Assembly: GCA_022821105.1 (NCBI GenBank)
Contig: JAJEEH010000297.1
Location: 1-34,639 of the forward strand
Reading direction: 5' to 3'
DNA length: 34,639 bases
From: Acidimicrobiia bacterium
Lineage (GTDB): Bacteria; Actinomycetota; Acidimicrobiia; Acidimicrobiales; Bin134
Part shown: one piece after another, positions 1 through 34,639 of the stretch
How the letters are laid out: the number at the start of each line of letters is the position of its first letter
How positions within the stretch are numbered: position 1 is the stretch's first letter
Position numbers and translations under genes: made by a program
Notes under the pieces: generated by a model
What the model was told of the DNA's origin: nothing
The model's database searches: none
Seen by the model: only the letters and a program-made list of their open reading frames with translations

Positions 1-687
1 GGCGAACTGAACCCTCACCGTCTCGGCCTCGCCGAGAACATGGGCGTTGGTCAGAATCAGGCCGGATGCGTCGTAGATGATCCCTGAACCCTGCCCATAC
101 CTTGGCGCACCTTCGGGGAGTTCAGACTCGAAATCAGGGGCGTCCCCCTCTGGTTCTGCGCCATCCTCCTCGAAATCGGGAAGGCCGGGATTCTCTTGAC
201 CCACCTCATCCACGTTCACCTCGATCAGCACCACCGAGGGGATGACCGCCCGGGCTACCGCCACCACAGGATCATCAGGCACCAAAGGGCTCATCGGCTG
301 TTCAACGTCGGGGGACTCCCCTGACGGAGTCTGATCGGAGGGCGTCGCCGCAAGTGGAGCTTGCAGGTTCGGCCCTCCGGCCGGGGCACTCACCACCTGT
401 GGCCCAGAAACCACCACGATCTCGGGAGGGGGCGCATCCCGATTGAAGAAAATGGTGCCCACACCGATTCCTATGCCGACCAGTCCCAATACGGCCAGCA
501 GCACCGAAGCCACCAGCATGACCATGGCGGGATTGCGGGTTTGAGGCGGTGGGCTGGCTGGGGGCATCCACGCCACCACTTCCACCTCGCGCGGGGCAGG
601 CAGATTGCTGGCTTGCTCGCTTGGGCCATCCAGCTCCCACCCCAGGGGATCCCACTCCGACTGGGGATCTTCGGGCTCGTTGCTCAT
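1..687 (-). CDS. HtrA/DegP-like membrane-anchored S1C serine protease, N-terminal part, runs off the left edge
   Basis: Open frame read by hand on the minus strand from ATG at 687 (MSNEPEDPQSEWDPLGWELDG...) through one TM (AMVMLVASVLLAVLGLVGIGIGVGTIFF) to ...GQGSGIIYDASGLILTNAHVLGEAETVRVQF, the HtrA 'TNAHV' motif. Not in the ORF track because it has no stop inside the window. Confidence 0.85.
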   Translation of the reverse strand, partial: MSNEPEDPQSEWDPLGWELDGPSEQASNLPAPREVEVVAWMPPASPPPQTRNPAMVMLVASVLLAVLGLVGIGIGVGTIFFNRDAPPPEIVVVSGPQVVSAPAGGPNLQAPLAATPSDQTPSGESPDVEQPMSPLVPDDPVVAVARAVIPSVVLIEVNVDEVGQENPGLPDFEEDGAEPEGDAPDFESELPEGAPRYGQGSGIIYDASGLILTNAHVLGEAETVRVQFA

Positions 688-743
688 GGTGTGTGCTGAG
701 TCCTCAGCAGCTCGTTGCTCATCCTGTGTGCTGAGTCCTCAGC
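675..743. repeat. Imperfect tandem duplication, 2 x 34 nt with period 35 (units 675-708 and 710-743), each containing the inverted repeat GCTGAG-tc-CTCAGC
   Basis: gctcgttgctcatGGTgtgtgctgagtcctcagc versus gctcgttgctcatCCTgtgtgctgagtcctcagc; 32 of 34 identical. Confidence 0.95.
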
Positions 744-3700
744 CCTGTTCGAGTAACACCTTCGGTTCTGAGGCTACCACCACTCTTTCGGAAAGCACCT
801 TTGAGCTTCCCCCCGGCTTCATGGACACGCCGTAGAGGCAGTCGGCCGCCTCCATGGTGCGCTTTTGGTGGCTCACGATGAGCAGCTGGGCGTCTGCTCG
901 GAACTCATCGATGAGCTGAAGGAAGCGGTGCAGGTTGACATCGTCGAGAGCCGCCTCCACCTCATCCATCACATAGAACGGCGAAGGACGACTGCGGAAC
1001 ACTGCGAACAAGAAGGCCAGTGCAGTAAGCGAGCGCTCCCCACCCGAGAGCAGGCTCAAACGCCTGATGTTCTTGCCCGATGGGCGGGCTTCGATCTCCA
1101 CCCCGGTATCCAGCAACGCGTCAGGCTGGGTAAGCCGCAACTTGCCCTCGCCTCCGGGAAAGAGAGTCTGGAACAAATCGGCGAAATTGCGGGCCACGTC
1201 GGCATAGGCCGACGAGAACACGCTGACGATCTCCTCATCGATCTTGCGGATCACCTTGCGGAGCTCCCGGCGGCTTTGGCGGATGTCGTCGATCTGGCCC
1301 TGGGTGAACTCAAACCGCTCTGAAAGCGCCTCATATTCCTCCAGCGCGAGCGGATTCACCGGACCCATGATGCGCAGTTCTTGTTCCAGAGCCCTGATCC
1401 GATCAGCGGGAGCGATGCCCTGGTCCATTGGGGGGCACTCGGCGGCCACTGCTTCAGCGGGCTCGCAATCCAGCTCACGGCGACACCGATCTGTGGCTGC
1501 TTCCAGCCTGATCCCCGCCTCGGCCAGCTCGATCTCCGCGCTTTGGTCTCTCTGCCTGCATTGGCCCAGCCGCGCCTCGGCCTGGGCCCTCTGGCTGCGC
1601 AAGCCCTCCAGCCGTTGGGCGGCGATTCGGGCGGCCTCCGATTCCTCGGCCCGTCGATGGCGCAGCTCCTCAAGCTGACGGCCCGCCTCTTGGGTCCGCT
1701 CAGCCACCAAGCCAAACAGCTGGTCGACGATGGCCAGGCGCTGGTCGACGGCCTGCCGACGGGACGCGGCCTCGGCACGGGCTTGGGCCATTTGGCCCAA
1801 CCGCTGCTCAATCTCGTTTCGCTGCGCGGTCAACAGCCGGCGTCGTTCGTCTACCCCGGCCGCCTTCACCTGGTAGTCGGAGCGGAGGCTGCCAACCGCC
1901 TGAGACTTCTGGGACAGCTCATCGCGTTCTCGATACATGCTCTCGGCGCGCGCCCGCTGCTCGACCTCTTTGGCCTGGTGCTGGGGCAACTCCTGGTGAA
2001 GATCGCTCAGCCGGCGGCGATCCTCGTCAATCCTGACATCCAACTCTGAGCGCCGGGGGCCCAGGGCCCCAATCCCCACCTCGGCATCGCGAAGCTCTCG
2101 CTCGACCGAATTCGCCCGAGCGCGAACGGCATCAAATGCATCGAGCTGGACGCGCGCCGCCTCACGGGCCCGGGCCTCTTCCTGCCCGGCTCCCTCCAAC
2201 TGCTGTTCGGCCATAGCCAACTCGCGCTCGGCGGCATCGACCGCCTCCTTTGCCCCTGCTGACGCCTCTTTGGCCTCTTCGAGCAATCCTGTGGTGGCCC
2301 CGGAACGGCGAACGCCCACTCGCCAGCCAGAGGAGGAGAACCGGTCGCCCCGGCGGGTAACCACCACTGCGGCGGGATCGGCGACCGCCGCCGCCGCTGC
2401 CTGGTCGCTGCTCTCCAGCACCCCAACGGCGCCTATCAGCGCGTCCAGCAATTTGTCCACGCCGTCCACTGACGAGCGCACATGGGGACGCAAGGGGTCG
2501 CCGACGGATGGAATTGCCGCCATGGGGGCTGATCCGCCCAAAGCCAAGACGGCACCGCTCACACTGTCGGCCTCAAGGGTGGCGATGGCCCTCATGGCGA
2601 CCTCGGTGTCGGTGGCGATCACCGCGGCAATCGCCTCCCCGGCGGCGGCCTCGAAGGCGGCCTCCCATCCCCGATCTACTTCCACCAGCTCAAGCAGAGT
2701 GCCGAGCACGCCTTCGATGCCAACCAAACGCTGGGCACCGGACTGATCGCGCGCCTCGTCCAATGCGAATGAAAGGGCATCCCGGCGGGCTTCCCACGCC
2801 TGAAGGTCGCCGACCGCCTTACCGAGAGCGGCCTTGTGCTGCTCGCATGCCGATCGAGCCTCCTGAGCAGCACGTTCTGCCAGCTCAAGCTCCTGCACCC
2901 GAGACTGCCGAGCTTTCTCGGCGTCATTGGCCTCGGTCCAACACCGGTCCAGCTCTTCAACCAGCTCCTGTCGGCGTTCTTCCAAAGCCTCCAAGTTCCG
3001 GCCCAGACGATCTGATTCGGCTTGGTCCCGTTGGATGGACGCCTCCAGAACTCTTATCTCGCCTTTGATTCGGGGCGCATCCGACACCGAGTCCGAAACG
3101 CCCTGGTCACCCCATCGCTCGTCGAATGCCAGACGAAGCTGCTCCAACTCTTCTTCGGCACCGGACACGGCAGCCGCCGCGGGCTCCAGAGCTGCCGCCG
3201 AATCCTCTACCTCGAGCAGTTCGATTGCCAGACGGTTGGACTCGGACTCAAGCGTGGCCACTACATCCTCGTCCATTCCGGCGTTGCGATCGCGCTGCAA
3301 GCGGAGTCGGCGCTCCGATAACAGGGCCTCCAGTCCACGCAGGCGCTCGGTGATCCCCTCGAACCGCATGAGTGCGTCGCTGATGTCCTGTCCGTCGGCG
3401 GCCGACAGTTGGGCCTCGGCTGCGGCCACGTCACGATCCAACGCCTCCGCCTGCACGGTGAGCTGTTGCATCTCGCGGCGGTCCGCGGCCTGGTCTTGAG
3501 TCAGCTGGCGAACCCGTCGCCGCAGCTGATCGATCTCCTGACCAGCGAGATAGCGGCGAAGACCGCTTAACTCCGCCAGCAAGTCGCCGTGGCGACGAGC
3601 GGCCTCAGCTTGCCGCTCCAGCGGCCGCAGCTGGCGACGGATCTCCCTAACCACGTCGGACAACCGGGTGAGGTTGGCCTCGGAGGCGGCCAGCCTCCGC

Positions 3701-4233
3701 TCCGACTTCTCCTTCCGGCGGCGATATTTCAATACGCCGGCAGCCTCTTCGATAACCGCCCGTCGGTCCTCGGGCCGAGCACTCAAGACCCCCTCGATCT
3801 GGCGCTGGGAGACGATCACATGCTGCTGGCGGCCTACACCGGAGTCGCTCAGCAGCTCTTGGATGTCAAGCAGGCGGCAAGGCACTCCGTTGATGGCGTA
3901 TGTGCTGTCTCCGCTGCGAAACAGCGTGCGGGTAATGGTGACCTCTTCGAATTCGATGGGCAGGAGTCGTGAGGTGTTGTCGATGCTCAACGACACCTCC
4001 GCTCGACCCAGGCCCGCTCGAGAGGCGGTCCCGGCGAAGATGACGTCGTCCATCTTGGCCGAGCGCACCGATGTCGGGGCTTGTGCGCCGAGAGCCCAGG
4101 CCACCGCGTCGACCACATTGGACTTGCCGCTGCCGTTCGGACCCACGATCACCGTCACACCCGGTTCGAATACCAGCGTGGTGGAATCGGCGAAGGATTT
4201 GAACCCCTTGAGTGTCAACGCCTTCAAGAACAC
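739..4233 (-). CDS. smc: Chromosome segregation protein SMC
   Basis: Walker A GPNGSGKSNVVDAVAWALG, long coiled coils, central hinge, LSGGERSLTALAFLFA signature, Walker B FYVMDEVEAALDD; 1164 aa; GTG start. Confidence 0.97.
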   Translation of the reverse strand: MFLKALTLKGFKSFADSTTLVFEPGVTVIVGPNGSGKSNVVDAVAWALGAQAPTSVRSAKMDDVIFAGTASRAGLGRAEVSLSIDNTSRLLPIEFEEVTITRTLFRSGDSTYAINGVPCRLLDIQELLSDSGVGRQQHVIVSQRQIEGVLSARPEDRRAVIEEAAGVLKYRRRKEKSERRLAASEANLTRLSDVVREIRRQLRPLERQAEAARRHGDLLAELSGLRRYLAGQEIDQLRRRVRQLTQDQAADRREMQQLTVQAEALDRDVAAAEAQLSAADGQDISDALMRFEGITERLRGLEALLSERRLRLQRDRNAGMDEDVVATLESESNRLAIELLEVEDSAAALEPAAAAVSGAEEELEQLRLAFDERWGDQGVSDSVSDAPRIKGEIRVLEASIQRDQAESDRLGRNLEALEERRQELVEELDRCWTEANDAEKARQSRVQELELAERAAQEARSACEQHKAALGKAVGDLQAWEARRDALSFALDEARDQSGAQRLVGIEGVLGTLLELVEVDRGWEAAFEAAAGEAIAAVIATDTEVAMRAIATLEADSVSGAVLALGGSAPMAAIPSVGDPLRPHVRSSVDGVDKLLDALIGAVGVLESSDQAAAAAVADPAAVVVTRRGDRFSSSGWRVGVRRSGATTGLLEEAKEASAGAKEAVDAAERELAMAEQQLEGAGQEEARAREAARVQLDAFDAVRARANSVERELRDAEVGIGALGPRRSELDVRIDEDRRRLSDLHQELPQHQAKEVEQRARAESMYRERDELSQKSQAVGSLRSDYQVKAAGVDERRRLLTAQRNEIEQRLGQMAQARAEAASRRQAVDQRLAIVDQLFGLVAERTQEAGRQLEELRHRRAEESEAARIAAQRLEGLRSQRAQAEARLGQCRQRDQSAEIELAEAGIRLEAATDRCRRELDCEPAEAVAAECPPMDQGIAPADRIRALEQELRIMGPVNPLALEEYEALSERFEFTQGQIDDIRQSRRELRKVIRKIDEEIVSVFSSAYADVARNFADLFQTLFPGGEGKLRLTQPDALLDTGVEIEARPSGKNIRRLSLLSGGERSLTALAFLFAVFRSRPSPFYVMDEVEAALDDVNLHRFLQLIDEFRADAQLLIVSHQKRTMEAADCLYGVSMKPGGSSKVLSERVVVASEPKVLLEQG

Positions 4234-4299
4234 CTATGCGACCCTACCCATCGGAAGGCCGCAATTAGTGGAACTCGCGGCCCGTCGGTGCGTCGGGGT

Positions 4300-5145
4300 T
4301 CAGATCTGGCACTGCTCGCAGTAATACGTCCAACGACGGCGGAAGCGGTATTTCTGGATGGGACGGTGGCAGCGGGGACAAGGCCGTCCCTTCTGGCCTG
4401 CCTGCTTGAACACGTTTAGGTATTCGTCATAGCCGCCCGGCTGGCCGTGCACATCCAAATAGTGGCCATCCTCCAGCGTGGCCCCCCGGTGCTTGGCCGC
4501 ATCGTGGAGGGTCTCCACCATCGCCCGGTGCAGACGCCTCACCTCCTGGGGTCCCAAGGAGTTGGGCAGGCGGTCGAATCGCAAGCCCGCCGCGAACAGA
4601 ATCTCGTCGGAGTACACCTCGCCCAAACCGACCACAACGCGATCATCAGTCAGAACGGCCTTCAACTTGGCGTCCTGGGCCAGGAGGATCTGGCCGAACA
4701 TGCGCCAGGGCACCGGCTGATCGAGGGGGTCGATGCCCAGCCCGTCCAGTTCGGGGACTTCCTCAACCAGCTTTTCGGAGTTGGCCAAGAAGAGCTCGGC
4801 ATCGCCTGGCTCATCCACCAGCCGGAGCTGTCCGCTCTTGGTGAACGTGATCGACAGGGCGGTATTGGCTTCGACATCGTCTCGGTTGGCGTGACGCCGC
4901 AGCTGGCCGCCGGTGCCCAAATGAGCCACAACCACATCTTCACTGTCCAGGCTCATGATCAGAAACAACCCCCGACGCCGCACACCGGTGATCTTCATCT
5001 TCTCCAGCCGGTTGACGAACTTCTTGGGGCCTCCGGACCGCTTGGCATACCCCGACTCCATGACCTCCACCGACTTGATGCGAAGACCAGACAGCTCCCT
5101 GTCCAGATCGCGACGGATGGTCTCGATTTCCGGCAATGCGATCAT
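4300..5145 (-). CDS. Fpg/Nei-fold protein at the mutM locus, probably catalytically inactive or altered
   Basis: MIALPEIETIRRDLDRELSG..., HLGTGGQLRR, H2TH-like VVGLGEVYSDEILFAAGL, C-terminal zinc finger CPRCHRPIQKYRFRRRWTYYCEQC. ATG at 5145 preferred over the 44-aa longer GTG ORF, whose extension overlaps rnc. Confidence 0.9.
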   Translation of the reverse strand: MIALPEIETIRRDLDRELSGLRIKSVEVMESGYAKRSGGPKKFVNRLEKMKITGVRRRGLFLIMSLDSEDVVVAHLGTGGQLRRHANRDDVEANTALSITFTKSGQLRLVDEPGDAELFLANSEKLVEEVPELDGLGIDPLDQPVPWRMFGQILLAQDAKLKAVLTDDRVVVGLGEVYSDEILFAAGLRFDRLPNSLGPQEVRRLHRAMVETLHDAAKHRGATLEDGHYLDVHGQPGGYDEYLNVFKQAGQKGRPCPRCHRPIQKYRFRRRWTYYCEQCQI

Positions 5146-5173
5146 CGGATCACTCCTACTCGTACTGATGAGA

Positions 5174-5896
5174 TCACGAGGCGGCTCCGGTGGGAGCGGC
5201 AATCGCCTCCGAGTCCAAGGTCTGCCAGGTTGAGGCCGCCGCGGCCTGCTCGGCCTGCTTCTTGGACCGTCCCTCACCTCGACCCCGCTCCGCGCCGTTC
5301 ATGTACACAACGGCGAGGAACTGCTTGGCGTGATCGGGACCCTTCTCCGACAAGCGATACTCCGGGGCATCGAATCCGCTGCGGGCGCAGTACTCCTGCA
5401 ATCTGGTTTTGAAATCTCGGATACCGGGACCCTCAGCCGCCCCGGAGATGCGATCGGCCAGCCATCCCCGGACCAGGTCGATCAGGACTTCCCAGGGAGC
5501 ATCCAGGTAGACCGCCCCGATCACGGCCTCCATGGCATCGGAAAGAATCGACTGCTTCTCGCGCCCTCCAGACGCCTCTTCGCCCCGCCCGAGGCGAAGG
5601 GCCTTGCCCAGTTGCAGCTCAACGGCCAAATCGGCCAGCGTTTCAGCTCGAACCACCTCTGCACGCAAGGGAGCCAATTGGCCCTCGGTCATCTGGGGGT
5701 AGGCGGTGTAGATGTGATCGGTCACCACCAGGGCCAACACGGCGTCGCCCAAGAACTCCAATCGCTCATTGGAGGTAGCCCCGGCGTGGTCGGCGCACCA
5801 CGATCGATGGGTCATCGCCTCGACCAGCAAGCTGGGCTGGGTGAAGCGATAGCCGAGACGTTCGGCTAGAGCGGCGAGGTCGGGGTCAGAAGTCAG
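5174..5896 (-). CDS. rnc: Ribonuclease III
   Basis: THRSW, NERLEFLGDAVL, DAMEAVIGAVYLD and C-terminal dsRBD. The frame continues upstream of the listed 5830 TTG start (LTSDPDLAALAERLGYRFTQPS, typical RNase III N-terminus) to a CTG at 5896 overlapping the acpP stop. Confidence 0.9.
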   Translation of the reverse strand: MTSDPDLAALAERLGYRFTQPSLLVEAMTHRSWCADHAGATSNERLEFLGDAVLALVVTDHIYTAYPQMTEGQLAPLRAEVVRAETLADLAVELQLGKALRLGRGEEASGGREKQSILSDAMEAVIGAVYLDAPWEVLIDLVRGWLADRISGAAEGPGIRDFKTRLQEYCARSGFDAPEYRLSEKGPDHAKQFLAVVYMNGAERGRGEGRSKKQAEQAAAASTWQTLDSEAIAAPTGAAS

Positions 5897-6192
5897 GAGC
5901 TTCGGCTCAGACGGCCGTGGACATAGTCGACGGCATCTCGCACCGTCTTGAGATCCTCCAAGTCTTCGTCGTCGATGCTGAATCCAACCGTCCTCTCGCT
6001 CAATTCCTCTTCCAATGTCTCGACCAGCTCGATGAGCGCGAGTGAGTCGGCATCAAGATCATCGGCAAAGGCCTGGCCCTCGGAAATTCGATCAGGAGAG
6101 ATCTCCAAAATGTCGGCCAAACACTCGGTAACGAGGCTCAATACCCCGTCGCGATCCAGCGGACTCTGTTCGACATGGGTTTCGGATGGCAC
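5893..6192 (-). CDS. acpP: Acyl carrier protein
   Basis: ADDLDADSLALIELVETLEEEL with the phosphopantetheine Ser in DSL. GTG start at 6192 preceded by GGAG; the longer listed ORF overlaps plsX. Confidence 0.88.
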   Translation of the reverse strand: MPSETHVEQSPLDRDGVLSLVTECLADILEISPDRISEGQAFADDLDADSLALIELVETLEEELSERTVGFSIDDEDLEDLKTVRDAVDYVHGRLSRSS

Positions 6193-6280
6193 GTCATCTC
6201 CGGGCAGTTCAGCAACACGGCGCGCGAAAAGTATATGCCAGCCAGCCGCGGTTCCCACCCACCGGAGGCAGATGAAACCC

Positions 6281-7276
6281 CTATTCAGAAGACAGAATTC
6301 GCCGCAATGAACCCACGGTGTCGCGCTCGGCCAGCTCATGGGCAACCTGTATGGCGTTGGCCAATGCCGTAGGTGAAGAGGCTCCGTGGCTGATGATGCT
6401 GACACCGCTCACCCCGAGCAGGATGGCGCCGCCTACCGAATCGGGGCTGAACTCCTCATACAGCGGTCCAAGCGCCGGAGCCAGCAGCTTGGCCCCCTTA
6501 CGGGCCTCATCAGAGGAGTCGAACGCACCCAGCAAAGCGCCGATCAGCTGTTTGGCCACCCCCTCGGCGGTCTTCAAGGCCACATTTCCGGTGAAACCGT
6601 CGGTGACGATCACGTCCACGAGGTCTTCCAACAGGTCTCGTCCCTCGACATTGCCCGCGAACACCGCCCCCGTCCGGGCCTGCCATTCCCGGGCCTCCAA
6701 CAGCTCGAAAGCCTCCTTGACCAAGGGCGAACCCTTGCCCGCCTCCTCCCCGTTGGACAAGAGCCCGACCCTGGGCTCCTCCACGCCCCACCGGTCGCGG
6801 CAGTAGACCGCGCCCATCTGGGCGAACTGCACCAACCAACTGGCGCTGCACTCGGTGTTGGCCCCCGAGTCCAGCAGCACATTGGGCCAGGGGCGGCCGG
6901 GAACGAGGATCGGGGTGGCGATAGCCGGCCGGGACACCCCCCGGATCCGGCCCATTCTCAACAGGGACGCCGCCATAGCGGCTCCGGTGTTTCCGGCGCT
7001 GACCATGGCCGCGGCCCGGCCGTCGCGGACAGCTTCGGCCGCCCGAACAACGGAGGAGTCCTTCATCTTGCGGACGCTGGAAGCGGCCTCGGCCCCCATG
7101 GCAATGGTCTGCGATGCGGGAATCACCTCGAATTCCCCAGACCCGGTCAGCTGCTCTGGTTGTCCCACCAGCAGTATGGGTATGCCCCGCTCAGCGGCGA
7201 TCCGGACACCGGCCAACACCGACTGCGGGGCATCGTCACCCCCCATTGCGTCCACGGCGACGGGAAGCGATGTCAA
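6281..7276 (-). CDS. plsX: Phosphate acyltransferase PlsX
   Basis: VAVDAMGGDDAPQSVLAG, VSAGNTGAAMAASL, VIVTDGFTGNVALKTAEG; next to rpmF and acpP. Confidence 0.96.
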   Translation of the reverse strand: MTSLPVAVDAMGGDDAPQSVLAGVRIAAERGIPILLVGQPEQLTGSGEFEVIPASQTIAMGAEAASSVRKMKDSSVVRAAEAVRDGRAAAMVSAGNTGAAMAASLLRMGRIRGVSRPAIATPILVPGRPWPNVLLDSGANTECSASWLVQFAQMGAVYCRDRWGVEEPRVGLLSNGEEAGKGSPLVKEAFELLEAREWQARTGAVFAGNVEGRDLLEDLVDVIVTDGFTGNVALKTAEGVAKQLIGALLGAFDSSDEARKGAKLLAPALGPLYEEFSPDSVGGAILLGVSGVSIISHGASSPTALANAIQVAHELAERDTVGSLRRILSSE

Positions 7277-7308
7277 TTGACGCCCCTTATGTGATTGCAG
7301 AGGACGGC

Positions 7309-7488
7309 TTAGGCCACTTCAACCGCTTCACGCCCGGCGTACCAGCCGCACACCTTGCACACTCGGTGTGGCCGCTTGACTGCTCCGCAGCGGGGGCATG
7401 TGCTCTGCGCCGGCGCGGACACTCGCCAGGCCGCGGCCCGGCGGCTGCGCCCCTTGGCTTTGGATGTCTTCTTCTTGGGTACAGCCAT
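7309..7488 (-). CDS. rpmF: 50S ribosomal protein L32, zinc-ribbon (C+) form
   Basis: Hand-translated: MAVPKKKTSKAKGRSRRAAAWRVSAPAQSTCPRCGAVKRPHRVCKVCGWYAGREAVEVA*, 59 aa. Missing from the ORF track, where an out-of-frame ORF (7287..7556) is listed instead. Confidence 0.96.
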   Translation of the reverse strand: MAVPKKKTSKAKGRSRRAAAWRVSAPAQSTCPRCGAVKRPHRVCKVCGWYAGREAVEVA

Positions 7489-7558
7489 CGAACGGTCCTA
7501 CATGTGAAGGGAAAAGGCCGCGCCCTGATCAGAAACGGCGCGAACGCAACGAACAATT

Positions 7559-8056
7559 TTACTTCCCGGTGCGCAGCGCGTCTAACGCAGCCCAGCGGGG
7601 GTCTTTGGGACGGTCTTCGGGAGAGGGCTCAGGTCGGTTCATGGGGTAGGAATCAGGTGCCGGCCCGACACAGTCTTCGGAGCAGAGTGGGGCGATGGGC
7701 AGAGCGAGAACAAGGCAGTCTCGCACCATCGGGGTCAAGTCCACCTCTCCGTCATGAATCGGATACGTCTCCTCATCGGTCGGTGCGGTGGCGTACATCT
7801 CCCGCAGGTCCTGTTGCACTGTCTGCTCTATGGGCTCCAGACACCGCCGACATGACCCGCGCCATCCAGCATGAAGCAAACCGCTGACCTCCAGGCCGCT
7901 TATGGCCGACTCCAGATGAATGTGGAGATCAACCGGCCCGTGTACCGCGGCGTCGGAATTGGACAGGTCGTCGAAGTGGGCCTGGAGCGAGATATCCCGT
8001 TGCGAGCCGGGACGGCGCAGCAATTCTGCCACCGGCACGACCAGCTGGCTCGACAT
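7559..8056 (-). CDS. DUF177/YceD family protein
   Basis: SCRRCLEPIEQTV ... EVDLTPMVRDCLVLALPIAPLCSEDCVG, with standard synteny upstream of rpmF. Confidence 0.9.
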   Translation of the reverse strand: MSSQLVVPVAELLRRPGSQRDISLQAHFDDLSNSDAAVHGPVDLHIHLESAISGLEVSGLLHAGWRGSCRRCLEPIEQTVQQDLREMYATAPTDEETYPIHDGEVDLTPMVRDCLVLALPIAPLCSEDCVGPAPDSYPMNRPEPSPEDRPKDPRWAALDALRTGK

Positions 8057-8074
8057 GGTGCCTCCTCCCGCGGC

Positions 8075-8665
8075 TCAGCCCAAGGTGTCCTGATCGAAGA
8101 AGCCGTCGTCGGGCTCCGGTTCCGGCTCGGGACCATAGGCCCGCACCAGGTCGGCCAGCGGGTCGCCTTGAAGTCGGGTGCGGGCCTCCTTGACGGTATT
8201 CAGGATTCGCTCCAAGGCGTTCTCGAAGCTGCCCAGCTTGGTGTCGCAGTAATCCTCGGTCTCCAAGCGAAGACGTCGAGCGGTGGCTTCGGCCTCTTCC
8301 ACCATTCGCCGGGCCCGCTGCTCGGCCGCCTTGACCACTTCAGTCCGCTGCACCATGGCCTCGGCCTGGGTTCGAGCGGCCACCAAGATCTCGTCTCCTT
8401 CCCGGTGGACCCTCTTCAAGAAGTCCTCACGTTCTTTCAGGAGCCAACGGGCCGCCCGCATCTCCTCGGGAAGACGGTTCAGGCAATTCTGAAGTAGCTC
8501 GAGGACTTCTTCTTTGTTGATCATGGAGGACGCCGACAAGGGCATCGGCCGGGCGGCGTCAATCAACTCGATCGCCCGTCGCAACAGCAGATCAAACTCG
8601 GGGTCCACAAACGTCCCGGCAGATGTTTGGTGCGTTGCCGTTGTGTTGGGGTCGATATCAGTCAT
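8075..8665 (-). CDS. SepIVA/DivIVA-like coiled-coil protein
   Basis: N-terminal ARPMPLSASSMINKEEVLELLQNCLNRLPEEMRAARWLL followed by coiled coil; resembles mycobacterial SepIVA (VPMTAGCVVPRGDVLELIDDIKDAIPGEL) and sits between coaD and DUF177. Confidence 0.7.
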   Translation of the reverse strand: MTDIDPNTTATHQTSAGTFVDPEFDLLLRRAIELIDAARPMPLSASSMINKEEVLELLQNCLNRLPEEMRAARWLLKEREDFLKRVHREGDEILVAARTQAEAMVQRTEVVKAAEQRARRMVEEAEATARRLRLETEDYCDTKLGSFENALERILNTVKEARTRLQGDPLADLVRAYGPEPEPEPDDGFFDQDTLG

Positions 8666-9137
8666 CTGGGTACCTCTCGATCAGTCGTTTGGCCACCGGC
8701 GGGGGGACCATTGAGTCAATCTGCTGGCCGAAGCGGGCGAGCTCGCGTATCAGCTTGGAGGCCAGAAACGAGTGCTTGCTGGCTGAGGGGATAAACAGGG
8801 TGTGAACCCCGGAGACGGCCTGGTTCATCTGGGCCATCTGAAGCTCGTTCTCGAAATCCGATACCGCCCTGAGGCCTTTCACGATGAAATCCACACCCTC
8901 CCTCCTGGCCAAATCCACGACCAGGCTGGCGAACATGGTGGTCCGCACATTGGGCAGGTGGGCGAAGCACTCCTCCAGCATCGCCTCGCGCTCATCCAAC
9001 TCGAACAGGGGGGTCTTCTGCGGGTTGGCGACCGCGGCCACGATCACCTCTTCGAACAGGCGCGCCGCGGTCTCAACGATCTCCATATGACCGTTGTGTA
9101 TGGGATCAAATGATCCGGGAAACAGGACACGCGTCAC
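8658..9137 (-). CDS. coaD: Phosphopantetheine adenylyltransferase
   Basis: VTRVLFPGSFDPIHNGHMEIV, NPQKTPLF, VKGLRAVSDFENELQMAQMN; GTG start at 9137; 159 aa. Confidence 0.95.
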   Translation of the reverse strand: MTRVLFPGSFDPIHNGHMEIVETAARLFEEVIVAAVANPQKTPLFELDEREAMLEECFAHLPNVRTTMFASLVVDLARREGVDFIVKGLRAVSDFENELQMAQMNQAVSGVHTLFIPSASKHSFLASKLIRELARFGQQIDSMVPPPVAKRLIERYPDD

Positions 9138-9163
9138 GAAGGGTCTCCTGGGGTCTTCGGTTG

Positions 9164-9688
9164 CTATCGCCGGGTGGCGATCACCACAACGGTACCCGCG
9201 TAGCGCCGCTGTTTTACGACATCCCAGTCGGGTCCGAGCTCTACTGCCCGTTCGGACTCGGCCACCACCGTGTCTGCGGGGATCCGGGACAGCAATTCCG
9301 GCCAAGCGTCGAACCGGTAGGGCGGATCGCACAGCGCCACGTCATAGCCATCGCCCAGCCCAGGAAGCTCCTTCATGACATCTCCGGGCACCACCCGGCA
9401 GCGGTCGTTGAAGCCGGTGGCTTCGATGTTGGCCTTCAATGCGGCCAGCGCAGGCGGCGCCGACTCAACGAACGTGGCCGAAGCAGCTCCTCGGGACACG
9501 GCTTCCAATCCCAGCGCCCCCGATCCGGCGTACAGGTCCAACACATCGGCACCTTCCAGGCAGCCTTGGCTGTGCAGCGAGTTGAAGACCGCCTCTCGGA
9601 CCCTGCTAGTGGTGGGCCGCACGTCCGAGCCCTCCGGGGTGCTCAACCTCCGCCCCCGGGCCTCCCCGGCGATGATCCGAAGGGTCAT
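9164..9688 (-). CDS. rsmD: 16S rRNA (guanine966-N2)-methyltransferase RsmD
   Basis: MTLRIIAGEARGRRLSTP, VRPTTSRVREAVFNSL, LDLYAGSGALGLEA, CDPPY; next to coaD. Confidence 0.95.
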   Translation of the reverse strand: MTLRIIAGEARGRRLSTPEGSDVRPTTSRVREAVFNSLHSQGCLEGADVLDLYAGSGALGLEAVSRGAASATFVESAPPALAALKANIEATGFNDRCRVVPGDVMKELPGLGDGYDVALCDPPYRFDAWPELLSRIPADTVVAESERAVELGPDWDVVKQRRYAGTVVVIATRR

Positions 9689-10320
9689 CGCTGTCCGGGG
9701 GGGCGCGGTTCTCGAACCATGGGTGTGATCAGCACCCCGTCACCCAAAGTGAACTCGCCGATCGATTCGAACCCATGGCGGCGATAGAAGCCCACGTTGG
9801 CCGGGTTGCTGGACTCCAGGTAGGCCAGCTCTCCCACCCGATCGCAGCGATCCAGCATCGGGGCCAGCACCTTGCTTCCCAATCCCTTGCTCTGCTGGGC
9901 AACAGACGTGCCCAACACCGCCAAATACCAATGGGGCTCGGCCAGCCGGGCTTGGTGCATCTGGCCCAGAGCCTCCATGCGAGACGGGGCCAGATCCCCC
10001 AAGAGATCGGTCATCATGGCGACGAACGCCTTTTGGCCTTCAGACTCCCCTCGATCGGCCTCTTCGGATCCCGTTGACGAGTTCTCCTGGCCCTGAGGGG
10101 GCTGCCAGTAGGCCACGCAACCATCGATCCGGGTGCCATGGAGCTCTGAACCGGGCGGCTGTCGGTCGATGGCGAACCCCCACCAGCGCGCCAGGGAGCT
10201 AAAGCGGGCGGCATCGTCGGGAAACACCCACTTCATCAGCGGATCCTGCTCGAAGGCATCAGCCCAGATCTCTGCGATCTGGTCGCGCCGCTCCATTCCC
10301 ATTCGCACGATCTCCAACAC
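9685..10320 (-). CDS. GNAT-family N-acetyltransferase
   Basis: Acetyl-CoA-binding region LAVLGTSVAQQSKGLGSKVLAPMLDRCDRVGELAYLESSNPANVGFYRRHGFE. Confidence 0.85.
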   Translation of the reverse strand: MLEIVRMGMERRDQIAEIWADAFEQDPLMKWVFPDDAARFSSLARWWGFAIDRQPPGSELHGTRIDGCVAYWQPPQGQENSSTGSEEADRGESEGQKAFVAMMTDLLGDLAPSRMEALGQMHQARLAEPHWYLAVLGTSVAQQSKGLGSKVLAPMLDRCDRVGELAYLESSNPANVGFYRRHGFESIGEFTLGDGVLITPMVREPRPPGQR

Positions 10321-10336
10321 GGTGCCTCCCAGGGTT

Positions 10337-12508
10337 TCAGCTCTTCAACAGGTAGTCGGCATCGTCGTCTACCAATAGCAGCTCGACTTCGGCCCGCAGC
10401 TCCGCTTTTTGTTGAAGGTCGGGGTCATCGTCCAGCATCTCTCCGGCCGCCTCACGAGCCCACACCACCCAGTCCTTGTCCCGGCGCAGAGAGGCGAGGA
10501 GCAGATCGTTTCGGCCTTTTTGGCGCTCCCCCAAAATGGTGCCCTCTCCCCGCAGCTCCAAGTCGGCTTCGGCCAGCTCGAACCCATCGGTGGTTTCCAC
10601 CAGGGCCCGAAGCCGCTCAGCGGCCACCCCCACCGCATCGACAGCCAGCAGGCAGCAGGAGGATTCCTGGTCACCCCGTCCTACTCGACCCCTGAGCTGG
10701 TGAAGCTGGGCTATTCCGAACCGATCAGCATCCACGATCACCATGACGGTGGCGTTGGGCACATCCACCCCCACCTCGATCACGGTGGTGGCGACCAGCA
10801 CATCTATGGCCCCGCTTCGGAACAAGTCCATTACCGACTCTTTCTCGGCTGGGGTGAGCCGGCCGTGGAGCAGACCGACCCGCAGGCCGGCCAGCTCGCC
10901 GGCTTGCAAGCGCTCGTACGTCTCGGTGACGGAGCGGGCCTCGATGCTGTCTGACTCCTCGATCAGAGGGCATACCACATACGCCTGGCGACCCTTGGCC
11001 ACCTCGGCTCTGACCTGTTCCCACACCTCGGCTTCCTCGGCGGCGGATCGGGCCCAACTGGTGGAAATCGGCGTACGTCCGGGGGGCATCTCATCGAGCG
11101 TGGACACATCCAGATCGCCGTAGACAGTCATGGCCGCGGTTCGCGGGATGGGGGTGGCCGTCATGACCAGCACGTCGGGAGAAGCCGCTTGGGCGCCCTT
11201 GGCCCGCAGTGCGGCCCGCTGCTCCACGCCGAAGCGGTGCTGCTCATCTACCACCACCACTCCCAGCGAGGAGAATTCCACCCCCTCCTGGATGAGAGCG
11301 TGGGTGCCGATCACGATGTCGACGACCCCTGAGGCCAGGGACTCCTGGATGTGAGCTCGCTCGGCGCCCGGCGTCTGATTGGTGAGAAGGGCCACCTTCA
11401 GAGGCCGCTCGGCCAAAAGCGTCCCGGATGCGGGCACTGTCAGATCTTGCAACAGAGAGCGAATCCCCAGGAAGTGCTGGGTGGCCAGCACCTCGGTAGG
11501 GGCCATCAACGCCCCCTGGTGCTGGCCTTGGACCGCGGTGAGCATCGCGGCCACCGCGACCACGGTCTTGCCCGCCCCCACATCGCCCTGCAAGAGGCGG
11601 TGCATGGGCACCGGACGGGCCAAATCGGCCACCACTTCGGCGATCACCCGGCGCTGGGCATCGGTGAGGGGAAACCCAAGCGAGGAGGTGAACCGGTTCA
11701 CGAGCACTCCGCTGGTGTCGTGGCAGATCCCGTGTGCGGCCCGCTCTACGGCCCGCTTGCGCATGATGAGCTTGAGTTGAAGGCGGAGCAGTTCGTCGAA
11801 CACCAGCCGATTTCGGGCGGTGAACTGGGCGTCTATGGAGTCGGGGCGATGGATGCCCTCTATGGCCTGATGGCGGTCGATCAATCCGTGGCGCTGCCGC
11901 AGGGACTCGGGAACCGGGTCGCTGATCCCCCGCGGCTCGGATCGCCGCAAGGCCTCGTCCACCCACCGCCTGATCTCACGGGTCTGGAGTCCGGCCTTGC
12001 CCGACTGGGGGTAAACCGGCACGATCCGCCCGGTCTCGTCGCCCACCAGATCGACTATGGGATTGGTCATCTGGTTCTGACCCCTATATCGGTCCAGTTT
12101 CCCAAACACCACCACCTCTTGGCCCTCGGACAACTGGCGATCCCGCCACGGCTGGTTGAAGAAGATCAGGCCCAACCGGCCGGTGTCATCGCGCACCGTC
12201 ACTCTGACCATCGTTCGGCTGCCTCGGAGCCTCTTGGAGAACACGCTGTCCACCCGGGCCATCACCATGGCCTCCACACCATCTTCCAGGTCGGAGATGG
12301 CGGCTCGGTTCGTACGATCGATGTAGCGGCGGGGGTAGTAGGTCAGCAGATCCAGCACTGTTTCCACCTCGACTGAGGCCAGCGCCTTGGCCTTGGCCCG
12401 TCCCACTCCGCTCAGCACTTCTACCTTCATGGCCTCGAAGTCGGCCATCGTGAGCGGAGGCCGACTGGCGGCTCCCTGATCAGGGCTAACCGAGGACGTC
12501 GTGGTCAC
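10337..12508 (-). CDS. recG: ATP-dependent DNA helicase RecG
   Basis: OB/wedge region, LLQGDVGAGKTVVAVAAML, VVVDEQHRFGVEQRAAL, VMTATPIPRTAAMTVYGDLD, QLRGRVGRG. Confidence 0.97.
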   Translation of the reverse strand: MTTTSSVSPDQGAASRPPLTMADFEAMKVEVLSGVGRAKAKALASVEVETVLDLLTYYPRRYIDRTNRAAISDLEDGVEAMVMARVDSVFSKRLRGSRTMVRVTVRDDTGRLGLIFFNQPWRDRQLSEGQEVVVFGKLDRYRGQNQMTNPIVDLVGDETGRIVPVYPQSGKAGLQTREIRRWVDEALRRSEPRGISDPVPESLRQRHGLIDRHQAIEGIHRPDSIDAQFTARNRLVFDELLRLQLKLIMRKRAVERAAHGICHDTSGVLVNRFTSSLGFPLTDAQRRVIAEVVADLARPVPMHRLLQGDVGAGKTVVAVAAMLTAVQGQHQGALMAPTEVLATQHFLGIRSLLQDLTVPASGTLLAERPLKVALLTNQTPGAERAHIQESLASGVVDIVIGTHALIQEGVEFSSLGVVVVDEQHRFGVEQRAALRAKGAQAASPDVLVMTATPIPRTAAMTVYGDLDVSTLDEMPPGRTPISTSWARSAAEEAEVWEQVRAEVAKGRQAYVVCPLIEESDSIEARSVTETYERLQAGELAGLRVGLLHGRLTPAEKESVMDLFRSGAIDVLVATTVIEVGVDVPNATVMVIVDADRFGIAQLHQLRGRVGRGDQESSCCLLAVDAVGVAAERLRALVETTDGFELAEADLELRGEGTILGERQKGRNDLLLASLRRDKDWVVWAREAAGEMLDDDPDLQQKAELRAEVELLLVDDDADYLLKS

Positions 12509-14160
12509 TCCACTCCGAAATAGAACGGATAGAGCGGCTGGCCTCCCTCGTGGATCTCCACCTCGAGCGCCGGATGATGCTCGGCCAGCCAGGCCGATAC
12601 TTCCCCGACCTCCGCAGTCGCAGCATCGGCGCCGGAGATCACCGTCACCAGCTCATGGCTGTCGTCGATTATCTCGGCCAGAAGCCCGGTGGCCGCTTCT
12701 ACCGCGCTCGGGGCCACTACCCGCAATCCTTGGCGATCCAGTCCCAGCCATTGGCCGGAGGCAATAGGACCCAATTCGCTCTCGGTGTCCCTCACCGCTT
12801 GGGTGACTTCCCCGGTCACCACATCGGAGGCGGCGTCGGCCATGGCCTGCTGGTTCTGATCAGCGGTGGCCGACGGGTCATAGGCCATCAAGGCTGCCAA
12901 CCCTTCGGCGATCCCCTTGGTGGGCACAACCCTCACATCCGCATCGGTGCATTCGTCCACCCGCTCGGCCACCGGCACGATGTTCTTGTTGTTGGGAAGC
13001 AGCACAACCTCGGCAGCGTCCAGCTGCTCCACCGCCTGCACGAAGTGCTCCGTGGAGGGATTCATGGTCTGCCCACCGGCGATGACCGCTCGAACCCCGA
13101 GCGACTCGAAGATGCGGCGAACCCCCGCCCCAACCGACACAGCCACCACCGCGGTGCGAACCGGCTCACCGGCCACCGTGGTGACCGTCCCGCCGATCTC
13201 GGCCTCGACCAGCGACTCGACGTGCTCGACCTGCTCGAACAAGTCGGTCACCCGTATGTCATACGGGCGGCCTACGCCGATGCCTGCCTCGATGCTTCCA
13301 CCGATGTCGTTGCTGTGGATGTGGCAGTTCCAAAGACCGTCGCCGCCCACCACCACGATGGAATCGCCCAAGGCCTCCCAGGCGGAGCGGAAGTCGCCAA
13401 TGCGGTCGTCATCGGCCTCCAAGAAGAACATGACCTCATAGCGGGTGCCGTCGGCGTCGTCGACACCGTGGGCGTCGTCGGCCCCAGCCACGGCCGCGCC
13501 CACCCCCGCCGTTGGGTCTACGGGCGGCGGGTCGGGCAACGGACGGCCGTCCATCGCGGTGGCCAGAGCATCCAGGAACAGCAAGAATCCCGCTCCCCCG
13601 GCGTCCACCACATTGGCCCGGGCCAGCTGGGGAAGCAGCTCCGGCGTGCGATCCAGCGACGCCCGTCCGGCCTGCTGGCATCCCTCAACCATCTGGACGA
13701 GGCCGTCGACTCCCTCTTCGACCGCTTCAGCAGCCGCAGCCGCCACATCTCGCACCACCGTGAGGATGGTTCCCTCCACCGGGGTAGACACGGCCTCGTC
13801 GGCCGCGGCCGAAGCCCTTTGCAGCGCACCGGCCAACACCGGCGGGTCGACGTGGCCGGCAGCGGCCACCGTGTCGGCCAGGCCCCGGAGTATCTGCGAC
13901 AGAATCACTCCGGAGTTTCCCCTGGCCCCCATGAGCGAGCCGTGGCTGATGGCGTGGCAGACCTCGGCCATCTCCTGCCCGGCACCGGACACCTCGGTGA
14001 CCACCGTTTCCAGGGTGAGCGCCATGTTGGTGCCGGTGTCGCCATCGGGAACCGGGTACACGTTGAGCTGGTTGATTACGTCTCGGTGCAGGGCCAAAGC
14101 GTCGCGGAACCACTCCATCGTGGCCCTCAACCCATCAGCTCCCAGTCGGTCTCCCGTCAT
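12505..14160 (-). CDS. DAK2-domain (DhaL/YloV, FakA-like) protein
   Basis: INQLNVYPVPDGDTGTNMALTLETV, GARGNSGVILSQILRGLA, VVDAGGAGFLLFLDAL, LPNNKNIVPVAERV. Confidence 0.93.
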   Translation of the reverse strand: MTGDRLGADGLRATMEWFRDALALHRDVINQLNVYPVPDGDTGTNMALTLETVVTEVSGAGQEMAEVCHAISHGSLMGARGNSGVILSQILRGLADTVAAAGHVDPPVLAGALQRASAAADEAVSTPVEGTILTVVRDVAAAAAEAVEEGVDGLVQMVEGCQQAGRASLDRTPELLPQLARANVVDAGGAGFLLFLDALATAMDGRPLPDPPPVDPTAGVGAAVAGADDAHGVDDADGTRYEVMFFLEADDDRIGDFRSAWEALGDSIVVVGGDGLWNCHIHSNDIGGSIEAGIGVGRPYDIRVTDLFEQVEHVESLVEAEIGGTVTTVAGEPVRTAVVAVSVGAGVRRIFESLGVRAVIAGGQTMNPSTEHFVQAVEQLDAAEVVLLPNNKNIVPVAERVDECTDADVRVVPTKGIAEGLAALMAYDPSATADQNQQAMADAASDVVTGEVTQAVRDTESELGPIASGQWLGLDRQGLRVVAPSAVEAATGLLAEIIDDSHELVTVISGADAATAEVGEVSAWLAEHHPALEVEIHEGGQPLYPFYFGVE

Positions 14161-14259
14161 GCCCCGCGATGGTAGTTACTCCACGCTTCCCGACTCGCGA
14201 ACCGCAAAGAGCAGCCGTTAACCTGCCATTACCCCCGATCACCGACAGAAAGAGTCCCT

Positions 14260-14508
14260 GTGCAGGGTGTGATCAAGGCTTACGATCCCGCAACCGGCCT
14301 CGGCGTTGTGGTTTGCGATACCGACTTGGCCGAGTACGACTTGGCCTCCGATGCGCTGGAGGGATCGGTGTTCCGGATGCTGCGCCAGGGCCAACGGGTG
14401 CTGTTCGATCTGGCCGAAGGGCAGGCCACTCGGCTGCGGTTGGGGTCGGAAGTGGACTTGGGCACCCCTTCGTTCCTCACCGCTGCCGGTGATTCGGAGC
14501 CCGCGTGA
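14260..14508 (+). CDS. Small cold-shock-domain-like protein, divergent
   Basis: MQGVIKAYDPATGLGVVVCDTDLAEYDLASDALEGSVFRMLRQGQRVLFDLAEGQATRLRLG matches the length and pattern of CSD proteins (G-x-V/I-K-x-[YF]-x3-TG-x-G ... GQRVxF) but lacks canonical RNP1/RNP2 motifs. Confidence 0.65.
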   Translation: MQGVIKAYDPATGLGVVVCDTDLAEYDLASDALEGSVFRMLRQGQRVLFDLAEGQATRLRLGSEVDLGTPSFLTAAGDSEPA

Positions 14509-16163
14509 GCGGCTCGGTAACCGAACAGCTTCGCGTCCGCTTTGGCTTGGACTCGGTTGATGTTCGGGCAGGGCTAACCCAGGATGAGCTATTCGCCGCA
14601 GCCGTCGCTGGAGATCGGGGCCGCACCCGCATTGACGGCGGAGAGCGAGACCAGAAGGCGTTTCCCACCGCACTCGGCACCGACGGACCGCTGATCTTCT
14701 ACTCCGACCCGACCTGCACCGGCCGTCCGGTGCAGGACACCTTCGCAGTGGCCTGGCCCGAGGTAGTGGACGATGTGTGGTGGAAGTCGGATTTCAACCA
14801 GTTCGACGCCGACCGCTTCCCGGCTCTGCTCGAGCGGGTTCTGGCCCACCTCAACAAAGAGCAGGCCACCCTCTACACCGCTGATGTGTTTTGCGGTTGG
14901 GACCCGGAGTTCGCCATCCCCTATCGGCTGGTCAGCGAGTACGCCACCCACGCCTTCTTCGCCAACATCATGTTCCCCAAGGGGGTGCGCGACGACGCCG
15001 ACCGCGAGTCGGTCGGATGGACGATGATCAATGTGCCCAGCTTCCGGTGCGATCCCGATCGCGACGGCACCCGCACCGACCGGGCCGTCATCATGGACCT
15101 GCGCAATCGGCTGGGACTGGTGCTCGGGCGGGCTGACTACTGCGGCGTGGTCAAAAAGACCATGTTCACGGTGATGAACTTCGTGCTGCCCGACGCCAAA
15201 CAGCTCACCATGCACTGCTCGGCCAACGTGGGCCACGACGGCAACAGCGCCATCTTGTTCGGCCTGTCGGGAACCGGGAAGACCACCCTTTCGGCCGATC
15301 CCGGCCGCAGCCTGATCGGCGATGACGAACATGTGTGGACCGAGTCGGGAATCGCCAACTTCGAAGACGGCTGCTACGCAAAGCTCATCGACTTGAACAA
15401 GCAAGCCGAACCGGTGATCGCCGCCGCCCTTTCGATGGGGGGCACCCTGATCGAAAACGTGCCTCCTCTGCCCGGAAGGGATCTAGCCGACACCGATCCC
15501 CAGGAACTCGACCTCACCGACAACTCCATCACCGAGAACACCCGATTCGCGTATCCGCTGGACTGCAATCCCGACGTGGCCCCCGGTGCCAAAGGGCCCC
15601 ATCCCCGCACCATCGTGCTGCTGACCGCCGATGCCTTCGGCGTGCTGCCCCCAGTGGCGATCCTCGACCGCGACGAGGTGATGTACCACTTCGTGATGGG
15701 CTTCACCTCCAAGCTGGCCGGCACGGAGGTAGGTGTGGTGGAGCCCCAGGCCACGTTCAGCGCCTGCTTCGGAGCGCCGTTCATGTCGCACAAGCCATCG
15801 GTATATGCCGAGCTGCTCGCCCACCGCATGGATGCCCACTCGGCCCGCTGTGTCTTGTTGAACACCGGCTGGTCGGGAGGGCCGTATGGGACGGGAGACC
15901 GCATGTCCATTGCCCACACCCGAGCGTTGCTCGACACCGCCCTCAACGGCGACCTCGACACTGTGGACACCGTCAGACTCCCCATTTTGGGATTGCGAAT
16001 CCCCGTGTCGTGCCCCGGAGTTCCCGATGAGGTACTGAACCCCCGCAACACCTGGAGCGATCCCGAGGCCTACGACGAGGCCGCTGTTCGGCTGCGCGAC
16101 ATGTTCCGCCAGAACTACGAGGAGCAGGACTACGCCTCGTTGGGCATCAAGGCGATGCTCTAG
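14505..16163 (+). CDS. pckA: Phosphoenolpyruvate carboxykinase, ATP-type
   Basis: ILFGLSGTGKTTLSADPGRSLIGDDEHVW, NFEDGCYAKLIDL, GKTTLS kinase-1a motif of the ATP-dependent family; GTG start. Confidence 0.96.
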   Translation: MSGSVTEQLRVRFGLDSVDVRAGLTQDELFAAAVAGDRGRTRIDGGERDQKAFPTALGTDGPLIFYSDPTCTGRPVQDTFAVAWPEVVDDVWWKSDFNQFDADRFPALLERVLAHLNKEQATLYTADVFCGWDPEFAIPYRLVSEYATHAFFANIMFPKGVRDDADRESVGWTMINVPSFRCDPDRDGTRTDRAVIMDLRNRLGLVLGRADYCGVVKKTMFTVMNFVLPDAKQLTMHCSANVGHDGNSAILFGLSGTGKTTLSADPGRSLIGDDEHVWTESGIANFEDGCYAKLIDLNKQAEPVIAAALSMGGTLIENVPPLPGRDLADTDPQELDLTDNSITENTRFAYPLDCNPDVAPGAKGPHPRTIVLLTADAFGVLPPVAILDRDEVMYHFVMGFTSKLAGTEVGVVEPQATFSACFGAPFMSHKPSVYAELLAHRMDAHSARCVLLNTGWSGGPYGTGDRMSIAHTRALLDTALNGDLDTVDTVRLPILGLRIPVSCPGVPDEVLNPRNTWSDPEAYDEAAVRLRDMFRQNYEEQDYASLGIKAML

Positions 16164-17188
16164 GCCTTACCGCCCCGAAAACCCTGGGGATGGGTTGACT
16201 GCCAAGCCCAGGCGTCTCGGCACATGTCGGCCAGTGTTCGGCTAGCCGACCAGCCCAGTTCCTTGAGAGCTTGGCCTGGGTCGGCCCACAACTCGGGCAC
16301 GTCGCCGGGGCGGCGGTCCAGCTCTTCATGGGGCAGGGGATGGCCGGTGGCCTCCCGCATGGCGGAGACAACCTCGAGCACAGAGACCCCCTGACCAGTG
16401 CCCAGGTTGTAGGTGTGCGTTTGCCCTGACGAGGACCTCAAGTGTTCGAGCGCGGCCAGATGGCCGTCGGCCAAGTCCATAACGTGGATGTAGTCGCGCA
16501 CCGCAGTGCCGTCGGGAGTGGGATAGTCGGTCCCGTAGAGCGGCAGATGGGGATGGCGGCCTACCGCCACTTGGAGCAGATAGGGCATCAAGTTGCCGGG
16601 AATGCCCTCAGGATCCTCCCCGATCAGCCCGCTGGGGTGGGCACCCACCGGGTTGAAATAGCGAAGCAGCGCGGCCGACCAGCGAGGGTCGGCCCGAACC
16701 AAATCAGCGATCATCTGCTCGATGAGGAGCTTGGTCCAGCCGTAGGGATTGGCCGGGCGGGTTGTGGCGGTCTCGGATACCGGCAGCTCATCGGGCAGCC
16801 CATAAACGGTGGCCGAGGATGAGAACACGATCTGGCGAATTCCGTTGCGTTCCATCGCGGCCAGGAGAACGGCGGCCGAGTCCAGATTGTGGCGGTAGTA
16901 CCGAAGGGGATCGGCTACTGAGTCGGGCACCGACTTGAGCCCCGCGAAGTGGAGCACCGCATCGGGGCGGACTTCAGCCAATACCGTCTCCAGCGAGGAT
17001 TCGTCCCGACAGTCGGCAATATGGAGGCGGGGACGGCGGCCTGCGATCTCCCCCACCGCGTCGATGGAGGCGGCCGAGGAGTTGGCCAGGCTGTCCAGCA
17101 CCGCTACCTCGTAGCCGGCCTCAAGCAGGGCGACGCAGGTATGGCTGCCGATATAGCCCGCTCCCCCGGTCACCAGCACCGTTGCCAT
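16160..17188 (-). CDS. galE: UDP-glucose 4-epimerase
   Basis: VLVTGGAGYIGSHTCVALLEAG, FSSSATVYG, NPYGWTKLL (YxxxK), RYFNPVGAHPSG. ATG at 17188 chosen over GTG at 17197. Confidence 0.95.
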   Translation of the reverse strand: MATVLVTGGAGYIGSHTCVALLEAGYEVAVLDSLANSSAASIDAVGEIAGRRPRLHIADCRDESSLETVLAEVRPDAVLHFAGLKSVPDSVADPLRYYRHNLDSAAVLLAAMERNGIRQIVFSSSATVYGLPDELPVSETATTRPANPYGWTKLLIEQMIADLVRADPRWSAALLRYFNPVGAHPSGLIGEDPEGIPGNLMPYLLQVAVGRHPHLPLYGTDYPTPDGTAVRDYIHVMDLADGHLAALEHLRSSSGQTHTYNLGTGQGVSVLEVVSAMREATGHPLPHEELDRRPGDVPELWADPGQALKELGWSASRTLADMCRDAWAWQSTHPQGFRGGKA

Positions 17189-17236
17189 GTCGGGCACGTT
17201 AGCGGTGCGTTGTCGGAGTAAAGCAGCAGACCCTTG

Positions 17237-18796
17237 CTAGCCCGGTCCTCGCAGGACGCGGGTTTTGCCGTACATGGAGCCGAACAGCAGCCGGCCGTCG
17301 TCGTCCACGGTGACCCCCGCACCGATGGTGTTGAACTTGGAGCCCCCCAGCACGTAGTGAAACTGCGACTCCCCGGTAGCCCAGTCGGCGGCCTCGATGG
17401 TCCAGCGGCCGTCGCGGACGCCGCAGGTGTACACAAGCCCGCTCTCCTCAGCCACGAAGGGCACCGAGTTGGGCGAGGAGATGTCGAGGTTGACCCACGC
17501 CTCCTTCAGCTCCCGGGCCACTGGATCCCACTCGTATTTGTGGAGGCCGCGGGGCTGGTACTCCGGCTTGTGGCCGAGCATGAAGCACAGCATCCGAGCC
17601 GCTTGAGCGGGAAAGCCGTCGGGGATCGAGGCCGGCTCGTTGTTCACCGTCATGGCGCCGTAGCCCGACACCGTGATCGACTGTTCGGTCTTGATCTCGG
17701 CCAGATCGGGATTTCCCATGTTGGCCGGCCCAATACCGGCGATGCGCCGGTCGGGCGCATTGGGCAGCTGCTCCCAGTCGTCGGGGATCTCGTCTCGCCA
17801 CAACAGGGTGATGTTGACAACGTCGTCGCCGTCGCCGATCACCACGAACTTGTCCTCGTCGGGGCCGAAGCCCATCAGCGAGGGCGTTGTTCCCGAACCG
17901 CAGCCGCCGCCGTTGCGGTAGGGCACGGTCCAGCACCCGTGGGCGGGGTCGTCGGTGAGCTCGGATCCCGTCCAGCGCAGCTTGTGGTGGTGGTCGTTGG
18001 ACGACACGTAGATGCCGTTGTCGCTGTCCACGCAAATGCTGGTGCGGACCCAGCCGTACCCCGTATTGCCCCGCTCTGCTGCCCGCTGGGCGCAGTACTC
18101 CGCGGCGGTCTCGGCCCCGCCGGGGAGCTGGAGGGCGTGGTAGGCGCTGAAGTCGCGCTCGAGGACCACTACCCAGCCATGATCGGTGGACATCACCAGC
18201 TTGCCGTCGAAGGTCATGTTCATCCCCACAAAGAAGCCCTCGATGTGGACGGGCTTGTTCCACCGGCTCCGCTCCACAATGGGCGACGCCGGGTCGGACG
18301 GATCGGTCTCCACATAGGCCACCGCGTGGTCCTTGCGGCCCAGAAACAGGGTGTGGTCGCAGTCCAGCAGCGCATAGACCCCGTCGATGCCGGTCATGAA
18401 CTTCATCGACATCTCGATGGCGTGCTCGATGGCCTCCCAGCCGTCCTTCTCGTCGAAGCCTCGGAGATATCCCTCCAACTCGGCTACGGGGGTGCGCCCC
18501 TCCCCGCCGACGATTTCATGGTCGGCCAGCACCTCAAGGGTCTCGTAGTCGAGCTTGACGATGTTCTGGCGGCCGTTGCTCCACACCACCCGGCGGCCGT
18601 CGGGATAGATCCCAGACGTCAGGGGGCCGAAGTGGCACGGGCCGAGCCACGCGTATTGCAGGTCGGCCTCCTCGTCGAGCACTTCGGTGGGTCCCTCTGG
18701 CCCCCGCCAGGGAACGTTGTCCTGCTGATCGCACCGCCCATGGGCGATGCCATAGGAAGATGAGGCAAGAAACGGATTAGCGGGGGCGCTGGTCAT
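17237..18796 (-). CDS. Conserved hypothetical, beta-propeller-like repeat protein with no obvious signal peptide
   Basis: 519 aa single frame with repeated Gly/Trp/Asp-rich segments (GIYPDGRRVVWSNGRQNIVKLDYETLEVL, DGVYALLDCDHTLFLGRKDHAVAYVE, DGKLVMSTDHGWVVVLERDF, DDDGRLLFGSMYGKTRVLRG). Confidence 0.7.
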   Translation of the reverse strand: MTSAPANPFLASSSYGIAHGRCDQQDNVPWRGPEGPTEVLDEEADLQYAWLGPCHFGPLTSGIYPDGRRVVWSNGRQNIVKLDYETLEVLADHEIVGGEGRTPVAELEGYLRGFDEKDGWEAIEHAIEMSMKFMTGIDGVYALLDCDHTLFLGRKDHAVAYVETDPSDPASPIVERSRWNKPVHIEGFFVGMNMTFDGKLVMSTDHGWVVVLERDFSAYHALQLPGGAETAAEYCAQRAAERGNTGYGWVRTSICVDSDNGIYVSSNDHHHKLRWTGSELTDDPAHGCWTVPYRNGGGCGSGTTPSLMGFGPDEDKFVVIGDGDDVVNITLLWRDEIPDDWEQLPNAPDRRIAGIGPANMGNPDLAEIKTEQSITVSGYGAMTVNNEPASIPDGFPAQAARMLCFMLGHKPEYQPRGLHKYEWDPVARELKEAWVNLDISSPNSVPFVAEESGLVYTCGVRDGRWTIEAADWATGESQFHYVLGGSKFNTIGAGVTVDDDGRLLFGSMYGKTRVLRGPG

Positions 18797-18888
18797 AGGC
18801 CTACATCATTGCGCCGGTTCAAGCCCGTTATCCCACCGAAGCCGATCTTTGGTTACGATGCGGGATAGCCAACCGGAGGTGTAGTCAC

Positions 18889-19125
18889 GTGGGTGTCAGC
18901 TCTTATGTTCTGATCCAAACCGAAATGGACAAGGCCCGTCAGGTGGCCGAGGCCATCCGCGAGATCGATGGTGTGGTCATTTCTGAGATCATGACCGGCC
19001 CGTACGATGTGATCGCCAAGGCCGAGGCTGAATCCATGGATCAGCTGGGTCGCCTGGTGGTGAGCCAGATCCAGATGGTTGACGGCATCACCAGGACCCT
19101 CACCTGCCCCGTCGTAAACCTCTAA
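18889..19125 (+). CDS. Stand-alone Lrp/AsnC ligand-binding (RAM) domain protein
   Basis: MGVSSYVLIQTEMDKARQVAEAIREIDGVVISEIMTGPYDVIAKAEAESMDQLGRLVVSQIQMVDGITRTLTCPVVNL; GGAGG upstream; no HTH. Confidence 0.88.
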   Translation: MGVSSYVLIQTEMDKARQVAEAIREIDGVVISEIMTGPYDVIAKAEAESMDQLGRLVVSQIQMVDGITRTLTCPVVNL

Positions 19126-19144
19126 CTCAGCTCGTGGTCCCCGG

Positions 19145-19531
19145 CTAGCTGAGGATCATGGCCCGGATGGCCAAACCGGCCAGAAAGAAGCTGCCGCCGG
19201 CATAGAGCAGCTCACGCCGGTGGGCGAGCTGGATTCGATAGGCGTAGACAATGGCCACCGCGGCAATGGCCGCAAAGCCGTAGAGGCGGTGCAGGTCTCC
19301 AGGATCGGCCCCCGAGCGGTTTTCCAGCACCACGCCCACGATCACCTGGGCGAAGATCGCCCCTTGGGCCACGGCGATGAACGCCCACAACGGCCAACCG
19401 CGCAACCGCGGTCGAAAGTGGGCGCCCAGAGCCCATCCGCCGGCAGCGGCGTTGGCCAGCATCACCACCCAGGAGAACCAGTCGTGGAAACCGGCCAGTT
19501 GCGCGGCGGCGAGAACCGAGGCGGTGCTCAC
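19145..19531 (-). CDS. Small integral membrane protein, about 4 TM
   Basis: Hydrophobic segments WFSWVVMLANAAAGGWALG, PLWAFIAVAQGAIFAQVIVGVVL, LYGFAAIAAVAIVYAYRI, ELLYAGGSFFLAGLAIRAMIL. GTG at 19531 overlaps the upstream stop (GTGA). Confidence 0.7.
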   Translation of the reverse strand: MSTASVLAAAQLAGFHDWFSWVVMLANAAAGGWALGAHFRPRLRGWPLWAFIAVAQGAIFAQVIVGVVLENRSGADPGDLHRLYGFAAIAAVAIVYAYRIQLAHRRELLYAGGSFFLAGLAIRAMILS

Positions 19532-20328
19532 CTGAACAAGTCGGTGGCGAAATCGCCTGTCCGGGGCGGTCCGGGAGCCACGAACCACTCAGTGCTGAAT
19601 GCGTCGGCAAACTGCTCGTCGGTCATGGTGCCGAAGAAGGACTCGGCGGTGATCTGGCTGGTATGGGCCAACATGGCGGCCCGCTTGCGCTCCAGATAGG
19701 CGCTCACGTCTACTGCGTGGGTTATGTCGGCTTCCTCGGTGCCGAAATCATCGCCCTCGAACCGCTCGATCTGCTCAGCGTCCATCTCCTCCATCGCCTC
19801 GGCAAACGACTCAACCTCGGCCATCTGGCGCTTGATCTGAGTGCGATTCATGGTCACATAGAACACTCTTTCAACCCCGGCCTGGCGAGCGGCTTCCACC
19901 CCCACCCGATGAACTTGGATGTGGTCGGGGTGGCCGTAGCCGCCGTGGTCGTCGTACACGGTGAGCACGTCGGCGGACTCCTCGGCCAGGATCCTGGCCA
20001 CCCGCTCCACCGCCTCGCCAAAGTCAGCTTGCCAAAAGCAGTCCGGGTTGTCGTTGGCCTCGTCGCCGGCCATACCCGAGTCCTCATAGCCCGAGAACTC
20101 CACCCGATGGGCGCCGATGATCTCGGCCGCGTCAAAAGTCTCTGCTGTTCGCCGCTCGCCCAGTGTTTCGCCCGGGCTCAGCGCATCGGGAGCCACCTCG
20201 CCTTGCTCTCCCTTGGTGGCCACCACCAGCACCACCCGGTGGCCCTCGTCGGCCGCCTTCATCATGGTGCCCGAAGTGGCGATGGCCTCGTCGTCGGGAT
20301 GGGCGTGGAAGTTCACCATCGTGCCCAC
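19528..20328 (-). CDS. PIG-L/LmbE-family deacetylase (MshB/Mca-like)
   Basis: HAHPDDEAIATSGTM zinc motif, YDDHGGYGHPDHIQVHRVG. Confidence 0.93.
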   Translation of the reverse strand: MGTMVNFHAHPDDEAIATSGTMMKAADEGHRVVLVVATKGEQGEVAPDALSPGETLGERRTAETFDAAEIIGAHRVEFSGYEDSGMAGDEANDNPDCFWQADFGEAVERVARILAEESADVLTVYDDHGGYGHPDHIQVHRVGVEAARQAGVERVFYVTMNRTQIKRQMAEVESFAEAMEEMDAEQIERFEGDDFGTEEADITHAVDVSAYLERKRAAMLAHTSQITAESFFGTMTDEQFADAFSTEWFVAPGPPRTGDFATDLFR

Positions 20329-21464
20329 TATCTGACGGCCCCCGATTCTTGCAGGGCGGCCACCCCGGCGGCATCGAAACCCCAGTCGGCCAGCGCATCG
20401 GCAGTGTGTTCACCAGGATGGGGGGCAGGACGGGCAACCTGGGGCCGGGTGCGGCTGAACCGGGGTGCCGGGCCGGGCTGGGGAATCCCCCCCACTTCGA
20501 CGAACGTGCCCCGGGCGGCATTGTGGGGATGCTCGGGAGCCTCGGCCAGGCTGAGCACCGGCGCGAAGCAGACGTCGGAGCCGTCGAGGATCTCGCACCA
20601 CTCGTCTCGGGTCCTGGCCTTGACTGCCTCGGTGATCCGGACCCGCATTTCCGGCCATGTGGAACGGTCGTTCTGGTCGATCCCTTGAGCATCTATTCCC
20701 AGCTTCTCCACCATCTCGGCGAAGAACTGCGGCTCCAGCGAGCCCAGTGAGATGTACTCGCCGTCGGCGCACTCGTAGACGTCGTAGAACCAGGCCCCGG
20801 TGTCCAGCAGGTTGGTGCCTCGAGACCCCCACGCTCCCAGGGCGTGCATGCCATAGATCATGGTGATGAGCAGGGCCGAGCCCTCCACCATGGAGGCGTC
20901 CACCACCTGGCCCTGGCCCGAGGTGCGGGCCTCCAGCATTCCGGCCAGCATCCCGAGGGCCAACAGCATCCCTCCCCCGCCGAAGTCGCCGGCCAGGTTC
21001 ACCGGCGGCACCGGCGCCTCCCCTTCCCGGCCGATGGCCCCCAGCACGCCCGACAAGGCGATGTAGTTGATGTCGTGGCCGGCCATAGACGCATACGGGC
21101 CGTCTTGGCCCCAACCGGTCATGCGCCCGTAAACCAGCCGGGGATTGCGGGCCAGGCATTCCTCAGGGCCGATGCCCAAGCGCTCGGCCACCCCGGGGCG
21201 GAAACCCTCGATCAGCCCGTCGGCGCTCTCCACCAGCCTCAACACCGTCTCCACTCCGTCGGGGTGCTTGAGGTCGACGCCCACACTGCGGCGCCCTCGG
21301 TTCAGCACGTCGAAATGGGGGGTGTCGGGAATCTCGTCTCGAACCCGGTCGGCCCGATCCACTCGCACCACATCGGCTCCCAGGTCGGCCAGCATCATGG
21401 CAGCAAATGGCCCTGGCCCGATGCCGGCGATCTCTACCACACGAATGCCTTTGAGCGGTCCCAT
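20328..21464 (-). CDS. CaiB/BaiF CoA-transferase family, alpha-methylacyl-CoA racemase-like
   Basis: MGPLKGIRVVEIAGIGPGPFAAMMLADLGADVVRVDR, DVLNRGRRSVGVDLKHPDG, GHDINYIALSGVLGAIG; AGGAGG before ATG at 21464. Confidence 0.94.
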   Translation of the reverse strand: MGPLKGIRVVEIAGIGPGPFAAMMLADLGADVVRVDRADRVRDEIPDTPHFDVLNRGRRSVGVDLKHPDGVETVLRLVESADGLIEGFRPGVAERLGIGPEECLARNPRLVYGRMTGWGQDGPYASMAGHDINYIALSGVLGAIGREGEAPVPPVNLAGDFGGGGMLLALGMLAGMLEARTSGQGQVVDASMVEGSALLITMIYGMHALGAWGSRGTNLLDTGAWFYDVYECADGEYISLGSLEPQFFAEMVEKLGIDAQGIDQNDRSTWPEMRVRITEAVKARTRDEWCEILDGSDVCFAPVLSLAEAPEHPHNAARGTFVEVGGIPQPGPAPRFSRTRPQVARPAPHPGEHTADALADWGFDAAGVAALQESGAVR

Positions 21465-21553
21465 GCTTCCTCCTGAGCTCTCCACCGCTGGGACAGTACC
21501 CGCAATACCGGCAAACGGGGCAGCCCGAGATAGCGCTGTCCTTGCTCGACCAA

Positions 21554-21904
21554 TCAGCCCCAGCCCAATTCGTCCAGGCGGTCGTCCTCGATGCCGAAGT
21601 GGTGGGCAATTTCGTGAATGACGGTGATGCCTACCTGCTCTACCACCTCGGACTCCGTGTCGCACCCCTCGCAAATCGGCAGTCGGTAGATGTAGATGCG
21701 GTCGGGGAGCACCATCTCTCCCCCGCCGTAATCGCCCCGGTCAGTGAGGGGCACACCGTCGTACAGACCCCAGATATCCGGATCCTCGCCCTCGTCCTCT
21801 ACCAATACGGCCACGTTCTCCATCAGCTCGGCCAGATCATCGGGAATCATGTCCAGCGCCTGCCCCACCAACGCCTCAAACCGCTCCCGAGAAACCGCAA
21901 CCAT
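21554..21904 (-). CDS. Zincin-like metallopeptidase (minimal metallopeptidase family)
   Basis: MVAVSRERFEALVGQALDMIPDDLAELMENVAVLVEDE ... VGITVIHEIAHHFGIEDDRLDELGW with HExxHHFGI; GGGAGG 9 nt before ATG 21904. Confidence 0.9.
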   Translation of the reverse strand: MVAVSRERFEALVGQALDMIPDDLAELMENVAVLVEDEGEDPDIWGLYDGVPLTDRGDYGGGEMVLPDRIYIYRLPICEGCDTESEVVEQVGITVIHEIAHHFGIEDDRLDELGWG

Positions 21905-21982
21905 CCCCGCCATCCTCCCACAAGACTGAAGCCCTTTGACCTGGTGCAATGGAAGTGTCACCAGGATCGATACCTTGGTGGT

Positions 21983-23431
21983 GTGACCGGGTTGGAGGGG
22001 CTCTTGGATGGGCTGAACGAGCGGCAGCTGGGTGCGGTAGAGGCACCGGAGACTCCGCTTTGCATCCGGGCGGGGGCGGGAACCGGCAAGACCAGGGTGC
22101 TCACCCGCAGGATTGCCCACCAAGCCGACATCGGCGCTATCGACCCCAAGCGCACGCTGGCCCTCACGTTTACCCGTAAGGCGGCCGACGAGCTGCGAGA
22201 CCGCCTGGCCAGGCTAGGACTTCGGGATTCAGTGAGTGCGGGCACCTTCCACAGCGCGGCGTTCGCCCAGTTGCGCACCCGCTGGGCCGAGCGGGGAGTT
22301 CGGCCCCCAGATCTCATCCAAGACAAGCGAGGCCTCGTGGCCCGAGTGGCAAAGCAGGCCGGGATGCAACTGGCCAATACCGAGGTCCAAGATGCAATGA
22401 CCGAGATCGAGTGGGCCAAGGCTCGTCGCATCACCTCCGACGACTACCCCGAGGCGGCTACCAGTCTCCGCCGGTGGCCAGCCTTGAATCATGGCGCGAT
22501 TGCCGACCTCTATCAGCGATACGAAGCCGAGAAGACCAAGCGAAGGGTGGTGGATTTCGATGATCTGCTCATCCTGGCTCTGCGCGACCTCACCGACGAC
22601 GCGGACTACGCCGAGGCCCGCCGATGGAGCTACCGGCACCTGTTCATCGATGAATTTCAGGATGTGAACCGGCTCCAGTTCGACTTGCTCCGGGCCTGGC
22701 TGGGAGATCTCAACGACCTGTGCGCGGTGGGCGACCCCAATCAGGCGATCTACAGCTGGAATGGCGCGGACTCTGACTACATTGCGCGCTTCACCGACTG
22801 GTTCCCCGGTGCTGAAGTACTCGACTTAGTAGACAACTACCGCTCCACTCCGCAGATTCTGGCCGCGGGCCGGGCGGTACTGCCGGCCGGCGCGGCCACC
22901 TTGATCTCCCACAGCCTGGACGGTCCCCGGCCGACGGCGAGCACCCACGTCGACGATTTCGACGAGGCGGCCACCATCGCTCGAGCACTGCGCGATGCCA
23001 AGGGCCCCGAGATGGCGTGGTCGTCGATGGCCGTGCTGGCCCGAACCAATGCCCAAACGGCCAAGCTGGCCACTGCTCTGGACAAAGCGCAGATCCCCTG
23101 TCGAGTTCGCATCGACTCCCACCGCGCCGTTTACGGCGCCGAAGCAGTCACGCCCGACGGCGCCGACGCAGTGGATGTTGCCACCTTCCATGCGGCCAAG
23201 GGGCTGGAGTGGCCCATTGTCCACCTGGCCGGCATGGAACAGGGCCTGGTGCCGATCAGCCGGGCTCAGACACCAGCCGAGGTCGCCGAGGAGCAACGGT
23301 TGCTCTATGTGGCCATCACCAGAGCCGAGCGGGAGCTGCACTGCCACTGGGCTGCTGAGCGGGCCTTCGGCGACCGGATTGCCGCCCGCTCCCCCTCGCC
23401 CTACCTCAACGCCATTCTCAGCGTCCCTTGA
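21983..23431 (+). CDS. Compact UvrD/Rep-family (UvrD2-like) SF1A helicase lacking most of subdomain 2B
   Basis: IRAGAGTGKTRVLTRRI, ALTFTRKAADELRDRL, HLFIDEFQDVNRLQ, VGDPNQAIYSWNGA, DNYRSTPQILA, VATFHAAKGLEWPIVHLAGMEQGLVP, EEQRLLYVAITRAERELH. GTG start at 21983. Confidence 0.92.
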   Translation: MTGLEGLLDGLNERQLGAVEAPETPLCIRAGAGTGKTRVLTRRIAHQADIGAIDPKRTLALTFTRKAADELRDRLARLGLRDSVSAGTFHSAAFAQLRTRWAERGVRPPDLIQDKRGLVARVAKQAGMQLANTEVQDAMTEIEWAKARRITSDDYPEAATSLRRWPALNHGAIADLYQRYEAEKTKRRVVDFDDLLILALRDLTDDADYAEARRWSYRHLFIDEFQDVNRLQFDLLRAWLGDLNDLCAVGDPNQAIYSWNGADSDYIARFTDWFPGAEVLDLVDNYRSTPQILAAGRAVLPAGAATLISHSLDGPRPTASTHVDDFDEAATIARALRDAKGPEMAWSSMAVLARTNAQTAKLATALDKAQIPCRVRIDSHRAVYGAEAVTPDGADAVDVATFHAAKGLEWPIVHLAGMEQGLVPISRAQTPAEVAEEQRLLYVAITRAERELHCHWAAERAFGDRIAARSPSPYLNAILSVP

Positions 23432-23439
23432 GCCGGCTA

Positions 23440-25614
23440 CTAGAGGTCGAACGGGATGAGCACCACCACCACGGTGGCGTCGCAATCTCGGAGCACCTGC
23501 TCCACCCGATGACCCAAGAACGGGCGGTCGCCGACGCGGCGGAGGTTGGCACCCATTACCACCAGATCGGCCTCTATGTCTCGTGACAGCTTCAAAATCT
23601 CATCGGCCGGCGAAGTGCCATCCATGACAATCGTCTGGGTTGTTGCCCCGAGTTCGATGGCAAGCGTCTCCGCTTGGGCTACCACTTGCACGCCGACGAT
23701 GGAGCCGCTGCGGGCAATCATCCTGCGGCTGAACAGCGACGGCAGTCCGGCGGGTTCACTCCTAACGGTGTTGACGTGGGTGAGGTGCAACTCGGTGCCG
23801 AGCTGGGCGCTGAGGTTGAAGGCCACCTCCTGGGCGGCCCGCGACACCGGGCTGCCGGTTACCGGCACCACCGCCCGGCTGTACGCCCCGGGCAGGGGCC
23901 GGTCGAGGTTTCTGGCCCGGCGCACCACCACCACCGGGATTGGGCTCTCCGACAAGACCCCGTCAACCAGGGGCGAGATCACCTGCATAGTGTCGGCGTA
24001 ATCCTGAGCGCCCAGCCCTATTACCCCGAATCCCAGCCGACTCTCGTCGATGATGGCTCGAACGGGGTCGTCGTGACGCACCCGCCGGTGCTCCAAAGAG
24101 CGGTCGTGCAAAACGTTGCGCAGTGGCGTGATGTCCACCTCGGCATCGCGGTCGGCCACCGTGAGCACAGTGGCCCCGGCCTCGATCGGCCAGGCGAAGT
24201 GCAGAACTTGGGCAGCAGCGATGGACTCCGGTCCGCCCCGGCTGGGCAGCAGAAGCCGGGAGGTTCGCACCACCAGATTGCGGCTCAGCGCCTGCTCCCG
24301 GCCCAGCCGCTCCTGCTCATCGGGAGTGCCCTGCCAGTTGTTCACCACCCCTCGCAGCGTGGCCGAGGCGAATAGCGAAGTGAGCACCGGCACCAGCACG
24401 ATCACCGAGAAGGCAGTGGGGCTGAACACCCCGACAGACAGTCCCACGGTGGCGATGACGATCTCAAGGGTCCCTCGGGCGTTCAGCCCTGCACCCAGGG
24501 CCAGTCCTGCCCGGTGGGTGCGGCCCGCGAGGCGGGCGCCCCCATAGGCCCCGGCAAATTTGAAGACGATCGCCACCGCAAGCACGATCAAGGCCCACCA
24601 AAGGGCTTCGGCGTTGTTCAACAAGCGGAGATCTACCTGCAAGCCGGCGGTGGCGAAGAAGACCGGCGCGAACAAGGCGTTGGTCAGGCCTTCGAGGTGA
24701 TGGATCACGTCGTCGTGCTGGAATCGGGACCGGTGCAGCACCACCCCGGCGACAAACGCCCCTAACACCGCTTCCACCTTCAGCCACTCAGTGGCCACTC
24801 CGAATCCCAGCATGGTCACCATGGCCACGGCCAGTGCCGCGGCCAGGCTGCCCCCAGTGCGCCGCACCTGCCGCAACAGCAGGTCCACCAGACGCTGGCC
24901 CACCGTCAGCGCCAGCACCCCGAATGCCGCAATCCCCCCCAGCGTGACCAACACCTGCCCAGCCGACACTTCCCCTGAGGTGGCCAAGCCGGTGAACACG
25001 CCCAACAAGATCCAGCCGACTACATCGTTGGCCATGCCCGCGGCCACGGTGATCTGGCCGAAGTCCCGGCGCATCAGGCCCAGCTCGCTCAGGATCTTGG
25101 CCACCACCGCCAAAGACGACACGGCGAGCGCCAGGGCCACGAACAGCGTGAATGTGAGCCGCTCAGCATCCTCACCCAAGAACAGGGAGGGCAGCAATAG
25201 GCCGACCACGATACCCCCGATGAGCGGCACCAACAGGCTGCCCGTGGTGACCAGCAGCGCGGACCGCCCCAGCTTGGTGATGAGCCCCAAGTCGGTCTCG
25301 AATCCGGTCACCACCAAGAGCAGAACCACCCCCATCCAGCTGACCGCGGCCAGCAGAGTCCATTGCGAGCCCTGGCCGATCTCAGGCAAGAACCACTCGA
25401 AGCCCGACTCCCACACCACCCCGAACACCGACGGCCCCAGCACCAGACCGGCCAGCAACGCCCCCACCACCGAAGGCAGCCCCACCTTGCGCATGACCGC
25501 ACCGAAGAGATGGGAGACGGCCACCAGCACCAGGATGTTGACCCAAAAGATCAGCAGGTTATGGCCATGCCCCGCCGGATCAGTCGCGGTCGAGGCCGCC
25601 CACAACCCCGTCAC
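23440..25614 (-). CDS. CPA2-type cation:proton antiporter with C-terminal UspA-like domains
   Basis: About 12 TM (LLAGLVLGPSVFGVVW ... LEAVLGAFVAGVVLHRSR-type motifs), then UspA-like VVMGANLRRVGDRPFLGHRVEQVLRDCDATVVVV. Confidence 0.9.
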   Translation of the reverse strand: MTGLWAASTATDPAGHGHNLLIFWVNILVLVAVSHLFGAVMRKVGLPSVVGALLAGLVLGPSVFGVVWESGFEWFLPEIGQGSQWTLLAAVSWMGVVLLLVVTGFETDLGLITKLGRSALLVTTGSLLVPLIGGIVVGLLLPSLFLGEDAERLTFTLFVALALAVSSLAVVAKILSELGLMRRDFGQITVAAGMANDVVGWILLGVFTGLATSGEVSAGQVLVTLGGIAAFGVLALTVGQRLVDLLLRQVRRTGGSLAAALAVAMVTMLGFGVATEWLKVEAVLGAFVAGVVLHRSRFQHDDVIHHLEGLTNALFAPVFFATAGLQVDLRLLNNAEALWWALIVLAVAIVFKFAGAYGGARLAGRTHRAGLALGAGLNARGTLEIVIATVGLSVGVFSPTAFSVIVLVPVLTSLFASATLRGVVNNWQGTPDEQERLGREQALSRNLVVRTSRLLLPSRGGPESIAAAQVLHFAWPIEAGATVLTVADRDAEVDITPLRNVLHDRSLEHRRVRHDDPVRAIIDESRLGFGVIGLGAQDYADTMQVISPLVDGVLSESPIPVVVVRRARNLDRPLPGAYSRAVVPVTGSPVSRAAQEVAFNLSAQLGTELHLTHVNTVRSEPAGLPSLFSRRMIARSGSIVGVQVVAQAETLAIELGATTQTIVMDGTSPADEILKLSRDIEADLVVMGANLRRVGDRPFLGHRVEQVLRDCDATVVVVLIPFDL

Positions 25615-25655
25615 GCCTCAATCTCCCAATCCGCCAACCACGCCCCCATCATGCC

Positions 25656-26447
25656 TCACCCGTCGCTGACGTCGTCCCAGTCGAAGTCCACCACCACCGG
25701 GGCATGGTCCGACGGCTTTTCCCCCTTGCGGGCGTTGCGGTCCATGATCGCCGTGGTCACCTGCTGGGCCAGCGGCTCGGTGGCCATCACCATGTCGATG
25801 CGCATTCCCTGGCGCTTGTGGAACCGCCCGGCCTGGTAGTCCCAGAATGTGTAGAGGCCGTCGTCGGCCCACCGCTGGCGGAACACGTCTACCAATCCCC
25901 AGTCCTCCACTGCGGCAAAGGCCTCCCTCTCGGGCTGGCTTACGTGGGTCAGCCCCTCGAATGCGGCGATGTCCCAGACATCATTGTCGGCCGGGGCCAC
26001 GTTGAAGTCTCCGGCCACAACCACCGCCGCCCCGGCATCAGCGTTGGCCTCCAAGTGGGACCGGAGCCGGCCCAGCCAGTCGAGCTTGTAGTGGTAGTGG
26101 TCATGGCCCAGCTCGCGCCCGTTGGGTATGTAGGCGCTCGCCACCCGCACACCGGCGCATGTGGCCCACACGATGCGGGCGTCGGGGTCGGCGTCGCGGC
26201 CGTCGGCGAATCCGTTGCCGGGATCGGCCAATCCCACCCGGCTCAAGATGGCCACCCCGTTCCACCTCCCCTGGCCGTGATGGACCCACTCGTAACCCAT
26301 GGCCTCAAAGGCCAAGCCGGGAAAGGCGTCCTGCGCCATTTTGGTCTCCTGCATGCACAGCACATCGGGGTCGGCCAGCTCCAACCACTCTTGGACTCGG
26401 GGCATGCGGGCGTTCAGCGAATTCACGTTCCAAGTGGCCAACCGCAC
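25656..26447 (-). CDS. xth: Exodeoxyribonuclease III (AP endonuclease)
   Basis: VRLATWNVNSLNARMPRVQEWLELADPDVLCMQETKM, VVAGDFNVAPADNDVWD, YTFWDYQAG, RIDMVMAT, SDHAPVVVDF. Confidence 0.95.
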   Translation of the reverse strand: MRLATWNVNSLNARMPRVQEWLELADPDVLCMQETKMAQDAFPGLAFEAMGYEWVHHGQGRWNGVAILSRVGLADPGNGFADGRDADPDARIVWATCAGVRVASAYIPNGRELGHDHYHYKLDWLGRLRSHLEANADAGAAVVVAGDFNVAPADNDVWDIAAFEGLTHVSQPEREAFAAVEDWGLVDVFRQRWADDGLYTFWDYQAGRFHKRQGMRIDMVMATEPLAQQVTTAIMDRNARKGEKPSDHAPVVVDFDWDDVSDG

Positions 26448-26488
26448 CAGCAGAACCCTAGTGCTTCAGAAGTCCATAGACTTTCCCC

Positions 26489-29400
26489 ATGGCCCCGGAT
26501 GCCGAGCAGGTCGTCGGTCAGAACGCCTGGCTGGTTGATGAGATGCACCGCCAGTTCCTGGCCGATCCCAAGTCGGTCAGCGAGAGTTGGCAGGACTTCT
26601 TTTCCGACTATCGCCCGGACCGGATCTTGGCTGAGCCGGCCGCCCCAACGGAGGGTCTCCAACCCGTACCCGAGCCAGACGAGCCTCGGGAGCCCTCGCC
26701 CGGCGATCCTCTGCGAGGGGCGGCCGCCCGCATCGCCCGCAACATGGAGGCCAGCCTGGCCGTCCCCACCGCAACCAGCTTCCGGGAGGTTCCGGCCAAG
26801 CTCCTCGACGTCAACCGCCGGATCATCAACGGTTATCTGGGTCGCACCGATGGGCGCAAGGTGTCGTACACCCACTTGATCGCCTACGCCGTGGTGCAGG
26901 CCATCGCCCACCACATGCCGGTGATGAACTCCACCTTCGTCGATGACGACAGCGGCCCCCGGGTGGTGCGCCATCCCCACATCGGCCTGGGCATCGCCGT
27001 AGACGTGGAGAAATCCGACGGGTCACGCTCGCTTCTGGTGCCTTGCCTGCCTGAAGCCGACACGCTGGACTTCCCCAACTTTGTGGAGCTCTACGACACC
27101 ATGATCCGCAAGGTGCGGAGCAATGATCTGAGCCCCGACGATTTTGCGGGCGTCACTGTCAGCATCACCAACCCCGGCACCCTGGGCACGGTGCAGTCGG
27201 TGCCCCGGCTCATGCCCGGCCAAGGGGTCATTGTCGGGGTGGGCACCATTGACTATCCCACGGCCTATCAGGCCGCCGACTCCCGCACGTTGGCCGACCT
27301 GGGGGTGTCGAAGGTGATCACCCTCTCGTCCACCTACGACCACCGCATCATCCAGGGTGCCGAGTCGGGGATGTTCCTGGGCGCGGTTCACGAACTTCTG
27401 CTGGGCAAGCACGCCTTCTACGACGAGATATTCCGGGCGGTGGGCGTGCCTTACGAGGCAGTGCGCTGGCGGCCCGACATCTTGCCCATCGATCGGGAAC
27501 AGGCGGTGATCACCAAGCAGGTGCAGGTGAACGCGCTCATCAACATGCACCGGGTTCGGGGCCACCTGATCGCCGACCTTGACCCGCTGTCGGCCAGCGA
27601 GCCCGAGATGCACGCCGAGCTCGATCCGGCCACCTATGGCCTGACCATCTGGGATCTCGATCGGGAGTTCCTCACCACCGGGCTGGGGGGCATCGACATG
27701 GGCCAGCCCGACGGCAAGATGCCGCTGGGAGAGATCTTGCACGTGCTCCGCAATGCCTACTGCCGGACAGTGGGCGTGGAGTACATGCATATTCAGGATC
27801 CCAACGAGAAGCAGTGGATCCAAGAGCAGGTGGAAGGGGCAGGCGCCCCGGCGGGACTGGGAGAGAAGCTGCACATTCTGGATCGGCTGAACGCGGCCGA
27901 GGCCCTGGAGCGATTCTTGGACACCAAGTACGTGGGCCAGAAACGGTTCGGAATCGAGGGGGCCGAGAGCGCCATAGTGGTGCTCGACGCAGTGCTGGGA
28001 AAGGCCGCCGACCTGGGCATGGCCTCGGCCATCATGGGCATGGCCCACCGGGGACGGCTCAATGTGCTGGTGAACATCGTGGGCAAGGACTACGGACAGC
28101 TCTTCGGCGAGTTCGAGGGGAACCTGGACGAGTCGTCCACCCAGGGGTCGGGCGACGTGAAGTACCACCTGGGCATGACCTCGGAATTCGAGAGCATGGC
28201 CGGCAACCGCATCACGGTGGAGCTGGCCGCCAACCCCTCTCACTTGGAGGCGGTGAATCCGGTGGTCGAGGGCATGGTCCGAGCCCGCTTGGACCACATC
28301 GGCAACGATCAGAGCGAGCACAGCCCGGTCAGCGGGCTGGTGCGGGGCCAGGCTGCCAGCGAGGAGAACCGCTATCCCGTGCTTCCCCTGCTGGTACACG
28401 GTGACGCCGCTTTCGCCGGCCAGGGTGTGGTGAGCGAAACATTGAACCTGTCGCTGATCCAGGGGTACCTAACCGGAGGCACGGTGCACCTGGTGATCAA
28501 CAACCAGGTGGGGTTTACCACTACCGCGGAGGCGGCTCGCTCCAGCTACTACTGCACCGACGTGGCCAAGATGATCCAGGCCCCCATCTTCCACGTCAAC
28601 GGCGACGACCCCGAGGCCTGCGCCCGAGTGGCCCTCTTGGCGCTGGCCTACCGCAACCACTTCCACAAAGACGTGGTGATAGATATGTGGTGCTACCGCC
28701 GCCAGGGGCACAACGAGGCCGACGACCCCAGCTACACCCAGCCGGAGATGTACCGGAGGATCGAGAGCCACCGCTCGGTGCGGAAGCGTTACGTGGAGTC
28801 GCTGGTCAAGCGGGGGGACATCACCCTTGATGAGGCCGAGCAGGCCATGGACGAGTTCCGGGCCAAGCTCCAGAAGGCGCTGGAAGAAACTCGGGACCGC
28901 ACTTCCGACGAATCGCTGGGGGAAACCGTTGGATCTGCGAATGCCGCCAGCAGAGAGCTTCAGCTGTCGATCTCGGAAGGACTGGCCGACCCCACTCCCC
29001 ACGTCGCGCCCCCCGTGGACACCGGCGTGTCGGAACGGCAGATCAGGCGTGTGTTCGACGTGCTCACCTCGGTGCCCGACGGGTTTGTGCTCCACCCCAA
29101 ACTGGCCCGGCAGTTCGAGGCCCGAGACAAAATGATGGCCGAGGGCATGGTGGACTGGGGGCTGGCCGAGGCGCTGGCCTTCGGCACCCTGCTCGATGAG
29201 GGAACATCGATCCGCCTAGCCGGCCAGGACTCTCGCCGGGGCACGTTCTCCCATCGCCACAGCACCCTGGTGTGCAACCAATCGGCTCGGGAGCACTGCC
29301 CGCTGGCCGAACTGGCCCGCAGCGGGGCCAGGTTGTGGGTGTACGACTCACTGCTCTCGGAATATGCCGCACTGGGATTCGAATACGGCTACTCGGTGGG

Positions 29401-30184
29401 CGACACCAATGCACTGGTCCTCTGGGAAGCCCAGTTCGGCGACTTCGTCAATGGCGCGCAGATCATCATCGACCAGTTCGTCATGTCGGCCGAGGACAAG
29501 TGGAACCAGCGCTCAGGGCTGGTGATGCTCCTTCCCCATGGTTTCGAGGGGCAGGGGCCGGAGCACTCATCGGGGCGGATCGAGCGGTTCTTGCAGTCTG
29601 TGGCCGAGAACAACATCCGAGTGGCCAACCTGTCTACTGCGGCTCAGTACTTCCATCTGCTCCGAGATCAAGCCAGGCGCTCGAAGCGCAAACCGCTGGT
29701 GCTGTTCACCCCCAAATCACTTCTGCGCCATCGAGACGCCCGATCACCGGTGGGCGATTTGACCGACGGCTGGTTCTCCCCGGTGCTGTCCGATCCCGGG
29801 GATTTCGATCCCCGGCAAGTCACCGGTGTTGTGCTGACCAGCGGCAAGATCAGCCATGAGGCCATCGCGGCGCGAGACCGAGGCGGCGCCCCTGTGGCGG
29901 TTGTGCGGGTGGAACAGCTCTACCCCTGGCCAGCTAGCACCTTGGCCGAAGCACTCGGCCACTACCCCCAAATCAACAAAATCGTCTGGCTCCAAGAGGA
30001 GCCCCAGAACATGGGGCCGTGGAACTACGTGAAAGGCCATTTGCACGAGGCGTTCGGAGACCGATGCGACATCCTTAGGGCCAGCCGCAACGAGTCGTCC
30101 AGCCCGGCCACCGGCAGCGCCGCTGTTCACACTCAGGAGCAGTCGGAGCTAATCACCCGAACCTTTGACCTGCTGAATTCCTAG
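26489..30184 (+). CDS. kgd: Multifunctional 2-oxoglutarate metabolism enzyme (2-oxoglutarate decarboxylase / E1 with E2-like domain)
   Basis: N-terminal NAWLVDEMHRQFLADPKSVSESWQDFF, E2-like domain ending TYDHRIIQGAESGMFL, E1 with MAHRGRLNVLVN, HVNGDDPEACARV, CYRRQGHNEADDPSYTQP; 1231 aa. Confidence 0.97.
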   Translation: MAPDAEQVVGQNAWLVDEMHRQFLADPKSVSESWQDFFSDYRPDRILAEPAAPTEGLQPVPEPDEPREPSPGDPLRGAAARIARNMEASLAVPTATSFREVPAKLLDVNRRIINGYLGRTDGRKVSYTHLIAYAVVQAIAHHMPVMNSTFVDDDSGPRVVRHPHIGLGIAVDVEKSDGSRSLLVPCLPEADTLDFPNFVELYDTMIRKVRSNDLSPDDFAGVTVSITNPGTLGTVQSVPRLMPGQGVIVGVGTIDYPTAYQAADSRTLADLGVSKVITLSSTYDHRIIQGAESGMFLGAVHELLLGKHAFYDEIFRAVGVPYEAVRWRPDILPIDREQAVITKQVQVNALINMHRVRGHLIADLDPLSASEPEMHAELDPATYGLTIWDLDREFLTTGLGGIDMGQPDGKMPLGEILHVLRNAYCRTVGVEYMHIQDPNEKQWIQEQVEGAGAPAGLGEKLHILDRLNAAEALERFLDTKYVGQKRFGIEGAESAIVVLDAVLGKAADLGMASAIMGMAHRGRLNVLVNIVGKDYGQLFGEFEGNLDESSTQGSGDVKYHLGMTSEFESMAGNRITVELAANPSHLEAVNPVVEGMVRARLDHIGNDQSEHSPVSGLVRGQAASEENRYPVLPLLVHGDAAFAGQGVVSETLNLSLIQGYLTGGTVHLVINNQVGFTTTAEAARSSYYCTDVAKMIQAPIFHVNGDDPEACARVALLALAYRNHFHKDVVIDMWCYRRQGHNEADDPSYTQPEMYRRIESHRSVRKRYVESLVKRGDITLDEAEQAMDEFRAKLQKALEETRDRTSDESLGETVGSANAASRELQLSISEGLADPTPHVAPPVDTGVSERQIRRVFDVLTSVPDGFVLHPKLARQFEARDKMMAEGMVDWGLAEALAFGTLLDEGTSIRLAGQDSRRGTFSHRHSTLVCNQSAREHCPLAELARSGARLWVYDSLLSEYAALGFEYGYSVGDTNALVLWEAQFGDFVNGAQIIIDQFVMSAEDKWNQRSGLVMLLPHGFEGQGPEHSSGRIERFLQSVAENNIRVANLSTAAQYFHLLRDQARRSKRKPLVLFTPKSLLRHRDARSPVGDLTDGWFSPVLSDPGDFDPRQVTGVVLTSGKISHEAIAARDRGGAPVAVVRVEQLYPWPASTLAEALGHYPQINKIVWLQEEPQNMGPWNYVKGHLHEAFGDRCDILRASRNESSSPATGSAAVHTQEQSELITRTFDLLNS

Positions 30185-30720
30185 TGCTCGAGGAGCCGCC
30201 TGGCTACCTCTCGGGCCTCGTCCAGATTTCCGACGATCCGGTCTTGGGGAACCCGCTGGAGGACGTCGAGGGACCGCAGGGTCCGGGCGGGCAACCCGGA
30301 GAGGGCCATCACAATGCACTCGGTGTCTTGGTCGATGGCCGCGTCGATGAGCTGCTCAAGGACCAACGCCGCGCTGTCGTCCATGTAGATGGTCTCGGAG
30401 AAATCAAAGATCACCACCTCATGGTCCCGGATGTCCACGCTGACGGTGTTGATGATCTTGTTGGACGACGCCACCGAGAAGCTGCCCCGGAAAGCAACCA
30501 TGCCGACTCGGGCGGCATGGGGATCTGCCTCTCCTTCAGATGGAGTGATCTCGCCTTCGAAGAACACCTGGTCCAAAATCGGCACAGAAACCACGTTGTC
30601 CATCTCCAGGCGCTCGAACTGCCGAGAGCGGGTCATGCCGGCGATGATCAGGCCAATGGCCACCGCGGTGGTGATACCCCCGAACGAGTCTTCGCGAAAA
30701 CTGTGCAGGTTGTAGCTCAT
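30181..30720 (-). CDS. SulP-derived single-TM STAS-domain protein
   Basis: MSYNLHSFREDSFGGITTAVAIGLIIAGMTRSRQFERLEMDNVVSVPILDQ then a STAS domain (VVIFDFSETIYMDDSAALVLEQLID); resembles SulP termini without the transporter body. Confidence 0.8.
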   Translation of the reverse strand: MSYNLHSFREDSFGGITTAVAIGLIIAGMTRSRQFERLEMDNVVSVPILDQVFFEGEITPSEGEADPHAARVGMVAFRGSFSVASSNKIINTVSVDIRDHEVVIFDFSETIYMDDSAALVLEQLIDAAIDQDTECIVMALSGLPARTLRSLDVLQRVPQDRIVGNLDEAREVARRLLEH

Positions 30721-30722
30721 AT

Positions 30723-30743
30723 GCCAGGCCTCTTGGGCCTGGC
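30723..30743. promoter_or_regulatory. Perfect 8-bp inverted repeat with 5-nt loop just upstream of the STAS-gene ATG
   Basis: gccaggcc-tcttg-ggcctggc; lies 2 nt from the ATG on the minus strand. Confidence 0.7.
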
Positions 30744-30758
30744 TGAGCTTAGGACATT

Positions 30759-31961
30759 TCAGTCAATGTCAAGATTGAGGAGGCGGGCGGCGTTGCCCCG
30801 CACCAGCTTGTGGACCACGTCGGAGGGCAGGTGGCCCATCATGTCCTCGGCCACCTTCTTGGTGTGCGGCCACGTTGTGTCGGTGTGGGGATAGTCGGTC
30901 TCGAACGTCACGTTGTCCACCCCCACCTCGTCCAGCGACTTCAGCCCGTGGTTGTCCCGGAAGAAACACCCGTAGATCTGCCGGTAGTAGTAGGTGGATG
31001 GCGGTTCGGGGACGATGTCCCGCACGCCACCCCAGGCTCGGTGCTCGCTCCAGACGTCGTCGCAGCGCTCCAAGATGTAGGGGATCCACCCGATCTGGCC
31101 CTCGGAGTAGGCCAGCTTCAGTTCGGGAAACCGCACCAGCACTCCGGAGAACAGGAAATCGCTCATCGAGGCGATGGCGTTGTTGAAGCTGAGCGATGCC
31201 GCCACCGCGGGCGGGGCGTCGGGAGAGGCCGCCGGCATCACCGAGGAGGAGCCGATGTGCATGCACACCGCAGTGGAGGTGTCCTGGCAGGCGGCAAAGA
31301 ATGGATCCCAGTAGTCGGTGTGAATGCTGGGCAGGCCCAGATTGGGAGCGATCTCCGAGAAGCACACGGCATGGCAGCCCCGGGCCGCATTGCGCTCCAC
31401 CTCGGCCCTTGCGAGCTCAACATCCCACAGCGGGATGATGGCCAGGGGGATGAGCGCCCCGTTTGAGTCGCCGCACCACTCCTCGATCATGAAGTCGTTG
31501 TAAGCCTGGACACAGGCCAGGGCCAGTTCCTTGTCTTCGGCCTCCAAGAAGGTCTGGCCGCAGAACCGGGGAAACGTCGGGAACGAGAGCGATGCCTCCA
31601 CGTGGTTCATCTCCATGTCCTCCACCCGGGCCTTGGGCTCGTAGCACCCTGGACGCATCTCGTCGAAGGTGATGGGCACGGCTTCCATGTCGTCGCGGTC
31701 GAACCCCACTGCGGCCACATGGCGCTTGTTGGGATACACCAGGTCCTCGTAGAACCACACGTCGCCCCACGGACCGTCATCCACGTCCAGCTCGTAGGTG
31801 TACATCTTGGGCCCGCCGGTATAGGTGATCGGCCCCACCCGGCGCCGCTCGACTCGCGGGCCTCGCTCTTTGAACCGCTCCGGCAGCCAGCTCTGCCACA
31901 AGTGTGCGGGCTCTACGAGGTGGTCGTCCACGCTGATGATCTTGGGAATCTCGGTGCGCAC
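30759..31961 (-). CDS. Amidohydrolase family 2 (metal-dependent TIM barrel)
   Basis: ISVDDHLVEPAHLW, CMHIGSSS, FPELKLAYSEGQIGWIPYILER, FETDYPHTDTTWPHT, VHKLVRGNAARLLNLD. Confidence 0.92.
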   Translation of the reverse strand: MRTEIPKIISVDDHLVEPAHLWQSWLPERFKERGPRVERRRVGPITYTGGPKMYTYELDVDDGPWGDVWFYEDLVYPNKRHVAAVGFDRDDMEAVPITFDEMRPGCYEPKARVEDMEMNHVEASLSFPTFPRFCGQTFLEAEDKELALACVQAYNDFMIEEWCGDSNGALIPLAIIPLWDVELARAEVERNAARGCHAVCFSEIAPNLGLPSIHTDYWDPFFAACQDTSTAVCMHIGSSSVMPAASPDAPPAVAASLSFNNAIASMSDFLFSGVLVRFPELKLAYSEGQIGWIPYILERCDDVWSEHRAWGGVRDIVPEPPSTYYYRQIYGCFFRDNHGLKSLDEVGVDNVTFETDYPHTDTTWPHTKKVAEDMMGHLPSDVVHKLVRGNAARLLNLDID

Positions 31962-32027
31962 GGGCAGAAGCCTACCGGCATCGGCGGGCGGTGGCCGGAT
32001 CGGTGGGCGAAGGCCGAACCGGCTCCC

Positions 32028-32489
32028 CTATTGGTCTGCGGCAGCCAAAGCAGCGGCCACTTCAGCGGGAAGGGAGGACTGGCGCGGAGAGAGGTGGTGC
32101 TCGGCAGCCCAGGCCACTGCCAGTTCGGGGCTGCCTGCGTCTCGCAGCATCTCCGCTCCCAAACGGGGATGATCCCGATATGCGGCCCATCGGCCTTTGA
32201 GCAGGCCGGGAACAATCGCTCCCGCCAGCGTGGCCCCCACTCGGGCCGCCGTTCCCAGTTCGGCTTGGATCTTCCCCACGTCGTGGAGGGCGGCGGCCAC
32301 CCGCTGGTCATCGTCCACAAGGGCAGGGTTTCGGGCCGAACGCAGTGCATGGCTGCGGTCAGCAGCGCTCATCTGGGCGTAGAGAGCGGCCTCGGCATCA
32401 CTGAGCAGGCCAATCAGCCAGCGCTCCCCGGCGGAATCGGGGTCTCGATCGAGAATCGACTGGAAGAAGCGCCGAACCAGGTGGATCAA
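32028..32489 (-). CDS. HD-domain phosphohydrolase-like protein
   Basis: VAAALHDVGKIQAELG ... YRDHPRLGAEMLRDAGSPELAVAWAAEHHLSP. TTG start at 32489 overlapping the xer stop (TTGA) is the simplest start. Confidence 0.75.
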   Translation of the reverse strand: MIHLVRRFFQSILDRDPDSAGERWLIGLLSDAEAALYAQMSAADRSHALRSARNPALVDDDQRVAAALHDVGKIQAELGTAARVGATLAGAIVPGLLKGRWAAYRDHPRLGAEMLRDAGSPELAVAWAAEHHLSPRQSSLPAEVAAALAAADQ

Positions 32490-33418
32490 CGCTTCAACAC
32501 CGCCCGCGGGTGAGCGGCTCGATAGGCCTCCCACAGCTTTTCCTTGGACACCATCGTGTAGACCTGGGTGGTGCTGATGGAGGCATGGCCCAAGAGCTCC
32601 TGCACGGCTCTGATGTCGGCGCCGTGGTCCAGCATGTGGGTGGCGCAGGAGTGGCGGAACACGTGGGGAGACACTTTGGCGCCCAACCCCACCTGCTGGG
32701 CTCTCTTCTTCACCACCCCCCAAGCCCCCTGACGCGACAGGCGGCGTCCCCGCTGGTTGAGCCATACCGCCTCTTGGTCGTGCTGGGACTCCCAGCGCTC
32801 GGGCTCCATCTCCCCCCGCCCGGCGGGCACCAACCAGGCGGTCAGCGCCTCGAGGGCGCATCGTCCCAGCGGCAGGATCCGCTCCTTTTGCCCCTTTCCC
32901 AGAACCCGCACCGTGGCCCCGCCCACGTCCAAGTCGACCAGCGACATCCCGACCAGCTCGCTTATGCGCATCCCCGTGCCGTAGAGCAGCTCCAGCATCG
33001 CCCTATCCCGTCGAGACACCCGGTCGGCGCCCACCACGGCGTCCAAGATGGCATCCACCTCGGCTTCGCTCAGCGCCCTGGGCAGGGCCCTTGGCACCGT
33101 GGGAAGCTCCACCTGGGATCCCGGGTCGTCAGCCCGGCGACCCTCGATGACTAGGAACTGGTGGAATGTCCGCACCGCGGTCATGGCCCGCTTGACCGTA
33201 GAGGGGGCCAACCCCCGGCTCTGGAGGTGCCGCAAGAACGCCAGAAGGTCTTCTTCTCCAGCCGTCTCAGGGCTGCTCTCCCGCGAGTTCAAGACCTCGC
33301 AGTAGCCGGTCAGATCCCGACGATAGGCCTCACAGGTGCGGGGGGCGCGGCCCCTCTCCAGCACCAACCAGTCCAAAAACTCCTCTACCCCGCTCCCTGC
33401 GCTCACCGCGGGCGGCAC
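32486..33418 (-). CDS. Tyrosine recombinase XerC/XerD
   Basis: Core-binding domain, then LLYGTGMRISELVGM, HVFRHSCATHMLDHGADIRAVQELLGHASISTTQVYTMVSKEKL. Confidence 0.95.
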   Translation of the reverse strand: MPPAVSAGSGVEEFLDWLVLERGRAPRTCEAYRRDLTGYCEVLNSRESSPETAGEEDLLAFLRHLQSRGLAPSTVKRAMTAVRTFHQFLVIEGRRADDPGSQVELPTVPRALPRALSEAEVDAILDAVVGADRVSRRDRAMLELLYGTGMRISELVGMSLVDLDVGGATVRVLGKGQKERILPLGRCALEALTAWLVPAGRGEMEPERWESQHDQEAVWLNQRGRRLSRQGAWGVVKKRAQQVGLGAKVSPHVFRHSCATHMLDHGADIRAVQELLGHASISTTQVYTMVSKEKLWEAYRAAHPRAVLKR

Positions 33419-33425
33419 AGAGAAT

Positions 33426-33995
33426 TCACCCCAGACGCTCTCGGGCCAGCATCAGTCCGACGATCGACTTGGCGTCGGCCACCTCGCCGGAGGCCACCAA
33501 ATCGGGGACTTCGGCCAATTTGATGCGCTCGATGGCCATGTGCTGCTCCTCGATACCGTGGGGACGGCGGTCGGTGTCGGTCAGCTCAGTGGCCAAGTAG
33601 CAGTGGGTGATCTCGTCGCAAAACCCCGGAGAATTGTGGAACACGGCCAGCAGTTCCAAGTGCCCAGCCCGCTTGCCGATCTCCTCTTCCAGCTCCCGCT
33701 GGGCAGTCATCTCGGGAGGCTCGTCCTCACTGTCGAGCTTCCCGGCGGGAATCTCCAGCAGTTCCCGATTCACCGCAGGACGATACTGGCGCACCATGAT
33801 CACCTCTTGGCCGTCGAGGGGCACGATGACCGCGGCACCGGGATGGCGGACGATCTCCCGCTCATAGACAGAACCGTCGGGTGCCATTATCTCGGCAACG
33901 CTCACTGAGACCACCCGACCCTGCCATCCCTGCCGCTCTCCTACGGGGGTGAATCCTGCCCCGCCTTCGGTTGCCGTCACTCGGCTGCCTCTCAA
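33426..33995 (-). CDS. NUDIX hydrolase, ADP-ribose pyrophosphatase-like
   Basis: Nudix box [27 protein letters not shown] overlap with pyrG. Confidence 0.93.
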
Positions 33996-34639
33996 TGAAG
34001 GGCTGGGGTCGAGGCCTCGGATGCTGCCTCATCCTGATCCGGGGCCACCGCCTCAGACGGGGTCTCTTCACCCTGTTCAGCAGCGACCCCGCTTTCCCGG
34101 CGATCCAATGCGGCCTTCACCAAACCGCAGAACAGCGGAGCGGGCCGATCGGGACGGCTCTTGAACTCGGGATGAGCCTGGGTTCCCACCCACCACGGGT
34201 GGCCGTTCAGTTCGATGAATTCCACCAATAGCCCGTCGGGCGACTCCCCGGCGAGCACGAAATCGGTGCCCTCGAATCGGCCACGAAGCTTGGGGTTGAA
34301 CTCGTAGCGGTGACGGTGGCGCTCCGACACCACCTCCGCGCCGTACACCTCAGCCACTTGAGTACCCGGCCGAAGCTTGGCCAAACATGCCCCCAGCCGC
34401 ATTGTGCCACCTTTGTCGGTGATGCCCCGCTGCGATTCCATCAGGTCGATAACCGGCCACGGCGTGCTGGGGTCGAACTCGCTGGAGTGGGCGTTGGCCA
34501 GGCCCAACACGTTGCGGGCATAGTCGATGGTCATCACCTGGAGCCCGAGGCACAGGCCCAGGCAGGGCAGGTTGTTCTCCCGGGCATAGGAGGCGGCGTT
34601 GATCTTGCCCTGGATCCCACGCTCTCCGAACCCGCCGGG
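33992..34639 (-). CDS. pyrG: CTP synthase, C-terminal glutaminase domain, runs off the right edge
   Basis: Frame open from the right edge: [46 protein letters not shown] (nucleophile Cys in CLGLCLG), then THRHRYEFN-like [12 protein letters not shown] and [19 protein letters not shown]. Confidence 0.95.

Follow-up and report, generated by a model that had tools for sequence, protein, structure and literature searches.

Degenerate MutM at the rnc-smc locus of Acidimicrobiales, a candidate pseudoenzyme of the Fpg/Nei superfamily

Kinases and proteases include many pseudoenzymes. In the literature searched, we found no published MutM pseudoenzyme and no publication on Fpg in Acidimicrobiia. The published case that comes nearest is Rv0944, the truncated Fpg2 of Mycobacterium tuberculosis, an actinobacterial Fpg paralogue reported to be without the N-terminal catalytic part (PMC2734929). 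M. smegmatis has a complete orthologue of this truncated protein. The protein described here, in contrast, is full length, point-substituted and found order-wide.

Other members of the family show which residues matter. In mycobacterial Nei2, the substitutions P2A and K51A each abolish AP-lyase activity, glycosylase activity is lost in E3A and in K51A mutants, and the in vivo role of Nei2 does not need AP-lyase activity (PMC11323726). Lys51 of Nei2 is the equivalent of Lys60 in Bacillus stearothermophilus (Bst) MutM. The same paper (PMC11323726) refers to a scaffold role reported for NEIL3; both NEIL3 and Nei2 are nevertheless enzymes with an active site, which the protein described here has lost. 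The zinc-less Fpg/Nei proteins (plant/fungal Fpg and NEIL1) have lost the zinc cysteines, keep the fold and are active glycosylases (PMC3188539). They are like most other families with the defect described below in the loss of cysteines, but differ from them by their intact catalytic residues; the genus studied here keeps the finger.

The gene between rnc and smc

The window is the whole stretch of DNA that was analysed, 34,639 nucleotides. Among named genomes, the closest are MAGs of Acidimicrobiia, including the sponge-associated 'Candidatus Poriferisocius'. The gene in question (4300..5145, negative strand) encodes a protein of 281 aa plus stop, with a translation beginning MIALPEIETIRRDLD and an Fpg N-domain followed by an H2TH domain; we refer to it as degenerate MutM. 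Its upstream neighbour is rnc (5174..5830, negative strand), assigned to RNase III by the signature NERLEFLGDAVL and by locus context, and its downstream neighbour is smc (739..4233, negative strand), the condensin ATPase gene, confirmed likewise by locus context. All three genes lie on one strand in the window, in the order that the first-pass annotation had called the normal position of mutM.

An AGGAG ribosome-binding site (5153..5157, negative strand) is located 7 nt ahead of the ATG, and in two relatives, G015 and G017, the open frame starts just 3 codons before the Met. On these two observations we consider the N-terminus to be real. They also rule out an upstream start restoring MPELPE, in agreement with the earlier statement that no such in-frame start exists.

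The protein matches Pfam PF01149 (Fapy_DNA_glyco) and PF06831 (H2TH), both over cut-off, and does not reach either of the NCBIfam Fpg equivalog cut-offs (199 against 212 and 181.7 against 203.3 bits). A profile search against the PDB gave only Fpg/Nei relatives, apart from weak matches to the H2TH region of TopoVI-B and to consensus TPR proteins. The nearest solved relatives are MutM/Fpg, such as Bst MutM (1R2Y) and E. coli Fpg (1K82), which it resembles in fold (TM 0.90 to 1R2Y) and in the H2TH region. It differs from them in lacking the catalytic Pro/Glu, Lys60, the intercalation triad and Asn174, as well as in its equivalog scores.

Residue numbers follow Bst MutM unless codon numbers are given; Lys56 of E. 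coli is Lys60 of Bst. On alignment to Bst MutM, every replacement claimed by the first-pass annotation (in E. coli numbering Pro1/Glu2, Lys56, Met73, Arg108/Phe110 and Asn168) is present. The catalytic Pro-Glu at codons 2-3 is replaced by Ile-Ala (P2 to I, E3 to A; 5137..5142, negative strand), and Lys60 by Leu at codon 60 (4966..4968, negative strand). The void-filling Met77 is replaced by Thr at codon 78 (4912..4914, negative strand). DEPGDAELF, at codons 111-119 (4789..4815, negative strand), stands in for the DPR(T/R)FG segment carrying Arg112 and Phe114, with DEPGDA aligned to DPRxFG. The Met77-Arg112-Phe114 triad, which probes the lesion and fills the void, is here Thr, Pro and Asp. The DNA-contact residue Asn174 of the GxGN motif is Glu at codon 176 (4618..4620, negative strand). 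Kept are E6, K160 (K162 in the window protein), Y176, E179, R264 (R271) and the four cysteines of the zinc finger, C256, C259, C276 and C279, which together with R271 are encoded at 4309..4380 (negative strand).

The same substitutions are shared by all 22 sampled genomes of the window's genus, which carry the protein at 73-99% identity. Ala3, Leu60 and Glu176 are invariant in the 20 aligned genus sequences, and Ile2 nearly so. The net charge in the genus is +1 to +10. Sequencing or assembly error is ruled out by these 22 members and by the 90 genomes of the order that share the degenerate state. Among the contrary findings that the first-pass annotation had named, such as MPELPE in close orthologues or an assembly oddity, none was encountered where it could be examined.

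Within the genus, the median of the pairwise dN/dS values is 0.097 both for degenerate mutM (one sequence being dropped owing to a split match) and for rnc, 0.095 for smc, and 0.189 for a second Fpg gene described below, Fpg2. The value of about 0.10, equal to that of both neighbours, bears out the description of the protein as constrained and rules out a pseudogene or simple decay. Nine pairs from other degenerate families could be measured: eight have a dN/dS of 0.07-0.14 and the ninth one of 0.32; for active relatives it is 0.04-0.17. No internal stops or frameshifts were reported among the listed orthologues.

An AlphaFold2 model of the protein has pLDDT 92.3 and pTM 0.89, and Foldseek aligns it to MutM 1R2Y with a TM of 0.90. 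With genus sequences only as input pLDDT was 55; with viral Fpg relatives added it was 92. Scanning viral sequences with a degenerate-MutM profile gave no match. The earlier claim of an intact scaffold and H2TH region agrees with this model, by which the protein belongs to the Fpg/Nei structural superfamily (N-domain and H2TH fold).

Distribution and origin across the order

About 200 genomes of the order were searched, and the protein between rnc and smc was taken from a total of 157 genomes. Scored on K60, M77, R112, F114 and N174, it is bimodal in these 157 genomes. The active class keeps 4-5 of the five residues (67 genomes, 37 families, 61 genera) and the degenerate class 0-2 (90 genomes, 22 families, 46 genera), with none of the five kept in 80 of the 90. 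No family mixes the two classes, among the 37 active and 22 degenerate families. The two classes have the same neighbouring genes, apart from loci at which the retrieved sequence ends early.

All 58 of 58 active relatives have the key residues and the degenerate ones hardly ever do, a pattern far from chance. Retention in the degenerate clade is 15% for P2, 75% for E3, 4% for K60, 0% for M77, 3% for R112, 0% for F114, 7% for N174 and 32% for R264. These eight residues were named in advance, and the zero values for M77 and F114 hold with the intermediate sequence (G026, see below) set aside. For comparison, 16 of 61 other positions that are invariant in active relatives fall below half (Fisher p = 0.0014); H74, S78, T113, G115, S220 and Y225 are among these 16 and lie in or beside the active-site and lesion-binding motifs.

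The replacements vary by family, N174 having become mostly Pro, Asp or Glu and K60 Leu, Thr, Arg or Met. Positions gained in the degenerate clade are R16, R83, P144, H214, D215, T222, L243, P262 and Y274. Mean net charge falls from +6.8 in active to -0.8 in degenerate proteins (p about 5e-15), a shift that is milder in the window's genus. The fold residues E6, E8, R57, Y176, E179, R190 and G233 are at or near 100% in the degenerate clade.

We computed a maximum-likelihood tree after removing the key columns. The degenerate proteins form one clade nested inside active locus MutM, with support of 84/90 when the intermediate from G026 (locus L027) is included and 100/93 without it. The active relatives share the gene neighbourhood, and the degenerate protein descends directly from them. 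G026 is the first branch and keeps P2, E3, K60 and R112, with M77 to T, F114 to S, N174 to A and R264 to G. Family f58 is the second branch; it keeps E3, with P2 to A and K60 to T, and R112 and N174 are kept in two of its three sequenced members. The residue loss had a single origin. Several independent losses of active residues are not needed to explain one clade.

The zinc finger has a more complicated distribution. The earlier claim that the finger and its Arg are intact holds for the window's genus and fails for most sister families with the same defect: a complete finger is found in just 24 of the 69 degenerate sequences on the tree. The window's genus has the full four-Cys finger, and its nearest sister families are zinc-less with a form SPRSRxP...CEQS. 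Three explanations would fit this pattern: independent losses in several lineages, a wrong position of the genus on the tree, or a regain. A topology in which the finger was lost once and the window's genus lies outside that loss is not rejected (AU p = 0.137).

Fpg2 and other paralogues

The genome of the window (G000) encodes four Fpg/Nei proteins. One of these, Fpg2 (P0002), has all canonical residues and passes both Fpg equivalog cut-offs. It is encoded on contig C214, unlinked to the rnc-smc locus, and is the canonical mutM that the first-pass annotation had proposed to look for in the same genome. P2, E3, K60, M77, R112, F114, N174, R264 and the four cysteines are present in each of the 41 Fpg2 sequences checked. 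At the position of Bst K160, Fpg2 has Pro in 17 of 41, Ala in 2 of 41 and Ser in 1 of 41 sequences, as noted for the window's genus (L085, L220-L237). In G005 only, there is an in-frame TAG within the Fpg2 match (C91, 17703-18488).

Fpg2 is present in 67 of 74 degenerate-locus genomes versus 0 of 67 active-locus genomes. Since each trait arose essentially once, this association counts as one historical event and not as 67. Fpg2 groups with Fpg from other actinobacterial lineages and did not arise by recent duplication of the gene between rnc and smc. The seven degenerate-locus genomes without Fpg2 are G026 and three f58 genomes, representing the two earliest branches, and sporadically G038, G074 and G192. 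Fpg2 acquisition may, judging from these two branches, have followed the first losses; as for the order of events, either the residue loss or Fpg2 may have come first.

G038, G074, G026 and the f58 genomes carry other Fpg/Nei paralogues. In G192 (98% complete; locus L127/L199), degenerate MutM is the sole match to the Fpg N-domain family, and this genome may be without an active Fpg. The two remaining Fpg/Nei proteins of the window's genome, encoded on contigs C113 (P0003) and C61 (P0004), are divergent. In the C113 type, HLMVAG and TEASKRKKA replace HLGMxG and DPRxFG, and Pro2, Glu3, Lys60 and Asn174 are kept. No MutY above cut-off was found in the window's genome, which is 90% complete; there is a weak match of 78 versus 286.5 bits.

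Possible roles of degenerate MutM

Degenerate MutM bears the usual marks of a pseudoenzyme: the fold is kept, the catalytic motif is lost, the gene is under purifying selection and it has been retained for long (90 genomes, 22 families). Its sequence strongly suggests that the window protein is enzymatically inactive, because it lacks the equivalents of P2, E3 and K51 of Nei2. The reading of the first-pass annotation, a constrained non-glycosylase at the normal mutM position and shared by orthologues, gains support from the order survey, the dN/dS values and Fpg2, with the non-glycosylase part predicted from the residues.

We propose the following history. The mutM of the rnc-mutM-smc cluster would have been stripped, in one ancestor of a large share of Acidimicrobiales, of the residues that serve glycosylase/lyase chemistry, probe lesions and contact the backbone. 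The degenerate gene would have stayed at its locus and been inherited vertically, and canonical Fpg function would now be carried by the unlinked, fully equipped Fpg2. The protein would still be selected as a folded protein and may work via its two domains, which are preserved as a scaffold; it could, for instance, be a partner or a regulator in chromosome maintenance or repair, the context in which its neighbours stand. On balance we think it probable that this is a single-origin MutM pseudoenzyme, with repair passed to Fpg2, that is kept for a non-catalytic role, probably in protein contacts.

The other non-catalytic role to be weighed is binding of damaged, branched or bent DNA via the H2TH/zinc-finger half, as a sensor or protector, which is close to the DNA-structure or lesion-sensing role suggested in the first-pass annotation. 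The window's genus would suit such a role, with its four-Cys finger, R271, K162 and positive net charge, and a non-catalytic scaffold role at damage is reported for NEIL3 (discussed by PMC11323726). Across the clade, however, Asn174 is mostly Pro, Asp or Glu, and K60, M77, R112 and F114 are gone. In most sister families R264 and the zinc cysteines are missing as well, and the net charge averages about zero, although a DNA-binding protein would be expected to keep at least its phosphate contacts throughout. The loss of intercalating and phosphate-contact residues, often of the zinc finger, and the charge shift leave this role less supported, and we regard it as unlikely. Because DNA contacts and positive charge are lost clade-wide, a role in protein contacts is likelier than lesion binding, and we speculate that degenerate MutM acts through protein-protein contacts.

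Two readings would keep an enzyme at the locus. New chemistry in the old groove, also raised in the first-pass annotation, would fit the strong purifying selection and the invariance of Ala3, Leu60 and Glu176 in the genus, but the same positions differ between families and the clade has gained no conserved polar set in the groove; lacking positive support, we consider it improbable. That the protein is still an active Fpg/Nei, with a different N-terminal amine in use like Val2 in NEIL3, is about equally improbable. Methionine aminopeptidase is expected to leave Met in place before Ile, so that Ile2 should leave the Met of the window protein uncleaved. A NEIL3-like mechanism calls for a small residue 2, allowing Met removal, and an adjacent Glu, and the window protein has Ile2 and Ala3 and is also without Lys60. 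NEIL3 does show that Pro2 is replaceable (PMC11323726), and degenerate sequences on the tree keep Glu3 in 52 of 69 and Pro2 in 11 of 69 cases, but none of them, with the intermediate set aside, has Pro2, Glu3 and Lys60 together.

Finally, the gene might be a neutrally decaying leftover, kept since its deletion would harm translation or transcription of smc. Its place between rnc and smc in the same direction and the redundant, intact Fpg2 are compatible with this. A dN/dS as low as that of the neighbours, the clean reading frames of the listed orthologues and the retention of E6, R57, Y176, E179 and R190 in essentially 100% make it hardly credible.

A more far-reaching form of the pseudoenzyme reading is that a glycosylase was converted once, after a second Fpg took over repair, into a non-enzymatic subunit or regulator that chromosome maintenance cannot, or can hardly, do without, such as a partner of SMC or RNase III. 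We find this unlikely. The synteny with smc and rnc does not show a functional link, since the position was inherited from active MutM.

The fold and ancestry of degenerate MutM are known, but there appears to be no earlier description of its state, of single origin, selected, non-catalytic and with a second Fpg in its stead. Annotation pipelines that label the gene between rnc and smc as Fpg in these bacteria would be in error. The history of the gene is resolved, with one origin, a living intermediate lineage, active cousins at the same locus and Fpg2 confined to degenerate lineages, and the case makes the fate of a repair-enzyme fold after loss of enzyme function directly testable.
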